Below, piece by piece: positions 1-64,000 of a stretch of DNA of 64,000 nt. The notes beneath the pieces are model-generated. The model searched no databases and was not told the DNA's origin. It worked only from the letters and a program-made list of their open reading frames with translations. Every line of letters begins with the position of its first letter. The stretch's first letter is position 1. Location of the stretch: IMG/VR virus record IMGVR_UViG_3300002835_000041, positions 54,982-118,981 of that record; one strand, given 5' to 3'. Both the position numbers and the translations under genes were made by a program. This DNA comes from a virus.

Positions 1-2
1 AC

Positions 3-266
3 AAGATGAATGAGCATGCAGATACTACGGGGGATTTTGCAGCAATATACTATATTAACGATGACTATGAAGGAGGAGAAATAAACTTTACAGATCATAA
101 TCTTAAGATTAAGCCAAAGTCTAATAGTCTTATTACATTTCCCAGCAATGAAAACTACTGGCACGAAGTTCTTGAAAATACTGTAAAAGAAAGATACTCC
201 TCTACTCTATGGTTTACAATTGAAGGATCTAGCCGTGTAAGACCCGAAAGTGGACTGGTCAGATGA
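3..266 (+). CDS. 2-oxoglutarate/Fe(II) oxygenase, 5' truncated by window edge
   Basis: This is the C-terminal half of a prolyl-4-hydroxylase-like dioxygenase; the reading frame is open to the window edge, so the gene starts outside. Visible are the iron-binding H-A-D triad start (HADTTG), the conserved YxxDDYEGGE strand, the distal His (YWHEV) and a Arg-Tyr near the end that normally binds 2-oxoglutarate. The same block occurs in the proteins at 6637-8064 and 8335-8946. The family hydroxylates proline or other side chains in proteins. Its stop overlaps the next gene by ATGA. The family call is firm; the substrate is unknown. Confidence 0.85.
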   Translation, partial: KMNEHADTTGDFAAIYYINDDYEGGEINFTDHNLKIKPKSNSLITFPSNENYWHEVLENTVKERYSSTLWFTIEGSSRVRPESGLVR

Positions 267-427
267 TAAAATTCAAGCCATATGAGGATCGTGCATTTGA
301 TGCGTTCTATTCATGCAATGTATCTGAGTGTGAACTTGAAGCAGAAAAAATATACGGAACAGAGACATCGATTGTTGATGTTTGTTTAAATCATTATAAA
401 GAATTATCAGAAAAAGGTTATCGATGA
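263..427 (+). CDS. small hypothetical protein (54 aa)
   Basis: The ATG overlaps the stop of the upstream oxygenase (ATGA), and its own stop overlaps the next ATG in the same way, so it is translationally coupled. The product is acidic, with two cysteines (SCNVSEC) that could bind metal. It begins MIKFKPYEDRAFD. The family is not recognised. Confidence 0.6.
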   Translation: MIKFKPYEDRAFDAFYSCNVSECELEAEKIYGTETSIVDVCLNHYKELSEKGYR

Positions 428-582
428 AAGATGTTATCTTGTCAACACTAACAGGTTTTGGATGTGGCGTAGTATTTGCCGCATTCAAATTACCAGTCCC
501 AGCACCACCAGTTTTTGCGGGAGTCGCAGGAATTATTGGTCTATGGATTGGATTCACAGCACTAACAAAAATAATATCCTAG
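424..582 (+). CDS. XapX-domain membrane protein (52 aa)
   Basis: The sequence carries the XapX signature: a short hydrophobic helix, the loop FKLPVPAPPVFAG, then a second hydrophobic helix (GIIGLWIGF). Known XapX proteins are about 50 residues long and their role is unknown. Here it lies just upstream of a holin-like gene and is coupled to the upstream gene by a 4-base overlap, so a role in the membrane phase of lysis is possible but inferred. Confidence 0.75.
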   Translation: MKDVILSTLTGFGCGVVFAAFKLPVPAPPVFAGVAGIIGLWIGFTALTKIIS

Positions 583-592
583 GAGGAAAATT

Positions 593-862
593 ATGAATGA
601 ACAAATTAAAAGAGCACTAGCGTCATATGGAAGATCAGTTCTTGGAGCAGCAACAGCAATGTATGCCTCTGGAGTGACAGATCCACAGACACTAGCATAC
701 TCACTACTTGGAGCACTTGTCCCCGTAGTATTGAGAGCAGCCAACCCTAATGACTTGGCATTTGGCAAGATGCCAGATGTTAAAGAGGTTGAGGTAGCAC
801 TAAAGACTGCTAAGGTAGTTAAGAAGGCACCAGCAAAGAAAACAGCAGTAAAAAAGAAGTAG
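593..862 (+). CDS. holin-like small membrane protein
   Basis: It is preceded by a strong ribosome binding site (AGGAGG, 7 bases before the ATG). Residues about 14-50 contain two moderately hydrophobic segments (SVLGAATAMYASGV and SLLGALVPVVLRA) followed by NPNDLAFG, and the C-terminus is a Lys/Ala tail (KKAPAKKTAVKKK). Two membrane segments with a basic tail fit a holin or a holin-like accessory protein, but no endolysin gene is adjacent: the candidate endolysin is near 39.1-39.7 kb. It may instead be another inner-membrane phage protein. Confidence 0.5.
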   Translation: MNEQIKRALASYGRSVLGAATAMYASGVTDPQTLAYSLLGALVPVVLRAANPNDLAFGKMPDVKEVEVALKTAKVVKKAPAKKTAVKKK

Positions 863-874
863 TATAATAGATAC

Positions 875-995
875 TATTCCGCTATGAGACTTTAAAAGGT
901 TTTACAACGGATGTTCCCTTGATGGGAAAGTTAGCAGGAGTTGAATCTTCGTGGCTAATAGACCTGAGCAGTCGTCTATAAACTGCTCATTTCTT
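875..995 (+). ncRNA. candidate structured RNA with H-type pseudoknot
   Basis: There is no ORF between the holin-like gene and Hsp20. A TATAAT box at 863-868 overlaps the upstream stop codon and would start an RNA near 875. The stretch holds nested hairpins (TTCCC/GGGAA at about 915-928; TTAGC/GCTAA at about 931-958). At its 3' end are two interlocked stems, 958-963 with 974-979 (6 bp) and 965-972 with 982-989 (8 bp), forming a compact H-type pseudoknot or two mutually exclusive stems. Function unknown. Confidence 0.5.
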
Positions 996-1062
996 ATGCT
1001 ATAATATTAATACCTGCCCAAATGGGGGGTAAATTAACTTATTCGCTTGAAAGGGGAATAAA

Positions 1063-1467
1063 ATGGTAAAAACAGCATTGGATCTTTTTAATGATCCATT
1101 TTTCAATACCTTCTCAAATCTACAGAAGGTAACAACAACAACAAACTATCCACCTTATAACCAAATCAAACTAAATGATACAGAGTATATTCTTTCATTT
1201 GCTTTGGCTGGATTTTCTAAGGATGATGTCTCAGTATCGCTAGACAATCGCAAACTTACAATCAAGGGCGAAAAGCAGGATGCTGAGTTACCAGAGGGTG
1301 CAGAGTATCTACATAAGGGCATTGCTGCTCGTAAGTTTACTGATATCTTTACCCTTCCTGAGTTTGTTGAGGTGGTTGGGGCTGAGTTTAAGGATGGTAT
1401 CTTAGATATCAAACTTGAGAAGCAGATCCCAGAAGACAAACTACCAAAAACAATCGCAATTAAGTAG
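1063..1467 (+). CDS. Hsp20 small heat-shock protein
   Basis: This 134-residue protein is an alpha-crystallin-type chaperone. It has the IbpA-like N-terminus (DLFNDPFF), a central alpha-crystallin domain with ALAGFSKDDVSVSLD and KLTIKGEK, the late strand DGILDIKLEK, and the closing IPEDKLPKTIAIK, which contains an I-x-I-type tail. Family members hold unfolding proteins in soluble form, and phage-borne copies are known, for instance in cyanophages. It lies between two candidate structured RNAs. A ribosome binding site (AAGGGGA) precedes the ATG. Confidence 0.92.
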   Translation: MVKTALDLFNDPFFNTFSNLQKVTTTTNYPPYNQIKLNDTEYILSFALAGFSKDDVSVSLDNRKLTIKGEKQDAELPEGAEYLHKGIAARKFTDIFTLPEFVEVVGAEFKDGILDIKLEKQIPEDKLPKTIAIK

Positions 1468-1479
1468 TACAATATAAAT

Positions 1480-1568
1480 GTCCCCACACAGGACCTTAGT
1501 GATGGATTAGTTACCCATTGGATAGAGACCGTGGCGCAAGTCAGGTGAATTGCCTGTGTGGGGCTTAA
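1480..1568 (+). ncRNA. candidate structured RNA closed by an 11-bp terminal stem
   Basis: A TACAAT box at 1468-1473, overlapping the Hsp20 stop region, places transcription start near 1480. That is where CCCCACACAGG (1482-1492) begins; it pairs perfectly with CCTGTGTGGGG (1553-1563). Inside are a smaller hairpin (ATGG/CCAT, 1502-1517) and a possible CAGG/CCTG stem that competes with the terminal one. The element has no ORF and ends before the next promoter (1579). Function unknown. Confidence 0.55.
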
Positions 1569-1578
1569 TATTTCACGG

Positions 1579-1592
1579 TATAATATAAGCAA
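1579..1592 (+). promoter_or_regulatory. -10 box of a leaderless promoter
   Basis: TATAAT at 1579-1584 lies 7 bases before the ATG of the HNH gene, so transcription would start at or next to the start codon. It is a typical example of the pattern seen throughout the window. Confidence 0.65.
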
Positions 1593-1864
1593 TGACTGAC
1601 AAAGAGTTAGACCATTATAACAAGCAAGAGTTTAAGAGGATGCTTGCCAAAATAAAGGAAGATTCTGGCTGTGTAGACTGTGGTGTTGGTAACCATATAA
1701 TTCTAGACTTTGATCATATAAGAGACAAGAAATATAATATATCTAGAATGATCCATGATGGTTTTTCATGGAAGGCTATCAAGAAAGAGATTGAAAAGTG
1801 TGAGGTGGTTTGTGCTAACTGCCACAGGATCAGGACACACAACAGGCTTAACGGTATGATATAA
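1592..1864 (+). CDS. free-standing HNH endonuclease
   Basis: This 90-residue protein has the full zinc-HNH arrangement: CVDCG near residue 28, LDFDHI near 41 (the first catalytic His), then CEVVCANCHRIRTH near 70-83 holding the second zinc knuckle and the last His. Such small phage HNH proteins are homing endonucleases or packaging-associated nickases; no terminase lies nearby, so homing is as likely. It is apparently leaderless. Confidence 0.85.
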   Translation: MTDKELDHYNKQEFKRMLAKIKEDSGCVDCGVGNHIILDFDHIRDKKYNISRMIHDGFSWKAIKKEIEKCEVVCANCHRIRTHNRLNGMI

Positions 1865-1871
1865 TTATATA

Positions 1872-2000
1872 ATGCCAAAGAAAAAAGCAACAGCGTTTAA
1901 TCCTATTCAGATTAAAGATGGATGGATTGTTAGACTATACAAAGATGGTCGTATTAAATCTAAGATTGAACCCTACGAACCAAAGCATCCTAAAAAATAA
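1872..2000 (+). CDS. small basic hypothetical protein (42 aa)
   Basis: The ORF has a TATAAT box at 1860-1865, 6 bases before its ATG. The product starts MPKKKATAFNPIQ and ends KHPKK; it is Lys-rich with a central IVRLYKDGRIKSKIE. No known family was recognised. Confidence 0.55.
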   Translation: MPKKKATAFNPIQIKDGWIVRLYKDGRIKSKIEPYEPKHPKK

Positions 2001-2002
2001 AT

Positions 2003-2398
2003 TTATTTTGTAAGTTTGTATGAATAACGGAAACCAATTTTTCCTATATACTTTGACAATCCAGGATAGTATCCATCGAAAAACATTATGTATCTTGGGT
2101 GAGTAGAGCATATAAAAGCAAGTTTTTCAGCATTATTTTTATCTATAGTAAAAAACCAATCATAAAAATGTTTTATTAAAGCATCAAAACCATTTTCTGC
2201 AAGTTTACTTTCTACTGGAACATTGTATTTAACTAACTCACCAAGCATTATTGTTAGATCAGTTGCTTCTTTAGCCATTACAGACCAATCATCTTTAGAA
2301 TATGTAGATAGTCTTTCTTTGCATGCCACAACATTCTGACTGTCTGGCTCTCCCACCATCAATTCTTTCCATAGATCCTTGCATGTTATTGTTTCCAT
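2003..2398 (-). CDS. TipAS-like drug-binding domain protein
   Basis: The preferred start is the ATG at 2398, 6 bases after a TATAAT box on this strand; a longer frame would run into a tRNA gene. The 131-residue helical protein resembles the stand-alone TipAS domain, the effector-binding part of TipA-type MerR regulators: an early W-K-E-L, a central helix pair, then HFYDWFF, a helix ending in STHPRYIMFFDGYYPGLSKYI. In known members, PGL close to the C-terminus lines a cavity that binds thiopeptides, and free TipAS domains can sequester antibiotics. No DNA-binding domain is present. The assignment rests on motif resemblance only. Confidence 0.5.
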   Translation of the reverse strand: METITCKDLWKELMVGEPDSQNVVACKERLSTYSKDDWSVMAKEATDLTIMLGELVKYNVPVESKLAENGFDALIKHFYDWFFTIDKNNAEKLAFICSTHPRYIMFFDGYYPGLSKYIGKIGFRYSYKLTK

Positions 2399-2426
2399 GC
2401 AGTAATTATACACCACAAATGATTTG

Positions 2427-2499
2427 TACCCCTGGCAAGAATCGAACTTGCGACGCATGGCTTAGAAGTCCATCGTTCTGTCCACTGAACTACAGAGGT
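2427..2499 (-). tRNA. tRNA-Arg (TCT)
   Basis: It folds as a complete cloverleaf of 73 bases with acceptor ACCTCTG/CAGGGGT, T-stem GCAAG/CTTGC and anticodon loop CTTCTAA, giving anticodon TCT for AGA codons. AGA is the predominant Arg codon in many genes here, which fits a codon-supplementing role. Confidence 0.9.
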
Positions 2500-2503
2500 A
2501 TTG

Positions 2504-2576
2504 TATCTCCAACGGAATTCGAATCCGTGTTGCTGCCGTGAAAGGGCAGAGTCCTAGGCCACTAGACGATGAAGAC
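2504..2576 (-). tRNA. tRNA-Glu (TTC)
   Basis: It is a complete cloverleaf with acceptor GTCTTCA/TGGAGAT, T-stem ACGGA/TCCGT and anticodon loop CTTTCAC (TTC, reading GAA). It lies four bases from the tRNA-Arg gene, so the two are probably processed from one transcript. Confidence 0.9.
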
Positions 2577-2580
2577 AGAG

Positions 2581-2654
2581 TACACCAGGTAGGACTTGAA
2601 CCTACGATAACCGAATTATGAGTTCGGGGCCTTAACCAACTTGGCTACTGGTGC
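2581..2654 (-). tRNA. tRNA with CAT anticodon (elongator Met or Ile2)
   Basis: Acceptor GCACCAG/CTGGTGT, T-stem GTAGG/CCTAC and anticodon stem CCGAA/TTCGG enclose the loop CTCATAA. The initiator-type GGG/CCC anticodon stem is absent, so this is elongator Met or a lysidine-modified Ile2 tRNA. The sequence alone does not decide. Confidence 0.88.
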
Positions 2655-2660
2655 TAGACC

Positions 2661-2804
2661 TTATTTAATTAGTAAGCCAAAAAATGTACCAAGCAAAAAA
2701 CATAGGATTCCGAAAGTCGAATAGTAATATGTTTTCATATGTTGATTAATAATGTAACGCTTTAGTTCTTTTGATATGTTATTTAATTCATCTTGATCTA
2801 CCAA
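2661..2804 (-). CDS. small membrane protein (47 aa)
   Basis: The likely start is a TTG with AGGAG about 9 bases upstream. The N-terminal half is charged and helical (DELNNISKELKRYI) and the C-terminal half is one membrane segment (FGILCFLLGTFFGLLIK). It is downstream of and close to the 2816-2983 gene. Family unknown. Confidence 0.5.
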   Translation of the reverse strand: MVDQDELNNISKELKRYIINQHMKTYYYSTFGILCFLLGTFFGLLIK

Positions 2805-2815
2805 TTATATATCTC

Positions 2816-2983
2816 CTAAATATTTTGAGATGCTTGGAACATAGACTGACCAATAATTTCTGATCTCAGAGCAGCCTGTTGTCTTTCAAATTTAGATAAG
2901 TGTGGCTTGGCCTGAACTCTTTTTTTATTTTTGTTTGCTCTTTTAATCTTATGCTGAGAAACTTTATTGTTTGATTTTTTCAT
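2816..2983 (-). CDS. small basic hypothetical protein (55 aa)
   Basis: The ORF is very Lys/Arg/Gln-rich in its first half (HKIKRANKNKKRVQ) and ends in an amphipathic helix. It follows the zinc-ribbon gene at 2988-3116 by four bases and is presumably co-transcribed. A nucleic-acid-binding role is possible from charge alone. Confidence 0.5.
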   Translation of the reverse strand: MKKSNNKVSQHKIKRANKNKKRVQAKPHLSKFERQQAALRSEIIGQSMFQASQNI

Positions 2984-2987
2984 TAGA

Positions 2988-3116
2988 TCACTGGCTTTCT
3001 GCTACTTTGTCACAAGGACAAATTATGGACTCTGGGAGTTCGTGAACCTTGGTTACAATAGTAATCATGGTTTCACACTCAACACACTTATATACTTTCT
3101 TAATTCGTTTGCTCAT
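2988..3116 (-). CDS. zinc-ribbon microprotein (42 aa)
   Basis: It has a CVEC pair near residues 11-14 and a CPC pair near 33-35, enough for one zinc ribbon. A TATGAT box lies 6 bases before the ATG on this strand, so the mRNA is probably leaderless. Confidence 0.6.
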   Translation of the reverse strand: MSKRIKKVYKCVECETMITIVTKVHELPESIICPCDKVAESQ

Positions 3117-3147
3117 AAACTAATCATACCATACTGAGGTATGTGTG

Positions 3148-3615
3148 TCAAGATTTGTTTCCATCCCAAGTCCCAATCTTTGTGGTAGGGATTCCGTGCT
3201 CTTCCCAAAGCCTAATAACATTTGGATTGTCATCTACGGCATGAAGAATATTCCAATGTTTCTTAATCTGAGTTAAGATATCTTTTTTTACTTCATAGTC
3301 TGGCCTATTGTCATCATCTTTACGCATGTACAGTGCGTGATGGCCGATGTCGTTTTTAGCAAGCCAGCGAGAGGTTAGTCCACGCCAATTTTCTTTTCTT
3401 GATGTGACAATTATAATGTGTCTTTGATCAAAGAATGCCTCATTAAGCATTTGAACTACTTCAAAGTTTGGCAGGGCATCGATAGAAGCCTCATGAAAGG
3501 CATCGTAATCCCTATTAGGACCACGAACAAGGTGAAGGTATGGATCTACATTGGCTAAGGTGCCATCTACATCAAAGATGACTCCTGGGGTTACAGGACT
3601 AGTTCTGATCAACAT
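3148..3615 (-). CDS. HAD-superfamily phosphatase (polynucleotide kinase 3'-phosphatase-like)
   Basis: HAD motif I is FDVDGTLANVDPY (nucleophile and acid Asp), motif II is IIIVTSR, and motif III/IV is the late Lys plus HAVDDNP. The cap-less architecture, the length (155 aa) and the RPDYEVKKDILTQI stretch match the phosphatase half of phage polynucleotide kinases of the T4 PseT type, but there is no kinase P-loop. It likely removes phosphate from nucleic-acid ends or nucleotides. The start overlaps the gene at 3599-3688. Confidence 0.8.
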   Translation of the reverse strand: MLIRTSPVTPGVIFDVDGTLANVDPYLHLVRGPNRDYDAFHEASIDALPNFEVVQMLNEAFFDQRHIIIVTSRKENWRGLTSRWLAKNDIGHHALYMRKDDDNRPDYEVKKDILTQIKKHWNILHAVDDNPNVIRLWEEHGIPTTKIGTWDGNKS

Positions 3616-3688
3616 GATATGTCATAACAAAGTAGCATACGGCATAGCCCACTAGGAATGCTGGAATTAAAAAGAAAATGCTAATCAT
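3599..3688 (-). CDS. single-span membrane microprotein (29 aa)
   Basis: It is coupled by ATGA to the upstream gene and overlaps the start of the HAD gene. Nearly the whole chain is one hydrophobic helix (MISIFFLIPAFLVGYAVCYF). The function is unknown. Confidence 0.5.
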   Translation of the reverse strand: MISIFFLIPAFLVGYAVCYFVMTYHVDQN

Positions 3689-3858
3689 TCAAAGTCCACC
3701 TGTGTTTCAAAAATTTTAGTCATATAGTTATCCTCTCCTCTTGCAATTTTTGCAGCAGCAATACGCATACCTAAAGCATTTGTAACTGAAGAGTCAATTG
3801 GCAACGATTCTATTTCCCTTGCTATCTCTTCTCGTAATGTCATTTCATCTATACTCAT
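3685..3858 (-). CDS. small hypothetical protein (57 aa)
   Basis: A TATAAT box 6 bases before the ATG marks a leaderless start. The acidic helical product begins MSIDEMTLREEIAREIESL. It is the first gene of the short operon that continues with the membrane microprotein and the HAD phosphatase. Confidence 0.6.
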   Translation of the reverse strand: MSIDEMTLREEIAREIESLPIDSSVTNALGMRIAAAKIARGEDNYMTKIFETQVDFE

Positions 3859-3914
3859 ACTTCAATTATACCCTACTTGGCAGGGTATGTCAAAACAAGT
3901 GATATAATAATCTT

Positions 3915-4160
3915 ATGACAACACCACCAAACTATCAAGGACTATATAACAATGGAGCACTTTATGCCATTGGAGACACAGTTATTACTGATGGAGATCC
4001 ATACGGTATTGACGGAGCGTACTTCATTCGAATTAGCAACCCTGGTAATCCAGGATATCCACCTGCAGTGGGTGGAGGAAGTAACGATAACTGGGCACCG
4101 TATGGTGTCAAGTCAGTAACTGGATCTGGATCTGTGACAGGATCAGGCGCAATAGCCTAA
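3915..4160 (+). CDS. small Gly/Pro-rich protein, carbohydrate-binding-like
   Basis: This is the only plus-strand gene in a minus-strand block. TATAAT (3903-3908) is 6 bases before the ATG. The 81-residue product is Gly, Tyr and Pro rich (NNGALYAIGDTVITDG, ISNPGNPGYPP, W near 60) and ends in the repeat VTGSGSVTGSG. The pattern A-Y-x-x-G-D-x-V followed by an aromatic strand resembles small type 5/12 carbohydrate-binding modules. A decoration or fibre-associated protein is plausible. Confidence 0.5.
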   Translation: MTTPPNYQGLYNNGALYAIGDTVITDGDPYGIDGAYFIRISNPGNPGYPPAVGGGSNDNWAPYGVKSVTGSGSVTGSGAIA

Positions 4161-4411
4161 TCTTTATCCCAGTAGGCTTTACCAAACTCATCAAGGTCAT
4201 CCCAGCCTGAATCAGACATGTCAATCTTCATTTTTTCTAAACTTTTCTTCCACGCATCCATATCAATCATATAGTATGTTCCCCACCATTCGTAGGGTTT
4301 ATTAAGATATTTCCACATAAAAGCATGGTACTTATATCTCCACCCATACTCTTCGTCTTCGTCCATATTCACACACTTAACAATATGGTTACCAGCAAAC
4401 TCTCCACACAT
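4157..4411 (-). CDS. hypothetical protein (84 aa)
   Basis: The ATG at 4411 is preferred to an upstream in-frame start because the 4440-4547 gene occupies that stretch in another frame. The product is Trp/Tyr-rich (AFMWKYLNKPYEWWGTYY) and acidic, ending DEFGKAYWDKD. It converges tail-to-tail with the plus-strand gene ending at 4160. Function unknown. Confidence 0.5.
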   Translation of the reverse strand: MCGEFAGNHIVKCVNMDEDEEYGWRYKYHAFMWKYLNKPYEWWGTYYMIDMDAWKKSLEKMKIDMSDSGWDDLDEFGKAYWDKD

Positions 4412-4439
4412 ATTGCCTATCCATCGTAATGGCAGTATC

Positions 4440-4547
4440 TTAGTTCTTTGTGTCTTCGTTGAATGATTTATCATCTTTAGGTACCCAGACTTTCTTTCCA
4501 TCTTTCCATACAGGCCAATAGCCAAGACTACGCCAGTCCATGGTCAT
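4440..4547 (-). CDS. microprotein (35 aa)
   Basis: It begins MTMDWRSLGYWPVWKDG and is rich in Trp and Lys. It follows the Cys-containing gene at 4552-4668 within five bases, as part of the same minus-strand operon. No family is recognised and coding status is moderately supported. Confidence 0.4.
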   Translation of the reverse strand: MTMDWRSLGYWPVWKDGKKVWVPKDDKSFNEDTKN

Positions 4548-4551
4548 TATC

Positions 4552-4668
4552 TTAGGATCTTTTGGCATTGACACACCAAATCTTTCCATCACTCATTGTT
4601 TGATGGGCATTCCAGAACCAATCGGATTCTTTGCTTAGGCTACATACTTCACATTGATCAACATTCAT
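4552..4668 (-). CDS. Cys-containing microprotein (38 aa)
   Basis: It contains CEVC near the start and a later WCVN, a possible partial zinc site. A TATAAT box lies 6 bases upstream of the ATG, inside the end of the upstream gene, and the start overlaps that gene's stop (ATGA). Confidence 0.5.
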   Translation of the reverse strand: MNVDQCEVCSLSKESDWFWNAHQTMSDGKIWCVNAKRS

Positions 4669-5690
4669 ATCTTAATTATATCAGTCGGTGTTCTATGTGT
4701 CAAATTATAAAATAGATCTGCAACATGATGTTGAAAATGAATTCCTGGATGAGCATAGCCAGTTGTCTTTTTGCTATCAATGATTGAGTAATCAGATCCA
4801 ACTGACCAACAGAAATTATCCTTAAACTCAGAGTTGTGATCTGACTTACAAATATCTTGCACAAAAGTATTGCAAGGCTTAATTGATTTGGCAGGAAAGA
4901 ATGATGTGAAGTTTTTTAATTTAAAATCTTTAATATTTAAAAGTTCTTCCATAAGCAAGTTAGTATTTATGTCCCAGGTTGTCCAATATAGTTTTATGCC
5001 ACTTGTCAAGCAGAATGATTCTAGTATGTAAATAGAGTTTATAGAATTTAAAATTAGTTGGTGTGGGGAAGTTGCGTCTTCTACATATTTTTTATCTTTT
5101 ACTTCCATCAATAAAGAACTTTTATACTCATCAATTTTTGGATTGCAGTAGGTCAATTCTAAATGATCCCAATCAGGAAAGTTTTTATCATTTTTTGATT
5201 TGTAAAATTCCTTATCAATAACAACTACACTTCTAAAAAAGTCTGGAAACAAACAAAAGATTTCTTTTGGCATTTTGTTATTTAGGGAATACTGAATAAT
5301 ATTATTACAAATACTTTCTACAGATGCTCCAGGACTGCCCAAATTAACAATGCTTTTATTAATCCTATTACCTAAAAAGTTTGTCCATCTAGCAGGTTCT
5401 GGAACTCCAACTCCAAAAGTTATAGAGCAACCAGATGCAATAACATCTGAATTGTCATCAATTTCTCCACGACAACCAAAACGATTAATCTCGTATGTAT
5501 TGTGCTCATCAACTGTTCCAACAAAAGGATCTTTTTGGTTCCACTCTTTAAAGAAAGTATCTTTAGCATATGGTTTAAAGTAGCCAAACTCGCTGGTGTT
5601 GGTGAAGTTTTTTATTAGATAGTCTTTTTCTTTATCACTTTTTTGATCAAACTTATAAAAACTTAAAATGTCTCTTGTCAGAAAAGTCAT
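4665..5690 (-). CDS. SGNH/GDSL-type hydrolase
   Basis: Block I is visible as IASGCSITFGVGVP (nucleophile Ser in GCS), block II as NLGSPGASVESICNN, and block V as GYAHPGIHFQHH with the catalytic His. Family members remove or transfer acyl groups on glycans or lipids. A homologue lies at 37102-38040 with matching blocks (GCSITLGQGLP, HPGLHKQLH). It overlaps the small membrane gene upstream by ATGA. It may act on virion or host-surface glycans, which is inference. Confidence 0.75.
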   Translation of the reverse strand: MTFLTRDILSFYKFDQKSDKEKDYLIKNFTNTSEFGYFKPYAKDTFFKEWNQKDPFVGTVDEHNTYEINRFGCRGEIDDNSDVIASGCSITFGVGVPEPARWTNFLGNRINKSIVNLGSPGASVESICNNIIQYSLNNKMPKEIFCLFPDFFRSVVVIDKEFYKSKNDKNFPDWDHLELTYCNPKIDEYKSSLLMEVKDKKYVEDATSPHQLILNSINSIYILESFCLTSGIKLYWTTWDINTNLLMEELLNIKDFKLKNFTSFFPAKSIKPCNTFVQDICKSDHNSEFKDNFCWSVGSDYSIIDSKKTTGYAHPGIHFQHHVADLFYNLTHRTPTDIIKI

Positions 5691-5917
5691 TCTTCTCTTC
5701 TCCAGTGTATGTATGACTTTATATATACAAGTCCATACGCTACTGCACTAACAATAAATCCATACTGCTTAGTTACTAGACCATAAACAGTCCATAATGT
5801 TTCATTAAATAATAAAACAAACCAGCCCCAAATTGTTTTTCTTCCAACAAAATAAATTCCAGACACGCCGATAATAGCAAGCACCCAGTGGGCATAGTCG
5901 TTAATCCATTGTTCCAT
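5687..5917 (-). CDS. small multi-span membrane protein (76 aa)
   Basis: Two to three hydrophobic segments are visible (HWVLAIIGVSGIYFVG, WGWFVLLFNETLWTVYGL, GFIVSAVAYGLVYI), ending in IHWRREE. A TATACT box lies 6 bases before the ATG. It resembles a small actinophage membrane-protein family without assigned function. Confidence 0.6.
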   Translation of the reverse strand: MEQWINDYAHWVLAIIGVSGIYFVGRKTIWGWFVLLFNETLWTVYGLVTKQYGFIVSAVAYGLVYIKSYIHWRREE

Positions 5918-5956
5918 ATATACAGTATACCCTAAAGTAATAGTTTAGTCAAATCT

Positions 5957-6499
5957 TTATATTATTATCTTTTTTTCTAAAAGTTTGTTGTAATAATAAT
6001 AGCACAAACCAATATTTAGATCATCTGACAAATCTTTATTGTAGTCTGGCAAATCTTTGCTTGACTCAACAAAAAAGGGATCTGGCTGTCCGTAATCTCC
6101 ATCAAAAAGATGATGCTCATCTTCCTTAATATCTAATAGTTCTATTAACTTTTTAATTGTAGTGTCTGGGTATTTAACAAGATCATTAAAGTCTATAACA
6201 TAGTCTGCATGCTCATATAAAAAACTATAAAGAAGTATGTATTCTGATACAATTTGATTAACTCTTTGCCATGTAACCTCATAAACACCACGATGTTCCG
6301 CTGCAATATATGAGGCAATGCTGTCTCTAGGATCTCTTGCTATGGTAATTATTACCCTTTGCTTATTGTGATCCTTATCAAATGCCCAATTAATTGTATG
6401 AGTTTTTTCAATACGGAATCCTGACTCTTTTTCAAAAAGTCTATCAAAATAGTGGGATCCGCTTCTTGGGTATGTGCTTAAATGCGGTTTGTATTTCAC
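5957..6499 (-). CDS. sulfotransferase-like P-loop protein
   Basis: The start chosen is the GTG at 6499, overlapping the stop of the zinc microprotein; a longer frame has no support. The 5'-phosphosulfate-binding loop is TYPRSGSHYFDRLF near the N-terminus, and the 3'-phosphate motif appears as ITIARDPRDSIASY. These are hallmarks of PAPS-dependent sulfotransferases. Length (180 aa) is short for the family (about 250-300), so it is a minimal or divergent member. A second copy is at 9700-10251. Confidence 0.7.
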   Translation of the reverse strand: MKYKPHLSTYPRSGSHYFDRLFEKESGFRIEKTHTINWAFDKDHNKQRVIITIARDPRDSIASYIAAEHRGVYEVTWQRVNQIVSEYILLYSFLYEHADYVIDFNDLVKYPDTTIKKLIELLDIKEDEHHLFDGDYGQPDPFFVESSKDLPDYNKDLSDDLNIGLCYYYYNKLLEKKIII

Positions 6500-6621
6500 G
6501 ACACTAAGCCCATAGATAGGTGACCAAGGCACACATCAGCAACAATATAGTCGGAATGATTAACGACAATATCAAAATGCGTTGCGTCTTTATCACAAAA
6601 AAAACATTTAGACTTCTTCAT
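6496..6621 (-). CDS. zinc-finger microprotein (41 aa)
   Basis: The motif is C-FF-C near residues 6-9 and C-LG-H near the C-terminus, one C2CH zinc site. A TATAAT box is 6 bases before the ATG. Its stop overlaps the GTG of the sulfotransferase-like gene (GTGA), so the two are coupled. Confidence 0.6.
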   Translation of the reverse strand: MKKSKCFFCDKDATHFDIVVNHSDYIVADVCLGHLSMGLVS

Positions 6622-6636
6622 ATAATAATTATACCA

Positions 6637-8064
6637 TTAAACAAAATCAAACCACAGTGGCATAATATATCTTGATCCATTTGCAGGAGCAACATGATAC
6701 CAGTAGTGAATATTTCCAGGGAATAGAACTAAATCGCCAGCCTTGGGCTTAAATGATACACCTTGATGAATAAAAGACAACTCTCCACCATCGTAATCGT
6801 CATTAAGATATACCCATCCTGCTAAATGGTTTGAATCTTTATGTCCTAAGTCGTCTATTGGAATTACTGGACTATTATTATGCACCCATTCAGCAAAACG
6901 AGAGTTTCTTGGCTTTAGTTTAACACCATACTCTTCTTCCACCAAAGATTTTATTTGAGGTATATATCTTTCTGAATAGTCTAGTGAGTCGTAATAAAGT
7001 AAAGACAAGGTAGGCTTTCCAGCGCTATCAGGCTGTAGAGGACGATTATTGCTTGTCTCTGTACCCTTGATTAGTTCTATAATGTTGTTGCACTCTTCTT
7101 TACTTAGATAGTTACTAAAGATTTTTACATTATTAGGATTGTTTCCAATCTTAGTAAAGTTTTCTATAGTAAGTTCAGATATTACCACCTTCTTTTGTTC
7201 TGGGATAACTATGTTATTAAAATCTTTTACTAATTCTAGCAACTTGCTAATGTCTTCTTGATCGGTATGTATCATAAAATCATATATTCCAAATTGTTCA
7301 GACAACTGTCTTATTTGTCTAACAACATCAACCATAGGTCCTTTAACATGGTGATGCTGCTTTCTTACTGGTGCATTTTTATCGTATCTAACATTTTGCT
7401 CTTCGTCGGGATGATTTATAATTAGAGGATCGATAATAACTATTGGCTTTACTCTACTAAGATCAATCTTTTTAAATTGATCTCTAAATAGTAAGTTATC
7501 ATCTACATAAATATACTCACAATGCTTGTTTGCTATTTCAATAGTAGTGTCTGAAGAACCAACAACAGCCATATGTGTCTTATGTTGGTGCGTTTTCATC
7601 AAATCCATAACCTTATCCATCCAGACTGCAGAGATAGCAACTCTTTTTTCAAGAGTATCTATTAGTGATGGATCGTGCATATAGTGTTCTAGAACTATTC
7701 TTTCTGCAGGACCATTTCCTTCATCTCCCCATCTTCCAGCAACAAGGTTTACACCAATTCTTCCAGGAGCAAATCGGTTTAATGTTTCACAAATTTTAGC
7801 AGCATAGTCAGGGCTTGTTCCGTATGCTGGCAAAGCAATTGTCATAATTAGTTGGTTTGTTTTTTGTAGCGCTTCTTGTATAACTAAGGAAAAGTCTATG
7901 CCTCCTGGACCGTAAGGAAGCAAAACAGATTTTACATTAGCATCATCTAGTTCTGTGGCCATCTTAAGGATTCCATTAAGATCTAGGTTTTCAATACTGT
8001 CATTTATCTGCCAGTGCCTTCTCCACATCCAGTGAAATGTTATGGGCTTATTTATATTATCCAT
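6637..8064 (-). CDS. luciferase-like flavin monooxygenase fused to 2-oxoglutarate oxygenase
   Basis: Residues about 1-290 match the bacterial luciferase/alkanesulfonate monooxygenase fold: start ITFHWMWRR, then LLPYGPGGIDF, and the diagnostic RIGVNLVAGRWGDEG with a following HYMHD. Residues about 297-475 are a prolyl-hydroxylase-like Fe(II) oxygenase with H-K-D (LGHKDSNHLAGW), YLNDDYDGGELSF, the distal His in HYWYHV and Arg in SRYIMPLWF. Both halves look intact, giving two different O2-activating centres in one chain. The start overlaps the end of the upstream gene by 8 bases. The substrate is unknown. Confidence 0.85.
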   Translation of the reverse strand: MDNINKPITFHWMWRRHWQINDSIENLDLNGILKMATELDDANVKSVLLPYGPGGIDFSLVIQEALQKTNQLIMTIALPAYGTSPDYAAKICETLNRFAPGRIGVNLVAGRWGDEGNGPAERIVLEHYMHDPSLIDTLEKRVAISAVWMDKVMDLMKTHQHKTHMAVVGSSDTTIEIANKHCEYIYVDDNLLFRDQFKKIDLSRVKPIVIIDPLIINHPDEEQNVRYDKNAPVRKQHHHVKGPMVDVVRQIRQLSEQFGIYDFMIHTDQEDISKLLELVKDFNNIVIPEQKKVVISELTIENFTKIGNNPNNVKIFSNYLSKEECNNIIELIKGTETSNNRPLQPDSAGKPTLSLLYYDSLDYSERYIPQIKSLVEEEYGVKLKPRNSRFAEWVHNNSPVIPIDDLGHKDSNHLAGWVYLNDDYDGGELSFIHQGVSFKPKAGDLVLFPGNIHYWYHVAPANGSRYIMPLWFDFV

Positions 8065-8320
8065 TTTTTATTACTCTTCCTTTTGTTTTAAACCAAGACC
8101 CTATCTTGGCCTTTGCTACTTTGCTTCTTAAAAGTTCTCCAAATGTTTCATGTGATATATCTGATCCAAGATACTCCTGACCAGTTTCAAGGTCTATCAG
8201 TTTCCATTTGCCAGGTGCTTTTGTGTGCAAGATCAAATCGATTGGATGATCGTAATCATTTACCTCAGAGCCATCTAAAAGTTTTCTTTTCTTTTGATTT
8301 GGTTCTGAGTTATTTGTCAT
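8057..8320 (-). CDS. hypothetical protein (87 aa)
   Basis: TATAAT lies 6 bases before the ATG. The acidic and basic charged product (KKRKLLDGSEVNDYD, LIDLETGQEYLG) has no recognised domain. It is transcribed directly ahead of the monooxygenase fusion and overlaps it, so a partner or regulator role for that enzyme is conceivable. Confidence 0.6.
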   Translation of the reverse strand: MTNNSEPNQKKRKLLDGSEVNDYDHPIDLILHTKAPGKWKLIDLETGQEYLGSDISHETFGELLRSKVAKAKIGSWFKTKGRVIKNG

Positions 8321-8334
8321 TATTCAATTATACA

Positions 8335-8946
8335 CTATGGGATTGTAAACCAAATTGGCACGGTATATCTTACACCAGACAGGACTTCTTTTACTTCATG
8401 GGCATAGTACATATTTCCAGGGAACATAATGAGGTCACCAATCTTAGGCTTAATAGTAACATCGTGTGTTGCAAAACTTAGTTCCCCACCCTCATAGTCA
8501 TCATTAAGATATATAAGTGTAGGTAGGTGGTTGTCCGTTACCCATCCGAGATCGTCAACATGTAGGGCTAGTTTGGTACCCTTGTCCCATCTTGCAATGT
8601 TAAGATAGTCAAGATCTTTCTTCTTTATATTTTCATGGTTATATGCTTTTTTAACTTCATCTAAAACTCTACCGAATATGTTATATTTATCTATAACGCC
8701 CTGATAGTTGTGAATCCATGCAACAGGATTATCTTTGTCGTCTTTTTGAGAAACAAAACTAATTCTTCTAGTTTCTTGAATATGGCTAAGAAGATAGTCA
8801 ATCTCTTCAGAAGAAAGAAAATTTGGTATAACTTTTATGTTGTCTGCAGAATTGCCGATTTTTTGAAAAAATTCAAGATACGCTGGGGTTCTTTCGATTT
8901 CTCCTGGGTGGTTTCCCACTGCTTGATTGTTAACTATGTATGCCAT
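8335..8946 (-). CDS. 2-oxoglutarate/Fe(II) oxygenase (prolyl-4-hydroxylase-like)
   Basis: The preferred start is ATG 8946, 6 bases after TATAAT; a GTG 15 bases upstream lies within the promoter. The N-terminal half is the usual helical support (IPNFLSSEEIDYLLSHI). The core has HVD (KLALHVDDLGW), YLNDDYEGGELSF, the distal His in YYAHEV and the Arg in GVRYTVPIWF, a complete facial triad plus co-substrate residue. It is closely similar to the C-terminal half of 6637-8064 and to the truncated gene at the window start. Confidence 0.87.
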   Translation of the reverse strand: MAYIVNNQAVGNHPGEIERTPAYLEFFQKIGNSADNIKVIPNFLSSEEIDYLLSHIQETRRISFVSQKDDKDNPVAWIHNYQGVIDKYNIFGRVLDEVKKAYNHENIKKKDLDYLNIARWDKGTKLALHVDDLGWVTDNHLPTLIYLNDDYEGGELSFATHDVTIKPKIGDLIMFPGNMYYAHEVKEVLSGVRYTVPIWFTIP

Positions 8947-9028
8947 ATAACCATTATACACTACGAAAAAATCTTTAAAGTTCGGCGCAAAATAGAAGTT
9001 ATAAACCTCTATATGCCCTATACGGGCA

Positions 9029-9133
9029 CTATTGGTGAGTAGCCTTCATATGCCGAGCAAGGGAATCATGCCCAAAGATACCCCATCTAAGATCCCATTC
9101 CTTCTTACAAATTGGACAGACTATTATCCTCAT
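9029..9133 (-). CDS. C2H2 zinc-finger microprotein (34 aa)
   Basis: The single finger is CPICKKEW, then two spaced histidines in HDSLARHMKATH, the classical C-x2-C ... H-x-H geometry. The gene overlaps the end of the upstream Cys-rich gene. Confidence 0.6.
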   Translation of the reverse strand: MRIIVCPICKKEWDLRWGIFGHDSLARHMKATHQ

Positions 9134-9353
9134 CACTCTCCCAAATCATTAGACATCTTGTACAGGTAATCCCATGCTCTCTCATATACCAAGTATGGTC
9201 ACACCTAACAACATAATCCTTGCCCATACCCTTACGCTTTAGTTGTTGTCTGAACTTTCCATTAGGATCGTGAATGTGGCAAAAATGATTTGAGCCAGTT
9301 GTATTTGCAAAGCAGGTTTTGCCATTATTCTTTTTGGCATAACACTTTCTCAT
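9105..9353 (-). CDS. Cys/His-rich zinc-binding protein (82 aa)
   Basis: The N-terminal block C-YAKKNNGKTC ... FCHIH resembles a short zinc fold common in actinobacteria (C, C, C-x-x-H). A second half holds RCDHTWYMREH and CTRC. It is coupled to the gene upstream by ATGA. A nucleic-acid-binding function is a guess. Confidence 0.6.
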   Translation of the reverse strand: MRKCYAKKNNGKTCFANTTGSNHFCHIHDPNGKFRQQLKRKGMGKDYVVRCDHTWYMREHGITCTRCLMIWESDEDNSLSNL

Positions 9354-9472
9354 TGGCGATGTCTTTTCTTATTACCATACCTAGCCTTAACCTCAGCCTT
9401 AGCCTGTTCTACAATGGCGTTCGTAATGTCTTCAACAGTAAACTCTTGATCGAAGGTTTCTTCAGTATCCAC
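9350..9472 (-). CDS. small hypothetical protein (40 aa)
   Basis: The start is a GTG inside the end of the upstream gene and the stop overlaps the next ATG. The acidic N-terminal half (VDTEETFDQEFTVED) is followed by a basic end (RYGNKKRHRQ). Supported by operon geometry only. Confidence 0.45.
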   Translation of the reverse strand: MDTEETFDQEFTVEDITNAIVEQAKAEVKARYGNKKRHRQ

Positions 9473-9668
9473 CTAGGCACTCATTTCTTGTATGGTATAG
9501 ACGAATCTTGGTCATAGTTTTTTTGTTCGGGGCACTGAGAGGTTCACCGCATGCAGCACACTCCATGTCCCATTCGCCAGAAAAGAAGTCATATCGTAAT
9601 CCTTTTGTGCGATTATATTTTTCTATACGAAATGCTGTAAATGGGTCAGGTATCTCCATATTGATCAT
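9462..9668 (-). CDS. zinc-binding small protein (68 aa)
   Basis: It carries CAAC near residue 37 and an H..NEC near the end, consistent with one zinc site. TATAAT is 6 bases ahead of the ATG. It heads the short operon of zinc-type microproteins that runs down to 9029. Confidence 0.6.
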   Translation of the reverse strand: MINMEIPDPFTAFRIEKYNRTKGLRYDFFSGEWDMECAACGEPLSAPNKKTMTKIRLYHTRNECLGGY

Positions 9669-9699
9669 ATCTTAATTATAGCCTGGTTTGGCTGGTTTG

Positions 9700-10251
9700 T
9701 CAATGTATGGATTTATCTAGCATGGCATTATAAATGTCATATAGTTTGGATAGGTCTGTATCTTCTATATATTTTCTAATCATCTCATACTCTCTAACCT
9801 TCTTGCTAGATATCATATGGCCATGTTCAGCGTAGTCCTTAAGTCGACCAGACTCATAGCCCTCAGTGATGATCTCAACATCCATCTTAATGGCTATGGC
9901 CTTGATCGTTTCAACGGGGAAATTTATTAGTCTATCGTAATCTATTATAATATCAAATTGATCAATCATAGTCATATCATCTGTGCCAGTAAAGTACTTA
10001 GAGTAATCGTTTAGCCAAAGACTCCTTAAATTATTATTAACTAACTTGTCTAAAGTAGTACTTGAGGTATCGTAAAAGTATCTCATAGAAACCTCAGATG
10101 CCAGAAACTCTACTGGATCTCTGGCTATCGTTATCATTTTGTTATTTTGAAGAGTATGAAACCTTTCCACAAACAAACCAGTATGTTGTAGTATCCTGTC
10201 TTGAAGATAGTTTGAGCCAACTCTAGGCAGGGTAACTATCGAATAATCCAT
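9700..10251 (-). CDS. sulfotransferase-like P-loop protein, second copy
   Basis: The nucleotide loop is TLPRVGSNYLQDRI and the 3'-phosphate motif MITIARDPVEFLAS, aligned in order and spacing with the paralogue at 5957-6499. TAGAAT is 6 bases upstream of the ATG. At 183 residues it is also a minimal version. It could transfer sulfate to a glycan or protein; whether the host makes PAPS cannot be told here. Confidence 0.65.
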   Translation of the reverse strand: MDYSIVTLPRVGSNYLQDRILQHTGLFVERFHTLQNNKMITIARDPVEFLASEVSMRYFYDTSSTTLDKLVNNNLRSLWLNDYSKYFTGTDDMTMIDQFDIIIDYDRLINFPVETIKAIAIKMDVEIITEGYESGRLKDYAEHGHMISSKKVREYEMIRKYIEDTDLSKLYDIYNAMLDKSIH

Positions 10252-10297
10252 AAAACCATTCTAGCATATTCTGCGGGGGATAAAGTATAATAGACTA

Positions 10298-10612
10298 ATG
10301 ACCCTACTATATATACTCTATAGCCCTGTGTATAAGGCTGTCAAAATAGGGATATCTGATGTCTCAGGTAGAAGGTTTGCAAGCCATAGGACCAAGGGTT
10401 GGATATTGATTAAGTATTGGGCATTTTCCGAACGGGATAAAGCAAGAGCAATAGAATCCCTAGTAGTACAAACCCTTACTTCCAAGTATGGACATTTCCT
10501 GGATAAGGCGGATATGCCACAAGGGGGTTATACGGAGACATTTGATGCGTCGAAGATAACTCGAAAAGGTTTGATCCGTATGGTCAATAGGGCTATAAAG
10601 GATGTATCGTAA
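10298..10612 (+). CDS. GIY-YIG-like nuclease (T5orf172/MUG113 type)
   Basis: The opening YILYSPVYKAVKIGIS is the variant of the GIY-YIG motif seen in the T5orf172 group, followed by RRFASHRT (catalytic Arg region) and the central Glu in ARAIESLVVQTL. TATAAT is 6 bases before the ATG. Likely a DNA nuclease, perhaps homing or defence-related. Confidence 0.7.
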   Translation: MTLLYILYSPVYKAVKIGISDVSGRRFASHRTKGWILIKYWAFSERDKARAIESLVVQTLTSKYGHFLDKADMPQGGYTETFDASKITRKGLIRMVNRAIKDVS

Positions 10613-10615
10613 TCT

Positions 10616-10714
10616 TTATTTACCCTGGCATTTTGGACACTTGGATGTAGGGTTTGAGGTTCCATAAGGTACTTGGAACATACCCCCACAGTCAAAGCAT
10701 AAGACATCTAACAT
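10616..10714 (-). CDS. zinc-ribbon microprotein (32 aa)
   Basis: CFDCGG near the start and CPKC near the end form a rubredoxin-like zinc ribbon. The start overlaps the TAA of the upstream membrane microprotein (TAATG). Confidence 0.55.
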   Translation of the reverse strand: MLDVLCFDCGGMFQVPYGTSNPTSKCPKCQGK

Positions 10715-10800
10715 TATCCAGTCATCCTTATCTGTTGTAGGTAGGCCATATAGTTAAGAAATATGAATAGGCCAAGCATGATGATTAGGAAAGGTTTCAT
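10714..10800 (-). CDS. single-span membrane microprotein (28 aa)
   Basis: It consists of one hydrophobic helix (PFLIIMLGLFIFLNYMAYL) with a short polar end. TATACT lies 6 bases before the ATG, giving a leaderless start. Confidence 0.5.
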   Translation of the reverse strand: MKPFLIIMLGLFIFLNYMAYLQQIRMTG

Positions 10801-10818
10801 ACATAAAGTATATCAGAG

Positions 10819-10941
10819 TTATCCACAGGTTGGACAGTAGTATGGAGCATCAGGCTTATCTGGATCGATAGCCAATAGGTAGTAACATTGAGTGCATTTA
10901 ATGTCACTGAGTTCGTGTTCTGTTGTTGGGTCTGTTGTCAT
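10819..10941 (-). CDS. zinc-ribbon microprotein (40 aa)
   Basis: CTQC near residue 16 and CPTC at the extreme C-terminus make one zinc ribbon. TATACT is 6 bases before the ATG. Its stop codon region contains a perfect DnaA-type box (10819-10827). Confidence 0.6.
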   Translation of the reverse strand: MTTDPTTEHELSDIKCTQCYYLLAIDPDKPDAPYYCPTCG

Positions 10942-11312
10942 ATGTTTAGTATATCATGGTTTTCAACAGAGTTATCCACAAGTTATCCACAGATTAATCT
11001 TACTGATAATATTATTAGACACTCTAGAAGTGGAGCATTGTGGAGGATAGTGGAGTAGGGAGCGCTTTTAACGATGCGTTCGTAATCTTTTTTTGGAGAG
11101 AGGGGCCTTATCACAAAACCTTCATATTGTCAAACCTCAAACCTTCCTATCCCGCTGCGGATGATATCACAGATATAATGGTTTGTCAAGTCCTTTCAAA
11201 CCTTAAAACCCCATAAAAAAATCTCCCAAAACCAGGGAGAAATTGTCGATAATCGTAATGTTTTTTTAACAAACCTTTATGTTATTTAAAGAAACCAGGA
11301 GATAATGGTTTG
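10942..11312. other. 371-base intergenic region with two DnaA boxes
   Basis: No ORF was found. It contains a tandem pair of TTATCCACA boxes (10972-10991), a run of TCGTAAT-plus-T-tract elements (about 11088 and 11250) and several copies of CAAACCTT/AAGGTTTG-type words. It separates the zinc microproteins from the large minus-strand operon block. Confidence 0.6.
10972..10991. promoter_or_regulatory. tandem DnaA boxes
   Basis: Two perfect TTATCCACA nonamers (10972-10980 and 10983-10991) lie head-to-tail with two bases between them, one helical turn apart. Paired boxes like these bind DnaA in bacterial origins and regulatory sites. Confidence 0.6.
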
Positions 11313-11558
11313 TTATTCTATAGGGGTTTGTTCTTGTATGGTTTGCTCTTGATCCCCTGGGATTTCGCCTTCGGCGAAGCGGCCTGTGGCCTGCTCAATT
11401 TCACGGGCCTGCAAAAATTCGGGGGTAAATGTAAAGAATCTATTCAAACCTATAGCATGTGTAACAGTAACAAATGAGTTCCACATGTTATCTGAGAAAG
11501 CCTGATATTGTTTAGGATCTCTTTTGGCATATTCTGCAAAGTGATGTTTAGGGCTCAT
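11313..11558 (-). CDS. hypothetical protein (81 aa)
   Basis: The start at 11558 is preferred because TTGTCA, an 18-base spacer and TATAAT end 6 bases before this ATG. The product begins MSPKHHFAEYAKRDPKQY, has an aromatic central helix and an acidic Gln/Glu-rich tail. No family recognised. Confidence 0.6.
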   Translation of the reverse strand: MSPKHHFAEYAKRDPKQYQAFSDNMWNSFVTVTHAIGLNRFFTFTPEFLQAREIEQATGRFAEGEIPGDQEQTIQEQTPIE

Positions 11559-11744
11559 ATATTTATTATAACACCATATAAAAGGGTTTGACAAACCTTA
11601 CAAACTATGGTATAAGTTCAGCAGGGGGAAAGATTTGAAGGTTCGTAATGTCCTGGTTTGGGGATATAAAGGTTTGGATCGTAATAAGGTTTGGTGGTTT
11701 GACAATTTGATAAAAGTATGGCACGTGCCCTTTCGGGTCACTGA

Positions 11745-12005
11745 TTATTCGTCAACAAAAATATCTTCAAGTCGTGCGTAGCCTTCGTCTTGAATTCCCA
11801 AACCTTCAATAAACAAATCCCAAGTTTCGTTGATGTATTGTTCTAGTGTTGGTGTGTGATTAATTATTCCTTCAGCAAAACCAAAAGCAAGTGGCAAACC
11901 TAAATCGTTATACTCCATAAAATCTGACCACTCGTCATCCTTTTTAAAATTAACCCATAGTTGTCCAAGGATTAAAGCCTTGCTATCAAAATCCGTTGTT
12001 GGCAT
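11745..12005 (-). CDS. conserved acidic phage hypothetical protein (86 aa)
   Basis: The acidic, aromatic protein (LGQLWVNFKKDDEWSDF, YNDLGLPLAFGFAEGII) is of a type often found in actinophage early regions. It overlaps the upstream gene by 20 bases. Function unknown. Confidence 0.65.
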   Translation of the reverse strand: MPTTDFDSKALILGQLWVNFKKDDEWSDFMEYNDLGLPLAFGFAEGIINHTPTLEQYINETWDLFIEGLGIQDEGYARLEDIFVDE

Positions 12006-12192
12006 AATTTGTTCCTTCCTTAGTTTCTTTGGCTGACTCTGCTATTACCTGTAATCGATTATACACTACATAGGGCTGAGATTTTGCTAAGTATTCCCCG
12101 ACCAATTCCAAATCAACTCTGAGGTCAGCAATAATGTTGCCCATTTTATTGGCAATCTTTTCCTCATCTGTAATTCGTCTGCTTATACGCAT
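11986..12192 (-). CDS. hypothetical helical protein (68 aa)
   Basis: The ATG at 12192 is chosen because GGGAG precedes it at good spacing. The product starts MRISRRITDEEKIANKMG and is predicted mostly helical. Function unknown. Confidence 0.55.
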   Translation of the reverse strand: MRISRRITDEEKIANKMGNIIADLRVDLELVGEYLAKSQPYVVYNRLQVIAESAKETKEGTNYANNGF

Positions 12193-12266
12193 AGTTCTCC
12201 CTTGTATCCATTGTATCAAAAAGTGGGGGAAAGAGCAAGCCCCACGCCTGCCCCTTCCACCCGATT

Positions 12267-12292
12267 AATCTAGGTGACCCAATACCTAGATT
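12267..12292 (-). terminator. hairpin at operon end
   Basis: AATCTAGGT (12267-12275) pairs perfectly with ACCTAGATT (12284-12292) over an 8-base loop. It overlaps the last codons of the 12286-12660 gene and could end or process that transcript; a long T tract is absent. Confidence 0.45.
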
Positions 12293-12660
12293 TGCTCAAC
12301 TAAATCTGCAACACCACTGCGGGTTGGCCGATAGGCCTCAACAAATTTATCAAAGGGCACAGAGACATTATCAGTAACAGTCTTAGTAACAAAGTCGACT
12401 AGGACCGTTTTCTCACCTAGGTCCAGGCCATCATTGTCAATTGCATATATACCAAATCCGTGCTCATCCAATACTGAACCATTAATAAGATAACTTATGA
12501 TCATCCGTGTTCCATATGCTGAATCAAACCATCTAGGCTTTGAATGCTGCAGCGCCATTGCTAGGTCCCGCTGCCATTCGGTCTCGCCCCAATGACTATA
12601 GAGAACTACCCTAGGGCCCTTCTCACTGTCTTGAAATACATAGTTAATCCGTGCTCCCAT
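12286..12660 (-). CDS. hypothetical protein (124 aa)
   Basis: It is a mixed alpha/beta protein beginning MGARINYVFQDSEKGPRVVLYSHWG, with a Trp/Arg-rich segment (WQRDLAMALQHSKPRW). The VVLYSHWG start is frequent in actinophage proteins of unknown function. It directly follows the upstream gene with a one-base overlap. Confidence 0.65.
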   Translation of the reverse strand: MGARINYVFQDSEKGPRVVLYSHWGETEWQRDLAMALQHSKPRWFDSAYGTRMIISYLINGSVLDEHGFGIYAIDNDGLDLGEKTVLVDFVTKTVTDNVSVPFDKFVEAYRPTRSGVADLVEQI

Positions 12661-12998
12661 TAGTCTTGCTCCTCATCTAGGTCGCCCTCAAAGTCAATGA
12701 CAACCTTAGATACACGGCCATCATCATTTAACTGAATATACACAGGGTAGTATCCGTCACCATAGCCCGTATTAAATACAATTGCTTTACCAATGCCTAG
12801 TTCTCCAGCATTATTGGCAAGCGTTGTAGCACTGGCACCCTGATAAGAGTATTCATACATCTTGCCTTCTAGGTCCCATTCCTCGCCTTCGTTAGTATTC
12901 CAGCCGTCAAGGTAGCAAGGGTCTCCCACCATTGCTTGACCGCTGTCCACAGCGAAGGAGCCTACTAATCTTAGTTCATCTATTACTATTTGTGTCAT
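12660..12998 (-). CDS. DUF4241-like conserved protein (112 aa)
   Basis: The motif FAVDSGQAMVGDPCYL, the SYQGAS strand and FNTGYGDGYYPVYIQLN match a phage and bacterial family of unknown function related to DUF4241. It overlaps the upstream gene by 4 bases. Confidence 0.65.
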   Translation of the reverse strand: MTQIVIDELRLVGSFAVDSGQAMVGDPCYLDGWNTNEGEEWDLEGKMYEYSYQGASATTLANNAGELGIGKAIVFNTGYGDGYYPVYIQLNDDGRVSKVVIDFEGDLDEEQD

Positions 12999-13429
12999 TT
13001 TGTTTCCAATCCTACTAGGGTCATTTCTTCAAGTGTAGCACACTGAGGGCATTTTGGCAAGTCTGCCTCATCAAAGGCATCTCTAACAGTATTATCAGGG
13101 TCCTCAAACTCTGCTCCACAGTTCTCACAGTAGAACCAGTTATAACTAACTCTGATTTGAATTGTTGTGTTGGGTGGGCAAGGAACTTCAGTAATGAAGT
13201 ATCCTAGTCTATTTACAAATCCCCAGCCGCTCCAGATATATGAGCCACCATCGTCGCCATCACCATACATCCAGATACGGTCCTCTGGCTGCTCTTTAAC
13301 AAAGGCAACCTCATCGCCATAGGTTTCAAACATCTCACCATTAAAGGAGGCGTTAGTATCTATATGATTTTTGATTGGCTTGTATGTGTCACACCAGTCA
13401 TCAAAGTCCATTTCAATAAAGTTATCCAC
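12995..13429 (-). CDS. zinc-ribbon hypothetical protein (144 aa)
   Basis: An N-terminal acidic domain (MDNFIEMDFDDWCDTY) is followed by beta strands and a C-terminal zinc ribbon with CENCG near residue 110 and CPQC near 129. The start overlaps the upstream gene by 8 bases. Function unknown. Confidence 0.65.
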   Translation of the reverse strand: MDNFIEMDFDDWCDTYKPIKNHIDTNASFNGEMFETYGDEVAFVKEQPEDRIWMYGDGDDGGSYIWSGWGFVNRLGYFITEVPCPPNTTIQIRVSYNWFYCENCGAEFEDPDNTVRDAFDEADLPKCPQCATLEEMTLVGLETK

Positions 13430-13700
13430 GGCTCTTTATCCTATCTGCAATAGCAAAGGCTAAAGCATATGTTAGATTATATACTTCCACATAAGCGTCA
13501 AGCCTTCCTTCTGCTCGTGTGCGGTCCATAGAAAGCATTGCGTCAGAGTAGCCACCCTCACGCTCTTCCTTTTCAATCTCAAGGTATTCAGTCTCAGCCT
13601 CAAGCATTAGGTTCTTAAGTTCTCCGTGTAGGATATCAGTTCCTGATACTCCCATATTAACTGCTAGTTGTAGTCGTGGGTCTAGTTGTGTGGTTTCCAT
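13422..13700 (-). CDS. hypothetical helical protein (92 aa)
   Basis: The product is acidic and helical (LKNLMLEAETEYLEIEKEEREGGYSD). It is separated from the upstream gene by two bases. No family recognised. Confidence 0.6.
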   Translation of the reverse strand: METTQLDPRLQLAVNMGVSGTDILHGELKNLMLEAETEYLEIEKEEREGGYSDAMLSMDRTRAEGRLDAYVEVYNLTYALAFAIADRIKSRG

Positions 13701-13702
13701 AG

Positions 13703-13909
13703 TTATATTCTACCCTCTAGCACTGACAAGAAATGGCGGGTAGCAATAAGTTCACCTGTATTATGCATGTCATCAATCTCTAGGTCACGATACTCATCAG
13801 AGTCATAGTCACCCTCAAATGTGTCCATTAGGTTTTGTAGTTTGTCTGCATCCTGCAAAAGGCTAATCTCATGCAGGCGTATATATTCTTTGAATGTATT
13901 TAGGTCCAT
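13703..13909 (-). CDS. hypothetical acidic protein (68 aa)
   Basis: The Asp/Glu-rich helical chain (TFEGDYDSDEYRDLEIDD) sits in a tightly packed operon, one base from the gene upstream. Unknown function. Confidence 0.6.
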   Translation of the reverse strand: MDLNTFKEYIRLHEISLLQDADKLQNLMDTFEGDYDSDEYRDLEIDDMHNTGELIATRHFLSVLEGRI

Positions 13910-13910
13910 A

Positions 13911-14153
13911 CTATAAAGTATACGGGTTTGAGTTGATTTTTACAACTTCACGGGGTGTGACCTTGCTCACATCTGTAATGATCGGAGCATAGGCTTCTTC
14001 ATAACTAATATAGTTTAGCATCCTACCACAAGGGCATTTCATTTCCACTACCCCCAGGGGGAAGCCAAAGTCATCCCTAGCGGTAAATTCAACAAGAGCA
14101 TCACACTCATCAGGATCGCAAACAAATGTATACTTACTCCACATTGTGAACAT
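13911..14153 (-). CDS. hypothetical Cys-containing protein (80 aa)
   Basis: Cys residues in VCDPDEC and KCPCG suggest a zinc ribbon, followed by a beta-rich C-terminus. It overlaps the upstream gene by 20 bases. Confidence 0.6.
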   Translation of the reverse strand: MFTMWSKYTFVCDPDECDALVEFTARDDFGFPLGVVEMKCPCGRMLNYISYEEAYAPIITDVSKVTPREVVKINSNPYTL

Positions 14154-14322
14154 ACTCCTTTGCCCATTCAGGCGCTTCGCCTTCTACCCAATCTAATTTA
14201 ACATCAAAGTCTCCACCGCCACCTTCAGGCCAGCCAGTTGTTACTACTAACTCTGTGCCGTCTTCAAAGAAGATTTGCTCAACAATGGTGCGGTATGTAA
14301 TTTCACGGGATTGAATGTTCAT
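14134..14322 (-). CDS. hypothetical protein (62 aa)
   Basis: It is beta-rich with ITYRTIVEQIFFEDGTELVV and a Gly-rich turn. It overlaps its neighbours on both sides (one base upstream), showing operonic packing. Confidence 0.55.
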   Translation of the reverse strand: MNIQSREITYRTIVEQIFFEDGTELVVTTGWPEGGGGDFDVKLDWVEGEAPEWAKEYVHNVE

Positions 14323-14528
14323 TAGTCCTCTATATATTCTACTGATACTTGGTGGATTACTTCATCATACTTAACAAGGGTATCAATGTCCTCAACAAAA
14401 CGAGCAATAAGATAATCAACCTTATCCTCAGTGCTCATATCAGGTGGACCATAGAGTTCAAACCCTATATCATTAGACATTGCTTCATCAATATCTACAA
14501 TCTGTTCAATGGCTATTTTAACTTTCAT
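14322..14528 (-). CDS. hypothetical acidic protein (68 aa)
   Basis: It begins MKVKIAIEQIVDIDEAMSND and ends in an acidic helix. It is coupled by ATGA to the gene at 14525-14695. Confidence 0.55.
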   Translation of the reverse strand: MKVKIAIEQIVDIDEAMSNDIGFELYGPPDMSTEDKVDYLIARFVEDIDTLVKYDEVIHQVSVEYIED

Positions 14529-14695
14529 TTGCTATTTGCTCCAGCCTCGTATGCAACCTTGTAAATCTCTACAAGTCTTAGGTATGTTCCTTTGACTGCA
14601 TCATCCTCATTAGACATAGAGGCCTCAAAGTATACGATTTGGTCTGCTTGGTCTTGCAGTTCTTCTTTATGCTCTTTCGATATCTTGATTTTCAT
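14525..14695 (-). CDS. hypothetical small protein (56 aa)
   Basis: The helical charged product begins MKIKISKEHKEELQDQADQI. The stop overlaps the start of the next gene (ATGA). A -10-like AT-rich stretch lies just upstream. Confidence 0.55.
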   Translation of the reverse strand: MKIKISKEHKEELQDQADQIVYFEASMSNEDDAVKGTYLRLVEIYKVAYEAGANSK

Positions 14696-14747
14696 TTGGG
14701 TCCTTTGTTTGGGTTATATATTAATTATAGCGGAGACCACTGACAAA

Positions 14748-14909
14748 TTAGAAATATCCTTCTGCCATTAGTCCTTCAAGGAAGTCTTTGGTTTTCCACA
14801 GGGTATTGTGTAGCCAAGGATCTTGATCAGGATTAACATTAATCATAAGTGATTGAACACCCAAGATCATATCTAGTGCATCTACTTCTTCATATCCCAC
14901 TAGTGGCAT
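14748..14909 (-). CDS. hypothetical small protein (53 aa)
   Basis: It begins MPLVGYEEVDALDMILGV and its ATG overlaps the TAA of the upstream gene (TAATG). Acidic and helical; function unknown. Confidence 0.55.
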   Translation of the reverse strand: MPLVGYEEVDALDMILGVQSLMINVNPDQDPWLHNTLWKTKDFLEGLMAEGYF

Positions 14910-15061
14910 TATCCTACCTCTATCCCAGCATACTTAGCCATAGTATTAAGAGTGATGTGGATGTGACAGTCACAATCCTCTCCCCCCATATTTTCATCAA
15001 ACTCTAGGTGAGAGAAATTGTCCTCATAAATCTCATTGATTAGTTCGTCTATGGTGTTCAT
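14909..15061 (-). CDS. hypothetical small protein with CDCH motif (50 aa)
   Basis: It begins MNTIDELINEIYEDNF and contains GGEDCDCHIHI, a likely metal-binding cluster. It overlaps the gene at 15058-15300 by four bases. Confidence 0.55.
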   Translation of the reverse strand: MNTIDELINEIYEDNFSHLEFDENMGGEDCDCHIHITLNTMAKYAGIEVG

Positions 15062-15300
15062 TTTGTGTGCCACTCCCCTAGTTCAGGTAGGAATACATTT
15101 TCTTCTATATCCCATTGGGCATCGTCCCAACTAAGTTCATCAGACATTACCTTGGCAATCTCGTCTATGAAGGTTTGCATAACGGCTTCTGCGTGGTGTC
15201 TATTCTTAGCCTTGATATTTGTAATAGAGATAGCAAGATCACAAGAATAGTAATCTGCATACATTGTTGGGTCTTCCATTGTTTCTGTTTCTAGGGTCAT
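15058..15300 (-). CDS. hypothetical protein (80 aa)
   Basis: Its middle (AISITNIKAKNRHHAEAVMQTFIDEI) resembles the beta-alpha unit seen in several neighbours such as 17062-17493 and 21139-21282, where a strand is followed by A-x-x-x-A helices. Start overlaps the upstream gene (ATGA). Confidence 0.6.
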   Translation of the reverse strand: MTLETETMEDPTMYADYYSCDLAISITNIKAKNRHHAEAVMQTFIDEIAKVMSDELSWDDAQWDIEENVFLPELGEWHTK

Positions 15301-15515
15301 ACATATTCCTTTTCGTAGGCTTGGTGTGAGGTTACTACTAATTCTAGCATTTCGGCAGGGTATCTGTCAAGCACCCAATTAAGGGCCTCTCCAGCAGTCT
15401 TAAAGTCAGAGGCGGTAGTGCTCTCCCCATAACCTTGAATGGTTGCTTCCCAGCAGTCAATACCACCAGGTGAGACGGAGTAGTTCATTTCATATATTGC
15501 CACTTGTTTGGTCAT
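15297..15515 (-). CDS. hypothetical protein (72 aa)
   Basis: This is the first gene of the operon that runs leftwards to about 11.3 kb. It has a textbook leaderless promoter and an AIYEMNYSVSPGGIDCWEATIQ start. Function unknown. Confidence 0.65.
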   Translation of the reverse strand: MTKQVAIYEMNYSVSPGGIDCWEATIQGYGESTTASDFKTAGEALNWVLDRYPAEMLELVVTSHQAYEKEYV

Positions 15516-15550
15516 ATATTAATTATCGCATAATCTAGGGAAAATGTCAA
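15516..15550 (-). promoter_or_regulatory. sigma70-type leaderless promoter
   Basis: On the minus strand TTGACA (15545-15550), a 17-base spacer and GATAAT (15522-15527) end exactly 6 bases before the ATG at 15515. It is the cleanest complete promoter in the window and supports leaderless translation. Confidence 0.75.
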
Positions 15551-15555
15551 CTCTA

Positions 15556-15630
15556 TCGTAAAGATTTTTTGGTTTGACATTTTGGGGGATCTTTTATAGT
15601 CTTCGTAAAGATTTTTTAATTTGACATTTT
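15556..15630. repeat. direct repeat of 28 bases, two copies
   Basis: TCGTAAAGATTTTTT followed by two variable bases and TTTGACATTTT occurs at 15556-15583 and 15603-15630, differing at two positions and spaced 47 bases apart. Each copy contains a TTGACA hexamer reading on the plus strand. Confidence 0.6.
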
Positions 15631-15698
15631 TATGTCCGATTTGTCTGGTTTGGGGCACGTGCAATTTTTATGCATTGCAGTGCATATTTATTTACTTG

Positions 15699-15772
15699 CG
15701 ATCCGTACGGGACTTGAACCCGTGACCTCTACCGTGACAGGGTAGCGAACTAACCAACTATTCTAACGGACC
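15699..15772 (-). tRNA. tRNA-Asp (GTC)
   Basis: It is a complete 74-base cloverleaf with acceptor GGTCCGT/ACGGATC, discriminator G, T-stem CACGG/CCGTA-type pairing and anticodon stem CTACC/GGTAG around loop CTGTCAC (GTC). It lies alone downstream of the DUF932 gene. Confidence 0.9.
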
Positions 15773-15778
15773 TAATGG

Positions 15779-15801
15779 TGAGCAGTTTTAATTCTTGCTC
15801 A
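15779..15801 (-). repeat. recurrent GAGCA/TGCTC hairpin, copy 1
   Basis: TGAGCA and TGCTCA pair across an 11-base A/T-rich loop just downstream of the DUF932 stop and before the tRNA. Near-identical hairpins follow other operons at 17018 and 22296; here no T tract follows on the minus strand. Confidence 0.5.
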
Positions 15802-15813
15802 GGAATTTTTTTG

Positions 15814-16836
15814 TTATGCTAAAGACATAACATTCTGAACTACTTTTAGCAAACGATTTTTTTCTGCGTTGATAGCAGGGTCAAATCCTGATGCTGATGC
15901 GAGAATGGATTCGTTATTGCCACCACGAGCAGAACGATACCAGTCAAGTCGCTCAGTTAGCGCATTGAACGCACCCCAAGCATTACCAGCAATCATACCA
16001 TTAAATTCACCAGTGTAAATATCGTTAATCATATCTACCTTGTTTTCCCATTTCTTGCTTGAACCCTTAGCATCTTTTTCAGGCTTTGGGTAAGCAGCAA
16101 GAATGATTTTGTTAAAGTCAATGGCGCTAACTTCTTTTTCAATCATAGCCTTAGCCATAATATCAAATTCGTCCATATAAGCATTAGCAAGACCAAGAGT
16201 TTCACGAGCAATCTGAACTTTGCCGTTAGCGGTCTGAGTGTGGCGAATCTTGAAAGATTGCTTGATGCCCTTATTCTTCTTACGACCTACGCCACCAAGC
16301 GCAAGGTTAAGAGTGTTAGCGCATACGACACGAACTGGCGTGATGCTTGCTTGAATAGCGATTGAACCATCGTGTGATGTGTTGATGAGCAAATAAGTTT
16401 TTACCTTATCTGATACACCATTAGGGTCAAGAATTGTTTCACGCTCTAGTGCTAAAGCACCGAACACGACACGACCACCCTTGATTGAACCAGCGGTTTC
16501 CCAACGACCACCGCCGTCTAGGATATTATCACCGAATGAAAACAAATCTTCATTTTGTAGTGGGTGATAACGCTCACCAACAATTCCAAGAACATCTGTC
16601 TGAGAGTTATCTGTTGGGTTAGTGCGTAGGACATACTGATATGCCTTATCGCTTGTGAGATGTGTAGGGGTTTCCAAATCTTCTAGGCGAACATTCCACC
16701 CATTTAGATTTGCTGCTTGTAGCATTTCTGCCGTTGTTTTTTCTTCTGTAAAGACTGTTCCCAATCCGTGCCAAGCAGGTTCTCTGAATGATGCGAATGA
16801 GGTTTTGCCATTTTGCGTTTCTAAGTCGTGAGCCAC
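15814..16836 (-). CDS. DUF932 phage/plasmid-like protein
   Basis: The 340-residue protein matches the DUF932 family found in phages and plasmids: early FREPAWHGLGTVF, then GERYHPLQNEDLFSFGD, LLINTSHDGSIAIQASITPVRVVCANTL, and the closing helical part. The family has no settled biochemical role, though it is associated with replication or anti-restriction contexts. The GTG start has AGAAGGAA upstream and a 5' leader of roughly 30 bases, unlike the leaderless genes nearby. Confidence 0.88.
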   Translation of the reverse strand: MAHDLETQNGKTSFASFREPAWHGLGTVFTEEKTTAEMLQAANLNGWNVRLEDLETPTHLTSDKAYQYVLRTNPTDNSQTDVLGIVGERYHPLQNEDLFSFGDNILDGGGRWETAGSIKGGRVVFGALALERETILDPNGVSDKVKTYLLINTSHDGSIAIQASITPVRVVCANTLNLALGGVGRKKNKGIKQSFKIRHTQTANGKVQIARETLGLANAYMDEFDIMAKAMIEKEVSAIDFNKIILAAYPKPEKDAKGSSKKWENKVDMINDIYTGEFNGMIAGNAWGAFNALTERLDWYRSARGGNNESILASASGFDPAINAEKNRLLKVVQNVMSLA

Positions 16837-16968
16837 GATTTCCTTCTTTCTGTTGTTGATAATCTAATCATACACCCACCCACCGACAAAAGTCAAATCG
16901 TATAAGTAATCAGGGGACAAATGGGGCATTTCGTAACTGTGTCGTAATTCACAATGTGATCTTCGCCA

Positions 16969-16988
16969 TGTGGATAACCTGTGGATAA
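16969..16988. promoter_or_regulatory. tandem DnaA boxes
   Basis: Two copies of TGTGGATAA (16969-16977 and 16980-16988) are spaced by two bases, the same spacing as at 10972. They sit in the spacer between the DUF932 gene and the next operon, followed by CACGTG at 16993. Confidence 0.6.
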
Positions 16989-17017
16989 ACCCCACGTGCA
17001 AAATTTTATAAAAAAGA

Positions 17018-17038
17018 GAGCAGTTTTAAAACTTGCTC
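17018..17038 (-). terminator. recurrent hairpin with T tract
   Basis: GAGCA and TGCTC pair around an A/T loop, and on the minus strand the hairpin is followed by a run of six T. It lies 24 bases past the stop of the 17062-17493 gene. Confidence 0.65.
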
Positions 17039-17061
17039 AGGTTTTTATTAGTAGCCCCCTA

Positions 17062-17493
17062 CTAAATATCTATTCTATCAATTGAGGATGATAGATAAGA
17101 AATGTTGTCTGAGTTATAATCGACGGTATCGAAATCAATATCGTGAATTGCATTCTGTGCATCCTCTTCAGTGCGAGCATTAACAGTAACAGAATACATA
17201 ACTGTAACTTCAACTTCGAATTCTTTTGTTAATTCAAAGCCCATAATTTCTGCAATTGATTCTGCTTGAGACTCAGAGATATCTTCACTCTCTAATTCAC
17301 TAAGGGTCCACTCTTGCATTGATTCAACCATACGGTTGCGTTCTGCAGAGTCTGCATATGAGCGCTGAGTTACTTTTTGAATGTGCTCCTCTAATTGAGT
17401 TACACGCAATGTTGCCTTGGCTAAAGAATCACGAAGAAACTCTTCTGTTGCATTGACTGTGCTTGCTAGTGTTGATATATCTTGCTGGTCCAT
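17062..17493 (-). CDS. hypothetical protein (143 aa)
   Basis: It has an N-terminal coiled-coil-like helix (LRVTQLEEHIQKVTQR) and a C-terminal beta-alpha-beta unit (VEVTVMYSVTVNARTEEDAQNAIHD). It has a leadered mRNA with TATAAT about 35 bases upstream and GAAAGAGG before the ATG. Function unknown. Confidence 0.65.
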   Translation of the reverse strand: MDQQDISTLASTVNATEEFLRDSLAKATLRVTQLEEHIQKVTQRSYADSAERNRMVESMQEWTLSELESEDISESQAESIAEIMGFELTKEFEVEVTVMYSVTVNARTEEDAQNAIHDIDFDTVDYNSDNISYLSSSIDRIDI

Positions 17494-17556
17494 TGGGGGC
17501 CTCTTTCTGTTTGTTGGTTTATATTAATTATACTGTAAGGCACTGACAATTGTCAA

Positions 17557-18054
17557 CTACCAAGATGAGCAATAAGAAAATGAAAGTCGATCAATTTCTG
17601 GTAGCGCAAATATACGCTCTAATTGATTAATAGTATTAGTAAGGTCCTTCCAATACCATTCATCAATATCTGTGCTCCCAAAGAAAAATCCTTCTTGTGG
17701 TGGGAACAGGCTAGGGTCTTTTGTTTCTAATGCGTGTTTACATAAAGCAAGCAACTCTATTAGTTTATCTTGTGAAACATAGTAACTACCACAGTCATCA
17801 ATACCGTTCTGAATATTCTTTACGAACCAAGCGTGTATCTGATTAGCCTTGCGCCAATAAGCACAAGTAACTTCTACGCTTGCTCCATAGATATCTGTAG
17901 CGACATCTGTTAGTTGAGTTATTTCCATTAAGTCATTGAACTTAGGGTATACGGCTTCGGGTGAGTCATAAGATAGTTCATCATTTGACTGTAGTGCTTT
18001 CCAGTTAATTTTTTCTAAATGCTTTTTAGCACTAAGATACATATCTAGTCCCAT
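17557..18054 (-). CDS. conserved phage hypothetical protein (165 aa)
   Basis: It starts MGLDMYLSAKKHLEKINW and carries the conserved core CAYWRKANQIHAWFVKNIQ and DDCGSYYVS. This family is widespread in phages and prophages; its function is unknown. The mRNA has a leader with AGAAGGAAG before the ATG. Confidence 0.75.
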   Translation of the reverse strand: MGLDMYLSAKKHLEKINWKALQSNDELSYDSPEAVYPKFNDLMEITQLTDVATDIYGASVEVTCAYWRKANQIHAWFVKNIQNGIDDCGSYYVSQDKLIELLALCKHALETKDPSLFPPQEGFFFGSTDIDEWYWKDLTNTINQLERIFALPEIDRLSFSYCSSW

Positions 18055-18117
18055 TGGGGGCTTCCTTCTTTCTGTTTGTTTCTTTTAATTATACTATAGG
18101 GGTCTGACAAATTGGGT

Positions 18118-18240
18118 GATAGGGGTAGGCACGGCCGTTAGTCTGGAACCCACCCCTATCAGATCCCCAGGGGACGCTTGCTATAAATAGCGTGGAACGC
18201 AGGGGATAATGAGTGGGGCTTTTACACCCCACCCAATTAT
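18118..18240. other. highly structured intergenic stretch
   Basis: There is no ORF. GATAGGGGT (18118-18126) pairs with ACCCCTATC (18152-18160); CCCC/GGGG and GCTAT/ATAGC hairpins follow; GTGGGG/CCCCAC pairs near 18211-18232, close to the stop of the 18245 gene, and may terminate it. The stretch is GC-richer than its surroundings and could be a terminator array or an RNA. Confidence 0.45.
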
Positions 18241-18244
18241 CTAA

Positions 18245-18667
18245 TTAGAGATAACGAGCAACCGCATTGTATGTGGAAGTATTTACAACTTCCTCATCTG
18301 TCATCTTTAAGATGCGAATTGCGTTTGTGATTTCCTCTTTCATTTCCTTATAGGTATGAGTGTGAATAACCTCAAAATCCTTTTCAGGTTCAGCAGGGAA
18401 AGTTCCCTCTTTTGTGATGATGTCAAAATCAACATTGAGAGTGTTGTTCCAAGAACGATAGTTAGTGCGTAGGTTTTCAGCCTTTGAGAAGTTGGCAATA
18501 GCCCACTCACCAATTTGCTTTTTCCAAGCCTCATAAGCAACTGTGTGCTTGCGTTCGTTTTCTCCTTGTGTTGCGTAGTCCATCTCTAGTTTTGCTAGTG
18601 ATGCCTCTAGTCCTGCGATTACTCGCTGAGTAGGGATTTTTACTGAGATTGCTTTTCCTCTAGCCAT
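18245..18667 (-). CDS. hypothetical protein (140 aa)
   Basis: It begins MARGKAISVKIPTQRVIAGLE, with a long helical segment and Trp-rich centre (YEAWKKQIGEWAI). No domain recognised. Confidence 0.65.
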   Translation of the reverse strand: MARGKAISVKIPTQRVIAGLEASLAKLEMDYATQGENERKHTVAYEAWKKQIGEWAIANFSKAENLRTNYRSWNNTLNVDFDIITKEGTFPAEPEKDFEVIHTHTYKEMKEEITNAIRILKMTDEEVVNTSTYNAVARYL

Positions 18668-18759
18668 TTGTTTTCTCTTTTCTTTTGTGGGGTATTAGTT
18701 GGGGGTGTGTGAGCCTTTTTGTATCTTGCTCAGGATAGTTTTTAGCGTTATTGCTAAAC

Positions 18760-18924
18760 TTACTTTGCCGTCCAAGTTGTATAACGGGTTGCGCCATTTA
18801 CATCTAACTTTACACGAACATTTCCATTAGCCTGTGGTGTAATTTCTGTAATTACTCCGCTGACCTTTGACTTCTGTGTTGTGAAAGTGTCGCCGACCTT
18901 GTATGTTGCTGTTGCTACTGCCAT
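18760..18924 (-). CDS. small beta-barrel-like protein (54 aa)
   Basis: The sequence MAVATATYKVGDTFTTQKSK followed by VTEITP-like strands and NVRVKLDVNG looks like a small SH3-like or KOW-like barrel. A paralogue is at 19030-19200 (YQIGDLFTTSKTGVTGRIAGF). Confidence 0.6.
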   Translation of the reverse strand: MAVATATYKVGDTFTTQKSKVSGVITEITPQANGNVRVKLDVNGATRYTTWTAK

Positions 18925-19029
18925 TTTTTTCTCTTTTCTGTTTAGGGGTTGTTATTTGGTTATACCTAAGTATAACATTTTGCGGATAAAAATGTCAAAT
19001 CTAAACCTGACATTTCTCACATTGTGAGA

Positions 19030-19200
19030 TTACTTAGAGGTCTTGACCATAGCAAGGCGTTGTGCGCCATTTGCCAAAATCAGACTAACTCTGGTAACCT
19101 TATTAGACATTGGTGTAAAACCTGCGATACGACCTGTAACGCCTGTCTTGCTGGTTGTGAATAAATCACCAATTTGGTAAGTGTATCCGTGAAGTGTCAT
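19030..19200 (-). CDS. small beta-barrel-like protein, paralogue (56 aa)
   Basis: The start MTLHGYTYQIGDLF at 19200 is preferred because AAAGGCAAG precedes it; a longer frame runs through promoter-like sequence. It shares G-D-x-F-T-T and the following strands with 18760-18924. Confidence 0.6.
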   Translation of the reverse strand: MTLHGYTYQIGDLFTTSKTGVTGRIAGFTPMSNKVTRVSLILANGAQRLAMVKTSK

Positions 19201-19439
19201 TTGGGTCTTGCCTTTCGTTGTGGGGGTTAATTGCTTATAGTATAATTTTAGCAAAAAAATGTCAGAAATACAAATCCTGGGGGGGGTTCTGGGGTGTGTT
19301 CTTAAACACATCTTAAAGGCGTGTCGCAACTTGACAAATCAAGTTTTGCGGACGTGGATCCCATGCAATTTTTATTGGTAAAAAAATAAAAGTACTATGC
19401 ACCAAATTAAAAATATTATTTGCAGGGAATTCATTTATC

Positions 19440-20174
19440 TCATTTCTTACTCGCAGAAAAAATTATGTCACTCTTAGAGTATACACAAAGTGAGCAAGAA
19501 ACGCAAGCGCTACCTTGTTGAGATATAAGTTTAATTTGTTTATTATTCTCAGGACACTTAGCAGCGGGGCGACCAATCATTTCTTTTACATCGGCCTGGC
19601 CAATTGCAAAATTCTTAGCAAGATATGCCATTCTAACACCGCTATTAATTTTTAGATCAACGGCAGTTTTTACATTCTCGCTATCTGCAGAAAAATACAA
19701 TGATAAATTAGATACATCCTTAAGAATAAGTGCAGCAGCCTTTACTCTAGTGTATACCCAGAATTGAATGTCGGGGTGCTTATCAATAACTACTTTCCAG
19801 GCATAGGTATAGGTATCGTTAAAGAAATCGCCGTCCCAGTGAATACGGAATAACTTAGGAGCGTCTTTCTTTTCACAATCAGATACAAAATCAACAATCA
19901 TCTCATCAAGCAGGCGCACCATAGTTTCTCCGTCTGCGTCTTTCAGCAGGGACCAATTGTGCAATAGGTTAACCTTTACGGTTGGGAAGACTTTTTCAAG
20001 TTTTCCTGCGTAGCAAACGCTTTCACAAACACTAGTGGCACCAGGGCACGAGAAAGCCTTTCCAGCAGGTAGGCCAAAGGTATTTGCGATACTTGCTTGT
20101 TTTCCATTAGGGGTGACGGCATTAGCGACCTTTCTATCTTTAGATCTTTTTAGTTTAAGTGTATTAGTAGTCAA
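19440..20174 (-). CDS. gp88-family phage protein
   Basis: The 244-residue product matches the actinophage gp88 family: N-terminal LPAGKAFSCPGATSVCESVCYAGK with the Cys cluster, HWDGDFFNDTYTYAWKVVIDKHPDIQFWVYTR in the middle, and a terminal Cys cluster (CVSCSLC). Its paired Cys clusters suggest metal or Fe-S binding. No function is established. The start overlaps the next gene by 11 bases. Confidence 0.85.
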   Translation of the reverse strand: MTTNTLKLKRSKDRKVANAVTPNGKQASIANTFGLPAGKAFSCPGATSVCESVCYAGKLEKVFPTVKVNLLHNWSLLKDADGETMVRLLDEMIVDFVSDCEKKDAPKLFRIHWDGDFFNDTYTYAWKVVIDKHPDIQFWVYTRVKAAALILKDVSNLSLYFSADSENVKTAVDLKINSGVRMAYLAKNFAIGQADVKEMIGRPAAKCPENNKQIKLISQQGSACVSCSLCVYSKSDIIFSASKK

Positions 20175-20340
20175 GGCCTAGACTCATTTCTAGAGCAATG
20201 TCTTCGTTATAGTGAGCGGACATTTCTTCTAGTAAGCAATGAGTGCACTTTTCTTCATATTCATCAACCGCATTTTCACGGCAAGAAGGGCAGGTGGTTG
20301 CGTAGTATTCATCATAGAATTCATCAGCGATATTTCCCAT
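20164..20340 (-). CDS. zinc-ribbon protein (58 aa)
   Basis: The ATG at 20340 has AAAGGAG 10 bases upstream. CPSC and CTHC form a zinc ribbon in an acidic chain (ADEFYDEYYATTCPSC). It precedes and overlaps the gp88-like gene. Confidence 0.6.
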   Translation of the reverse strand: MGNIADEFYDEYYATTCPSCRENAVDEYEEKCTHCLLEEMSAHYNEDIALEMSLGLDY

Positions 20341-20345
20341 AGGGG

Positions 20346-20492
20346 CTATTCTCCTTTTTGTTGTTTTTTTAATTGTAGCAGTTCGGACTGACATTTTTTA
20401 CGGTTGTATTTCTTTTTATTAGGCACCGCAGAGGCAGCATTAGAACGGCGAAGTTCCATAAGTCTGCGTAATTCCTCTGAGTTTTTTTTCAT
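20346..20492 (-). CDS. small basic protein (48 aa)
   Basis: The start at 20492 follows TTGACA, an 18-base spacer and TAAGAT, 5 bases before the ATG. The product is Lys/Arg-rich (RRLMELRRSNAASAVPNKKKYNRKK). A Crp-like palindrome lies about 52 bases upstream. Confidence 0.55.
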   Translation of the reverse strand: MKKNSEELRRLMELRRSNAASAVPNKKKYNRKKCQSELLQLKKQQKGE

Positions 20493-20536
20493 ACTTAATC
20501 TTAGCATACAGGGGCAAAAAATGTCAAATCTTAAAA

Positions 20537-20552
20537 TGTGATAAATCTCACA
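20537..20552. promoter_or_regulatory. Crp/GlxR-like operator
   Basis: TGTGA-TAAATC-TCACA is a perfect match to the TGTGA-N6-TCACA consensus of the Crp/FNR family (GlxR in actinobacteria). It lies upstream of the promoter for 20346-20492. Confidence 0.6.
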
Positions 20553-20610
20553 GGGCGGGACGTGGACCACGTGCATTTTTGTGCGGGGAAGCACACAAAA
20601 ATACTTTTAA

Positions 20611-20853
20611 CTATTCTTCTTGTTCAATAAAAACATACAACGGAATTAAATCAGTATAACTATACTGTGTAAATTCTGTTTCACCAAATTCATTTTCGGT
20701 TTGTATGTCGTAGTTATCTCCTGTTGAATCACATTCAATAAAATTAACTTCAACGATGTCATCACCAATTTTAATTAAATCACCAAGCATTAATTGGTCG
20801 GGTGTTAAGTTATCTGCGTGGATCAATTCCATAGTTTCCATTGTATCAGACAT
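20611..20853 (-). CDS. hypothetical acidic protein (80 aa)
   Basis: It begins MSDTMETMELIHADNLTPDQ and contains a small beta-barrel-like stretch (GDLIKIGDDIVEVNFIEC). One base separates it from the upstream gene. Function unknown. Confidence 0.6.
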   Translation of the reverse strand: MSDTMETMELIHADNLTPDQLMLGDLIKIGDDIVEVNFIECDSTGDNYDIQTENEFGETEFTQYSYTDLIPLYVFIEQEE

Positions 20854-20854
20854 T

Positions 20855-21139
20855 CTATTCCTCCCAATCAGGTAGCCAAAATTCCAAGTGGTGTTGGCTT
20901 ATGATAGCCCTCGCAGGTGCGTGAGTCATTCCCTTATAGAGAATCTGAAAGTCGCCAACCATAGGCATATCAATCATTCGGTCATAGTCCTCATCATAGT
21001 ATGCGTCAATAGCCTCGATACAAGGTTTTACCATTTCTGCGGGGACGGGTGGATAGTGATTACCTTTAAGGTGATAAAGTAATTGTGTTTCTAAGTCTAA
21101 GACTTCATCTTTAATTCCAAGTGCGGTTATGCTTCCCAT
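20855..21139 (-). CDS. hypothetical protein (94 aa)
   Basis: It begins MGSITALGIKDEVLDLETQL and is alpha/beta with HYPPVPAEMVKPCIEAIDAYYDEDYDRMIDMP. Its ATG overlaps the upstream TAA. Unknown. Confidence 0.6.
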   Translation of the reverse strand: MGSITALGIKDEVLDLETQLLYHLKGNHYPPVPAEMVKPCIEAIDAYYDEDYDRMIDMPMVGDFQILYKGMTHAPARAIISQHHLEFWLPDWEE

Positions 21140-21282
21140 TATATTTTCTCCTCTATGTCTGCGACATAAACATCGCTTCGTCTAATCATTCCATATTTTA
21201 AGTTACTATCGAACATATCAACGGCATCTTCTTCATTGTCTGCCTCGACATTTATAAAACAAGTAAATTCATATAGTGCCAT
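21139..21282 (-). CDS. hypothetical small protein (47 aa)
   Basis: The product MALYEFTCFINVEADNEEDA has the strand plus A-x-x-A helix pattern shared with neighbours. It is packed with one-base overlaps on both sides. Confidence 0.55.
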   Translation of the reverse strand: MALYEFTCFINVEADNEEDAVDMFDSNLKYGMIRRSDVYVADIEEKI

Positions 21283-21500
21283 TACGCTCTTACCTGAACC
21301 CTTCCATCTCGGTAGAATACTTTAGTGTAACACTTTCCTGTCGGTGTGTAAATATTCACTGTTGAGTATTCGTTAGCCATTCCCCAGTCGGTAAATCGGA
21401 AAAAACTTTCCCAAGCACCAAATTCGTTTTCATAGCGTTGTTCCCAGTGAGGTTTTGCCTCTGAGTCATACTGACAAGTTACTAGGTATTCATATTCCAT
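21282..21500 (-). CDS. hypothetical protein (72 aa)
   Basis: The aromatic-rich product (YEYLVTCQYDSEAKPHWEQRY, FFRFTDWG) is part of the packed operon. No family recognised. Confidence 0.6.
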   Translation of the reverse strand: MEYEYLVTCQYDSEAKPHWEQRYENEFGAWESFFRFTDWGMANEYSTVNIYTPTGKCYTKVFYRDGRVQVRA

Positions 21501-21643
21501 TATTCTGCCTCTTTCGTTGTAAATAGTGCGCCTTCATTAAGTAAGCCGACTTCCAAATTAAATAACTCATCTGAGTTTGCTTGCGACAAGTCTATCCAAC
21601 CTGCGCCTTCATTGTCAATTCTAAATATTTCTATGTATCCCAT
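21500..21643 (-). CDS. hypothetical small protein (47 aa)
   Basis: The acidic product begins MGYIEIFRIDNEGAGWIDLS. Its start and stop overlap the neighbouring genes by single bases. Unknown. Confidence 0.55.
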   Translation of the reverse strand: MGYIEIFRIDNEGAGWIDLSQANSDELFNLEVGLLNEGALFTTKEAE

Positions 21644-21807
21644 TAGTTTTCACACTCACAATCTTTTGAGTAATCAAATTCGCAAAAATAGCAACCCATT
21701 AACTCGCTATGGGTTTTACACTGATAACGGAATTGGACTTCATCACAACACAAGAAAGATAAATCCCAAATCCAATAGAATTCGTTTTGGTCAATAACAC
21801 TAGCCAT
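21643..21807 (-). CDS. Cys-rich small protein (54 aa)
   Basis: Seven cysteines (FLCCDE, YQC, GCYFC, DCEC) in an acidic, aromatic chain suggest metal binding. It is packed between 21500-21643 and 21810-22016. Confidence 0.55.
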   Translation of the reverse strand: MASVIDQNEFYWIWDLSFLCCDEVQFRYQCKTHSELMGCYFCEFDYSKDCECEN

Positions 21808-21809
21808 AA

Positions 21810-22016
21810 TTACTCACCAACCTTTACTGCGATAGTCGCAAATTTATTTCGCAAGCCTTTAGCATTGACCTCAATTAGATAGGCTTCGGTATTTTCTCCA
21901 TACCAAATTCCTTCTCGCTTTTGAGCCGATACAATTTCGCCCTCAAAGTGGCGGTTGCGTGAGCGATAGTTTTTCCCTACAAGTAGGCTTTCTATTGTGT
22001 ATAGTTTGGTAGCCAT
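21810..22016 (-). CDS. hypothetical protein (68 aa)
   Basis: It begins MATKLYTIESLLVGKNYRSR and is a basic beta-rich protein, perhaps an SH3-like fold. AAAGAGG precedes the ATG in a leader of about 30 bases. It is first in the operon running to about 20.6 kb. Confidence 0.6.
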   Translation of the reverse strand: MATKLYTIESLLVGKNYRSRNRHFEGEIVSAQKREGIWYGENTEAYLIEVNAKGLRNKFATIAVKVGE

Positions 22017-22200
22017 TGGCAGACCTCTTTCTTTTTGTTGATAATTCTATCCTAGCATAGCCCACTGACATTTTTAGTTAGGCTCGCCGTATCGGATAGA
22101 CTTTCTTTATTTATTTTTTCTTACTATGTAAGTCTATATGATTAAACTAAAAATATCAACTTACTAGCCAGTAAATCCAAATAGTGAGACGCTCAAGCCG

Positions 22201-22216
22201 TGTGATTAATCTCACA
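22201..22216. promoter_or_regulatory. Crp/GlxR-like operator
   Basis: TGTGA-TTAATC-TCACA, a perfect TGTGA-N6-TCACA palindrome, 38 bases from a DnaA box pair. An identical 16-mer is at 23381-23396. Confidence 0.6.
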
Positions 22217-22253
22217 AAATTTCGGGCGTGTCGTAAACAACTTCTTAAACACC

Positions 22254-22274
22254 TGTGGATAAGCCTGTGGATAA
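22254..22274. promoter_or_regulatory. tandem DnaA boxes
   Basis: TGTGGATAA at 22254-22262 and 22266-22274, spaced by three bases, in the intergenic control region. Confidence 0.6.
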
Positions 22275-22295
22275 CTTTTTGCCACGTCCAAAATT

Positions 22296-22318
22296 TGAGC
22301 AGTTTTCAATCTTGCTCA
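22296..22318 (-). terminator. recurrent hairpin
   Basis: TGAGCA/TGCTCA around an A/T-rich loop, followed on the minus strand by AAATTTT. It lies just past the stop of the 22329-22454 gene and probably ends that operon. Confidence 0.5.
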
Positions 22319-22328
22319 GGATCACAAT

Positions 22329-22454
22329 TTACTTTCGCAAATCGTTTTTGATTTCTTGCCAATCTTCTTTTAGCATTGGCAACATCATTTTAAATAAAAT
22401 AAAAACGCTACCCGCTAAAAATAGTTGAACCATTGTTGTTAGTAGTCTGCTCAT
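22329..22454 (-). CDS. membrane microprotein (41 aa)
   Basis: One hydrophobic segment (MVQLFLAGSVFILFKMML) is followed by a charged helix (KEDWQEIKNDLRK). It is coupled by ATGA to the upstream gene. Confidence 0.55.
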   Translation of the reverse strand: MSRLLTTMVQLFLAGSVFILFKMMLPMLKEDWQEIKNDLRK

Positions 22455-22621
22455 TTTTCACAAGCCTTTCTAAAAGTTTCAAAATCAAATCGTGGATTAT
22501 CTGCTTCGAACATTGAGCCAAAATCATTTACCAAATCGTGAAAAGTAAATTCATCTCCGATTAACTCTTTGAAAGATGAAAGAATTTCAGCAGTTGCGAC
22601 ATAGTCTTTACGAGTCATCAT
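22451..22621 (-). CDS. hypothetical protein (56 aa)
   Basis: It begins MTRKDYVATAEILSSFKELI after a possible extra initial Met, and contains FHDLVNDFGSMFEADNPRFD. This small acidic protein type is frequent in actinophages; it likely uses the second of two adjacent ATGs. Unknown function. Confidence 0.65.
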   Translation of the reverse strand: MMTRKDYVATAEILSSFKELIGDEFTFHDLVNDFGSMFEADNPRFDFETFRKACEK

Positions 22622-22828
22622 TTATTCGGCCACCTTTAGAATTGCGTAAGTGCCACGAGCATTAATTTCATCAAGTATTGGACCAAGCGCAGGCGCTACC
22701 AAATCCTTTAGCATTCCTTCAAGCATTGCGATTAAATCTGAGTGAGGAATAGCGAGTGCTTGTTGTGCTATTGGGTGAGTTTCATCGAACTCGGTTACGA
22801 ACTTTAGTGTGTGTTCTACTTTAGTCAT
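22622..22828 (-). CDS. hypothetical helical protein (68 aa)
   Basis: It begins MTKVEHTLKFVTEFDETHPI, with a central amphipathic helix (LIAMLEGMLKDLVAPALGPIL). It abuts the next gene without spacing. Unknown. Confidence 0.6.
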   Translation of the reverse strand: MTKVEHTLKFVTEFDETHPIAQQALAIPHSDLIAMLEGMLKDLVAPALGPILDEINARGTYAILKVAE

Positions 22829-22848
22829 TTATTTTATTTCCTATTCTT

Positions 22849-22992
22849 TTAGTTGTTAAATTGGTTTAGGTCTTGCTCAATACCAAAATCGCATTCGCAA
22901 GTTTCTACATCATAGTCAAAATCATTTCCAAAAAAGATTAGACCTGTTGAATTACATTCCTCGCAGGGAATTGTTAAGACGGAGTTTATCAT
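22849..22992 (-). CDS. Cys-containing small protein (47 aa)
   Basis: CEEC and CEC pairs in an acidic chain (MINSVLTIPCEECNSTGL) suggest a zinc ribbon. Its start overlaps the upstream TAA. Confidence 0.55.
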   Translation of the reverse strand: MINSVLTIPCEECNSTGLIFFGNDFDYDVETCECDFGIEQDLNQFNN

Positions 22993-23177
22993 TAGAGAAC
23001 CGCCTTTCCTCTAAGTGTTCCTGATACGCCTAAAGCGTCGCAAGATACTTTAACCGCAACACCAACGGGAAGTTGTGTTGGATAAGTTGAGATGAATTGA
23101 GCAACCGCACCACGAGAAGGGAGAGCGATTTTTTTAGTAGAACCATTGAAGGTTTCTAGTGTTATAGTGTAAGTCAT
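22992..23177 (-). CDS. hypothetical small protein (61 aa)
   Basis: It begins MTYTITLETFNGSTKKIALP and ends SGTLRGKAVL. A weak paralogue is at 25258-25443, sharing a strand-turn, a helix (VAQFISTYP versus VLEFIELYK) and a final Gly-rich strand. Confidence 0.6.
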   Translation of the reverse strand: MTYTITLETFNGSTKKIALPSRGAVAQFISTYPTQLPVGVAVKVSCDALGVSGTLRGKAVL

Positions 23178-23260
23178 TTATAGACTTCCTTTCTTTAAGT
23201 TGATAAGACTATCTTATCATTAGCCACCGACAAATTGGGCACTTATTTGCTTAGGCTCAC

Positions 23261-23276
23261 TGTGATACTGGTCACA
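23261..23276. promoter_or_regulatory. Crp/GlxR-like operator
   Basis: TGTGA-TACTGG-TCACA matches the consensus perfectly and lies about 90 bases upstream of the 22992-23177 start, within the 23178-23476 spacer. Confidence 0.6.
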
Positions 23277-23380
23277 TTTATTTGCTAAGGCTCATTGCTT
23301 ATTTATCTTTATTTAATTGTTATAGTAGCAATACTAGCAGATAAAAGTCAAAAAGTCAAGTCCAAACACGGCGTGTCGTA

Positions 23381-23396
23381 TGTGATTAATCTCACA
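23381..23396. promoter_or_regulatory. Crp/GlxR-like operator
   Basis: TGTGA-TTAATC-TCACA, identical to the site at 22201, four bases before an inverted pair of DnaA boxes. Confidence 0.6.
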
Positions 23397-23400
23397 TTAT

Positions 23401-23421
23401 TTATACACAGCCTGTGGATAA
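23401..23421. promoter_or_regulatory. inverted DnaA box pair
   Basis: TTATACACA (23401-23409, fitting TTATNCACA) faces TGTGGATAA (23413-23421) with three bases between, followed by GGCACGTCC. Confidence 0.55.
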
Positions 23422-23476
23422 CTTTTTGGCACGTCCAAAAATTGTAGAGTTTTATTTCTACAACTTTTGTTTTTAT

Positions 23477-23578
23477 TTATTTTATTTTATCTAAAATCTT
23501 TTCTAACTCTTTTAGTTGTTCTAAGTTTAGATGATCCAAATTAATTGCGTTAGAAAATCCAAATAAATCTTTTTCCAT
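23477..23578 (-). CDS. microprotein (33 aa)
   Basis: The helical product MEKDLFGFSNAINLDHLNLE ends in a Lys/Glu helix. It is the last gene of the microprotein operon 24444-23477. Coding is inferred from packing. Confidence 0.45.
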   Translation of the reverse strand: MEKDLFGFSNAINLDHLNLEQLKELEKILDKIK

Positions 23579-23579
23579 T

Positions 23580-23669
23580 TTAGTTTTCCTCAATTTCATC
23601 TAGTAGTTCCCAAAGGATTGGCTCTAACGCTTTTGCGCTTTCATCTAACTTTTCTTGTAGTGTTTTCAT
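23580..23669 (-). CDS. microprotein (29 aa)
   Basis: A single acidic amphipathic helix (MKTLQEKLDESAKALEPILW) with GGAGGTAAC before the ATG and an ATGA overlap with the upstream stop. Confidence 0.5.
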   Translation of the reverse strand: MKTLQEKLDESAKALEPILWELLDEIEEN

Positions 23670-23815
23670 TGAGTTACCTCCTCAACCATAAACGGGTCAA
23701 ACTTAGCAATTTCATTTTCGCTAAGTGGGTAGAGTGTTTTATTTAGAGCGAATACCGCTCTCATTTCATCTTCTGCCTCTACGACATAAGAAATTAGCAC
23801 ATTGTATTTAGTCAT
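23666..23815 (-). CDS. hypothetical small protein (49 aa)
   Basis: The beta-alpha protein MTKYNVLISYVVEAEDEMRA shows the strand plus A-x-x-A helix pattern seen in several neighbours. Overlaps both neighbours by 1-4 bases. Confidence 0.55.
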   Translation of the reverse strand: MTKYNVLISYVVEAEDEMRAVFALNKTLYPLSENEIAKFDPFMVEEVTQ

Positions 23816-23946
23816 TAATTTACTCCTTCTAAGAATAGTTCATACATTGGTGAACAGGTTAAACAGATTGGATACTCAAAACGAAAATCAAAGAAATCAT
23901 CTTCCATATTTATTTGGCAATTCTCGCAATAGGTTAAATCACTCAT
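23815..23946 (-). CDS. zinc-ribbon microprotein (43 aa)
   Basis: CENC near the N-terminus and CLTC near residue 28 form a zinc ribbon. One-base overlaps with both neighbours. Confidence 0.55.
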   Translation of the reverse strand: MSDLTYCENCQINMEDDFFDFRFEYPICLTCSPMYELFLEGVN

Positions 23947-24110
23947 TATTTGACTCCCTTGTATAGAAAGTCCCAAGCCTTACGGCACATTAAAATTGAC
24001 TCACAGTTATCGCAACAGATAGAGCCGTGAGGGTTAAGGTTTATGTCGTAGACATCAACAAATGTATGTGTCTTTCCACATACGGAATCAAGGCGTAGCA
24101 TAGTGCTCAT
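23946..24110 (-). CDS. Cys-rich small protein (54 aa)
   Basis: It begins MSTMLRLDSVCGKTHTF and has CCDNC and a further MCRK, so it can form a zinc site with the early Cys-Gly-Lys-Thr-His. Confidence 0.55.
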   Translation of the reverse strand: MSTMLRLDSVCGKTHTFVDVYDINLNPHGSICCDNCESILMCRKAWDFLYKGVK

Positions 24111-24274
24111 TTATTTTCTCCTTCGAATAGTTCTTTACACTTATTAGGATTTTCCCAATAAGGTTGCCCTTCGTGATAAAGGGCGGGGGCTAATACAACC
24201 TGACCGCAAGGGCATAGGTTCATTAAGCCTTTAGGGTAATCGCTTACAGTAGCGAATTTAGTCCAAATACTCAT
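24107..24274 (-). CDS. Cys-containing small protein (55 aa)
   Basis: It has LCPCGQVV and a later KCKE. It is linked to both neighbours by ATGA overlaps and has AAGGAG-type sites before each start. Confidence 0.55.
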   Translation of the reverse strand: MSIWTKFATVSDYPKGLMNLCPCGQVVLAPALYHEGQPYWENPNKCKELFEGENK

Positions 24275-24444
24275 TTAGTATTCTCCTTATCTATACAGTT
24301 GATACAGTAGCAAGCCTTGCTAGAGATTAAAAATCTTAGCAATTCTTTTCTAGTGTAAGCGTCTAAACCATAAGAGGATTTTACTCCGCCGTTATGGTAT
24401 TCGTGAACTATTGTAGAAAATAGTGTTTCATTTAGTGTAGTCAT
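24271..24444 (-). CDS. Cys-containing small protein (57 aa)
   Basis: It is the first gene of the microprotein operon. The motif CYCINC lies near the C-terminus. The leader is about 50 bases, with TATACT upstream and AGAAAGG before the ATG. Confidence 0.55.
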   Translation of the reverse strand: MTTLNETLFSTIVHEYHNGGVKSSYGLDAYTRKELLRFLISSKACYCINCIDKENTK

Positions 24445-24555
24445 TTTTGACCACCTTTCTTAGTGGATTTCTTTACCACTTAACTTTCTTTATACTATTA
24501 AGTATAGCAGGGGGGTCAGACATTTTGAGGGGTATAAATGGGGTAAATCGGACAT

Positions 24556-24571
24556 TGTGAGGTAGGTCACA
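24556..24571. promoter_or_regulatory. Crp/GlxR-like operator
   Basis: TGTGA-GGTAGG-TCACA, perfect consensus, with a near-match (TATGA-TGTAGG-TCACA, 24572-24587) directly beside it. Confidence 0.6.
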
Positions 24572-24667
24572 TATGATGTAGGTCACATTTTTTGGGGGAA
24601 TTATAACAATTCCGTAACAATGTTATTTTTATCGGCGTGTCGATTTGACAAGATCGGGACGTGCCAA

Positions 24668-24683
24668 TGTGGTGTAAATCACA
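24668..24683. promoter_or_regulatory. near-consensus Crp/GlxR-like operator
   Basis: TGTGG-TGTAAA-TCACA differs at one position. Its centre is about 74 bases upstream of the predicted start of the rightward transcript, a position used by class I Crp activation. Confidence 0.5.
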
Positions 24684-24714
24684 TTAAAAATGTCCGATTT
24701 GTCCGTGTCTAAAC

Positions 24715-24743
24715 TTGACTTTTTGAGATTTCTATGCTATACT
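24715..24743 (+). promoter_or_regulatory. rightward sigma70-type promoter
   Basis: TTGACT (24715-24720), a 17-base spacer and an extended -10 TGCTATACT (TATACT 24738-24743). Transcription should start near 24750. Confidence 0.7.
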
Positions 24744-24749
24744 TCTAGT

Positions 24750-24901
24750 ATAAGAAAAATTAAATAAGGGTAGAAAAAGTAAATAGGCGAAATCCCTGCC
24801 AGTAGAAAATCCTAGTGAGCCTTATCAAATAAGATAAGCAAATAACCTAGGTCAAGGAAAAAGGTTAGAAAGTCTAACCGAATAAAAGAAAGGAAGTCAA
24901 A
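24750..24901 (+). promoter_or_regulatory. long structured 5' leader
   Basis: About 150 untranslated bases precede the 24902 gene, unusual beside so many leaderless genes. Hairpins: CTTATC/GATAAG (about 24823-24840) and the strong GGTTAGA/TCTAACC (about 24866-24882). AGAAAGGAAG lies before the ATG. It may be a regulatory leader. Confidence 0.45.
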
Positions 24902-25135
24902 ATGACTTCACTAAATAACTACTACTCAGAGATTCGCTCTGATATTGCAAAAGACTTCGGTCTATCATCTGCGGGTTATGCCCCTACATCTAAGCGTATG
25001 CCAGTGCGTATCGCTCAGCGTATCACTAACGCTTACCCTAGTGATTTCTCACAAGGTAGATTTAACTCTACCCTAAATCCTCAAGCGGTTAGAATTGCTA
25101 AGCGCTATATGTCTAGAGTTATGGGAGTTAAATAA
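24902..25135 (+). CDS. small basic protein (77 aa)
   Basis: The Arg/Ser-rich product begins MTSLNNYYSEIRSDIAKDFG and has KRMPVRIAQRITNAYPSDF and RIAKRYMSRVMG. A good ribosome binding site (AGGAAG) precedes the ATG. Net positive charge and helices suggest nucleic-acid binding, which is inference. It is the first gene of the rightward operon. Confidence 0.65.
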   Translation: MTSLNNYYSEIRSDIAKDFGLSSAGYAPTSKRMPVRIAQRITNAYPSDFSQGRFNSTLNPQAVRIAKRYMSRVMGVK

Positions 25136-25137
25136 AT

Positions 25138-25257
25138 ATGAATCCTTTTACATACGCAATTGATTGGCTAGATGAGAATGCTGATTACGCTCCAATAGGA
25201 GCATTCATTGGGGTAGTCATAGCAATAGCGCTATGCTTTATATTTGGGGGTAACTAA
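25138..25257 (+). CDS. membrane microprotein (39 aa)
   Basis: A polar start (MNPFTYAIDWLDENADY) is followed by one membrane helix (IGAFIGVVIAIALCFIFGG). It abuts the next ATG directly. Confidence 0.6.
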   Translation: MNPFTYAIDWLDENADYAPIGAFIGVVIAIALCFIFGGN

Positions 25258-25443
25258 ATGAAAGTAACATTAACAAGCACATCAGGTGCTACAAAAGAAA
25301 TGCATTTTGATACTAAGGATAGAGTATTAGAATTTATTGAGTTATACAAGGCTACACTACATCAGGGTCAGGCAGTGTGTATAGATGCTCCACTGATAGG
25401 CATCCATAGTGGCTGGATACAGGGTAGCGCACCCAAAATGTAG
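25258..25443 (+). CDS. hypothetical small protein (61 aa)
   Basis: It begins MKVTLTSTSGATKEMHF and is weakly related to 22992-23177 on the other strand. It ends the short rightward operon before a terminator. Confidence 0.6.
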   Translation: MKVTLTSTSGATKEMHFDTKDRVLEFIELYKATLHQGQAVCIDAPLIGIHSGWIQGSAPKM

Positions 25444-25453
25444 TGCAAGATCG

Positions 25454-25487
25454 ATAGTGTGTCTATTATGGGCTCACTATTTTTTTG
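25454..25487 (+). terminator. rho-independent terminator
   Basis: ATAGTG (25454-25459) pairs with CACTAT (25475-25480), followed by seven T. It closes the 24902-25443 operon and isolates it from the P450 gene. Confidence 0.7.
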
Positions 25488-25591
25488 TGTTTATTTTTTT
25501 TATAGTATGTATCATACATCTGGACAAAATATTCAGATTTTAGGCTATTTGGTTTTTATAATTTTTCAGATCCGTGGTGTATACTAAAGTT

Positions 25592-26758
25592 ATGTTGCCT
25601 CCAGACGCTCCTGAACTATTTATGCTTTTAAAGAAAGCAACAAAAGGAAACCCATCTGTCAGCATAAATTCAGAAAGCATATTTTTTGCATTTACCAATA
25701 AGGCAGTGGAAGATGTTGCTCTAAACAAATACAACAGTTTTGAAAAAAGCGGTAGACTAAAAGCATTAGACTATGTCCTGGGTGAAGGTCTTATAACCAG
25801 TGAAGAACCTAAGCATATGCACAACAAGAAAGAAATATCTCCAACATTCCACAACGATCATATGGTCGAATATGAAAATAGAATATCTACAATCATAGAC
25901 TCTTTACTTTCTAACTGGTCTGACGAAGTAGATGTTAGAAGGGAAATGGGGTTTTTCGTTTTCAAAAGTATCCTAGAAATATTTTTTTCAGAAAGCATGG
26001 ACGAGTATTTCACGGAAGCAAGAGAAAACGTATCTACAGCATCATATAAAATTGCTAACAGTGTGTACGATGACGAACTGCTTAAGTCAAGAGATGAGTT
26101 AAGAGAGTTTTCTAAAAAAATAGTAGACAAAAGATTAGAGTCTAAAGAAATAAAAAATGATTTTTTAGATATCATCATCAATTCGTACAATAATAAAAAA
26201 ATAGATCTTGACGATCTGTACGACGAAGCAATAACTATGCTATTGGTTGGATATGAAACAACTGCATTTGCATTGGAGTGGGCAGTCTACTATTTGTCGA
26301 TAAATAAAAATTGGCAAGAAAAAATTTCTAGAGAAGAAAATGTTGATGCTTTTATTAATGAGGTTTTGAGAATGTCTCCTCCTATTTGGAATGAATCCAG
26401 GGTAGCGATGGAAGATGTAGAAATAGACGGAGTAATCATACCTACTGGCACACATGTAATGCTAAGTTCTTTGGCCGTACATAGAAACAAAGATGTTTTT
26501 GAAGATCCAGACACCTTTAAACCAGAAAGATGGTTTGGTAATCTAGATTTGTCAAAAGGAGAATATTTTCCATTTTTGTTTGGCAAAAGACAGTGCATCG
26601 GCAAAGAGTTTGCTTTAATGGAAATGAGAATAATGTTAACCAAAATTGCTAAAAAATTCACGGTAGATTTAGCAAGCAATCACACAGGACATACTGCAAC
26701 AATATCCTATAGGCCTAAAGATCCTATTATCATACGTGTCAAAGCAATTGGTGTATAA
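25592..26758 (+). CDS. cytochrome P450
   Basis: The ATG at 25592 is preferred because TATACT (25580-25585) lies 6 bases before it; GTG 25574 is an in-frame alternative inside the promoter. All core P450 motifs are intact: the I-helix oxygen-activating VGYETT (residues about 219-224), the K-helix EVLR (about 257), the FKPERWFG region, and the haem loop FLFGKRQCIG with the thiolate Cys near 335. At 388 residues it is full-length for a soluble bacterial P450. No ferredoxin or reductase gene is seen nearby, so electrons must come from the host or an unrecognised partner. Viral P450s are rare. The substrate is unknown; the next gene, a Cys-tailed peptide, is a candidate. Confidence 0.95.
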   Translation: MLPPDAPELFMLLKKATKGNPSVSINSESIFFAFTNKAVEDVALNKYNSFEKSGRLKALDYVLGEGLITSEEPKHMHNKKEISPTFHNDHMVEYENRISTIIDSLLSNWSDEVDVRREMGFFVFKSILEIFFSESMDEYFTEARENVSTASYKIANSVYDDELLKSRDELREFSKKIVDKRLESKEIKNDFLDIIINSYNNKKIDLDDLYDEAITMLLVGYETTAFALEWAVYYLSINKNWQEKISREENVDAFINEVLRMSPPIWNESRVAMEDVEIDGVIIPTGTHVMLSSLAVHRNKDVFEDPDTFKPERWFGNLDLSKGEYFPFLFGKRQCIGKEFALMEMRIMLTKIAKKFTVDLASNHTGHTATISYRPKDPIIIRVKAIGV

Positions 26759-26766
26759 TAGATAGC

Positions 26767-26949
26767 ATGGGAATATTAGACAATTTTGAAAACGCTTTAA
26801 ACGACAACTTTGAGTTTGAATCAAAACCTATGGCCGAAACAGATGCTATGGGCAGAGAGATTTTTTGGGAAGACTTAGGTCGACCAGAAGATACAAACCT
26901 ACTTGCTCAAAACGGTTGCTCTTGTTCTGGCTGTAGTTGTGGCAAATAA
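26767..26949 (+). CDS. Cys-tailed small peptide next to P450 (60 aa)
   Basis: Its TATAAT box (26754-26759) contains the P450 stop codon and ends 7 bases before the ATG. The product has an acidic N-terminal part (MGILDNFENALNDNFEFE), then MGREIFWEDLGRPED, and ends NGCSCSGCSCGK, four cysteines in seven residues. It could be a metal-binding or redox-active peptide, or a precursor peptide with a modifiable core. No homologue is recognised. Confidence 0.65.
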   Translation: MGILDNFENALNDNFEFESKPMAETDAMGREIFWEDLGRPEDTNLLAQNGCSCSGCSCGK

Positions 26950-26951
26950 TC

Positions 26952-27143
26952 TTAACTAAGAATGCCTCTATTAATAAAGGTTTGATAGATCAAACCAAAC
27001 ATATGCTCTAGCGCTGGACGCTGTTGAATAAGGTTTCTTTCAATTTCTTCATCAGGCATTCCAGTTCCTGCTAGTAATTCAATATTATAAACATTTACTA
27101 CATCGATCATAGTTTCAATAACTTCTTCTCTTGTCATGCCCAT
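26952..27143 (-). CDS. helical hypothetical protein (63 aa)
   Basis: It begins MGMTREEVIETMIDVVNVYN and continues with a hydrophilic helix and LEHMFGLIYQTFI. AAAAGG lies just before the ATG and TATAAT about 25 bases upstream. It converges on the peptide gene with a two-base gap. Unknown function. Confidence 0.6.
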   Translation of the reverse strand: MGMTREEVIETMIDVVNVYNIELLAGTGMPDEEIERNLIQQRPALEHMFGLIYQTFINRGILS

Positions 27144-27177
27144 TCCTTTTCTCTTGTATGTTATATTATAGCACTAA

Positions 27178-28146
27178 CTAAAGCCAAGGGCCAACTATAT
27201 GATCGTGTTGGTCACTTAGTGAAATTTCAGATTCTTTTTGAAATTTTTCGTATAGTTCATATGAACCTATTCCGTAGACACCCAGAGATGTATCCCCAGA
27301 TAATATTTTTGCAGCCCTAAAGTAGGAATCTTTATTCATATCTCCCCACTCGGAGTGATCTTGCCAATGAAGAACCCTTTTGTCGCTATCATAGTTTTCA
27401 TTATAAGCATGCCACATATAGTGAAACGATGGATTAATTAGTTTAACTCCCCTGGTGTAAAACCTCAAGGCCAGAGTTGGCTCTTCGCCAATAAAATACA
27501 GTTCTTTATCGTACGGTATTTCTTTTATAATCTTTGACTCACAAAACAAAGAGTTAGCACATAAAAAATATGCTTCATATCCATATTTAAAATAATCGCA
27601 CTCGTACCAAAATGGCTGAGGCATGGTGTCTTCATCTTTCCACCCCATAGCCCCTCTCATTGGCACTTTTTCAAAATCGTAGAACTCTTCTATTCCAGTT
27701 TCGTGATCTCTTCTAAATCCTTCTGGGTGCATAGTAAACGCAATCTCAGATTGCCAGTAATCTTTACAGGCGACATAGTTTTCTGTTACTACTTTATCCC
27801 AATCATCAATAAATCTAGAATGGGAGTCTATCTGTAAAAAATAATCAGTATGTATATCCCTAGAGACAATCTCCCTAGCCCAGCATGCGCCTCTACTTTC
27901 AGAAAAATGGTATTTCACATATCTGATTTGAGACTCTGGTATAAAAGACAAATCAGGATGTTCAGATTCATCGGCTTGAGAAACAATTGAAAAAAATAGT
28001 CTATCTCTATACTTTGCATTATAGTATGCGCTAGTTACTGTATTTACAAGATCAGGATCTCTATAACTTGCAATTGAAATAAAAATTGTTTTTGATTTTG
28101 ATGGAACAAAGCGACTAGCAATTAAAGGTACGTTAATCAATTCCAA
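27178..28146 (-). CDS. GlcNAc-transferase of the Skp1-hydroxyproline type
   Basis: The 322-residue protein matches the family that includes the eukaryotic Skp1-hydroxyproline N-acetylglucosaminyltransferase: start TIFISIASYRDPDLVNTV, the metal/nucleotide motif YFLQIDSHSRFIDDWD, RGAMGWKDED, FIGEEPTLALRFYTRG and PSFHYMWHAY. It is a GT-A fold enzyme using a UDP-sugar. The start appears to be TTG, overlapping the stop of the upstream gene. In eukaryotes it acts after a prolyl-4-hydroxylase, and this phage encodes several such oxygenases. The acceptor here is not known. Confidence 0.82.
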   Translation of the reverse strand: MELINVPLIASRFVPSKSKTIFISIASYRDPDLVNTVTSAYYNAKYRDRLFFSIVSQADESEHPDLSFIPESQIRYVKYHFSESRGACWAREIVSRDIHTDYFLQIDSHSRFIDDWDKVVTENYVACKDYWQSEIAFTMHPEGFRRDHETGIEEFYDFEKVPMRGAMGWKDEDTMPQPFWYECDYFKYGYEAYFLCANSLFCESKIIKEIPYDKELYFIGEEPTLALRFYTRGVKLINPSFHYMWHAYNENYDSDKRVLHWQDHSEWGDMNKDSYFRAAKILSGDTSLGVYGIGSYELYEKFQKESEISLSDQHDHIVGPWL

Positions 28147-28907
28147 TCAACCACTTCGTCATAGGTAACGCTATACTCTCCTGTGAATATTTCTGCATAA
28201 GATATGATGTCTTTATTGTACCTTGTAAGGGTGTTTTTACCGACTTTGTCACATAGATACTTTGTACCATTAGTTAGTACCTCAAAAGCCATCTCTTGCC
28301 CTTGTAAGGCGTTATTGAGGGTATCTATGTACCTTGCCTTACCATAACGCTTTGATGTAAAAGATTGATCAACATAATCAAACCTTGCTTGTGCATCATT
28401 TCTTTTTGCAATGTCCGAATTGTCTATTATGTACTTTGTTGCAGGATGTTCCATCCGTGTTGACCAGTTTCGCATGTTATCGCTGTATCTCTCCATGTTC
28501 TTGAGAGTTGAATCAGCGAAAGCCATGCGTATAAGGTCTTGTTCGGATAGGTCAGCCTCTATTGCGAACGAAATCAAAAAAGCGGTTGCGAAAGGAAACT
28601 TGTCGCTATATGTCGAAACGCCGAAGTGAACATTCGGATTAAATGACTCGACTGACATATTGTCTTCTAATAGTCGCATATGATTTCCGAGAGATACATA
28701 CTCTTGTCGATTCATATCGCAGTCGACGAACAAGCATTCTTCTGGATTGATCCCGTCGGCGAGACATAAAATATTTTTGTCGTACGAACCCACTATTTTC
28801 GAACCGTTAAAACGCTCTAGTAATTTTGCGGACATAAAACCATCCATGTCGGGGGATATAATTAAATTCCTAGAATACTCCAGTGTATCCAGTATGTCTG
28901 TTTTCAT
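28137..28907 (-). CDS. DHH-like protein, putative
   Basis: The N-terminal 80 residues resemble the start of DHH phosphoesterases: NLIISPDMDGFMSAKLLERF (D-x-D-G) and a later CLFVDCDMN. The canonical DHH triplet is not visible, so the match is partial. The rest (256 aa) is unrecognised. TATATT lies 6 bases before the ATG. The central part has more CpG than flanking genes, perhaps a sign of transfer. It is coupled to the GlcNAc-transferase downstream. Confidence 0.4.
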   Translation of the reverse strand: MKTDILDTLEYSRNLIISPDMDGFMSAKLLERFNGSKIVGSYDKNILCLADGINPEECLFVDCDMNRQEYVSLGNHMRLLEDNMSVESFNPNVHFGVSTYSDKFPFATAFLISFAIEADLSEQDLIRMAFADSTLKNMERYSDNMRNWSTRMEHPATKYIIDNSDIAKRNDAQARFDYVDQSFTSKRYGKARYIDTLNNALQGQEMAFEVLTNGTKYLCDKVGKNTLTRYNKDIISYAEIFTGEYSVTYDEVVDWN

Positions 28908-28939
28908 TTTTTAAATATACCCCTTATAATAATTTTATT

Positions 28940-29191
28940 ATGACAGTACAAGACTGGGCTTCTCTTATAGTAGCCATACTTACAATTGTATCATCAATCG
29001 CCTTCGCAATCAAGTGGATGGTAAAACATTATCTCAGCGAACTTAAGCCCAATTCTGGATCATCGATAAAAGATCAAGTTTCAAGATTAGAGAATCGTCT
29101 AAACGAAGCAGACAAAACACGTAAAGATATGGATCGCAAATTAGATCACATGTATGATATTCTTATTGAGTATATTGCAAAATCTAAGTAA
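28940..29191 (+). CDS. small membrane protein with coiled coil (83 aa)
   Basis: It begins MTVQDWASLIVAILTIVSSI, one membrane helix, followed by a heptad-rich helix (QVSRLENRLNEADKTRKDMD). It starts the long rightward block. Such proteins in phages act in lysis or membrane anchoring; this is not proven here. Confidence 0.6.
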   Translation: MTVQDWASLIVAILTIVSSIAFAIKWMVKHYLSELKPNSGSSIKDQVSRLENRLNEADKTRKDMDRKLDHMYDILIEYIAKSK

Positions 29192-29464
29192 CTATATATA
29201 CTATATATAAGATATCTTTTAAAACTATAAAGATAGTTCTTTTTTCTTATATATTTAAAGTATACACTATCCCTAATCTGGCTAAAATAGACTTATGGTA
29301 ACAAATCGGACATTGTCTATTATAACAATTGTATAACAATTATAAAACCTTTACTTTAATGTCCATTTTGTCTATTATGGTATAATTTATTACTGGCTAA
29401 TACCTTGGTTTGTCCTATACCCACCAATCAAGGTATTAGTCTTTTTTATGGTATAATCATTATT
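29192..29464. other. AT-rich spacer with promoters and an attenuator-like hairpin
   Basis: There is no ORF. It contains several TATA-like runs, short inverted repeats around TATAACAATTGTATAACAATTATA, TATAAT at 29381, the hairpin at 29399-29437, and TATAAT at 29452 for the next gene. Confidence 0.5.
29399..29447 (+). terminator. hairpin plus T tract directly after a promoter
   Basis: AATACCTTG (29399-29407) pairs perfectly with CAAGGTATT (29429-29437), followed by AGTC and six T. A TATAAT box at 29381-29386 would start an RNA just before the hairpin, so the element is either an attenuator or a hairpin RNA of about 55 bases. Confidence 0.6.
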
Positions 29465-29845
29465 ATGGCTACACATGGACCAGAAGTATTTGGAGCAGAC
29501 CCTGCTCGTATAAAATGGCAAATAGTTAGGGGAGACACCTCTCCGCTTCGTGTGGAATTTTTGCAAGATGATGAAGCAACATATTTTGATACATCTGATT
29601 GGACCTTTGAGGCTACTTCTTATGATCCTCAGTCTGATGCTCTTGATTCCCTGGAAGTTTCACGTGGAACAGGATATGTAGATATAATGGCTCCATCTTC
29701 AGTTACAGCACTATGGGGAACTGGCTACAAAGCAATAGTAACAGAATTAACTTTTGATCTACAAGTTACAATTGACTCAGATACAGTTTGGACTCCTTTG
29801 ATTGGAACTATTTCAGTCATTGGTGATGTTACAGGTAGTTTGTAA
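29465..29845 (+). CDS. virion protein with baseplate-type N-domain
   Basis: The ATG at 29465 follows TATAAT by 7 bases and is preferred to a TTG 60 bases upstream. The beta-rich 126-residue product contains KWQIVRGDTSPLRVEFLQDD, related to IWTVVRGDTSGFKVYVTDD in 40420-40836, and resembles the N-terminal domain of BppU-type baseplate proteins. It likely anchors the following fibre genes to the tail. Confidence 0.6.
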   Translation: MATHGPEVFGADPARIKWQIVRGDTSPLRVEFLQDDEATYFDTSDWTFEATSYDPQSDALDSLEVSRGTGYVDIMAPSSVTALWGTGYKAIVTELTFDLQVTIDSDTVWTPLIGTISVIGDVTGSL

Positions 29846-29931
29846 TGGCAGTAGTTAAAGTTTCAACTCCAAGGCCAGAGTTGCCTCCAGTAATTAGAAT
29901 TAAAAATAAAACATTTAAAGTAAATAAATAA
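29845..29931 (+). CDS. microprotein (28 aa)
   Basis: The ATG overlaps the upstream TAA. The Pro/Lys-rich product MAVVKVSTPRPELPPVIRIK ends KVNK. Coding is inferred from coupling. Confidence 0.4.
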   Translation: MAVVKVSTPRPELPPVIRIKNKTFKVNK

Positions 29932-29949
29932 TCATGAGATAATGTCTTT

Positions 29950-30681
29950 ATGGCTGCTTCTAAATCAATGGACTTTCCTAGTGCAAAAAAATCTAGTTAT
30001 GCTGCACAAGTAGAACAAAGCCAAACATCTAACTATCAAGAAAATACATTGTCTTTTCTTCCAGTTCCTGGACCACAAGGACCGCAAGGACCAGCAGGTA
30101 AAGATGGAAAAGATGGCTTGCCTGGCCCAGCAGGTCCAGAAGGACAAAGGGGACCAAAAGGAGAAAAAGGACAATCTGGACAAAACGGACTAAGTTCTTT
30201 ATCGTCTTCAGGACAGCAGGCTGGTTGGGCATCTTACACAAACAGCATTAATAAACCAATAAAACTTGGAATATCCCAGGGTGACGATGGATGGGTTACA
30301 TTGTTGCTAGATACAAAAGATAAAACTCAAAATGAAGTCTACATTCCAAAAGGATGTACTAGTCTTTGGAACAGTCATCAGAGAGCCCTAAACTTCCACG
30401 GCATCAAAGAAGGATCCCAAGTGTTCGTAACATATAACTTTGAACTAACCACATATACTTCTAATACTGAGGTTTGGCTAAGGACATATTTTGCAAGCAA
30501 GGGGCAAGAGTTTGTTAACTTTGTTGGTTCCCTTAAATATCAAAACACATACAACCTTTCAGTTACTCAAAATATATTTATTGAGAATCAGTCTATGTGG
30601 GGCAATGGGGCAGTTCCTCAAATACGAACAGACTTTGATGCATCGGTAATACTCAATTCTGTATATGTCAGCGTGGTATAA
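29950..30681 (+). CDS. collagen-like fibre protein
   Basis: Residues about 39-80 form 14 consecutive Gly-X-Y triplets (GPQGPQGPAGKDGKDG, GLPGPAGPEG, GPKGEKG), a collagen-like triple-helix region that would trimerise the chain. The N-terminus is Ser/Gln-rich and the C-terminal 150 residues are a beta-rich globular domain (IKLGISQGDDGWVTLLLD). GATAAT lies 6 bases before the ATG. Phage collagen-like repeats usually occur in fibres. Proline in the Y position (GLP) is the canonical prolyl-hydroxylase target, of interest given the oxygenases in this genome. Confidence 0.88.
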   Translation: MAASKSMDFPSAKKSSYAAQVEQSQTSNYQENTLSFLPVPGPQGPQGPAGKDGKDGLPGPAGPEGQRGPKGEKGQSGQNGLSSLSSSGQQAGWASYTNSINKPIKLGISQGDDGWVTLLLDTKDKTQNEVYIPKGCTSLWNSHQRALNFHGIKEGSQVFVTYNFELTTYTSNTEVWLRTYFASKGQEFVNFVGSLKYQNTYNLSVTQNIFIENQSMWGNGAVPQIRTDFDASVILNSVYVSVV

Positions 30682-30688
30682 TAAAACC

Positions 30689-31471
30689 ATGGCATTTCCA
30701 GCGACCTATGACTTTAATTACTATAAGGGTGATACCTTTGAGTTTCGTATCTACCCAAAAAAGAACGATGGAACAGCACACCTTTTAAGTGCTTTTAATG
30801 TGCCAACAAACTTTGCCAACAACCCAGACTATGTTTTAGACACATCAGCGCCATACGATAGCGCACAGTTTTCAATTGCCTCAGCCCGTGGTGCAACTCA
30901 AATTATAAATGGAGTTTCTACACCAGTAGTTCCAATTAGATGCTTTGCTAGAATATCCGACGACGGAACATTTGTTCAGTGTGCAATTAGACCATCCGAC
31001 TCAGTTGCCCTAAACGCTGGAACAGAATATGTTTATGATGTTGAAGTAAGAGCAGCAGAAGGAAATTACGACAATCCATTTTATGAAAAAGTATACACTC
31101 TAATGACAGGTAAAATAACAGTAACAGATCAGATTACTGGAGCAAGAGAAAATACTAGTGCCACTTTGTCAAACTATAATATTAGAGGAGTTACTAAGCC
31201 AGTTAAGGGAGCAACCCCAGTAACATCTGTTTTTGAAACAGCAGAACATTCAGGAACTGTTGCTTGGTTTGAGTCAGATGCAACTACACCACTGGTTGGA
31301 AACTTTGTTGCTTCCACTTCTTATGTTGCAAAGATTACGCTAACTGTAAAACCTCCATACTATATTACTGGAACCCCAGCAAACAGATTTACAGTAGAGC
31401 ATGCAACAGTTGTTACAAACGCAATTAACTCAGGAATAGTTACTGCAGTATTCCCTGCAACAGGGGCTTAG
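30689..31471 (+). CDS. tail/baseplate structural protein
   Basis: The ATG at 30689 lies 6 bases after TATAAT. The 260-residue product begins MAFPATYDFNYYKGDTFEFR, with the same GDTF-type opening as the BppU-like proteins, followed by Ig-like beta domains (residues about 170-260, PVKGATPVTSVFETAEHSG). Probably a baseplate or fibre adaptor. Confidence 0.65.
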   Translation: MAFPATYDFNYYKGDTFEFRIYPKKNDGTAHLLSAFNVPTNFANNPDYVLDTSAPYDSAQFSIASARGATQIINGVSTPVVPIRCFARISDDGTFVQCAIRPSDSVALNAGTEYVYDVEVRAAEGNYDNPFYEKVYTLMTGKITVTDQITGARENTSATLSNYNIRGVTKPVKGATPVTSVFETAEHSGTVAWFESDATTPLVGNFVASTSYVAKITLTVKPPYYITGTPANRFTVEHATVVTNAINSGIVTAVFPATGA

Positions 31472-31473
31472 TC

Positions 31474-32070
31474 GTGGCAGATATACTTTTATCTAATGAT
31501 GACCTAACAGTTTTTGGTGGACCAGAAACAATTAGCCTTGATTTAGATTTTGGACCAACTGGTGATCGTGGAAGTATCATTATTGGAGTCCAGGGAGATC
31601 CAAGGCAAAAGTTTGTTAATGATTCAATTTCTCAAGACATCCAGGCATTAGATATTGCAATAGACTATAGCCCATCTTCTCCAACATACAAAACAGTATT
31701 TCAAAGAATCTCAGGTCCTACTGAAACACAATGGATTCCTCTAGTTAGTTTAAAGTCAAACTTTTATTCAGAAACCAAAGGGCCCTTAACACCAGTAGGT
31801 GGCAAAATAACTATTGCACCCATAAACCTTGCAGACATTTATGATCTATCAGAAGGAACAGTCACTTCTTCAAGATTTAGCGTACAGTACTCTATATCTT
31901 CACCAGAAAGTGCTGGACCTCTAGCAACAAACCTAATTATAAAAGAACTAAACACTACTCAAGGATTTATCGCTTTGCCACTTGAAATAGAAGGAATAGA
32001 ATATCTAGATGGAGAATGGGTACCTATGGCTGGCCCAAAGTATGTTCATCTTTTTATTACGGTGGTATAA
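31474..32070 (+). CDS. virion structural protein
   Basis: The 198-residue beta-rich protein starts with GTG (MADILLSNDDLTVFGG) two bases after the upstream stop. The segment LDLDFGPTGDRGSIIIGVQGDP is common in phage tail-tip/fibre adaptors. No enzyme motif. Confidence 0.6.
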   Translation: MADILLSNDDLTVFGGPETISLDLDFGPTGDRGSIIIGVQGDPRQKFVNDSISQDIQALDIAIDYSPSSPTYKTVFQRISGPTETQWIPLVSLKSNFYSETKGPLTPVGGKITIAPINLADIYDLSEGTVTSSRFSVQYSISSPESAGPLATNLIIKELNTTQGFIALPLEIEGIEYLDGEWVPMAGPKYVHLFITVV

Positions 32071-32089
32071 TGAAAAAGGGTGATCTATA

Positions 32090-34753
32090 ATGGCAGCAGA
32101 GAATATTGATGGTACTATCAATGGTACTGGCCTGTTCCCTGCAAAAATACCTGGTCTTTCAGATGCAGCCGATATTCAGGCAGCGCTAAGACTTTATCAC
32201 TACGGATCATATACCTATGACGGTGCTAACACAAATGAAGCAACCTTGCTTGCAAACCCATCTGTTGCAGCACATCTACAAACTCTTAAAAATGCTGATG
32301 CAGCAGAAGTAACAAACAGAAATGCTGCAATTGCTGTAGAAACAACAAATAGAAATACTGCAATTACAACACACAATGCAGCAACAACAAATGTTCACGG
32401 AATAGCAAATACAGCAAACCTTGCAACACAGCAATTTGTAGCAACTGCAGTTACAACTGCAATAAGCGGTGCTACTGGAGGATATCCTGCTCTTGCAGGA
32501 GATGCTATTGATTGGAACTCTGTTGACGCAAGATTTGATGTTGTTCCACAACTTGCAAATGTTGGAACAGTTATAACAAAAACAGAAAACTTTATCTTAT
32601 CACCCGATGATGTTGGAAAGACTGCTATTTTGTATTCTTCTAACCCAATAGTTGTGACTCTTCCAGCAAACGCTTTAGTAGAAATTCCAGTGGGATATTC
32701 AATTGATATAATTCAAACAGGCACTGGTTCAGTAACTGTATCTGAAGGCAGTGACGCTGTTTCAATTAATAGCAAGGCTGGAATAAAATCTCTAGATGGA
32801 CAATATTCAAAAGGTACTCTGGTTAAAATAGACACCAATACATGGTTTTTTTTTGGAAACTTACTTAACGTAGTAGTTCCAACACCTGTTCCAACACCTG
32901 TAGCACCAGTTCCAGTTCCAACACCTGCAGTAGTTCCTGTTGCACCAACACCAATAGTTTCTCCAGTTGCCCCTGTTGTTCAGCCAACTGCTCCAACACC
33001 AATAGTTTCTCCAGTTGTTCAACCTACAACTCCAGTTGCTCAAACACCTACTCTTGCAACCCCATCACTTTCTGTAAGTATGGGACCAGACGGATTTAAT
33101 GGTGCAGTTTATGCAAATGTTACAGTAACAAATCATAGTAATGATAATACATACACATCAAATCTTGGAACACAAAACCCTGAGTTCCCAGAAGAATTTA
33201 ATATTTCTGGATTAACTAGTGGTCAATCTTACACAGTTTATATAACTGCATCTCGTTCTGGATATACAAGTGCTCAAGGATCTATAACCTTTACCGCAAA
33301 TGCAGTGGCTCCAACACCTGTAGCAACTCCAACAAGTCCAGTTGCTCCTGTTCCTGCAGTTGCTCCTGTTACTCCAACTGCTCAACCTAACTACTATGTT
33401 TTCACATATTATGACGGAAAATGTAACTACATAGTGTATGATTTCCTTGATAATGAAATAGGAACATACTCAACAAATCTTTGTACAAATTCTGGAACAG
33501 ATGCTTCTGGGGCAACTCTTCCAAGTTGTAGTAATTCAGGTTGTGTTTCTACTACACCAGTTGCTCCTGTACCAGCACCAACACCAGCACCAACTCCTAC
33601 GGTAATTGTTGCACCAGGAACAGTTTATTTATCATATTGTGATCCTCAAGGTGGGCCACAAGTTGAATCATATGCAATTAATGCAGACAACATTCTTTCT
33701 ACAAATATTAATACTGCATGTGCAACATACTATGATGTCTTAAGTTACGCAGGAGCAACAAATATTCAGTGCTCTACTGCTTCATCGCCTGGAGCCCCAT
33801 CATGTGGAACCGCCCCAGCACCGACACCAGTTGCTGCTCCAGTTGCTCCTGTAGCACCAGTTCCAGTACCAGTTGCGCCTACACCAGTTCCAGCAGTACA
33901 GACTTCTACAATTTATCACGCAGTATGCTTTAGTGATGGCGGTACAAGCAATGACTCAAGCACAGTTCCAAATATGCTTTATTCCGATTGTACAACTTAC
34001 CGAGCATTTGTACTAAGTATTGATCCAGGAGCATCTATAAATTGTTCTGCTTCAGGGCCAGTTTCTTTACCAGGATGTGTTGCACCTACACCAGCACCAA
34101 CACCTGTAGTACCTGTAGCGCCAGTTCCAGCACCAGTTGCTCCTGTAGCGCCAGTTCCAGCACCAACAGCACTAACATGTCCAAACAATGACACCTATGG
34201 AGTTACAAGTGGAGGAGTCTACAGTGGTTCTTGCCCTGATGGTTCATGTCCAGGATGTAGCAATTACCAAGAGAAGTGGTACAAGTGCTCTGATGGAAGT
34301 TCAGGAACTAAGTTCTATGTAGGTCTTGGATGTAGCACACCTGTAGCACCTGCACCTGTTGCACCTGCACCTGTTGCACCTGCACCTGTTGCACCTAGCC
34401 CTGCTCCTACTGCAGCACTAGACTGTACAGCGTGTACTGGATATAGCGGACTTGCAGGAACAGAAGTACAAGACTGTTCTGATGGATGCGGAACTAGAAC
34501 ATTGTGTAGAACGCCTCTAGGATGTGCCAACTACTACTTAAATGAATGTCCAGGTTGTGCTGCTCCTACACCAGTTGCTCCTACACCTGCTGCTGCGACA
34601 CCTACAGCGTCTTCACCAACAGCATGCGTTGCAAACTGCGTATTTGATGGTTATACCTGTAATGGATGGGCAGCAACATATACTTATATTAACTATGGAT
34701 GTGGAGGAGCAAGTGCTTGCCCTCCTTATACCGATAATTTTGGTTGTGCATAA
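32090..34753 (+). CDS. large Pro-rich fibre with Cys modules
   Basis: The 887-residue protein has an N-terminal fibre-type helical region (residues about 1-135), a beta domain ending FFFGNLLNVV (as in 45678-47480), then repeated linkers of Ala-Pro, Thr-Pro, Val-Pro and Ser-Pro (PTPVAPVPVPTPAVVPVAPT and at least six later blocks). The linkers alternate with an FnIII-like domain (about 320-405) and at least four Cys-containing modules (CDPQGGP, CSDGSSG, CTACTGYSG, CANYYLNEC). The linkers resemble plant arabinogalactan-type glycomodules, where proline is hydroxylated and glycosylated. The oxygenase, glycosyltransferase and epimerase genes follow directly. Confidence 0.8.
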   Translation: MAAENIDGTINGTGLFPAKIPGLSDAADIQAALRLYHYGSYTYDGANTNEATLLANPSVAAHLQTLKNADAAEVTNRNAAIAVETTNRNTAITTHNAATTNVHGIANTANLATQQFVATAVTTAISGATGGYPALAGDAIDWNSVDARFDVVPQLANVGTVITKTENFILSPDDVGKTAILYSSNPIVVTLPANALVEIPVGYSIDIIQTGTGSVTVSEGSDAVSINSKAGIKSLDGQYSKGTLVKIDTNTWFFFGNLLNVVVPTPVPTPVAPVPVPTPAVVPVAPTPIVSPVAPVVQPTAPTPIVSPVVQPTTPVAQTPTLATPSLSVSMGPDGFNGAVYANVTVTNHSNDNTYTSNLGTQNPEFPEEFNISGLTSGQSYTVYITASRSGYTSAQGSITFTANAVAPTPVATPTSPVAPVPAVAPVTPTAQPNYYVFTYYDGKCNYIVYDFLDNEIGTYSTNLCTNSGTDASGATLPSCSNSGCVSTTPVAPVPAPTPAPTPTVIVAPGTVYLSYCDPQGGPQVESYAINADNILSTNINTACATYYDVLSYAGATNIQCSTASSPGAPSCGTAPAPTPVAAPVAPVAPVPVPVAPTPVPAVQTSTIYHAVCFSDGGTSNDSSTVPNMLYSDCTTYRAFVLSIDPGASINCSASGPVSLPGCVAPTPAPTPVVPVAPVPAPVAPVAPVPAPTALTCPNNDTYGVTSGGVYSGSCPDGSCPGCSNYQEKWYKCSDGSSGTKFYVGLGCSTPVAPAPVAPAPVAPAPVAPSPAPTAALDCTACTGYSGLAGTEVQDCSDGCGTRTLCRTPLGCANYYLNECPGCAAPTPVAPTPAAATPTASSPTACVANCVFDGYTCNGWAATYTYINYGCGGASACPPYTDNFGCA

Positions 34754-34790
34754 AAATGCAATATGATATACTATATTAAAAGGAGAAAAA

Positions 34791-35168
34791 ATGCAATTTA
34801 AATTAAATGCTGAAGACGAAGTCATTGATTTTATTTATATAGAGACAGACACTGAGACAGGTTTGCCAGTAAGAGATACAGATGTTTTGGTATTTAATTC
34901 ACTATCTTCTAGTCCATCTGTTGTAGAAATAACTGATTTAGAATATAATCCAGAGCAGGGCTCTATTTGGAACGGTAAAGATTTTATAGATCCAGAAAAT
35001 AGAGAACCAAGACCTCTTGCTAAAAAAGATGATGGTTTTAGAAAGTTTGCATTTATTGTAGACAACGAATATAAGTTTTTCTATGGTGTTGCAGATACAC
35101 CAGAAAACGGAATGAAGATTGCAATTCTTTCTAGCAATCCACAAGTTACAATTGGAGAGGAAATATAA
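34791..35168 (+). CDS. hypothetical protein (125 aa)
   Basis: AAAAGGAG precedes the ATG. The acidic alpha/beta protein begins MQFKLNAEDEVIDFIYIETD. One-base overlap with the next gene. No family recognised; could be a fibre chaperone by position. Confidence 0.6.
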   Translation: MQFKLNAEDEVIDFIYIETDTETGLPVRDTDVLVFNSLSSSPSVVEITDLEYNPEQGSIWNGKDFIDPENREPRPLAKKDDGFRKFAFIVDNEYKFFYGVADTPENGMKIAILSSNPQVTIGEEI

Positions 35169-35407
35169 TGGAAGAGAATCTATCGCCACTGCAAAAATAC
35201 AAGCAGATGCTTGGAGATACAAGACCTTGGGATGTTGTAAATCCAAATACTGAGTGGGCAGATGAAGAAGTAGCAAAAGAAAGATTTTCCATCTGTAAAG
35301 GATGTCCAGAATTAATTAAACTAACTAGTCAATGTAAAAAGTGTGGCTGCCTTATGAAAGTAAAAACAAAATTAGAAAAAGCGGTTTGCCCACTAGGAAA
35401 GTGGTAA
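35168..35407 (+). CDS. zinc-binding small protein, DUF6171-like (79 aa)
   Basis: The motif ICKGCPELIKLTSQCKKCGC, then AVCPLGKW, matches a small zinc-binding family common in T4-like and marine phages, tentatively DUF6171. It sits between the fibre and the oxygenase. Confidence 0.65.
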   Translation: MEENLSPLQKYKQMLGDTRPWDVVNPNTEWADEEVAKERFSICKGCPELIKLTSQCKKCGCLMKVKTKLEKAVCPLGKW

Positions 35408-35408
35408 A

Positions 35409-35999
35409 ATGAAACCAGCATACCTGTTAAAGACAGTTTTTCCACCAGAAGAGCATTTGGCTTTACAAAATCTTGCAATGAATCTTTGGTCAACAGACAA
35501 AAGCACGTATGATAGAGGTTTTGGAAGACATCAATGGACAATTTGGGATAATACTCACGGTCCTGCAATTGAGCCATTAAGAAGATTTCACGAAATGCTT
35601 TTACCATTAGCAAGAGAAGAGTTTGAATCAGAAACTCTTGTGCCATCTTGGTGCCTATTAAGTATTTATGAGGGAAAAGAAGCAAAATTATGGAAGCATG
35701 TAGATGATAACGCTTGCACATACCATATAAACTATACAATTTTTCATAAAACACCTTGGGACTTTTATGTAGAAGGTGAAAAATTTCAGGCAGAAGAAAA
35801 TGATGCAGTTATTTCTTATGGTAATGATCAGTTACATTGGAGGGAAGAATTTCCAGATCCAGAACACAATCTAGTTGCTAATGCATTCTTTTTTTATACA
35901 GAGCCAGATCATTGGTTCTTTAAGCATGGTCCACAATATCTATATACTGATATTCGTAAACCAGTTGAAGGCAAAGAAACAATAAAAGAAACTATGTAA
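35409..35999 (+). CDS. 2-oxoglutarate/Fe(II) oxygenase-like protein
   Basis: A double-stranded beta-helix dioxygenase is suggested by LWKHVDDNACTYHINYTIF (HxD), WDFYVEGEKF, and a distal His in NDQLHWREEF. The 2-oxoglutarate-binding basic residue is less clear than in the minus-strand paralogues, so the family is more distant. Directly after a Pro-rich fibre and before an O-fucosyltransferase-like enzyme, it may hydroxylate that fibre. Confidence 0.7.
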   Translation: MKPAYLLKTVFPPEEHLALQNLAMNLWSTDKSTYDRGFGRHQWTIWDNTHGPAIEPLRRFHEMLLPLAREEFESETLVPSWCLLSIYEGKEAKLWKHVDDNACTYHINYTIFHKTPWDFYVEGEKFQAEENDAVISYGNDQLHWREEFPDPEHNLVANAFFFYTEPDHWFFKHGPQYLYTDIRKPVEGKETIKETM

Positions 36000-37031
36000 A
36001 TGAATAAATTATTCTTTCAGTTATATAATCCTACAGGTTTAATAAATCAGGTAATGAGCCTTGAGTTGGCAGCAGGGTTATCTCATGAACTAAATGTTCC
36101 AGTCATTATGCACTATGGAAGATATACAGCAGACCCAAAACTTTATTTTACTGATACAATTCCAATTTTTAGTCCAAGCAGGTTTTATAATGAACAAAGA
36201 AAAGGTTTTACAAACGATAACCAATTTCCTCACTTGCTAGACCTTATGGATTTTGATCAAAACATAATTATAATTGATGAAAAAATAGATCACTTTGAAC
36301 AAGAAGAACTAGTTATTGATGATATTATGAATAATTTTTATTATAGTAATCAACCAGAAATAACTGGAGATGAGTTTCTTTTTGCAGAAGGAAGAAAAAG
36401 ACTTCCACTAGATAAAACACTTCATTTAAAATTGACTCTCGGCTGGTACTCAAGATTTTTTTATAAAAGAAGTGATAGCCTAAACAAAGCAATATCTTCA
36501 GTCAGATTTAAAAAAGAGTATGTAGATTTAGCAAACAAAATATATCACTCTATCGGAGAATTTCAAGGAATGCACTTAAGATTATCGGATCACATAAAGA
36601 TGTTTGAAACAAAACAAGAAATGTTTGAGTCATGGCTAGATAAATTTGCACAGAATAATCTTCCTGTAGTTTTATCAACTTGTGAGCCAGGACATAAAAT
36701 GGTACAAGATAATAAGCATAGGTTTATACTGTTAGATGAATATATTGTGCATAATTTTAGAGATGAATTTATGGCTTTGCCATTTCAGGATGAAGTAGTT
36801 TTTGGACTTATATGTAACTTGGTAATGCATAATGCTACAAACTTTGTTGGAACATCTGGAAGCACATATACTGCCTATATTCATAGAAATAGAAATCAAA
36901 AAGGAATTGAGACTTGGGACTTTTTTGACAACCCACCAAAGACAACATCAACTCGTTACTCTTGGAATGGATCTTCTTTAGAGAATGGCAGAAAAATGTG
37001 GTGGAGAGAATGGCCAGAATCAAAATGTTAA
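36000..37031 (+). CDS. O-fucosyltransferase-like glycosyltransferase
   Basis: The 343-residue protein has the GT-B hallmarks of protein O-fucosyltransferases and relatives: an N-terminal NPTGLINQVMSLELAAGLS (the N-x-R/x-NQ region), the conserved central FQGMHLRLSDH (H-x-R-x-x-D) near residue 189, and a late DEVVFGLICNLVMHNATNF followed by TSGSTYTAYIHRNR. Known members use GDP-L-fucose. Two genes downstream lies a GDP-mannose 3,5-epimerase whose product, GDP-L-galactose, differs from GDP-L-fucose only by a 6-hydroxyl. It starts one base after the oxygenase stop. Confidence 0.65.
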   Translation: MNKLFFQLYNPTGLINQVMSLELAAGLSHELNVPVIMHYGRYTADPKLYFTDTIPIFSPSRFYNEQRKGFTNDNQFPHLLDLMDFDQNIIIIDEKIDHFEQEELVIDDIMNNFYYSNQPEITGDEFLFAEGRKRLPLDKTLHLKLTLGWYSRFFYKRSDSLNKAISSVRFKKEYVDLANKIYHSIGEFQGMHLRLSDHIKMFETKQEMFESWLDKFAQNNLPVVLSTCEPGHKMVQDNKHRFILLDEYIVHNFRDEFMALPFQDEVVFGLICNLVMHNATNFVGTSGSTYTAYIHRNRNQKGIETWDFFDNPPKTTSTRYSWNGSSLENGRKMWWREWPESKC

Positions 37032-37102
37032 AAAGAATTTTTTATAAGTTTAAAATGTGGCGTAAGTATAAAAAAATAAAAAAGGGTAAGTTTATTTACT
37101 AA
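37025..37102 (+). CDS. basic microprotein (25 aa)
   Basis: The highly basic MLKRIFYKFKMWRKYKKIKK overlaps the stop of the glycosyltransferase and the start of the SGNH gene (TAATG), so it is translationally coupled. Possibly just a coupling peptide. Confidence 0.4.
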   Translation: MLKRIFYKFKMWRKYKKIKKGKFIY

Positions 37103-38040
37103 TGCTTTTTGATATGTTTAATCCTAGAGTTATTCCTCATATGGGTATTGATAAAACACAACCAAAAAAGGATTATTCTCATACTACTGAAATATTGGCA
37201 GGGCATTCAGAAGTACCAAGACCAGAATACAATTATAAATGGAATAGCGATAACCTAAGATCCATAGAGTTTGCGACAAAGCCACCAATAGTAGCCCTAG
37301 GTTGCTCTATAACGCTTGGCCAAGGACTTCCAGAACATCTTAGGTGGACCGACCTTCTATCTAATCGTATTGGGGTCCCTATAGGAAATATATCTTATTC
37401 TGGAGCATCTGCAAACAAGTTGGTTTCTAGTTTTTTAGGAATGATTCATCAATATCAATATAAGCCAGAGATTGTTATTGCTCATTTTGCAAACTTTGAA
37501 AGATTTTATTTTGTTAGCCCAGACGGGGAAAGAATGCAGGAGTGGTTTATTAATCATAGTGCAAAAAAAACAAAAGCATCAGCACCTTGGAACTATGAAG
37601 AGATTTTGCCATATGAGTGGGTTTATTATCAAAATCTAGATCATATTAAAATGCTAGAAGCATTCTGTGAGGCAAGCGGAATTAAACTGTACTGGTCTTC
37701 TTGGTCACACGGAATGACAGATGAACAAGAACAATTCTTAAAAGACAACTTTAGGCATTATGTTTCAGACACAACAAAGAAAGAGTTTCCAGCAGACTTT
37801 GAACTTGGTTTTGTTGCAAACAGTGTGCCTGAACTTACCAAGCATTTTGAGATGATAAATTGGCAAGGGTGCCATCATGGATGGAAAGACATGTACCCAG
37901 AAATATTTGACTATGGCTATGACTACCACAAAATTGCATATGACTATGGAAGACTAAAGGGGCCTGGAGCGCACTGGCCACACCCTGGGCTACATAAGCA
38001 GTTGCATATTTCTGAGTTTTGGGAAAAACTAATATCCTAA
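37102..38040 (+). CDS. SGNH/GDSL-type hydrolase, second copy
   Basis: Block I ALGCSITLGQGLPE, block II NISYSGASANKL and block V AHWPHPGLHKQLH give the Ser and His of an SGNH esterase/acyltransferase. It aligns with 4665-5690 over most of its length (both also share IKLYW and RWTDLL/RWTNFL). Within a glycosyltransferase cluster it may add or remove acyl groups on the virion glycan. Confidence 0.75.
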   Translation: MLFDMFNPRVIPHMGIDKTQPKKDYSHTTEILAGHSEVPRPEYNYKWNSDNLRSIEFATKPPIVALGCSITLGQGLPEHLRWTDLLSNRIGVPIGNISYSGASANKLVSSFLGMIHQYQYKPEIVIAHFANFERFYFVSPDGERMQEWFINHSAKKTKASAPWNYEEILPYEWVYYQNLDHIKMLEAFCEASGIKLYWSSWSHGMTDEQEQFLKDNFRHYVSDTTKKEFPADFELGFVANSVPELTKHFEMINWQGCHHGWKDMYPEIFDYGYDYHKIAYDYGRLKGPGAHWPHPGLHKQLHISEFWEKLIS

Positions 38041-38090
38041 ATATTTTAAAATAGGGATATATACTTTAAGTGAGAGAATTGTGAGATAGT

Positions 38091-39122
38091 ATGAAAACAG
38101 CATTAGTCCTTGGAGCAGGTGGCTTTATCGGTAGCCACATGGTTAATAGACTTAAGTCAGAAGGATACTGGGTTAGAGGTGTTGATCTAAAGCATCCTGA
38201 TTTTTCTAACACACAGGCAGACGAGTTCATTGAAAGAGATCTGTCCGTTTATGAAAATGTTGAAAAGGCAATTCAGTTTAAAGGATATCAAGGAAACTTT
38301 TATAGCGAAATACCATATAAGTTAATTACTAGTTTTGATGAGATTTATCAATTTGCTGCAGATATGGGTGGCGCTGGATATATATTTACTGGAGAACACG
38401 ATTCCCAGATTATGGAAAACTCTGCACTTATAAACCTTAACTTGCTTAGGGCACAATCAAGACTAAACGCAAAATATGATATTAATAAAACCAAAATATT
38501 TTATTCAAGTTCTGCCTGTATGTATCCTGACTATAAGCAGTTGGATGTTAATAATCCTGGATTAAAAGAGTCTGACGCATACCCTGCCGATCCTGACAGC
38601 GAGTATGGCTGGGAAAAATTGTTTAGTGAAAGAATGTTCTTAGCCTTTAATAAAAACAACAGAATTCCCGTAGCGATTGCCAGATATCACAACATCTATG
38701 GACCAGAAGGAACTTGGGATGGTGGAAAAGAAAAGGCTCCTGCAGCAATGTGTCGAAAAGTTATACAGTCAGATGGCTTTATAGAAATTTGGGGGGATGG
38801 AGAACAAACCCGTTCATTCCTATATATAGATGAATGCATAGAAGCAACAAGAAGACTTATGAAATCAGACTTTACTGGTCCTGTTAATATTGGATCTGAA
38901 GAAATGGTTACTATCAACCAGTTGGTAGATATTGCTTGCAGTATTGAGGGCAAGGTTTTGAGCAAGATGCATATCCCTGGACCTTTGGGAGTTAGAGGAA
39001 GAAATTCTAATAATGACTTGGTAAGAGAAAAACTAGGCTGGGATTACTCAATGTCTCTTAAAGACGGAATTGAAAAAACCTACAACTGGATACTTCAGGA
39101 AACAAAAAAGAACCCCTCCTAA
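38091..39122 (+). CDS. GDP-mannose 3,5-epimerase-like enzyme
   Basis: The 343-residue SDR enzyme shows the NAD loop GAGGFIGSH, the SSACMYP motif (Cys143 equals the catalytic Cys of plant GDP-mannose 3,5-epimerase), YGWEK (Tyr/Lys pair), RYHNIYGPEGTWDGGKEKAP (catalytic Lys215), WGDGEQTRSFLYIDEC and GPLGVRGRNSNN. These are specific to GDP-mannose 3,5-epimerase, which makes GDP-L-galactose. It supplies an activated L-sugar and its nearest transferase is the GT at 36000-37031. The gene ends at a bidirectional terminator. Confidence 0.88.
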   Translation: MKTALVLGAGGFIGSHMVNRLKSEGYWVRGVDLKHPDFSNTQADEFIERDLSVYENVEKAIQFKGYQGNFYSEIPYKLITSFDEIYQFAADMGGAGYIFTGEHDSQIMENSALINLNLLRAQSRLNAKYDINKTKIFYSSSACMYPDYKQLDVNNPGLKESDAYPADPDSEYGWEKLFSERMFLAFNKNNRIPVAIARYHNIYGPEGTWDGGKEKAPAAMCRKVIQSDGFIEIWGDGEQTRSFLYIDECIEATRRLMKSDFTGPVNIGSEEMVTINQLVDIACSIEGKVLSKMHIPGPLGVRGRNSNNDLVREKLGWDYSMSLKDGIEKTYNWILQETKKNPS

Positions 39123-39129
39123 GAGGGGT
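39112..39129. terminator. bidirectional terminator
   Basis: ACCCCTC (39112-39118) and GAGGGGT (39123-39129) pair over a 4-base loop that contains the epimerase stop codon. A-rich and T-containing flanks on both sides suit the convergent epimerase and endolysin genes. Confidence 0.65.
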
Positions 39130-39143
39130 CCTAATTTGAGATA

Positions 39144-39707
39144 TTACTTAGGAAATTTAGCCATCCAGTATTTGGTTCTTGGAGTGATGCCCTTCCATGA
39201 GGACCAATCATCTCCACCATTTGTCATATAGTATGCAATCTCTGCATTCTTGACGGGATTGAATAGTTCAGCATTTGACTCAAGATCAAACTTAGTTCTA
39301 CGGTCAGGACCAAGGTTGTCTATCATGTTAATTTGGAACATACCATAAGATGAGTCACCAGTCTTGTGGTTTCCGTTAAATGCTAATGGTCGCCCATTAG
39401 ATTCTTTCTTTGCTACCGCCCAGGCAACAACAAGGTCTTTGCCCTTGAAGCCAACCAGAGACAACAGTTCCTTTAGTTCCAAATCAGTCAGAGAAACCTT
39501 ATTCTCAAAACTCTCTAACTTTTTAGCCTTAGAAACCAAAAAAACCTCTTTCGAGGCGGGTTCTACTGTCTGAGCCTGTTCTATGCTCAAGTTGTTTTTA
39601 GTATCAAGACCTGAATCAGCATTGGCTCCGTTCGACAAAACAGTTACTAATGCTACGATACTGAGTGTGCTAATGATCTCTTTGTTTCTTTCGATAAATT
39701 TAATCAT
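39144..39707 (-). CDS. lysozyme-like transglycosylase, endolysin candidate
   Basis: The ATG at 39707 has a perfect AGGAGG site. After a short charged start the protein has a signal-like hydrophobic helix (ISTLSIVALVTVLSNGANA), a linker, and a lysozyme/transglycosylase domain with the catalytic Glu in AVAKKESNGRPLAFN and SYGMFQINM, ending WKGITPRTKYWM. It would cut the cell-wall glycan. A signal-anchored form suits Sec-exported endolysins; alternatively it is a virion-independent wall hydrolase. Confidence 0.8.
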   Translation of the reverse strand: MIKFIERNKEIISTLSIVALVTVLSNGANADSGLDTKNNLSIEQAQTVEPASKEVFLVSKAKKLESFENKVSLTDLELKELLSLVGFKGKDLVVAWAVAKKESNGRPLAFNGNHKTGDSSYGMFQINMIDNLGPDRRTKFDLESNAELFNPVKNAEIAYYMTNGGDDWSSWKGITPRTKYWMAKFPK

Positions 39708-39729
39708 AGTTTCCTCCTTAGAAAACAAT

Positions 39730-39765
39730 AACACCTTGGTAGGTGTTACTACCTAGTATAACACA
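39730..39765 (-). promoter_or_regulatory. leader hairpin of the endolysin gene
   Basis: TAACACC and GGTGTTA pair in the leader, next to a GGTAG/CTACC alternative, between the TATACT box and the AGGAGG site. It could regulate translation. Confidence 0.4.
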
Positions 39766-39810
39766 AAATTTTACCAAAAGTCAACTTCAGAGGGTGGTAT
39801 AATAAAGATT

Positions 39811-40401
39811 ATGGCTACAGGACAATCACTTAACTATCCTAATATGAAGTACCCGCTTGCTTCAGATCCCGTTAATGTACACGGGGATATTAAAACATTG
39901 GTTGATGCTTTAAATGATATTCTTCCACCTTTGGGAATGACAGGTGTTACATCACTTGTAAGAAATGCAAGTTCTACTGTTCCTATTTTAGCAGGAACCC
40001 CAGTTTTTATTTCAGGAAGCATTTCTTATCAAGGAAAGCCAGTCCCAACTGTATTAAGATATAATCCAGCAAGCCCTACTCATAATCCAGATGTTCCAAT
40101 ACTAGGTTTAATGCAGTCAGATACATTACCTTCTTCTGGTCTCGTAACATCTCCTACTGATGGAAATGGAATTGTAGTCGTATCTGGAATTATACAAATG
40201 AACACAAGCCAACTAGGTGTTGCTGGAACAAAAATTTATGTAAATGATGTCGGAGCCCTTGTTTCAGTTCGTCCATCTTCAGGCCCAGCAAGATATATTG
40301 GAGTAGTTGGAGTTTCTGGGTTAAAGGCAAACGGTGGAATGATAATTGTTCAAACAAAAGGCAACGGAACATGGGGGGCACTCAAAGACGGACTGTCTTA
40401 A
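39811..40401 (+). CDS. tail/fibre structural protein (196 aa)
   Basis: TATAAT (39798-39803) lies 7 bases before the ATG. The beta-rich product (MATGQSLNYPNMKYPLASDP) contains VFISGSISYQGKPVPTVLRYN and Gly/Val-rich strands typical of phage surface proteins. Start of a new transcription unit of fibre genes. Confidence 0.6.
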   Translation: MATGQSLNYPNMKYPLASDPVNVHGDIKTLVDALNDILPPLGMTGVTSLVRNASSTVPILAGTPVFISGSISYQGKPVPTVLRYNPASPTHNPDVPILGLMQSDTLPSSGLVTSPTDGNGIVVVSGIIQMNTSQLGVAGTKIYVNDVGALVSVRPSSGPARYIGVVGVSGLKANGGMIIVQTKGNGTWGALKDGLS

Positions 40402-40419
40402 GAGTGGTATAATTTAACA

Positions 40420-40836
40420 ATGGCAACTTTAAGAGGATCTCAATCACTGTACAACATTGGCAACCCGCCACCTACAGTTATTTGGACTGTCGTGCGTGGA
40501 GATACTTCTGGATTTAAAGTTTATGTAACTGATGATGCAAAAGAGCCTTTGATTTTAAAGGGTGCTGGATCTGAATGGGATATTGCTATGAAGATTAAAA
40601 GACCAACTCTTGCAAAAGACAAAGGAATTATTACAGACAATGCAACATTAGTTTTAAATTTATATCCAGTTGCAGACGAAGATGACCTAGTTGGAGAGTT
40701 TACGGTTTGGCTTACAGCAGCACAGTCAGCACAACTTCAAACAGGAGACATCTTTGACATTCAAGTGTCAGACCCTACAAGAGTTTGGACGGTTGCCCAG
40801 GGTAGCCTAAAGATTCTTGAAGATGTAACAGATTAA
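40420..40836 (+). CDS. BppU-like virion protein (138 aa)
   Basis: TATAAT (40408-40413) lies 6 bases upstream of the ATG. The core TVIWTVVRGDTSGFKVYVTD and the following strands are homologous to 29465-29845. It probably links fibres to the tail. Confidence 0.6.
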   Translation: MATLRGSQSLYNIGNPPPTVIWTVVRGDTSGFKVYVTDDAKEPLILKGAGSEWDIAMKIKRPTLAKDKGIITDNATLVLNLYPVADEDDLVGEFTVWLTAAQSAQLQTGDIFDIQVSDPTRVWTVAQGSLKILEDVTD

Positions 40837-41060
40837 TGGCAACAGCACTAATACTTGATGAACTTAATGGAAAAACAAAACTAATTTTTCCTATTGACTA
40901 CCCATTAATTCAGGTAGAAGATTTTACAAAAAACACACTGATCACAGAAGTTCTTCCTTTTAGAGTTAAGTTTTCAGCAATTCAGATACAGGCTATTGGT
41001 TTGGGTAACACTCCAGCAATTCCACTTCAAGTTATTGGCTATAGCAACTACATTCTCTAA
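40836..41060 (+). CDS. small virion-associated protein (74 aa)
   Basis: One-base overlap with the upstream gene. The beta-rich product (MATALILDELNGKTKLIFPI) ends GYSNYIL. Unknown. Confidence 0.55.
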   Translation: MATALILDELNGKTKLIFPIDYPLIQVEDFTKNTLITEVLPFRVKFSAIQIQAIGLGNTPAIPLQVIGYSNYIL

Positions 41061-41093
41061 TAGTCTTATTAAAAGGGATGATATAATCTCTAC

Positions 41094-41540
41094 ATGGCTA
41101 AAATATCAATTCCAGCAGTTAAGGGCCTATTCCAAACAGGAGATAGACCTACTCAAGAAAATTATGTAGATTTAATCGACACCCTGTCTTCTCAGTCAAC
41201 AGACTTGGGTTCATCAGGAAATAATGAAAATACAATCAACGGAATTGAGAACGTAACTGTTATTGATAACTTTGATGCTACAGTTTGGCGTATGGTGAAG
41301 TATATTATTTCAATATCAAAGACTTCAGCAGGTGACAACAAGTTCTACGCAACTGAAATGACAATTCTTGTTGACGGTACAAATGTATCAGTCAGCGAGT
41401 ATGGAACAATCGACAATGATGGGAATATTGGCACCATTAATGTCTCTCGCACTGGAAATACCGTGGCTATTACAGTCACTCCAGACCCTGCGATCAAGCC
41501 AGTCACTGTGCGATTTGCTCGTATGGGACTTAAGGCATAA
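41094..41540 (+). CDS. fibre protein, short (148 aa)
   Basis: TATAAT (41082-41087) is 6 bases before the ATG. The C-terminal 80 residues (VKYIISISKTSAGDNKFYATE, then a beta domain) are homologous to the C-terminal domain of the long fibre at 41559-43709, so this is likely a trimmed paralogue with the same tip domain. Confidence 0.65.
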   Translation: MAKISIPAVKGLFQTGDRPTQENYVDLIDTLSSQSTDLGSSGNNENTINGIENVTVIDNFDATVWRMVKYIISISKTSAGDNKFYATEMTILVDGTNVSVSEYGTIDNDGNIGTINVSRTGNTVAITVTPDPAIKPVTVRFARMGLKA

Positions 41541-41558
41541 TAAAAGGAGATATAAAAA

Positions 41559-43709
41559 ATGGCAACAGTAAATAAAGATTTTAAAATTAAGAGTGGTTTA
41601 ATCGTTGAAGGTACAACAGCGACAGTTAACGGACAAGACATTCTTACAAAGAAGCAAGCAGACCAAGACTACATCGTCGGTCTTATTGGTGGAACAGCAA
41701 CATCTGCTAACGAACCAAACAAGGTCGTAAAGCGTGATGCTAATGGAAACTTTGCTGCGAATCAGGTTACAGCAGATTTAGTTGGAGATGTAACTGGTGA
41801 TGTAACAGGTAACGTAACTGGTAACCTAACAGGAAATGTAACAGGAAATGTAACTGGTGATGTAACTGGTAACTTAACAGGTAGTGTAATTGGAACAGTT
41901 TCAAGCCTTGCAAACCTAAGCACTGAAAATCTTTCAGAAAGAACAAACCTTTACTTCACAGACCAAAGAGCACTTGATGCAACTGCATCAGCAATCGCAA
42001 CTGCTGCAGGCGATGTAGCATCAGATCTTACAGATCACGAAAATGCTACAGAAGCACACGGTGCAACTGGTGCGGTAGTTGGAACAACAAACACACAAAC
42101 ATTAACAAATAAGACTATTGGAGATACACTTAACTTCACTGGCGCAGGTGCAATGACAATCAACTCTGATTCTCATATCGTTCTTACTCCAGCAGCAGGT
42201 TCTTCTGTTAAGTGGGGAGCAGATGTTCTTGCAACTCAGGCTTATGCAGATCAGGCAGAAGCAGATGCAGTCTCAACAGCATCAGCAGATGCAACCACAA
42301 AGGCTAACAACGCAAAATCAGGTGCAGAAGCAACAGCAGCAGCAGCACTTTCAACTGCAATCGGTACAGAAGTTGCAGATCGTAACTCAGCAATAACTTC
42401 AGCAATTGGAACAGAAGTTACAGACCGTAACTCTGCTATTGCAACTGCTAAAGCACAGGCTATTGCAGATGCTAACTCTTACACAGATGCAGAAGTTGCA
42501 GCCCTTGTAGATACAGCACCAGCACTTCTTGATACACTTAACGAATTGGCTGCAGCAATTGCAGATAATCCAAACTACGCTTCAGATGCAGCAGCAGCCG
42601 TTGCTGGTAGAGTAGCAAAGTCTGGCGACACAATGACTGGGGACCTAACACTTCCAGGTGCACCAACATTAAACCTACATGCAGCAACTAAGGGTTATGT
42701 TGATCAAGCAGAAACAGATGCAGTAACATCAGCAAACTCTTACACAGACGGCAGAGAGACAGCGATTACTACTGCTTACCAGAACTATGCTAACACAGCA
42801 GAATCTGATGCAGTAACAACTGCTAACTCTTACACAGATGGAGAAATTACAACAGCACTTTCAACTGCTCAGGGCTACGCAGACACTGCAGAAGCAGATG
42901 CTAACTCTTACACAGATGGTGAAATCACAGATGCTCTTGTAATTGCTCAAGGTTATGCAAGCACTGCACAGAACAATGCACAAACACATACAACAAATGC
43001 AATCAATGCTATTGACACAGATGACATTGAAGAGGGACCAACAAACCTTTACTTCACAAATGCACGAGCAATCGCTGCAGTTGGTGGAACAATTGCAGAC
43101 CAGATTAATCTTATTGACACAGATGACATTGAAGAAGGTACTGCAAACCAGTACTTCACAGATTCTCGTGCCAAGGCTTCAGCATTAGATCTTTTGGTTA
43201 ATGCAACAAAAACTAACATTACAATTGATGCACAGCCTGGTGGAGGAATTGTTATCACCGCAGAAAACGGTGTAGCAGATTCTGATACTGATGACCTTGT
43301 AGAAGGTACAACAAACAAGTACTTTACAGATGTTCGTGCAGTAGACGCTCTTGAAGCAGTTGTTCCAAACTTCACAGCAGTTGAGTTAAACTCAGTTGCT
43401 AAGCAGGTTGCAGCAACTCTTTCAGCACCAACTGCAGGAATTCAGTTTGCCCATCAATTTCTTAAGGACGAGTACCGCTCAGCAGAATATCTTGTAAAGG
43501 TTGCCTATGGAGATCACACAGAAATCTCAAAGGTACTTTTAACACTTGATGCCAACGATAACGTTGCAATCACAGAGTATGGAGTTGTTGGAACCAACGG
43601 TTCAGCATCGACAATCTCTGCAGCCGTACAGGGTCTCTTTGTAAAACTTACAGTAACAACCGCTAACAATAACTCAACAGTTACTGTTATGGGAACATTG
43701 CTTAAGTAA
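41559..43709 (+). CDS. long tail fibre protein
   Basis: The 716-residue fibre starts with a head-binding-like TVNKDFKIKSGLIVEG, then a run of VTGDVTGNVTGNLTGN repeats (residues about 78-105), a helical shaft with repeated SYTDGEITTAL/AETDAVTSAN and IDTDDIEEG-YFTDSRA units, and a C-terminal globular tip (LVKVAYGDHTEISKVLLTLD). A ribosome binding site (AAAGGAG) precedes the ATG. It probably makes host contact. Confidence 0.85.
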   Translation: MATVNKDFKIKSGLIVEGTTATVNGQDILTKKQADQDYIVGLIGGTATSANEPNKVVKRDANGNFAANQVTADLVGDVTGDVTGNVTGNLTGNVTGNVTGDVTGNLTGSVIGTVSSLANLSTENLSERTNLYFTDQRALDATASAIATAAGDVASDLTDHENATEAHGATGAVVGTTNTQTLTNKTIGDTLNFTGAGAMTINSDSHIVLTPAAGSSVKWGADVLATQAYADQAEADAVSTASADATTKANNAKSGAEATAAAALSTAIGTEVADRNSAITSAIGTEVTDRNSAIATAKAQAIADANSYTDAEVAALVDTAPALLDTLNELAAAIADNPNYASDAAAAVAGRVAKSGDTMTGDLTLPGAPTLNLHAATKGYVDQAETDAVTSANSYTDGRETAITTAYQNYANTAESDAVTTANSYTDGEITTALSTAQGYADTAEADANSYTDGEITDALVIAQGYASTAQNNAQTHTTNAINAIDTDDIEEGPTNLYFTNARAIAAVGGTIADQINLIDTDDIEEGTANQYFTDSRAKASALDLLVNATKTNITIDAQPGGGIVITAENGVADSDTDDLVEGTTNKYFTDVRAVDALEAVVPNFTAVELNSVAKQVAATLSAPTAGIQFAHQFLKDEYRSAEYLVKVAYGDHTEISKVLLTLDANDNVAITEYGVVGTNGSASTISAAVQGLFVKLTVTTANNNSTVTVMGTLLK

Positions 43710-43744
43710 TAAAAAATAAAAATAGTTGGAAGAGGGAGTAGTAA

Positions 43745-44194
43745 ATGACAACAGTCGACAAAGACTTCAAGGTCAAGAATGGATTAGTCGTAGCAAACGG
43801 CGGTACATTCGGAGATGCAGTAACAGTAGGGGCTCCAACCCTTAATGCCCATGCAGCAACTAAGGAGTATGTCGATAGCCGTTCAATGGCTGTTGGCTCT
43901 ACTGCTCCTTCTTCACCAACCAACGGAACACAGTGGTTAGACACTTTAACAAATAGAGTTAACTTTTACTACAATGGAGCCTGGTACACCCAAGCAACTA
44001 TAGAAGACACAAATAGTATTCCAGATCACATTCACGACACAGCAATTGATGGCACTGGCTTTATTGTGAGTATGTTCGTAGACTCTGGATTTTTTGATAG
44101 CCCAATGACTTCTGTTTCAGATTCTGGAAATGCATCAGACACAGAGTTTACCTCTACCAGAGATGGCGGAATAGCAATAGATAACTTCAATTAA
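43745..44194 (+). CDS. short fibre protein (149 aa)
   Basis: The N-terminus MTTVDKDFKVKNGLVVANGG is paralogous to the start of 41559-43709. It contains HAATKEYVDSRSM and the motif PTNGTQWLDTLTNRVNFYYNGAWY, common in phage fibre proteins. Short, perhaps an alternative tip. Confidence 0.7.
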   Translation: MTTVDKDFKVKNGLVVANGGTFGDAVTVGAPTLNAHAATKEYVDSRSMAVGSTAPSSPTNGTQWLDTLTNRVNFYYNGAWYTQATIEDTNSIPDHIHDTAIDGTGFIVSMFVDSGFFDSPMTSVSDSGNASDTEFTSTRDGGIAIDNFN

Positions 44195-44249
44195 AAATTG
44201 GATGTTATAATAAGATAATAATGGGCAGCCCCCATAAGGAGAAAAATAC

Positions 44250-45608
44250 ATGGCAGTTAGACAACAGCAAAGAAGAGGCACTGCAGCGCAGTGGACATCT
44301 GCAAATCCAATTTTGTCACCAGGTGAAATCGGTTTTGAAATTGATACAAATAAATTTAAGATTGGTGATGGAACAACTCGTTGGGCCTCCCTAATATACT
44401 TTACTGCCGACGCAGCAGCAGCACTTGAAGGCCTAATTGATGGTGCTCCAGGTCTGCTAAACACTCTTAATGAACTTGCAGCAGCCGTAGGCGACGATGC
44501 AAACTTTTTCTCTACAGTAACAACAAATATTGCAACTGCTAAGTCAGAGGCTATTTCTGCAGCCTCAGCAGATGCTACTTCAAAGGCTAACGCAGCAAAG
44601 ACTGCTGCAGAAACAACAGCCTCAGCAGACGCTACGGCCAAGGCTAACGCAGCAAAGATTGCTGCAGAAGAAACAGCAGCAGCAGATGCTACTGCAAAGG
44701 TAGCAGCAGAAACAACTGCTCGTAATACAGCACTTGATCTAAAGGCACCAAAGGCTTCACCAACATTTACTGGTACAGTAGTCCTTCCAGCAGTTACTGC
44801 AGGCGGAGATATTATTCCAGCAACAGATAACACATATAGCCTAGGCTCACCAGAAAAGATGTTCAAGGACGTATATGTTGGTCCAGGATCTCTTTATGTT
44901 AATGGTCAGAAAGTTCTTCAGGATGAGTCAGGAGCAATCGTTGTATCAGCAGATATTGACGAAAATCTAGGACTACGAACAAGCGGAAGCGGTAACATTG
45001 AACTTGACCCAACAGGAACAGGATCAATCAATGTAAAAGGTCCAGTAGTTGTTGAAATAGGAGCAAACTTCTCAAGCGCCGACGGCAATGGAATTATGTT
45101 CAGCAATGGCGTTAGATCAGATAGCGTTACAAGCAAGACAACAAATACAGACCTATCCTTGTCAGGAAATGGCATCGGAAAAGTTTATATTAATGATAAT
45201 GCAGAAGTTAGCGGAAATTTCTCAGTTATTGGAAACCTTTCAGTTGGCGGAACAGTCACAACAATAAACAGCGAAACAATATCTTTGGCTGATAACATTA
45301 TCGACCTAAATAGCAATTTTACAAGTGGCACTCCAAGCGAAAACTCTGGAATAAGAGTTGTTCGTGGAGATGAATCAAATGTTCAAGTTCGCTGGAATGA
45401 GTCGCAAGATAAGTGGCAATTCACAAACGATGGTTCTGTTTTCTTCGATATTGCCCCAGCACAGTCACCAACATTCACAGGAACACCTGTAGCACCAACT
45501 GCTACAGTTGGAACTGATACAACACAGGTTGCAACAACAGCCTTTGTTAAAGCAGCAATACAGGATATCTCAAGTCTAAACCTTGTCCTTGATGGCGGGG
45601 GAGTTTAA
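44250..45608 (+). CDS. tail fibre with Mtd-N-type head domain (452 aa)
   Basis: Residues 1-50 (QQRRGTAAQWTSANPILSPG, then GFEIDTNKFKIGDGTTRWASL) match the N-terminal attachment domain known from the Bordetella phage Mtd protein. A coiled Ala/Thr-rich shaft follows (SADATSKANAAKTAAETTAS), then beta-rich domains with TTINSETISLADNIIDLNSN. It likely forms trimeric fibres. Confidence 0.8.
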   Translation: MAVRQQQRRGTAAQWTSANPILSPGEIGFEIDTNKFKIGDGTTRWASLIYFTADAAAALEGLIDGAPGLLNTLNELAAAVGDDANFFSTVTTNIATAKSEAISAASADATSKANAAKTAAETTASADATAKANAAKIAAEETAAADATAKVAAETTARNTALDLKAPKASPTFTGTVVLPAVTAGGDIIPATDNTYSLGSPEKMFKDVYVGPGSLYVNGQKVLQDESGAIVVSADIDENLGLRTSGSGNIELDPTGTGSINVKGPVVVEIGANFSSADGNGIMFSNGVRSDSVTSKTTNTDLSLSGNGIGKVYINDNAEVSGNFSVIGNLSVGGTVTTINSETISLADNIIDLNSNFTSGTPSENSGIRVVRGDESNVQVRWNESQDKWQFTNDGSVFFDIAPAQSPTFTGTPVAPTATVGTDTTQVATTAFVKAAIQDISSLNLVLDGGGV

Positions 45609-45677
45609 GATAATGCAAATACTAAGTGGTATAATTACAAAGAATACGTACGCAGCCCGTACTAAGGAGAACTAAAC

Positions 45678-47480
45678 ATGGCAACAAGAATGCAACAGCG
45701 TAGAGGATTAGCATCCCAATGGGCATCTGTAAACCCAGTACTAGCAGCAGGTGAAATCGGTTTTGAAACTGACACCAGCAAATTTAAGATGGGTAATGGA
45801 ACATCTACATGGTCCCAGTTGGTATATTTTGCTAACGCAACAGAACTTCAGGCTGCAATTGACGCAGTTGTGGGTCTTCCACCAGCAACTCTAGACTCCT
45901 TGGCAGAGATTGCAGACGCTTTGGGCGACGATCCCAACTTCTTGTCAGCATTAGCAACAAACGCAAGAGTTGACAACGTGGTTCTTGGTGGAGCAGCACA
46001 AGCCCAAGCAGCAGCAAACGCTGCAGCAGCAGCGCTTACAGCCCACAACGCAGCCACAACAGATGTTCATGGAATTGCTGACACAGCACTTCTAGCAACT
46101 ACAGCAAATGTAGCAACTGCTAAAACAGAAGCACTTGCAGCAACAGATTCAAAGATTTCAACTGCAGTAGCAGCACTTACAAAGTCTTCAGTAGGTCTTG
46201 CAAATGTTGATAACACTCTGGATCTAGATAAGCCAGTTTCAAATGCAACATTAACTGCAATTGATACTGCAAAGACTGAAGCAATTTCTGCTTCGTCAAC
46301 AGTTTCAGAGTCTAATGTGTCAACGCACAATTCTCTTACGACAAATGTTCATGGAATTGCTGACACAGCACTTCTTGCAACAAAAGCGTATGCTGATGGA
46401 TCAGAAACAGATGCAATCACTGCAGCAGGTCTTGCAGCAGATGCAAAGATTTTGTCACATAATAATGAAACAACAAATGTTCATGGAATTTTAGACACAG
46501 CAGAGTTAGTTACTAGCGCAGATCTTATAATTGCTCTTAGTGGCGCAGCAGAAGGATATCCATCTCTTGCAGGCGAAGGTCTTGAATGGGACTCAGTTAA
46601 TGAGCAGTTTGATATTGATGAAACATTAATAGCAACTAGAGTTTACGCAGAAAACACAGCAGATACAAAGATTGCTACAGCAGTTGCAGCACTTACAAAG
46701 TCTTCAGTAGGACTTACAAGTGTTGATAACACATCAGACTTAAGTAAGCCAGTATCTACAGTACAGGCTACAGCAATAGAAACTGCAAAGACTGAGGCTA
46801 TTACAGCAGCAGGAACAGCAGCAGATACAAAGATTTCTACACACAATACAGATACATCAGATGTACACGGAATTGCAGATACTTCACTTCTAGCACTTAA
46901 GTCAGAAGTTGCAGCAGTAACAAAGGCATCACTTGGTCTTGGAAATGTTGATAATACAGCAGATACAGCAAAGCCAGTATCTACAGCACAGTCACAAGCA
47001 ATTGCAACTGCAAAGGCAGAGGCAATCGCAGATGCAACATCACAGGTAAACGCACTTCTAACTGGCGCACCAGAAGCACTCAATACACTTGATGAACTTG
47101 CTGCAGCACTTGGAGATGACGCAAACTTTGCGGCATCAGTAACAACTAGCCTTGGATTAAAGGTAGACTCTTTAACACCAATTACTCAAAAGACAGAGTC
47201 ATATACACTTTCATCATTAACTGAAAGAGATGATCTAATTGAAATGGGATCTGCATCAGCAATAACACTTACAGTTCCACCATCATCATCAGTTAATTTT
47301 CCAATCGGAACATCCATAGATGTTCTTCAAACAGGCACAGGACAGGTTACAATTGCTGCAGGTGCAGGAGTAACTGTTAATGCAACACCAGGTTTAAAGT
47401 TGCGTACACAATGGTCTGGAGTTACTCTTTTCAAGAGAGCAGCAGATACTTGGGTAGTTTACGGCGACCTAACAGCATAA
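45678..47480 (+). CDS. tail fibre with Mtd-N-type head domain, paralogue (600 aa)
   Basis: The start MQQRRGLASQWASVNPVLAA is paralogous to 44250-45608. A long shaft has repeats of HNAATTDVHGIADTALLATT and SSVGLANVDNTLDLDKPVS, each ending near a VHGIADT or VDNT signature. The C-terminal domain (TESYTLSSLTERDDLIEMGS to VYGDLTA) also occurs in 32090-34753. Confidence 0.82.
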   Translation: MATRMQQRRGLASQWASVNPVLAAGEIGFETDTSKFKMGNGTSTWSQLVYFANATELQAAIDAVVGLPPATLDSLAEIADALGDDPNFLSALATNARVDNVVLGGAAQAQAAANAAAAALTAHNAATTDVHGIADTALLATTANVATAKTEALAATDSKISTAVAALTKSSVGLANVDNTLDLDKPVSNATLTAIDTAKTEAISASSTVSESNVSTHNSLTTNVHGIADTALLATKAYADGSETDAITAAGLAADAKILSHNNETTNVHGILDTAELVTSADLIIALSGAAEGYPSLAGEGLEWDSVNEQFDIDETLIATRVYAENTADTKIATAVAALTKSSVGLTSVDNTSDLSKPVSTVQATAIETAKTEAITAAGTAADTKISTHNTDTSDVHGIADTSLLALKSEVAAVTKASLGLGNVDNTADTAKPVSTAQSQAIATAKAEAIADATSQVNALLTGAPEALNTLDELAAALGDDANFAASVTTSLGLKVDSLTPITQKTESYTLSSLTERDDLIEMGSASAITLTVPPSSSVNFPIGTSIDVLQTGTGQVTIAAGAGVTVNATPGLKLRTQWSGVTLFKRAADTWVVYGDLTA

Positions 47481-47510
47481 AAATTTAAATAGGAAAAAGG
47501 AGATACAGAG

Positions 47511-49289
47511 ATGGCAGTTAATAAGAATATAGGTGGAAGATCACAGGCAGCAAATGACTTCTTGGCACCACTTGCACCAATAGATGTTGTTCTAACAGAT
47601 GTTGGAACAAACAGACCATATAATAATGGTGCCGTATCAGTTGCATTTGCACTGCCAGCAAACTCTCCTCAAGCAACATCATACACAGTAACACTCAGTA
47701 GCGGACAAAGCAATACTGGGTCTTCTTCTCCTATAACCGTTACAGGAATTAATTCGTCAGCATCAGTTACTGCAACAGTAACCGCAACAAATGAAATTGG
47801 AACATCTCCATCATCTTCTGTATCTTCAGCAGTAACAGTAACTACAGTTCCAGCAACACCAGGAGCACCATCAGCATCATCTTCTTCAGCAGGAACAGAC
47901 TATGTTTCATGGACAGCACCAGATAATGGTGGAAAAGCAATTACTAACTATCGTTGGACATCTGATGATGGCAAAGCAGGAGATACTTCTTCAACTGCAG
48001 TGAATGTTGGTCAAGAGCAAGGATCGGCACAGACATACAATGTTTATGCCACTAATGCCAATGGAAACTCAGGAACATCTTCTGCATCAGGATCTGTTAC
48101 TACAGCATTTTCTTTCGCACCATTTGGTGCTTTTGGTTTCGTACCAGCACCTACACCAACGCCAGTTGTAAACTGTAATCAGTGTCTTAGTTATGAACCA
48201 TCCGATGGTTCTTATGGATTAACACAAAGTAATGGATCATGTACTTCAGGTACAATAACTTACAGAATGTGTCGTACTCCAGGTGGCTGTCCAGATGTAC
48301 CTCAGTTTGGTCCTTGCGTTCCACCAGCACCAACACCAGCACCTACACCAGTTCCAACACCAGCACTTGACTGTGTAACATGCGTAGGCGGTACATATAA
48401 TCAAGATTGTCCAAGTGGACAAGTAGGAACAATAACTTATTGCAGAACTGCAGCAGCATGTCCTGACTATATACAAAGCAATACTTGTGCAGCAGCACCT
48501 ACACCAGCACCTGTACTAAACTGTACAAGTTGTGTTTACGGTGAAACAGAACCTGCTTGTCCATCTGGCCAAGTTGGTTACCGTCGTCGCTGTATTACAG
48601 CATCAGGATGCCCTGATTATGACATTGTTAACACATGTACAACACCATTCGGAGCCTTCGGTGCTTTCGGAGCCTTTGGAGCCTTCGGAGCCTTTGGAGC
48701 CTTCGGAGCCTTCGGTGCTTTCGGAGCCTTCGGTGCTTTCGGAGCCTTCGGTGCTTTCGGAGCATTCGGTGCTTTCGGAGCATTCGGTGCCTATACTTTC
48801 GGTAAGTCTGTAAGCGTACACACATTAGTGTTAACCACAAATGGATACGTTGAAGCAGGAAATCTTCAAGTAGGAGATGTCCTAGTTTCTACAGAAATTC
48901 CTGGTCTAGGAATGAACTTTACAAAGGAAGATGTTAAAAACTGGTCAGGAAACCCAGCAGATCTTGCTATGGTTCCTGACAAGGAAACAACAATTATGCA
49001 TATAGGAACAACTACAGCAGAAGACTCTGTATCTATCAATGGTGAATTTTATTCAGGATCTCACTATATGCTAGTAAAAAGAGATGGAGTTTCAAAGATG
49101 ATTGCATCTATTGATCTTCTAGATACAGATGAGTTGTGGTCTACAGATACAAATACTTGGACTGCAATAACTGAGTTGACTATCTCACATATTCCTCATC
49201 AGGTAGTTTCTATAAACTGTGAGCCTTATGACTTGTTCTATACAGATCACTTCTTGGTTTACGATGGATACCAAACAGCAGAAAACTAA
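47511..49289 (+). CDS. fibre with FnIII domains, FGA repeats and terminal Hint domain
   Basis: The 592-residue protein has, in order: a short attachment start, two FnIII/Ig-like domains (residues about 35-200), Thr-Pro/Ala-Pro linkers with three Cys modules (CNQCLSYEP, CVTCVGGTY, CTSCVYGE), 16 exact FGA tripeptide repeats (380-427), and a Hint (hedgehog/intein) domain (about 432-592) with VHTLVLTTNGYVEAGNLQVG and YDLFYTDHFLVYDG. The usual Cys1 of Hint domains appears to be Ser or Val (GKSVSVHT), so autocleavage chemistry may be altered or lost. It could be an autoprocessing fibre tip. Confidence 0.8.
   Translation: MAVNKNIGGRSQAANDFLAPLAPIDVVLTDVGTNRPYNNGAVSVAFALPANSPQATSYTVTLSSGQSNTGSSSPITVTGINSSASVTATVTATNEIGTSPSSSVSSAVTVTTVPATPGAPSASSSSAGTDYVSWTAPDNGGKAITNYRWTSDDGKAGDTSSTAVNVGQEQGSAQTYNVYATNANGNSGTSSASGSVTTAFSFAPFGAFGFVPAPTPTPVVNCNQCLSYEPSDGSYGLTQSNGSCTSGTITYRMCRTPGGCPDVPQFGPCVPPAPTPAPTPVPTPALDCVTCVGGTYNQDCPSGQVGTITYCRTAAACPDYIQSNTCAAAPTPAPVLNCTSCVYGETEPACPSGQVGYRRRCITASGCPDYDIVNTCTTPFGAFGAFGAFGAFGAFGAFGAFGAFGAFGAFGAFGAFGAFGAFGAFGAYTFGKSVSVHTLVLTTNGYVEAGNLQVGDVLVSTEIPGLGMNFTKEDVKNWSGNPADLAMVPDKETTIMHIGTTTAEDSVSINGEFYSGSHYMLVKRDGVSKMIASIDLLDTDELWSTDTNTWTAITELTISHIPHQVVSINCEPYDLFYTDHFLVYDGYQTAEN
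48648..48791 (+). repeat. 16 tandem copies of a 9-bp FGA codon repeat
   Basis: Sixteen in-frame units of TTC-GGA-GCC and variants (TTC-GGT-GCT, TTT-GGA-GCC) run from 48648 to 48791. The units are arranged partly as 18-bp doublets, suggesting expansion by slippage. Confidence 0.95.
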
Positions 49290-49294
49290 AAACA

Positions 49295-49816
49295 GTGATC
49301 AGGGTTATTGATACTTCAAATTTTTTAAAATTTGATTATCCAGAACAACTGAACGGTGCATGGTTTTACTATGTGTTTTTTGAAAATCATCCAAATAAAA
49401 ATATAGACGGAATATGTTCTATATACTTTAATGACAAATACCCAAGTGGTTCGGTATGCGTTGGAGACTACATATTAAATGATTATCCAGATGCATATTC
49501 CTCATGGACAAAACCAGATAAAGATGGAAATGTTAAGTCAGCCAGAGTGCTAGTTTCTCCTATTTTAAGAGGAAAGGGTATTGCTAAAGCAGGAGGAGCA
49601 TATGGAATGACAATGCTAAGAGATGTTTTTGGTAAAACTGTTGTACATGACTCTGGAAATGAACTTTCGTATAAAGCCTATGCAGGAGCCGCTAAAATTG
49701 CAAATCTTCCTATTTTTAAAAATACAAAGATAGAAGAAGGATTTCACATGGGTAAAGAGTTTTTTGACCAACCAATCTATCCATATGTTTTCTTTGGCAG
49801 AAGGGTCTCTGAATAA
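49295..49816 (+). CDS. GNAT-like acetyltransferase
   Basis: Start is a GTG (MIRVIDTSNFLKF). The central ARVLVSPILRGKGIAKAGGA has the acetyl-CoA loop of GNAT enzymes (R-G-K-G-x-A), followed by the helix TMLRDVFG and NELSYKAYAGA. It may acetylate a virion protein or sugar. The fold is supported by one motif only. Confidence 0.6.
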   Translation: MIRVIDTSNFLKFDYPEQLNGAWFYYVFFENHPNKNIDGICSIYFNDKYPSGSVCVGDYILNDYPDAYSSWTKPDKDGNVKSARVLVSPILRGKGIAKAGGAYGMTMLRDVFGKTVVHDSGNELSYKAYAGAAKIANLPIFKNTKIEEGFHMGKEFFDQPIYPYVFFGRRVSE

Positions 49817-50229
49817 TGAAATATATTGTTTTTAATCAAGAGACTGATACTATTAGTTCAATAAGTACAGCAGTAAGAGCAATGTGTAAAGAAAACAAAA
49901 TAAATTGTGAAAGACAAGAGTATAAGGTTTTAGTTTCTAAAGAAACACTGTTTGTTAAAAATAACAATGTAAGATTTACATCGGGATCAAAAAAATATTT
50001 ATGTTTTTATGGAAGATCTTATTTAAACAAAAATGGAAAAATTACTGAAACTATTTATTTAAAAGATAATTTAGTTACTTTAAATCCAGATTCTAACGAA
50101 TTATTGCTTATATCTGGCGGGATAGATAACTCAACAGTAGTAGATGATGATGAAACCCTATTGCACTTTTATGTTGCACCAAGTAGTCTTTTAGGACTAC
50201 AAGATCCAGCCTTATGGCAAAACCTTTAA
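49816..50229 (+). CDS. hypothetical protein (137 aa)
   Basis: It begins MKYIVFNQETDTISSISTAV and ends HFYVAPSSLLGLQDPALWQNL, a C-terminal motif that looks conserved. The start overlaps the upstream stop by one base. Unknown. Confidence 0.6.
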   Translation: MKYIVFNQETDTISSISTAVRAMCKENKINCERQEYKVLVSKETLFVKNNNVRFTSGSKKYLCFYGRSYLNKNGKITETIYLKDNLVTLNPDSNELLLISGGIDNSTVVDDDETLLHFYVAPSSLLGLQDPALWQNL

Positions 50230-50260
50230 TATGATATAATTAAAGTAACGAAAGGCTTAT

Positions 50261-50977
50261 ATGAATACCATTAGATTCCTTCAGATGTATCCAGCACTTA
50301 CTAACATTGTTCCAGAGCCAGAACCAGGAACAAAAAATGTTCCTTCTTGGTATAAAGAGCAACCAGCAATTGCAGGTGGCAGCGATATCCCTGATAGAGG
50401 AGTAATGCGTCTTACTGTAAAAAAATGCCAGGCCTTTTTTGATGCTATGTCAATGGGATATATACTAAAAGTTCCATGCGATATATACATAGACACAACT
50501 GATGGAAATGTTAATATTCAATTACCTATTCATATGAACAAATACTATACTGCATTAATAAGTGAGCACAATCCAGAACAAGTCTCCCATCTTCCAATAG
50601 ATCAAGACATATACTGCAATAGAATATTAAGAATCCATCCTACTTGGATGGTTCAAACCGATGAGGGCTATAGTACGTTTTTTACAAACCCAATGCACCA
50701 GAGCCCATCACCACTAAAAGCCATTGATGCAGTTGTTGATACTGATAATTATTTTACTGACGGCCATCTTTCCTTTTTAGTAAAAAAGAATTTTAAAGGA
50801 ACTATAAAGCAAGGAACCCCAATGTTTCAAGTTTTTCCATTTAAGAGAGAAGACTGGACAATGGAATTAGATAAAAACTTCTCACAAGCAAAAGTAGAAG
50901 AGCAAAGAGGAAGAGTTAGATCTAGTTTTCAAAACGGTTACAGACTTAAGTTTTGGCGAAAGAAAACATTTAAGTAA
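50261..50977 (+). CDS. DUF6065-like protein (238 aa)
   Basis: The sequence PSWYKEQPA, the IRIHPTWMVQTDEGYSTFFT core and GTPMFQVFPFKRE correspond to a phage family of unknown function, tentatively DUF6065. It has its own TATAAT promoter and AAAGG site. Confidence 0.6.
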   Translation: MNTIRFLQMYPALTNIVPEPEPGTKNVPSWYKEQPAIAGGSDIPDRGVMRLTVKKCQAFFDAMSMGYILKVPCDIYIDTTDGNVNIQLPIHMNKYYTALISEHNPEQVSHLPIDQDIYCNRILRIHPTWMVQTDEGYSTFFTNPMHQSPSPLKAIDAVVDTDNYFTDGHLSFLVKKNFKGTIKQGTPMFQVFPFKREDWTMELDKNFSQAKVEEQRGRVRSSFQNGYRLKFWRKKTFK

Positions 50978-51017
50978 AACTCTCAACAATAGATTTAGGT
51001 AGAGTTTTGCTTTTTAT
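50976..51017 (+). terminator. rho-independent terminator
   Basis: AAAACTCT (50976-50983) pairs with AGAGTTTT (51001-51008), then GC and five T. A third partial copy of the stem (AAAACTC) follows near the next promoter. Confidence 0.65.
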
Positions 51018-51070
51018 AAAACTCTGGTATACTTAAGTCTTAATCCGTTTTTGAAAGGACGATACATATT

Positions 51071-53104
51071 ATGTCAGATTTTTTTAGTTTTAAACTTCCA
51101 GAGGACTTCGTAGAAAAGTACAAGAGCCAAGAAAGCCCATTTGGGTTTAAGGATGCAGCAGAAAATTCACTTGGAGAAATTACTTTTATTCGTACATATT
51201 CTCGTATGAAGGAAGATGGAACTAAGGAAAGATGGCATGAGGTTTGCCGTCGTGTAATCGAGGGTATGTATTCAGTACAGAAGAATCATGCTAAAGAAAA
51301 CCGTTTGCCATGGAATGACTATAAGGCTCAGAAGTCTGCACAAGAAGCATTCCAAAGAATGTTTGAATTAAAGTGGACACCACCAGGTCGAGGTATGTGG
51401 GCATTTGGAACTCCTATGACTATGGAGAAGAAAAATTCTGCAGCACTACAAAACTGTGCAATGGTTTCAACAAAGGATCTTGACAAGAATGATCCAGGAG
51501 CACTATTTGCTTGGGTGATGGATGCACTGATGCTTGGCATTGGTGTAGGTTTTGATACAGTGGGACAGGATAAGAATTTCTCAATCTATACCCCAACAGA
51601 ACCAGAACAGGTGTTCGAAATTCCAGACACTCGTGAAGGTTGGGTAGAGTCTGTAAGACTTCTAATCAACTCCTATCTCAGAGCCAACCAGAGTATTCAA
51701 AAATTTAACTATGACTTAATCAGACCACTTGGAGCACCCATCAAGGGCTTTGGAGGCGTTGCATCAGGACCTGCACCTCTTATCAAGTTGCATGACCAGA
51801 TAGACCGTGTAATCGGCTCCAGAGGCGGAGAAACACTAGATTCTCGTGCCATTGTAGACCTTGTAAACCTCATTGGTACTTGCGTTGTATCAGGCAATGT
51901 TCGTAGGTCAGCAACACTTGCTTTAGGAAATGAAGGGGATGAAACATTCATGAATCTAAAAAATTCAGAACTATTCCCAGAGCGCAACTCATTTGATCCA
52001 GAGAATCCAGGTTGGGCTTGGATGTCTAACAATTCTATTTCAGCAGAAGTAGGAACAAAGTACGAAGACTATGTAGATTTAATTACAGAAAACGGAGAAC
52101 CAGGCTTTATCTGGCTTGATGTTGCTCGTAATTATGGACGACTAAAGGATGCGCCAGACGGTAAGGATTATCGTGTGATGGGATTTAACCCATGTGCGGA
52201 GCAGCCATTAGAATCATACGAACTATGTACACTTGTAGAAGTGCACTTAAATCGTCATGAATCTAAGGAGGACTTCCTGCGTACCCTGAAGTTTGCATAC
52301 CTATATGGAAAGACTGTAACACTTGTTCCAACACACTGGCCACAAACAAACGGTATTATGCAACGCAACCGTCGCATTGGTACATCACTAACAGGTATTG
52401 CATCTTTTGCAGATCAAAAGGGTTTGCCAATTGTTCGTGAGTGGATGGATGAAGGATACAACAAGATTCGTCACTATGATCATCAGTATTCGGAATGGCT
52501 ATGTGTTCGTGAATCAATTCGTGTAACAACAGTTAAGCCATCAGGATCTGTTTCAATTCTTTCTGGTGCAACTCCTGGAGTCCACTGGGGACCTGGAGGA
52601 AACTTCTTCCTTCGTGCAGTTCGATTTGGAAACACAGACCCAATGATGCACTTGTTCAAAGCAGCGGGGTACACAATTGAAGACGATGTAGTGTCATCAA
52701 ATACATCAGTAGTTTACTTCCCAATTAAGTCAGGTCATCCACGATCTGAAAAAGATGTTACATTATTTGAAAAGATTGCACTTGCTGCCACTGCTCAGAA
52801 GTATTGGTCTGACAATGGTGTTTCTGTAACACTGTCATTTGATAAGGAAACAGAGTCAAAGCATGTTGTTCCAGCACTTCATATGTACGAGGGACAACTA
52901 AAGGCAGTTTCATTCCTTCCAATGGGAAATACTGTTTATCCTCAGCAGCCATATACTCAGATCACGGAAGAAGAGTATGAGTCCTATATCGGCAAGTTGA
53001 AGCACATTGATTTTTCTGCCATCTATGATGGAGCAGAAAATCTTGAGGCTCAAGGTGAAATGTACTGCACAACAGATTACTGTGAAATTAAAATAAACAA
53101 GTAG
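51071..53104 (+). CDS. nrdJ: adenosylcobalamin-dependent ribonucleoside-triphosphate reductase (class II)
   Basis: The 677-residue enzyme matches the monomeric class II reductase (Lactobacillus leichmannii type): TPPGRGMWAFG, ALQNCAMVST (first active-site Cys), CVVSGNVRRSATLALG, FNPCAEQPLESYELCTLVEVHL (radical-site Cys and Glu), VKPSGSVSILSGATPGVHWG and a C-terminal Cys pair YCTTDYC that shuttles electrons. It makes dNTPs from NTPs with vitamin B12 and no oxygen requirement. It lies within the tail module rather than beside other nucleotide genes. Confidence 0.95.
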   Translation: MSDFFSFKLPEDFVEKYKSQESPFGFKDAAENSLGEITFIRTYSRMKEDGTKERWHEVCRRVIEGMYSVQKNHAKENRLPWNDYKAQKSAQEAFQRMFELKWTPPGRGMWAFGTPMTMEKKNSAALQNCAMVSTKDLDKNDPGALFAWVMDALMLGIGVGFDTVGQDKNFSIYTPTEPEQVFEIPDTREGWVESVRLLINSYLRANQSIQKFNYDLIRPLGAPIKGFGGVASGPAPLIKLHDQIDRVIGSRGGETLDSRAIVDLVNLIGTCVVSGNVRRSATLALGNEGDETFMNLKNSELFPERNSFDPENPGWAWMSNNSISAEVGTKYEDYVDLITENGEPGFIWLDVARNYGRLKDAPDGKDYRVMGFNPCAEQPLESYELCTLVEVHLNRHESKEDFLRTLKFAYLYGKTVTLVPTHWPQTNGIMQRNRRIGTSLTGIASFADQKGLPIVREWMDEGYNKIRHYDHQYSEWLCVRESIRVTTVKPSGSVSILSGATPGVHWGPGGNFFLRAVRFGNTDPMMHLFKAAGYTIEDDVVSSNTSVVYFPIKSGHPRSEKDVTLFEKIALAATAQKYWSDNGVSVTLSFDKETESKHVVPALHMYEGQLKAVSFLPMGNTVYPQQPYTQITEEEYESYIGKLKHIDFSAIYDGAENLEAQGEMYCTTDYCEIKINK

Positions 53105-53129
53105 TCTTCTGTGGTAAAATAGACCTATA

Positions 53130-56100
53130 ATGTCTACTTCATCAAACCTATATGCAGAAAAAGTCTTTGCTGAGCACCCTATTGGTCTCTGGGCACTTGA
53201 TGATAATGCAGACTATATTTCTTTAATTTCTAACGAGCAAAGAGTATTATCCTCTATTCCAAGGTGGGAGATCTTCGGTGGTACAGTTGCTGCGTATCCA
53301 GAGTCTGTGGGAGAGCCATTTCCTGGAAGTTATGTGGGAAGGATCATAGCAGATCCAACACCCGATAGGAAAAATGCCTCAGTAACGCTAAGAAGCAAAG
53401 ACACTTTTAGTTCTTCTATTTTAAATAAATATCTAAGAACTTTCTCTCTTGGCACATATATCTATTCAGAAAGTTCGTATGTCTCTGGTTTTGAAATTGG
53501 GTATCAGTATACAGATACGACAAGCGGTCAAGAGATAAGCCATTTAAAGAATTTTGACACAGTAATAAATAATAGTTGGATTTTTATATCAGAAACGTTT
53601 GACATTCCTGAAGATGCCCTTGAAATTAAACTTGTTATTAAGATTAATTTTGTAGGAAACGTAGAAAAAGAAAATGCATTTAAAATAAACGGAATAACTT
53701 TTGGCCAGTGGTCAGAAGAGTTTGCATCAACATCCCTGGGAACTATTCCAGAAAATATTCCATCAAACATATCTATTGCTCCACAAAAGGGAATAGTTGC
53801 AAAATGTTACGGACTTCAGGAGTTAAATGCATACTACCTTGCTTCTGACAATATGTTAAAAGCAAAAAATTCTGGAATACCCCTAGTATATGGAACTTCT
53901 GGACATACAACCTTGTATGAAAATATTGGTCTTCCATCTTTGATTGTTCCTGGACTTGGAATGTTAAATAAGGATGGACAGTACAAGCAGTACACTCTAG
54001 AAATGTGGCTAAGGATAAATTCTTATTCCAATGAAACCAAAAGAATCATTGGACCCATAGCATCTTCTGACGGAATATATGTAGATGGTCCAGCAATAGG
54101 TTTAAAAATTGGAAATGAATATAAGACTAACTATATTGGTGAGTGGACAAGGCCAATGCTTGTTCATTTAAAAGTTGGAAAAGACAGCGCCTCCCTTTTG
54201 ATTAATGGAGAAGAGGTAATATCTATTCCTTACTCTCAATCACTGGCAAACCTTCCATCAAAACTTAACAATACAAAAGATCAAGACTGGATTGGTTTTT
54301 ATGCTTACGAAGATATTTCTCCTATAGATCTAGACTGCGTTGGAATTTACCCGTACCTAGTTCCCAACCAAGTCGCAAAAAGAAGGTATGTATTTGGTCA
54401 AGGTGTCGAGATTCCAGAAAACATTAATTCGTCATATAGTGGAACATCTGTTACGATTGATTATTCGTTTGCAGACTATACAGCAAACTACTCTTATCCA
54501 AAAACAGGTTCTTGGAATCAGGGATTTAGCGACAACATAGACGCATCAAACAGATCACTTTCTGTAATGTCTCATCCACTTCCACAGGTTGTACTTTCAT
54601 CTAAAACAAAGTCAGAACTATTTGAAGACAATAAGGTCTCTAATCGTATAGAAGATACAGCAAGTTTCTTTTATGACACAAAAGATTATTTTTCTTTTAA
54701 GCCAAACAACTCTTGGGACTCTGTCTCTGGCTACCTTTTCTTTGAAAACTTTGATGTTTTAAAGACACCAATATCAGCATTCTATGGGTGCTTCCAGTTA
54801 AAGGGTAATGCAACAACTCCACAAATACTTTTTAAAATTGAAAAAGAAAACACATCTAATTATTTTAAAATACAGGTAGAAAACAATACATTAAAATATA
54901 TTATTAGTTCAAATGGTAAAACTGAAACTCTGTATTCTTCTGAAGTACTAAATCAAAATGAATTTTTTGAAGTAGGCGTAAATATTCCTAGGTTTATAGA
55001 AGTTTTTGGAAATCCTGTTTCAGGGTTTTTTGGATCATTGGGAGACCTGAGAATGTATGTTGGTGGAGATAAAACTAATACAGCAACATTTAATGGCAAG
55101 ATCTATAATATTGGGTTTGCAACAAAGTATAATTTTCAAAAAATTAAAAGTTTGTTTAATGAAATAGGAGTTCCAAAACTAAATGAAGATTTGTTCTTTG
55201 CTTATCAAAATAATCAACTGATAGATATTGATGCTGGCATTGACACCACTTCTTTGCCACCCTATGGAGGTTTAACCGATGTCTCTCCAGGAGCAATATC
55301 TGGAGGAGGGGTAATACTTTTAGAGGAAGATTTTTTGATTGAACATACAGCAAGTTATACCCTGGTCCCAGACATTTTGTTTGACAAGTACACTCTTGCT
55401 ATTGCAGCAAATGCCTACTGGGAAGACAATCTTCCTTTAACATATTTTGCAGAATCTGTTTTTGATAAAAGAGGAGATAAGTATTTTGACCTTGATTTTA
55501 TTCAGTTTAATGTTAACTACCCAATTCCAACAAAAACAATTGCTATAGAGACTGATCCAGTAGAATGGACATACCAAGAACTTAATGATCAGTATGGTTC
55601 TCCAGTACAAAGAACATATGAGTCACTAGATAATTATTTGTTTACTGGGTATAACGATTATGAAGATTTAAAAAACAAAATCTCAAAAGATTATAAATAT
55701 AATACTGACGGCTCACTTGTGAAAACGTACATAACCTTTCAATATACTGAACTAGGAGCCAACGCAGTTTCAGAATATTTTACTAAATTAGAAAGGCCTG
55801 CAAGAAATGGTGTTTTAATTCCAGGTGTAGATTGGATGACAACAAAGTACGAGGTTGTAGACAACATGATTATCTATCCTCCTTCTGGAGTTGATTTTAA
55901 TGACTTGTCAATCGTAACACATATAGACATAAATATAAAAAATTCTGAAGTAAACAATGTAAGTATTAAAAATGTTTCCTATGCATCACAAGCACTAAAC
56001 GACTCCAACGCCAGCCCAATTGGTACAAGATTTGGAACTTCTATATACCCTTATACAAAAACTGGAATTTATTATAATTTTAAGAAAAATAATCCATTTT

Positions 56101-56879
56101 CTATATACAATGCCTCATCTCCATATCTTTATTTAACAAAGACAAGCGGTATTCAGTTAAAAGGAACCTATGACCCTTTAGTAAATAGAGGGCTCATGAT
56201 TCCAATCAACTCAAGCAGAGCAGATGGATTTAAAGTCATCGCAGCACAACTTGCAATTAGATTTGACGGAGATTATTTTCCCTATGCGCCAACACAGGTT
56301 TTTGAGATAGAAGGCAAAAGCATGCATATTAAATTCTATCTTGTTGCCTGCGATCCAAGCGGTAGACGAGCAAAAATATACGCAATTGATGAAAAGACTG
56401 GGCTAGTTCAAGATGGCATAGGGTTTTACTGGAATGGCAAACTTGTAAAAGAGCCAGTTGTCACTTTGCAAGACTGGGGATTCCTTGGTATTAGTTTTGC
56501 AGACAGCCTAGACTTCTCATCTTTCGAGGGGGCAATCAGACTGACTGGACCATTACTATTTAACAACATATCCTTCTATCAATCAACGAACCTACAAGAA
56601 GTACAAAATATTTCCGAAAGACCTTGGTTTAGAGTCAGGGTCCTTAATTCTAGAGAGTTAGACTGGAAATTTTGGAATGTTGGCTCTTTTAACTGGAATA
56701 AGGTTCTTGTTCTTTCAGAAACAAGTTATTATGGAGTAAACCCATCTGAAGTTTATAAGAGTTATACGGGTACAAATAAGATCATCGTAGACGATGAAAA
56801 GGTTTTAAGGTTTGGAAACTACAAATATACTGCCTATTCTGAAGTAAACTGGAGCCAAGTCGTAGTAGATCCAGTTTGA
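53130..56879 (+). CDS. giant tail protein with LamG-like domains (1249 aa)
   Basis: It begins MSTSSNLYAEKVFAEHPIGL. Repeats of concanavalin/LamG-like units are visible (YTLEMWLRINSYSNETKRII then HLKVGKDSASLLINGEEV; a second near 560-670 with FKIQVENNTLKYIIS). The rest is beta-rich without enzyme motifs. A large minor tail or baseplate protein binding host glycans is likely. Confidence 0.7.
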   Translation: MSTSSNLYAEKVFAEHPIGLWALDDNADYISLISNEQRVLSSIPRWEIFGGTVAAYPESVGEPFPGSYVGRIIADPTPDRKNASVTLRSKDTFSSSILNKYLRTFSLGTYIYSESSYVSGFEIGYQYTDTTSGQEISHLKNFDTVINNSWIFISETFDIPEDALEIKLVIKINFVGNVEKENAFKINGITFGQWSEEFASTSLGTIPENIPSNISIAPQKGIVAKCYGLQELNAYYLASDNMLKAKNSGIPLVYGTSGHTTLYENIGLPSLIVPGLGMLNKDGQYKQYTLEMWLRINSYSNETKRIIGPIASSDGIYVDGPAIGLKIGNEYKTNYIGEWTRPMLVHLKVGKDSASLLINGEEVISIPYSQSLANLPSKLNNTKDQDWIGFYAYEDISPIDLDCVGIYPYLVPNQVAKRRYVFGQGVEIPENINSSYSGTSVTIDYSFADYTANYSYPKTGSWNQGFSDNIDASNRSLSVMSHPLPQVVLSSKTKSELFEDNKVSNRIEDTASFFYDTKDYFSFKPNNSWDSVSGYLFFENFDVLKTPISAFYGCFQLKGNATTPQILFKIEKENTSNYFKIQVENNTLKYIISSNGKTETLYSSEVLNQNEFFEVGVNIPRFIEVFGNPVSGFFGSLGDLRMYVGGDKTNTATFNGKIYNIGFATKYNFQKIKSLFNEIGVPKLNEDLFFAYQNNQLIDIDAGIDTTSLPPYGGLTDVSPGAISGGGVILLEEDFLIEHTASYTLVPDILFDKYTLAIAANAYWEDNLPLTYFAESVFDKRGDKYFDLDFIQFNVNYPIPTKTIAIETDPVEWTYQELNDQYGSPVQRTYESLDNYLFTGYNDYEDLKNKISKDYKYNTDGSLVKTYITFQYTELGANAVSEYFTKLERPARNGVLIPGVDWMTTKYEVVDNMIIYPPSGVDFNDLSIVTHIDINIKNSEVNNVSIKNVSYASQALNDSNASPIGTRFGTSIYPYTKTGIYYNFKKNNPFSIYNASSPYLYLTKTSGIQLKGTYDPLVNRGLMIPINSSRADGFKVIAAQLAIRFDGDYFPYAPTQVFEIEGKSMHIKFYLVACDPSGRRAKIYAIDEKTGLVQDGIGFYWNGKLVKEPVVTLQDWGFLGISFADSLDFSSFEGAIRLTGPLLFNNISFYQSTNLQEVQNISERPWFRVRVLNSRELDWKFWNVGSFNWNKVLVLSETSYYGVNPSEVYKSYTGTNKIIVDDEKVLRFGNYKYTAYSEVNWSQVVVDPV

Positions 56880-56897
56880 TATGGTATACTTATGGTT

Positions 56898-57284
56898 ATG
56901 GATTCCTTAATCAACCCAAAAACTGGTGAGCCGATTGTAAAGAATGTAAGACGACAAGTCATTGAAAAGAACTATGACTGGGGCCTTTATGTGTACAAAA
57001 AAGCAAATGGCAAGTGGTTTACAGATGGAAACGGTTCTGTACTCAACATACCTTCAGACAAGAACGATATTTCTAGGATGGCAGAATTAAAAAAGACTGC
57101 AATGCACTATGGTGATCCAGGAGATGGTACATGTGTATTTGTTCCAGGACTAACAAGAGTAAGTGAAGAAGAATACTCAGAACAAGTTGATAGATTAAAT
57201 GCTGGACTTATCCCTTCTCTAAACGACCTTGGTGCAGTTCAGGCAGCAAAAGATACAATTGCTAAGTATGGTGACGAGGAGTAA
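56898..57284 (+). CDS. hypothetical structural-region protein (128 aa)
   Basis: The ATG at 56898 is 7 bases after TATACT (56885-56890); an ATG six bases upstream is the alternative. It begins MDSLINPKTGEPIVKNVRRQ and ends in a helix. Directly ahead of the portal gene. Function unknown. Confidence 0.6.
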   Translation: MDSLINPKTGEPIVKNVRRQVIEKNYDWGLYVYKKANGKWFTDGNGSVLNIPSDKNDISRMAELKKTAMHYGDPGDGTCVFVPGLTRVSEEEYSEQVDRLNAGLIPSLNDLGAVQAAKDTIAKYGDEE

Positions 57285-57286
57285 TT

Positions 57287-58879
57287 ATGCAAGACAACGA
57301 ATATGAAATTGGTGCAAGAATTGACGAAGCAGTAAAAAAAGATGATACTTTTGCAAAGTCAGATCCGTTTAGTGGCAACTGGGAAACATTAAAAACTTTA
57401 GATGGTTTGGATGCAAACTTTAAAAGAAGAACAAGCAGAATGTCATCTAAGATGGTTGAGCCAACAACTCAATATACAACTGCAGCACTTGCTGGAAAAA
57501 GCGGTATTGACGGAGCACAATCAAAAGAAATTAACCCAGGTCTAGTATATGTAAACGGCTATGGAATGTTTGATGTTATTACACCTCCATGGAACCTATA
57601 TGAATTAGCAAACTATTACGACACATCATTTGCAAACCACGCAGCAATTGATGCAAAGGTCGAAAACATTGTTGGCCTTGGTTATGAGTTTAAGGTTTCT
57701 CCAAGAACAATGATGAGACTTGAAGCATCAGAAGATAATAGCGCAACACAAAAGGCACGAAAGAGAATTGAACGAGCAAAGATTGAAATGCGTGATTGGC
57801 TAGAGTCACTTAATGATGATGACTCATTTACAGCAACAATGGAAAAAGTTTATACAGATCTTCAGTCTACTGGCAATGGTTATTTAGAAATTGGAAGAAC
57901 AACTCGTGGAGAAATTGGATACGTTGGACATATACCAGCAACAACAATGCGAGTACGAAGAATCAAAGACGGATATGTACAGATCATTGGAAACAAGATT
58001 GTCTACTTCCGCAACTTTGGAGCAAAGAACCAAAACCCACTAACAACAGATGCTAGACCAAATGAAATTATTCACTTTAAGCAGTACTCACCTCTAAACA
58101 CATTTTATGGAGTGCCAGACATTATGTCGGCTATAAACTCACTACATGGAGACTCTCTTGCTTCACAATACAATATTGATTATTTTGCAAACAAAGCAGT
58201 CCCAAGATATGTTGTAACATTAAAGGGTGCGAAACTTTCTGGTGATGCAGAAGACAAGATGTTTAGATTCTTACAAACAAGTCTCAGAGGGCAGTCTCAC
58301 AGAACGCTATATATTCCACTTCCAGGTGATAGCGAAAATAATAAAGTTGAATTTAAAATGGAGCCCATCGAAGACGGTATACAGGACGGCTCATTTAAAG
58401 AGTATCGTAAGCAAAACCGTGATGACATCCTAGTAGCACATCAAGTGCCACTGTCTAAACTTGGAGGTGGCGATTCTGGATCTATTGCAGCAGCACTTGC
58501 ACAGGATCGCACCTTTAAGGAGCAGGTTGCAAGACCAGCACAGAGGCAACTTGAAAAAATGATCAATAAGATCATTCGTGAAAAGACAGATATTATTGAG
58601 TTTGTGTTTAACGAGTTGACACTAACAGATGAAATTGCACAGTCTCAGATTCTTGAAAGATATGTAAAGAATCAAATCATTACTCCTAATGAGGCTAGAG
58701 TTGTTCTGGATATGCCACAGAGAGATGGTGGAGATGAGGTCTTAGACCTTAAGCCAACAACCGCAGCAGAAGCAAATACAACAAGAGCAAGAGACTCTGA
58801 AAGAACAAATAACAATTCTGACAGCACTTCTACAGTTGCTGGAAGGAATCCAAAGGGAGAGGGCCGAAGCACCTCTTAG
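57287..58879 (+). CDS. portal protein
   Basis: The 530-residue protein matches PBSX-type portal proteins: ELANYYDTSFANHAAIDAKV, TDLQSTGNGYLEIGR, the core VYFRNFGAKN and HFKQYSPLNTFYGVPDIM, FANKAVPRYVVTLKG and SLRGQSHRTLYIPLPGD, with a polar disordered end. It forms the dodecameric entry ring of the head. It starts two bases after the upstream stop and precedes the protease. Confidence 0.93.
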   Translation: MQDNEYEIGARIDEAVKKDDTFAKSDPFSGNWETLKTLDGLDANFKRRTSRMSSKMVEPTTQYTTAALAGKSGIDGAQSKEINPGLVYVNGYGMFDVITPPWNLYELANYYDTSFANHAAIDAKVENIVGLGYEFKVSPRTMMRLEASEDNSATQKARKRIERAKIEMRDWLESLNDDDSFTATMEKVYTDLQSTGNGYLEIGRTTRGEIGYVGHIPATTMRVRRIKDGYVQIIGNKIVYFRNFGAKNQNPLTTDARPNEIIHFKQYSPLNTFYGVPDIMSAINSLHGDSLASQYNIDYFANKAVPRYVVTLKGAKLSGDAEDKMFRFLQTSLRGQSHRTLYIPLPGDSENNKVEFKMEPIEDGIQDGSFKEYRKQNRDDILVAHQVPLSKLGGGDSGSIAAALAQDRTFKEQVARPAQRQLEKMINKIIREKTDIIEFVFNELTLTDEIAQSQILERYVKNQIITPNEARVVLDMPQRDGGDEVLDLKPTTAAEANTTRARDSERTNNNSDSTSTVAGRNPKGEGRSTS

Positions 58880-58931
58880 TGTCCAATATGTCCACATTGT
58901 GATATATGTATAAAAGGGGGTTTATAATATA

Positions 58932-60269
58932 ATGGTGAGCAATATATCTAAAGCCCATTGGAATTCTGATGGGAATAATCTACGTCTTTCAATGCCTTTT
59001 AGTAAGGTAGACAAAGAGCGACGAATCGTTTCTGGATTTGCATCTTTGGACAATATCGATAAGCAAGATGACATTGTAACAGCCGAAGCATCAATGGAAG
59101 CATTTGCAAAATTCCGAGGTAATATTAGAGAAATGCACCAGCCACTAGCAGTAGGCAAGATGGTAAACTTTAAAGCAGAAAAGTATTTTGATCCAGAATC
59201 AAAGAAGTTTTATAATGGAGTATTTGTATCAGCATATGTTTCAAAGGGTGCACAAGATACTTGGGAAAAGGTTCTAGATGGAACCCTTGCTGGTTTCTCT
59301 ATTGGTGGAAGAATGAACAAGTGGGATGATGGGTTTGATGAAAAGTCAGATAAAGCAATTAGAATTATTAAGCAATACGATTTGGTTGAGTTGAGTCTTG
59401 TAGATTCCCCAGCAAATCAGTTTGCAAATATTGTATCTGTTGAAAAAGTTGACGGAGTAGATATTATTAAGGCTGACGAAACAGTTTTAGAAAATGTTTT
59501 TTATGATAAAGAATCAGGAATTGTAATGGTTTCAGAAAATGAATCAGAGTTAAGTCCAACTACTGGTGAGCAAATGGCAAATATAGGTTTCGTTGAAAAA
59601 ACGGATAATGAAAAGATAGACATGATAAAATTCTTAGTTGATAGTGCTAAAGGCATTAATACTTCTAAGATTAACAAGGAGGTACAACCTATGACAAAAT
59701 CAAAAACACAAGTTGAAAAGACAGATGTAGTTGAAGATGTTGTGGTCGCTCCAGAGGCAGATGCCGTGGTTGAAGAAGTTACCGAAGAAGTTGCAAAGGC
59801 AGAAGAGACAGAAACAGCAGATGTTGTTAAGTCAGACTCAGTACCAGCAACAGAGACTGAAGATGCACCAGTTGCAGAAACAGTTGAAGAAGTAGCAGGC
59901 TCAGACGCAGACGTATCTAAGTCAGATAATGTAGTTGTAGAAGCAATTGCAGAAATCAAGAATAATCTAACATCAGCCTTTAGCGATCTATTGTCAACAG
60001 TAAAGTCTTTGCAAGCAGAAGTAGAACTTCTTAAGTCTTCAAAGGTCGATGTCGACACAGTAAAGGATTCATTTGCAGCAGTTGCAAAAGATATTGCAGC
60101 AGTGTCAAGTGAATTTAATGAATTTGGAAAACGAGTAGACGCTGTGGAAGCAGACACCGCATTCCGAAAGTCTGGAGATATCGGCGATATCTTCCAGTCT
60201 CAACCTGAAATGGTTGAAAAATCCCTATGGGGCGGTAGTTTCCTCAAAACAGCCGATCTATTCAAATGA
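58932..60269 (+). CDS. prohead protease with scaffold-like tail
   Basis: Residues about 1-190 are an XkdF-like prohead protease (MPFSKVDKERRIVSGFASLDNI, HQPLAVGKMVNFKAEK, the LAGFSIGGRMNKW core and DLVELSLVDSPANQFANI with the catalytic Ser). Residues about 260-445 are Val/Glu-rich and coiled (VVEDVVVAPEADAVVEEV, then LLSTVKSLQAEVELLKSS), like a scaffold. TATAAT (58923-58928) overlaps the start region, so GTG 58935 is an alternative start. The fused scaffold is probably cut during capsid maturation. Confidence 0.88.
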   Translation: MVSNISKAHWNSDGNNLRLSMPFSKVDKERRIVSGFASLDNIDKQDDIVTAEASMEAFAKFRGNIREMHQPLAVGKMVNFKAEKYFDPESKKFYNGVFVSAYVSKGAQDTWEKVLDGTLAGFSIGGRMNKWDDGFDEKSDKAIRIIKQYDLVELSLVDSPANQFANIVSVEKVDGVDIIKADETVLENVFYDKESGIVMVSENESELSPTTGEQMANIGFVEKTDNEKIDMIKFLVDSAKGINTSKINKEVQPMTKSKTQVEKTDVVEDVVVAPEADAVVEEVTEEVAKAEETETADVVKSDSVPATETEDAPVAETVEEVAGSDADVSKSDNVVVEAIAEIKNNLTSAFSDLLSTVKSLQAEVELLKSSKVDVDTVKDSFAAVAKDIAAVSSEFNEFGKRVDAVEADTAFRKSGDIGDIFQSQPEMVEKSLWGGSFLKTADLFK

Positions 60270-60292
60270 ACAAATCACTAGGAGGTGACAAT

Positions 60293-61426
60293 ATGTCAGA
60301 AGAAATAATCAAAAACCAGCCAGGCGCTGCGGGAGATCTAGGTGGAACAACACCAGGTCTTTACCAGGGTCAAGGTGCTTTCGCATCAGGTGGAATTGGT
60401 GGAGTAAGTAACCCAGGTGCAGATACACTTGGTAACATTCCAACAGCAACTCTTGGATCTACAAGCGGAGCAAACGCTGTTAACCCTAGTGGTTCAGCGG
60501 CTTCTGGAATTTTGCGCCCTGAGCAGGCACGTCGTTTTATCGACTATGTTTGGGATGCAACAGTATTAGCAAAGGATGGCCGTCGTGTAACAATGAAGGC
60601 TAATTCTATGGAACTTGAGAAGGTAAACGTCGGTGAGCGTGTAATTCGTGCAGCAGCGCAAGCAGTTGGTAACTACACAAACACAGGTGCAACATTCTCT
60701 AAGGTCGAACTTACTACCAAGAAGATTCGTCTTGATTGGGAAGTAACAGCAGAATCATTGGAAGATGGTGTAGAAGGTGACGCTCTAGAAGATCACTTGG
60801 TACGCTTGATGACCAACGCATTCGCAAACGATATCGAAGATCTCGCTATCAATGGTGATGGTGCAACAGGAGCATTCTTGTCAATCATGCCAGGCTTTAT
60901 CAACAAGGTAAAGACAAACGGAGATGCACATGAGTCAGTAGTAACCGTAGCAGATAATGCTTGGACACCTGATGTAATGCAGGGCATCATCAATGCAATG
61001 CCACGTAAGTACCGTGCACTTAAGAACAATCTTAAGTTCTACGCAGGTACAGACGCATTCGGTGGAATCGTTAAGAACAACGGTACACTTGCTGATGCAG
61101 TTGCAGAAGCATTTGCTGGCCAGATGCCAGGTAGCACTCAGGCTAACCGCCAGAGCTACCTAGATGGTGTTGGACAGACATTTGGTGGTGCACGTACCAC
61201 CCGTGTTCTTGGCATTGATGTACAGGAAGTTCCATACTACCCAGGCGGCTATGTTGATCTAACATTCCCAGCTAACCGTGTATGGGGATTCCAGAGAGAC
61301 ATCACTGTTAACCGTGAGTACAAGCCAAAGAAGGACACCGTTGAGTACACCGTATTCGTACGTTTTGGTATTCAGTGGGAAGAGGAAGATGCAGTAGCTT
61401 TCGCTGATGCACTTGCTGACAGCTAA
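60293..61426 (+). CDS. major capsid protein (HK97-like fold)
   Basis: AGGAGG 7 bases before the ATG at 60293 defines the start; the ATG 27 bases upstream lies inside the protease end. The 377-residue product has a Gly-rich N-terminus, then EQARRFIDYVWDATVLAKDG, KKIRLDWEVTAESLEDGVEG, and C-terminal strands (NREYKPKKDTVEYTVFVRFG) typical of HK97-type shells. Codon use is more biased than in neighbours, as expected for the most abundant protein. Confidence 0.9.
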   Translation: MSEEIIKNQPGAAGDLGGTTPGLYQGQGAFASGGIGGVSNPGADTLGNIPTATLGSTSGANAVNPSGSAASGILRPEQARRFIDYVWDATVLAKDGRRVTMKANSMELEKVNVGERVIRAAAQAVGNYTNTGATFSKVELTTKKIRLDWEVTAESLEDGVEGDALEDHLVRLMTNAFANDIEDLAINGDGATGAFLSIMPGFINKVKTNGDAHESVVTVADNAWTPDVMQGIINAMPRKYRALKNNLKFYAGTDAFGGIVKNNGTLADAVAEAFAGQMPGSTQANRQSYLDGVGQTFGGARTTRVLGIDVQEVPYYPGGYVDLTFPANRVWGFQRDITVNREYKPKKDTVEYTVFVRFGIQWEEEDAVAFADALADS

Positions 61427-61446
61427 TATTTGGCTATCCATTAATT

Positions 61447-61480
61447 GGGGCAGAGGCTAAAACCTCTGCCCCTTTTATTA
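61447..61480 (+). terminator. strong rho-independent terminator after the capsid gene
   Basis: GGGGCAGAGG (61447-61456) pairs with CCTCTGCCCC (61463-61472) over a 6-base loop, followed by TTTTATTA. It separates capsid expression from the downstream connector genes, which have their own TATAAT. Confidence 0.85.
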
Positions 61481-61509
61481 TCTGATATAATTAATTTAGG
61501 AGGAATATC

Positions 61510-61962
61510 ATGGCAACAGAACTATCTAATCCAGATGCTTTGGACGAAAACAATAAGGTAGCATCACCAAGTGATGTGGCTGCAAAAGCACCAGCCGAAG
61601 ACATTGTAGAAATCGTCAAGGAAGAAATCAAGGAAGAAACAAAGCCAGTAGTTGAAGACGTAAAGCCAGCAGATCCTGTTATCAAGGCAAATGAGCCAGT
61701 TAAGACAGAGCCATCTTTAAAAAAGGTTGATGCAGATGTTATTGGTGTAACTACTACTGAAGAAAAGCCAAAAGAAAAGAAAGCAGAAGTCCAGAAAGAC
61801 AAGGTAGCACTATTTTCAGAAAAGAATGTTTTCTGGGAAGGTGTTGGCCGTGTTGGTAAAGGCTACAATATTGTAGACGGAGAATCTGCTAAGAAGTGGC
61901 TTAAAAGAAACTTTATCCGTTTGGCTACGCCAGAAGAGATTAAGCAGGAATTTGGTAAGTAA
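61510..61962 (+). CDS. head-region protein with disordered acidic/Lys-rich N-terminus (150 aa)
   Basis: AGGAGGAATATC precedes the ATG. Residues 1-95 are low-complexity Lys/Glu/Pro/Val (EIVKEEIKEETKPVVEDVKP). The last 45 residues are a small fold (NVFWEGVGRVGKGYNIVDGE, KKWLKRNFIRLATPEE) common after phage capsid genes. Function unknown. Confidence 0.65.
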   Translation: MATELSNPDALDENNKVASPSDVAAKAPAEDIVEIVKEEIKEETKPVVEDVKPADPVIKANEPVKTEPSLKKVDADVIGVTTTEEKPKEKKAEVQKDKVALFSEKNVFWEGVGRVGKGYNIVDGESAKKWLKRNFIRLATPEEIKQEFGK

Positions 61963-61964
61963 AA

Positions 61965-62843
61965 ATGGAAATTTTGAGGGTTCCGCCCTATGACCTTACT
62001 GTAAATATTCAAGTAGACGAACCATCTACAGACTATCCAGTAATTATTCGTGATATGGCGGATCTCTCTATTTCAACAATAACTGCAACCTCTGACGAAA
62101 ATTCCATAATTAATGTGGACCTGCCATCAAAATATGATGGTCAGTATGAGGTCCAGGTCTATGAAAATGAATACTACTATGATGTAGTAAGACCATATGT
62201 AGACCCAAACACAAAAGGCACCACGGCAACAGAAATTGCTGAATATACAAAAAATGAGCAGACAGCAAGAGCAATCATTGATTCTGTAATTCGTCAAGGA
62301 TTTTACTATAAAAAAGAAGTTATCGAAACTGCTGGGCTTGGTGCAGACTATCTGCCACTATGGATTGATGCCAAAAAGGTACTGAAAGTTTATGAAAACA
62401 ACGTCCTTGTTTATGATGCCGCAAATCCAGATGATTATGAAAGAGCATTTGAAATAACGGCAGATGGCACAGCTATCCAGCAATACTATTCTGGAACTAT
62501 TAATCGTAATCAGGGTGCATCACTAATTTTGCCACTGGCTGCAGCTGACACAGACATTATTGAATATTACTATAGAGGCTTTCCAAGAACATTTGATTAT
62601 ACAATTGTGGTAGAGTCTGGATATAAAGTTATCCCATCGGACATAGTAAAGGCAACAGAGCTACTGGTAGAAGATTTGGCATGTGGAAAGCTTGAGTACT
62701 ACAAGCGTATGACGGCAAGCTACAGCACAGATCAGTTTAGAATTCAGTTTGACCGCTCAATGTTTGAGGGAACTGGAAACATTATAGTTGATAAGATTCT
62801 ATCCAAGTATGCGAAGTCAATTCAAACACTTGGAGTCTTATAA
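61965..62843 (+). CDS. head-tail connector-region protein (292 aa)
   Basis: An N-terminal beta domain (residues about 1-80, PYDLTVNIQVDEPSTDYPVI) precedes a longer alpha/beta part (EYTKNEQTARAIIDSVIRQG, DIVKATELLVEDLACGKLEY). Position between capsid and the 62843 gene suggests an adaptor or neck protein. No exact family recognised. Confidence 0.6.
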   Translation: MEILRVPPYDLTVNIQVDEPSTDYPVIIRDMADLSISTITATSDENSIINVDLPSKYDGQYEVQVYENEYYYDVVRPYVDPNTKGTTATEIAEYTKNEQTARAIIDSVIRQGFYYKKEVIETAGLGADYLPLWIDAKKVLKVYENNVLVYDAANPDDYERAFEITADGTAIQQYYSGTINRNQGASLILPLAAADTDIIEYYYRGFPRTFDYTIVVESGYKVIPSDIVKATELLVEDLACGKLEYYKRMTASYSTDQFRIQFDRSMFEGTGNIIVDKILSKYAKSIQTLGVL

Positions 62844-63298
62844 TGACTACTGTATATTGCGAAAAAACAGATTTTGTTTACCCACTATTGGTGGATGTTT
62901 ATTATCCAATTGTTGAGCAATCCGCATATGGAAATGTAAAAAAACAATGGATTTTAGACAAAACTTTGGCATGTAATTTTTCTGGTGCTGGAACAGCTTG
63001 GAAAGAAGAGGTTCAGCCAAATGTTAATATTACTAAAGATATGGTTTTAATTGGCAGGGTGCGTTCAGATATTCGTGTATCAAAGCTAAATGCAGATAAC
63101 GCAATCACAAACGTAATACTTACAAATATTAGAGATTCTCACAATAACCCAATTTATGTTGAGACATCTGGGGTTAGATCTGGAAAGTCTACTATATTTG
63201 AAATAGCATCACAAGATCCAATTGTTGGACCATTTGGTTCTATAGAATACTTTAAGTTAATTATTAGACGCTCAGAGAACCAGGCGGCAGATGTATAA
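62843..63298 (+). CDS. head-tail joining protein candidate (151 aa)
   Basis: The beta-rich product (MTTVYCEKTDFVYPLLVDVY, LACNFSGAGTAWKEEVQPNV) overlaps the upstream stop. By synteny it is a head-closure or stopper protein. Confidence 0.6.
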   Translation: MTTVYCEKTDFVYPLLVDVYYPIVEQSAYGNVKKQWILDKTLACNFSGAGTAWKEEVQPNVNITKDMVLIGRVRSDIRVSKLNADNAITNVILTNIRDSHNNPIYVETSGVRSGKSTIFEIASQDPIVGPFGSIEYFKLIIRRSENQAADV

Positions 63299-63972
63299 TG
63301 AAGCTTGAGTATGATACAAAACAGTTTATGAAAGATATGAATAATGTTATTAATTATTCAGTAGGATTTTTAGAGGGTGTAAAAACTGGCAAGCGAGCAA
63401 TGCTTGAAAATTTAGGAAGCCTAACAATTGAAGCGATGAAGCAGTTCATAGATACTATGGCTAGAGTTGATAATGCTGTTTTGCATCACGTATATGAGTG
63501 GAATCAAACTGGAAGCCCAGATGCAAGACTGTATGATCTAACCTATACAGTTAGTAATTTAGGTCTATCCATTAAATCATCTTTTAGACAATCAACATCT
63601 ATTCAAAATGGATCAAGTGTGCCATTCTATGACAAGGCTAGAATTATGGAAAATGGCATACCAGTAACAATACGTCCAGTACGGGCAAATGCTCTCGTAT
63701 TTGATGACAATGGCGAAAAGGTTTTTACAAAGGGGCCAGTAACAATAGACAATCCAGGAGGCACAAGAGCAGAGCGTGGATTTGAAAAAGCATTTGATAC
63801 CTTTATGACTCAATACTTTACGCAGGCATTCTTGAATTCAAGTGGTATACTTAGATATATTCAAAATCCAGTAGCCTATAAAAAGAATTTGCCAGCTGGC
63901 AAAAGGCTTGGAAAGTCAGTTGGTTATTCTACAGGATATCGCTGGATAGCAAATGCAGGAGTTACTATATAA
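63298..63972 (+). CDS. HK97 gp10-like tail-completion protein (224 aa)
   Basis: The product has helical N-terminal KQFMKDMNNVINYSVGFLEG and SLTIEAMKQFIDTM, a beta middle, and a Phe/Arg-rich end (RAERGFEKAFDTFMTQYFTQ). Order and character resemble gp10-like proteins that join head and tail. Confidence 0.65.
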   Translation: MKLEYDTKQFMKDMNNVINYSVGFLEGVKTGKRAMLENLGSLTIEAMKQFIDTMARVDNAVLHHVYEWNQTGSPDARLYDLTYTVSNLGLSIKSSFRQSTSIQNGSSVPFYDKARIMENGIPVTIRPVRANALVFDDNGEKVFTKGPVTIDNPGGTRAERGFEKAFDTFMTQYFTQAFLNSSGILRYIQNPVAYKKNLPAGKRLGKSVGYSTGYRWIANAGVTI

Positions 63973-64000
63973 TGGCAATATACTATCCACCAGTTTTTAT
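63972..64000 (+). CDS. partial CDS at window end
   Basis: The ATG overlaps the preceding TAA (TAATG); only MAIYYPPVF is visible. By synteny a tail-completion protein. Confidence 0.5.

Follow-up and report, generated by a model that had tools for sequence, protein, structure and literature searches.

P450s have been described from giant viruses (Mimiviridae and Pandoraviridae) and, in the account by Lamb et al. as relayed in PMC9405906, lacked an encoded redox partner as then described; these are large nucleocytoplasmic viruses of eukaryotic hosts, and the likeness drawn here is at the level of description. The viral genomes with P450s described by 2022 had no known redox partner, and host partners have been proposed (PMC9405906). 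When 50,697 phage records were searched with P450 queries, matches were returned to Mycobacterium phage Adler in two records (KF981876 and KC960489), to Pseudomonas phage Y1 (OQ572403; L137) and, in part, to one uncultured phage, so that the rarity of viral P450s claimed in the original prediction was borne out among isolates.

Adler is likewise a tailed phage with a P450 gene, and its host is an actinobacterium; however, the Adler protein was not matched at an E value of 1e-3 when the P450 of the window (the whole 64,000-nucleotide stretch analysed) was the query, was matched only by other P450 queries (25-27%), and is encoded in a different neighbourhood, with XRE regulators. Y1 likewise has a P450-like ORF, in an unverified and unannotated record, but this ORF is 22% identical to the window P450, has an I-helix that reads ASHQST and falls outside the clade of window-type P450s and the distant phage P450 L025. 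The Y1 ORF shares about 26% identity with a P450 of a Streptomyces plasmid. Phage P450s are already known but rare, and our sequence comparisons suggest that those of the window type represent a new clade, separate from Y1.

Bacterial and archaeal P450s (from Nostoc, Niallia, Halomicrobium and Streptomyces) belong to the same superfamily and are 22-33% identical to the phage P450, but those compared are longer (456-488 aa, against 388 aa) and lack, in outgroup sequences where the segment is readable, a Trp (W266; PPIW, PAIW or PPVW after EVLR/ESLR) that is common to all 15 phage-clade sequences. The best cellular match in the collections searched was about 30-33% identical to the window P450, against a named-CYP threshold of >40%. 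No bacterial relative above about 33% identity was found in these collections, and two contig scans of genomes for a close cellular ancestor, conducted with strict seed patterns and not over Actinobacteria as a phylum, gave no match and then only matches of 22-24%. The heme domain of CYP102A1 (P450 BM3) was the best fold match and among the better PDB profile matches; however, it is about 21% identical and is fused to its own reductase, whereas the phage protein stands alone. A self-sufficient P450 of the CYP102 type was rejected, since the 388-aa protein ends after the P450 domain and no flavodoxin domain is present in the record.

We consider it fairly likely (a probability of about 0.6) that the gene encodes a soluble, shortened and catalytically complete P450 monooxygenase, carried as optional phage cargo, that would oxidise a molecule in the infected cell. 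The whole P450 clade lies at one site, in phages of a group with good representation in IMG/VR; isolates very rarely have a P450. The genomes with two copies, the natural active-site variants and the readable promoter make a practical set with which to address the role of a P450 in a phage, and the set is also suited to asking whether the electrons for viral P450s come from redox partners of the host, a question that earlier descriptions of such enzymes have not settled.

The P450 gene and its transcription unit

The P450 gene occupies positions 25592 to 26758 on the plus strand and was annotated from Pfam, motifs, an AlphaFold model and dN/dS ratios. Its frame has no internal stop, either from a GTG at 25574 or from the ATG at 25592, to 26758, and the protein matched the Pfam p450 family with an E value of 7.7e-57 (193.5 bits; cut-off, 22.8). 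With residues counted from ATG 25592, the I-helix reads VG-Y221-E222-T223-T224 and keeps the acid-alcohol pair (E222/T223), the K-helix ExxR is E257-V-L-R260, and the PERW motif is P311-E-R-W314, within FKPERW. The heme loop FPFLFGKRQCIG (F328-L-F-G331-K-R333-Q-C335-I-G337) matches FxxGxRxCxG, and the codon of the heme-thiolate C335 lies at 26594-26596. Neither E257/R260 nor P311-E-R-W314 varied in 13 aligned sequences. The complete P450 that had been predicted, with VGYETT, EVLR, FKPERW and a Cys-containing heme loop, was thus recovered with its frame intact.

The AlphaFold model, built with 13 sequences, had a mean pLDDT of 71 and a pTM of 0.73 (moderate confidence), and Foldseek placed P450 BM3 heme domains as the nearest solved fold (E value of about 1e-16; TM score of about 0.66-0.68). 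The model is poor (pLDDT of <50) at residues 294-334, next to the Cys loop; therefore, it supports a P450 fold but gives no fine detail of the pocket. Compared with the phage P450 L025, the window protein is missing residues at the N terminus as well as segments of the F-G and J-K regions.

ATG 25592 is the better start, because the codons between the GTG and this ATG coincide with a -10 box (TATACT; 25580-25585) and because TGTATA(A/C)T-N5/6-ATG is kept before the 12 other P450 genes inspected in the group; with box and spacing conserved before the ATG in relatives, GTG 25574 is the less likely start. The TG-TATACT element and its 6-nt spacer (25578 to 25591, plus strand) would constitute a leaderless promoter. 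In the record, TATAmT-N4-7-ATG precedes ORFs of at least 45 aa at 24 sites, compared with 1.35 in a block shuffle (18-fold), and the TGTATAmT form does so at 6 sites, compared with 0.05 in shuffled sequence. Both this genome-wide excess and the conservation before other P450 genes uphold the claim that the gene has its own leaderless promoter. Leaderless transcription appears to be common in the phage, many of whose genes have TATAAT 4-7 nt before the ATG; upstream of the L025 P450 gene there is a Shine-Dalgarno-like AAAAGGAG instead of the leaderless box.

The upstream small gene ends in an intrinsic terminator, a stem-loop followed by seven T residues at 25453 to 25486 (plus strand). The terminator with its flanks (25440-25500) folds at -16.1 kcal/mol (z = -4.1), and the stem and T tract are kept in 7 aligned loci, in accordance with the predicted upstream terminator; a simple consensus scan for terminators did not list it. 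This structure is predicted to isolate the P450 unit from upstream transcription. The original prediction of an autonomous transcription unit stands for the promoter and the upstream terminator but is no more than half established, because no terminator was found to separate the P450 gene from the next small gene, which has a leaderless promoter of its own (TATAAT at 26754-26759).

An exchangeable slot and its neighbours

Divergent phages carry a P450 at the same place, with identities of 49-67% to the window protein: 66% in L008 and L009, 64-65% in L010 and L011, and about 49-57% in L018-L022, L032 and L042, all with the same flanking genes. An element, TTCAGATTT, at 25532 to 25540 (plus strand) is conserved upstream of all 7 aligned P450 genes, with a partial second copy (TTCAGAT) at 25565-25571, and many relatives that have no P450 carry one or two copies of it ahead of the small gene. 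On the downstream side, the slot is bordered by a gene for a small Cys-rich phage protein of 60 aa with the C terminus CSCSGCSCGK (26767 to 26949, plus strand), beyond which a conserved 63-aa phage gene (cluster c2; 26952 to 27143, minus strand), a neighbour in most related loci, forms the far border. A second cargo gene, at 27178 to 28146 on the minus strand, encodes a glycosyltransferase of the PF11397 (GlcNAc) family (Pfam E value of 1.2e-31).

In relatives, the slot or the region around it is occupied by a DNA methylase, an endonuclease VII-like HNH gene, a glutathione peroxidase-like gene, 2OG-Fe(II) oxygenases (among them one with a CDGSH motif) or a fusion of the small protein with a JmjC domain; the variety of these genes indicates that the slot is a cargo hotspot. 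On the tree of a neighbouring 256-aa gene, the presence and absence of the P450 require at least four changes (gains or losses), and therefore the P450 comes and goes, as expected for cargo. Judged from these comparisons, the P450 is patchy cargo, flanked on one side by the conserved terminator and on the other by the very widespread gene for the small Cys-rich protein. The fusion of a JmjC-type oxygenase domain to the small protein was read in L080:6001-6765 and also in L074 and L081.

One explanation may be that the substrate is a peptide or protein made by the phage itself, the P450 tailoring either the small Cys-rich protein, as a RiPP-like leader with a Cys core, or a virion protein that is then decorated by the neighbouring glycosyltransferase. 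The adjoining small protein combines a conserved N-terminal region with a tail rich in Cys (MGILDNxEN...MGREKFWEDLGRP...CCxxCxC), the same slot holds 2OG-Fe(II) and JmjC oxygenases in relatives, one of them fused to the small protein, and the glycosyltransferase is close to the P450 and belongs to a family that includes hydroxyproline-modifying enzymes. Furthermore, the distant L025 P450 lies within a glycosyltransferase island, and the best NCBIfam match of the window P450 is the RiPP P450 ApyO, albeit far below the equivalog cut-off (121.6 against 525 bits). However, the distribution of the small gene extends far beyond that of the P450: it has at least 459 viral matches, mostly without a P450, and a P450 is directly upstream in only 12 of the 80 best loci among them. 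This weakens its candidacy as a partner or RiPP precursor dedicated to the P450 and argues against a linked precursor as in the ApyO type; other RiPP enzymes were likewise not seen. Phages that have no P450 (L150-L153) can still have the glycosyltransferase, whose role as an obligatory partner is not supported. On balance, we regard peptide or virion tailoring as unlikely. The small protein had no Pfam or PHROG match, and its Cys module is placed differently among relatives.

Sequence variation, redox partners and predicted chemistry

The phage P450s, including L025 at 32% identity, formed a single tree group with 100/98 support, in a tree whose grouping is limited by a small outgroup set, long branches and sparse cellular sampling. 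Pairwise dN/dS values (NG86) were mostly 0.15-0.37 between lineages and lower for close pairs, which points to purifying selection on the phage P450s. Variability is lowest in the heme loop (mean entropy of 0.22, against 0.99 overall), whereas entropy reaches 1.46 in the F-G region and 1.51 in SRS6 (region borders set by eye). There are two tandem P450 copies in G006/G007 and two in L022, one on each side of the small Cys-rich gene.

It can be envisioned that the P450 protects the phage by breaking down a harmful small molecule, for example an anti-phage compound made by the host or a neighbour. The relatively variable F-G and SRS6 regions, the presence of paralogues in one genome and the patchy, exchangeable behaviour of the cargo would suit substrate diversification; however, no such compound or defence context was identified, and we consider this explanation quite improbable. 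Equally improbable, in our estimation, is the more far-reaching proposal that a phage-only P450 family has diversified within actinophages into altered paralogues (E to K, or Ala in CxG) with a chemistry that has no cellular counterpart, possibly acting on the phage Cys-rich peptide or a virion protein. The altered paralogues are nonetheless the part of this material that might prove to be more than a new clade.

Three kinds of active-site variant bear on whether all these proteins are classical monooxygenases. In L042:4811-5971 and L136:516-1673, which are 87% relatives, the I-helix acid is replaced by Lys; the heme-loop CxG has Ala in place of its Gly in the second copies G006b and L022b (CIA/CVA); and several lineages have Ser instead of the I-helix Gly that precedes Y221. 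The dN/dS ratio between L042 and L136 is 0.09, so these genes are still under selection without the I-helix acid, and classical O2 activation may therefore not persist everywhere. These substitutions, together with the lack of a redox partner among the three families searched, would suit a non-classical or non-catalytic heme protein, such as a peroxygenase, an isomerase or a heme or gas binder. In the window P450, however, both the acid-alcohol pair and a canonical heme motif are intact, which makes such a role doubtful and slightly less probable again than the detoxification of a harmful molecule.

For the window protein we infer an active monooxygenase, because the heme-binding and O2-activating residues are present and the group is under purifying selection. 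No match to Fer2, Fer4_15 or Flavodoxin_1 was found in the window record or in five related P450-phage records, with positive controls; the search covered these three families in six records that may be incomplete. Within that scope, the result agrees with the earlier claim that no redox partner is evident, and it is most likely that the host supplies the electrons.

The favoured reading, an optional monooxygenase cargo, can be set out as follows. The P450 would be carried by a large group of tailed phages of what we take to be freshwater actinobacteria and would be switched on from its own leaderless promoter, presumably during infection. It would take heme and electrons (from ferredoxin plus a reductase) from the host and, with O2, oxidise an organic compound inside the infected cell. 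The target would most likely be a host metabolite, lipid or envelope component, and the phage would benefit.

Phage genome, host and assembly

The window belongs to a 118,981-bp IMG/VR record of a tailed phage that encodes portal, capsid and tail proteins. The host is probably an actinobacterium, because the capsid protein resembles those of Streptomyces phages of the BillNye group (41-43% identity; 43% to BillNye itself) and a WhiB gene is present. WhiB is a marker used for actinophages, and freshwater actinophages are abundant (PMC6802176; PMC10202952); the virus and its host would accordingly be placed in fresh water only tentatively.

Four other IMG/VR contigs cross both edges of the P450 gene, namely, L003 (window 15,708-36,770; 99.9% identity), L004 (18,442-36,770; 99.9%), L005 (15,574-36,755; 100%) and L006 (23,943-34,138; 98.0%), and a fifth, L007, begins within the gene and covers its 3' edge. 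That host DNA was captured by misassembly, or that the gene is a recent, non-functional pick-up, is a negligible prospect: the cellular origin is not traceable, as no close relative was found outside viral contigs, but the spanning contigs and the divergent orthologues at the same site exclude an assembly error, dN/dS is well below 1, and the base composition of the gene resembles that of adjoining phage genes. The contamination or misassembly named at the outset as what would overturn the prediction did not materialise; the P450 is encoded in the phage genome, as an auxiliary metabolic gene should be. Since related viruses hold a P450 at the same exchangeable spot, sometimes in two copies, these sequences indicate that it is a real, maintained phage gene.

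Other oxygenases and modifying enzymes were seen in these phages. 2OG-Fe(II) oxygenases are numerous in a phage record, with PF13640 in 6 of 83 scanned proteins, and carbamoyltransferase domains are present there too. Loci for 2OG-Fe(II) enzymes were read from the sequence at L013:12889-13584, L014:8912-9478, L014:16091-16693 and L014:16696-17247, among others. In L025:7269-17405, the genes around the 32%-identical P450 form an island that comprises glycosyltransferases and an NAD-dependent epimerase.

Follow-up and report, generated by a model that had tools for sequence, protein, structure and literature searches.

Genes of the fibre cassette

The window, the whole 64,000-nucleotide stretch of viral DNA analysed here, contains a single plus-strand run of genes (32090-39122) encoding a fibre, an oxygenase, a fucosyltransferase-fold enzyme, an SGNH-like protein and an epimerase. 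These five ORFs, picked out in an initial annotation of the DNA, are all intact, and their strand and positions hold. The phage probably infects an actinobacterium. The genes of the run and two related minus-strand genes are:

32090..34753, plus: virion fibre (887 aa), the proposed substrate; seven linker blocks rich in AP/TP/VP lie between its Cys-containing modules
34791..35168, plus: 125-aa ORF in the interval between fibre and cassette, found in some relatives only
35168..35407, plus: 79-aa Cys-rich (CxxC) protein that accompanies the oxygenase in nearly all relatives
35409..35999, plus: 2-oxoglutarate/Fe(II) oxygenase-fold protein, proposed linker hydroxylase (alignment, AlphaFold, Foldseek)
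36000..37031, plus: fucosyltransferase-superfamily glycosyltransferase with a POFUT/NodZ fold (structure model, alignment)
37102..38040, plus: SGNH-like protein (motifs GCSxT, HPGxH)
38091..39122, plus: GDP-mannose 3,5-epimerase (match to the Arabidopsis enzyme, 2c59, E 1e-91)
27178..28146, minus: GT60-family glycosyltransferase (Pfam PF11397 (GlcNAc), E 1e-31)
8335..8961, minus: P4H-like oxygenase with a canonical motif (HVD...H, R at +10; profile score)

The Cys-rich gene, conserved in the cassette, was absent from the initial annotation, and both minus-strand genes had been overlooked.

The fibre has a PHROG tail-fibre match across residues 165-262 (E 3.7e-5) and contains 105 prolines. It carries 80 [ATVS]P dipeptides and 35 PxP motifs, compared with 45.9 (sd 4.7, maximum 59) and 12.2 in 1000 composition shuffles, and its richest 60-residue stretch holds 18 [ATVS]P where shuffles reach at most 11, ruling out chance proline richness and bearing out the AP/TP/VP-rich linkers first described. 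Dense blocks at residues about 256-320, 401-435, 481-515, 561-610, 656-700, 746-780 and 821-845 form the clustered, non-contiguous XP repeats by which AGPs and extensins are recognized.

Searches with the oxygenase sequence returned no match in Pfam and no significant match to PDB sequence profiles. Its AlphaFold model (mean pLDDT 89.7) has a double-stranded beta-helix fold that Foldseek aligns with AlkB, PHD2/EGLN1 and the P. putida P4H (E 1e-7, TM about 0.6), and the iron triad H97xD99...H143 is invariant in an alignment of 29 sequences; the original call of a 2-oxoglutarate (2OG) oxygenase therefore stands at the level of fold. The basic 2OG-anchor residue of P4Hs, about 10 positions past the distal His, is absent, and R/K at distal His+9/10 is missing in 98 of 112 family members, the window protein included. 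Among the genome contigs searched, the only cellular source of this family was a single MAG contig. Many related loci encode an additional P4H-like enzyme (Pfam 2OG-FeII_Oxy_3, E 2e-18) whose gene overlaps the oxygenase gene, and the basic 2OG anchor is present in 107 of 163 members of this separate cassette family under a strict motif. A model built on these sister-phage cassette P4Hs scores the window gene at 8335-8961 with 140 bits, and its predicted product is a possible prolyl hydroxylase that would work from a distance. Further P4H-like genes of the phage sit far from the fibre, and P4H-like genes lie near the anchor in 8 of 13 low-proline loci.

The transferase ATG immediately follows the oxygenase stop codon. 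Pfam O-FucT matches the transferase weakly, short of the cut-off (E 0.025). The best PDB matches of its model are POFUT2, POFUT1, NodZ, plant FUT1 and FUT8, and every one of the top 50 is a fucosyltransferase (E 3e-6 to 2e-4), with TM scores of just 0.34-0.48 by query length. These matches to GDP-fucose transferases confirm the annotated O-fucosyltransferase-like enzyme, which combines a GT-B fold with an invariant HxRxxD-type donor motif (H192, R194, D197). A search of isolated phages for OFucT gave no match. The GCSxT and HPGxH motifs of 37102-38040 are conserved across 17 relatives, and its product is possibly a glycan acyl-esterase or acyltransferase; because the protein has no significant match in Pfam or PDB sequence profiles, the earlier name 'SGNH hydrolase' is a motif reading alone.

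The epimerase identification is upheld by the Arabidopsis match, a plant-like SDR fold and catalytic residues (C143, Y172xxxK176, K215) that are invariant in 17 relatives. With these residues, and with an epimerase in 34 of 34 dereplicated loci that encode the fucosyltransferase-fold enzyme (FUT), the predicted supply of GDP-L-galactose from GDP-mannose is well supported; the epimerase is missing from 17 of 18 GT60-only loci. The GT60-family product of 27178-28146 scores 111 bits with PF11397, against a cut-off of 21; its homologues in sister phages, which fill the slot following the oxygenase, score 80-150 bits. The GT60 family comprises Skp1-hydroxyproline and mucin-type Thr/Ser GlcNAc-transferases (PMC8724618).

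Linkers, oxygenases and sugar modules in related phages

Dozens of related phages share the arrangement, with cassette synteny in 71 loci. In the block that is kept, a linker-rich fibre is joined by the small Cys-rich protein, at least one 2OG oxygenase and a sugar module. Nearly every locus whose sequence includes the stretch directly upstream of the cassette has a proline-rich ORF there, which stays proline-rich even where its architecture differs completely. Among dereplicated loci from two phage lineages that differ in their tail genes, 93 of the 94 fibres whose linkers are proline-rich have an oxygenase beside them. The fibre-oxygenase association table reads 59/2/2/23 for all loci (Fisher 2e-16) and 16/2/2/23 for loci fetched by an unrelated gene only (Fisher 8e-8); L154, one of the two XP-rich loci scored as lacking an oxygenase, has a JmjC/cupin-type oxygenase. 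The second lineage, with its different tail proteins, has both XP-rich ORF and oxygenase in 29 of 37 loci. A phylogenetically independent pair test found 4 supported pairs, 3.6 concordant and 0 discordant (p=0.125), so few that part of the association may reflect shared ancestry. As to phylogeny as the sole cause, the test is concordant in direction, with too few pairs to decide.

Two alternatives concern the oxygenase itself. Its substrate could be the collagen-like protein at 29950-30681, which has Pro-bearing GXY repeats; its ORF precedes the fibre gene by 1.4 kb, and collagen P4Hs belong to the oxygenase's superfamily. We rejected this candidate as very improbable, since its presence does not track the oxygenase: a collagen-like ORF occurs in 62 of 62 first-lineage loci tested, oxygenase present or absent, and second-lineage loci L035-L044 pair an XP ORF with an oxygenase and have no collagen-like ORF in the available stretch. 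The oxygenase gene could also be an auxiliary metabolic gene that adjusts 2-oxoglutarate/nitrogen metabolism in the host, the role predicted for cyanophage 2OG oxygenases (PMC9602691); we give this reading very little credence because it leaves both the strict placement between XP fibre and sugar module and the co-variation of oxygenase with linker without a reason.

Oxygenase and linker remain constant while the sugar module swaps among sister phages, the versions seen being fucosyltransferase plus epimerase, a GT60 enzyme, or another transferase plus nucleotidyltransferase; L151, L167 and L190 have FUT and epimerase without oxygenase or XP-rich linkers. The cassette might instead act on the surface of the host, changing wall polysaccharide or excluding superinfection, with the fibre nearby as one of several host-interaction genes in a variable island. 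Annotations of cyanophages and actinophages do assign cell-wall or superinfection functions (PMC9602691, PMC10202952), and some cassettes also carry carbamoyltransferase, NTP-transferase and FkbM-like genes. We nevertheless think a host-surface role improbable, as it predicts neither that the oxygenase tracks linker composition (46/0 versus 2/14 in the same loci) nor that GT60 without oxygenase is paired with Thr-rich linkers.

Loci with Thr-rich, mucin-like linkers encode GT60 in 7 of 7 cases and an oxygenase in 2 of 7, against 93 of 94 for proline-rich linkers (Fisher 1.6e-6). This contrast bears on whether the sugars of a modified fibre sit on Thr/Ser of TP/SP linkers, in POFUT- or mucin-like fashion, with the oxygenase serving the linker in some other way, for example by hydroxylation that merely stiffens the polyproline helix. 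Ser/Thr residues are the acceptors of POFUT enzymes, mucin-type Thr/Ser transferases belong to GT60 (PMC8724618), the oxygenase is mostly missing (5 of 7) where Thr-rich linkers occur with GT60, and L162 combines (TP)n linkers and GT60 with an absent slot oxygenase. Many XP linkers are, however, poor in Thr/Ser, an example being L048 with its (APVAP)n blocks; of the 105 prolines in the window fibre, 75 follow a residue that is neither Thr nor Ser; and Ser/Thr glycosylation alone needs no oxygenase, yet the oxygenase tracks proline-rich linkers. We regard sugars on Thr/Ser, combined with another role for the oxygenase, as unlikely.

Proposed modification of the fibre stalk

The cassette is probably a phage-encoded system for post-translational modification of the phage's own fibre, by linker hydroxylation and glycosylation. 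Strong comparative support from sequence favours neighbouring enzymes that would modify the proline-rich linkers. The initial proposal that the phage decorates its own linkers gains from oxygenase-linker co-variation, from the swapping of sugar modules and from Thr-rich linkers that occur with GT60 mostly without oxygenase; in that proposal, acceptor and sugar have putative identities only. Counting against it are the missing P4H-type anchor of the window oxygenase, the P4H-like genes of low-proline loci and those distant from the fibre, the three loci that have FUT and epimerase but neither oxygenase nor XP-rich linkers, the small number of independent pairs, and the abundance of 2OG oxygenases in aquatic phages. 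In the infected-cell cytoplasm the 2OG oxygenase, alone or together with a separate P4H, would hydroxylate prolines of (A/T/V/S)P linkers, and the epimerase would convert host GDP-mannose to GDP-L-galactose. The fucosyltransferase-fold enzyme would then place L-galactose, or another GDP-L-sugar, on the hydroxylated linker or its Thr/Ser, and the SGNH-like protein could trim or acylate the glycan. The outcome would be a stiff, hydrophilic, variable sugar coat along the fibre stalk that may influence fibre stiffness, recognition and protease resistance.

A wider reading, which we offer tentatively and which may well be wrong, is that two large phage groups have the first hydroxyproline-linked glycoprotein pathway for a bacterial virus, with plant-like fibre glycomodules and, in the window, L-galactose. 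It would include a matching rule, held just as tentatively, in which proline-rich linkers go with an oxygenase and any of several sugar modules, and threonine-rich linkers with GT60, usually without oxygenase. If true, hydroxyproline-type protein glycosylation extends to bacterial viruses, and the natural module swaps behind one oxygenase are a would-be parts set for defined glycopeptides. The literature searched on phage prolyl hydroxylases, hydroxyproline and fibre glycosylation, with subscription journals mostly outside its scope, describes no such system, in agreement with the initial annotation.

In plants, clustered AP/TP/VP/SP sequences are hydroxylated by prolyl-4-hydroxylases and then glycosylated, forming arabinogalactan-type glycomodules. 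The phage cassette resembles the extensin/arabinogalactan system in its AP/TP/VP/SP clusters and in the proposed prolyl hydroxylation followed by O-glycosylation with L-sugars. Unlike the ER/Golgi of plants, its setting is the bacterial cytoplasm, and a fucosyltransferase-fold enzyme and plant-type GDP-mannose 3,5-epimerase stand in for the Hyp transferases, families of which none appeared among the Pfam hits. Protist Skp1 is modified by the prolyl 4-hydroxylase PhyA, then by a GT60 GlcNAc-transferase and then with more sugars, including fucose. That pathway uses a soluble, cytoplasmic P4H/PHD2-like oxygenase before its GT60-family transferase, and sister phages likewise pair a P4H/PHD2-like oxygenase with a GT60 transferase beside an XP fibre. 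Whereas Skp1 is a regulatory protein modified at a single proline in oxygen sensing, the phage targets would be long, repetitive virion-fibre linkers served by interchangeable sugar modules.

Mimivirus hydroxylates and glycosylates collagen, and some mycobacteriophages glycosylate themselves. Both provide precedent for virus-encoded hydroxylation and/or glycosylation of a virus's own structural proteins, but they modify collagen-repeat lysine or glycosylate directly, and are not known to involve proline-rich linkers with matched, swappable sugar-nucleotide genes. Aquatic phages also encode 2OG oxygenases, GDP-mannose 3,5-epimerase and O-fucosyltransferase, as in cyanophages such as S-SCSM1, which has four tandem 2OG genes among its tail-fibre genes (PMC9602691). 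The cyanophage genes were read as host-metabolism or cell-wall functions, linker-enzyme co-variation is not reported there, and the function of aquatic-phage 2OG oxygenases is stated to be uninvestigated (PMC9602691). Aquatic phages have many 2OG oxygenases without an assigned role, and fibre linkers offer a testable substrate for many of them.

Cassette enzymes

The five-gene plus-strand run claimed by the initial annotation (proline-rich fibre, 2-oxoglutarate (2OG) oxygenase, O-fucosyltransferase-like enzyme, SGNH hydrolase and GDP-mannose 3,5-epimerase) is present exactly at 32090–39122, and proline clustering in the linkers of the fibre (32090–34753) is far from chance. Full-length alignment with the Arabidopsis enzyme and catalytic residues kept in 17 of 17 sequences compared confirm the epimerase (38091–39122), whose product, by its established family, is predicted to be GDP-L-galactose. 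The oxygenase (35409–35999) has no match in a Pfam search, and its confident structure model best matches AlkB and two prolyl hydroxylases, PHD2 and the prolyl 4-hydroxylase (P4H) of P. putida. The 2OG oxygenase call stands on this fold and an iron triad invariant in aligned relatives, but the enzyme is not classed as a P4H because it lacks the Arg/Lys that P4Hs bear about 10 residues past the distal His. The transferase (FUT; 36000–37031), whose start codon directly abuts the oxygenase stop codon, has a model whose first matches are fucosyltransferases, with POFUT2 best, at modest TM scores. Enzyme folds and the epimerase and iron-binding active sites are thereby established; the 37102–38040 product appears SGNH-like by its motifs.

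Related loci and exchangeable sugar modules

A search with the window transferase recovered 71 further loci, in which a small Cys-rich gene, oxygenase, transferase, (SGNH) and epimerase recur in that order. Where upstream sequence is present, a proline-rich ORF immediately precedes the cassette in nearly all loci. Its product ranges from 887-aa fibres to proteins of ~200 aa that are 30% proline, and the repeats vary widely, among them (TP)n, APVAP, VAPSP and IIATP. Loci found with the window oxygenase keep fibre and oxygenase beside other sugar modules: a more divergent FUT plus epimerase, a GT60-family (PF11397) enzyme lacking the epimerase, or a transferase paired with a nucleotidyltransferase. 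Members of GT60 are known to glycosylate Skp1 on hydroxyproline and mucins on Thr/Ser (PMC8724618). The epimerase is present in 34 of 34 dereplicated FUT loci and absent from 17 of 18 GT60-only loci, as would be expected if a matching supply of sugar nucleotide comes with each transferase. Both gene association and module swapping are established.

Divergent loci carry an extra Pfam-recognised P4H-like enzyme, its gene overlapping the oxygenase gene, and additional transferase-like and O-carbamoyltransferase genes; NodU/CmcH-type O-carbamoyltransferases in second-lineage cassettes (L036:7280–8719, L044:12885–14324) suggest carbamoylated sugars. JmjC/cupin-type proteins in or sharing the oxygenase slot (L154:7437–8072, L048:5045–5569) form a third oxygenase type. 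In-frame fusion of a GT60 transferase with the Cys-rich small protein (L162:7397–8602) hints that the latter acts alongside the modification enzymes as adaptor or substrate binder. In two fibres (L171:2399–5389, L190:3603–5903) the linkers are followed by what, by eye, appears to be a terminal Hint/intein-type autoprocessing domain.

Linker composition and the oxygenase

Phages were also fetched by a conserved tail-region protein irrespective of the cassette. The 43 dereplicated complete loci comprise 16 with both oxygenase and XP-rich fibre (linkers rich in AP/TP/VP/SP), 23 with neither and 2 + 2 of mixed kinds: L154 has the JmjC/cupin-type oxygenase, and GT60 accompanies (TP)n linkers in L162 and Thr-rich linkers in L171 and L184. 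A collagen-like protein was rejected as what the oxygenase tracks, its gene occurring in 62 of 62 testable loci irrespective of oxygenase; XP richness against oxygenase in these loci gave 46/0 against 2/14. The pattern is repeated in a second lineage, whose tail proteins differ and whose loci without oxygenase have (TTTTAAP)n-like linkers of ~40% Thr plus a GT60 gene. With lineages combined, the oxygenase occurs in 93 of 94 proline-rich versus 2 of 7 Thr-rich loci (Fisher 1.6e-6, a value taking no account of relatedness), and GT60 in 7 of 7 Thr-rich loci. In a tree-based test a mean of 3.6 of 4 pairs were concordant and 0 discordant, 4 pairs being too few for significance. The main blemish is that P4H-like genes also lie near fibres without proline- or Thr-rich linkers (8 of 13 such loci, both lineages combined).

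We consider it highly probable that the cassette modifies the adjacent fibre. The oxygenase would hydroxylate linker prolines, and on balance we favour such hydroxylation taking place. The FUT-fold enzyme would use GDP-L-galactose as donor and the linker as acceptor; transfer of L-galactose is an even call, and hydroxyproline as acceptor a more tentative assignment. The modified linker may serve fibre mechanics or recognition.

Precedents, host and further genes

Giant viruses are known to hydroxylate and glycosylate structural proteins by themselves. Cyanophages share the enzyme classes of the cassette; their 2OG oxygenases, GDP-mannose 3,5-epimerase and O-fucosyltransferase are assigned metabolic or cell-wall roles (PMC9602691). 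For transferases of freshwater actinophages, the published interpretation is protection of DNA or exclusion of superinfection (PMC10202952). The parts are thus known, but the literature searched held no description of a phage cassette for linker-specific proline hydroxylation/glycosylation. Four tandem 2OG oxygenase genes among the tail-fibre genes of cyanophage S-SCSM1 (L378:12852–15466) suggest that fibre modification could extend to cyanophages.

The virus record spans 118,981 bases, the window covering its final 64 kb. The portal protein is nearest to those of ~130-kb Streptomyces phages (47% identity), which points to a probable actinobacterial host. Related contigs come from IMG/VR, and several, going by sample numbers, are presumably freshwater. 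Other genes of note in the window:

25574–26758, plus strand: cytochrome P450 (Pfam E 8e-57), near the GT60 gene
6637–8064, minus strand: 475-aa fusion of an apparent N-terminal luciferase-like monooxygenase (by eye) and a C-terminal 2OG oxygenase
1–263, plus strand: C-terminal end of another P4H-like ORF, at the left boundary of the window

The P450 gene is seen in the closest relatives only (L002–L008), and the domain pairing at 6637–8064 is unusual. A second P4H-like ORF lies just ahead of the window (record 54424–55196). Four phage contigs (L244, L262, L277 and L294) have no XP-rich fibre in the slot and carry 6–8 P4H-like genes elsewhere.
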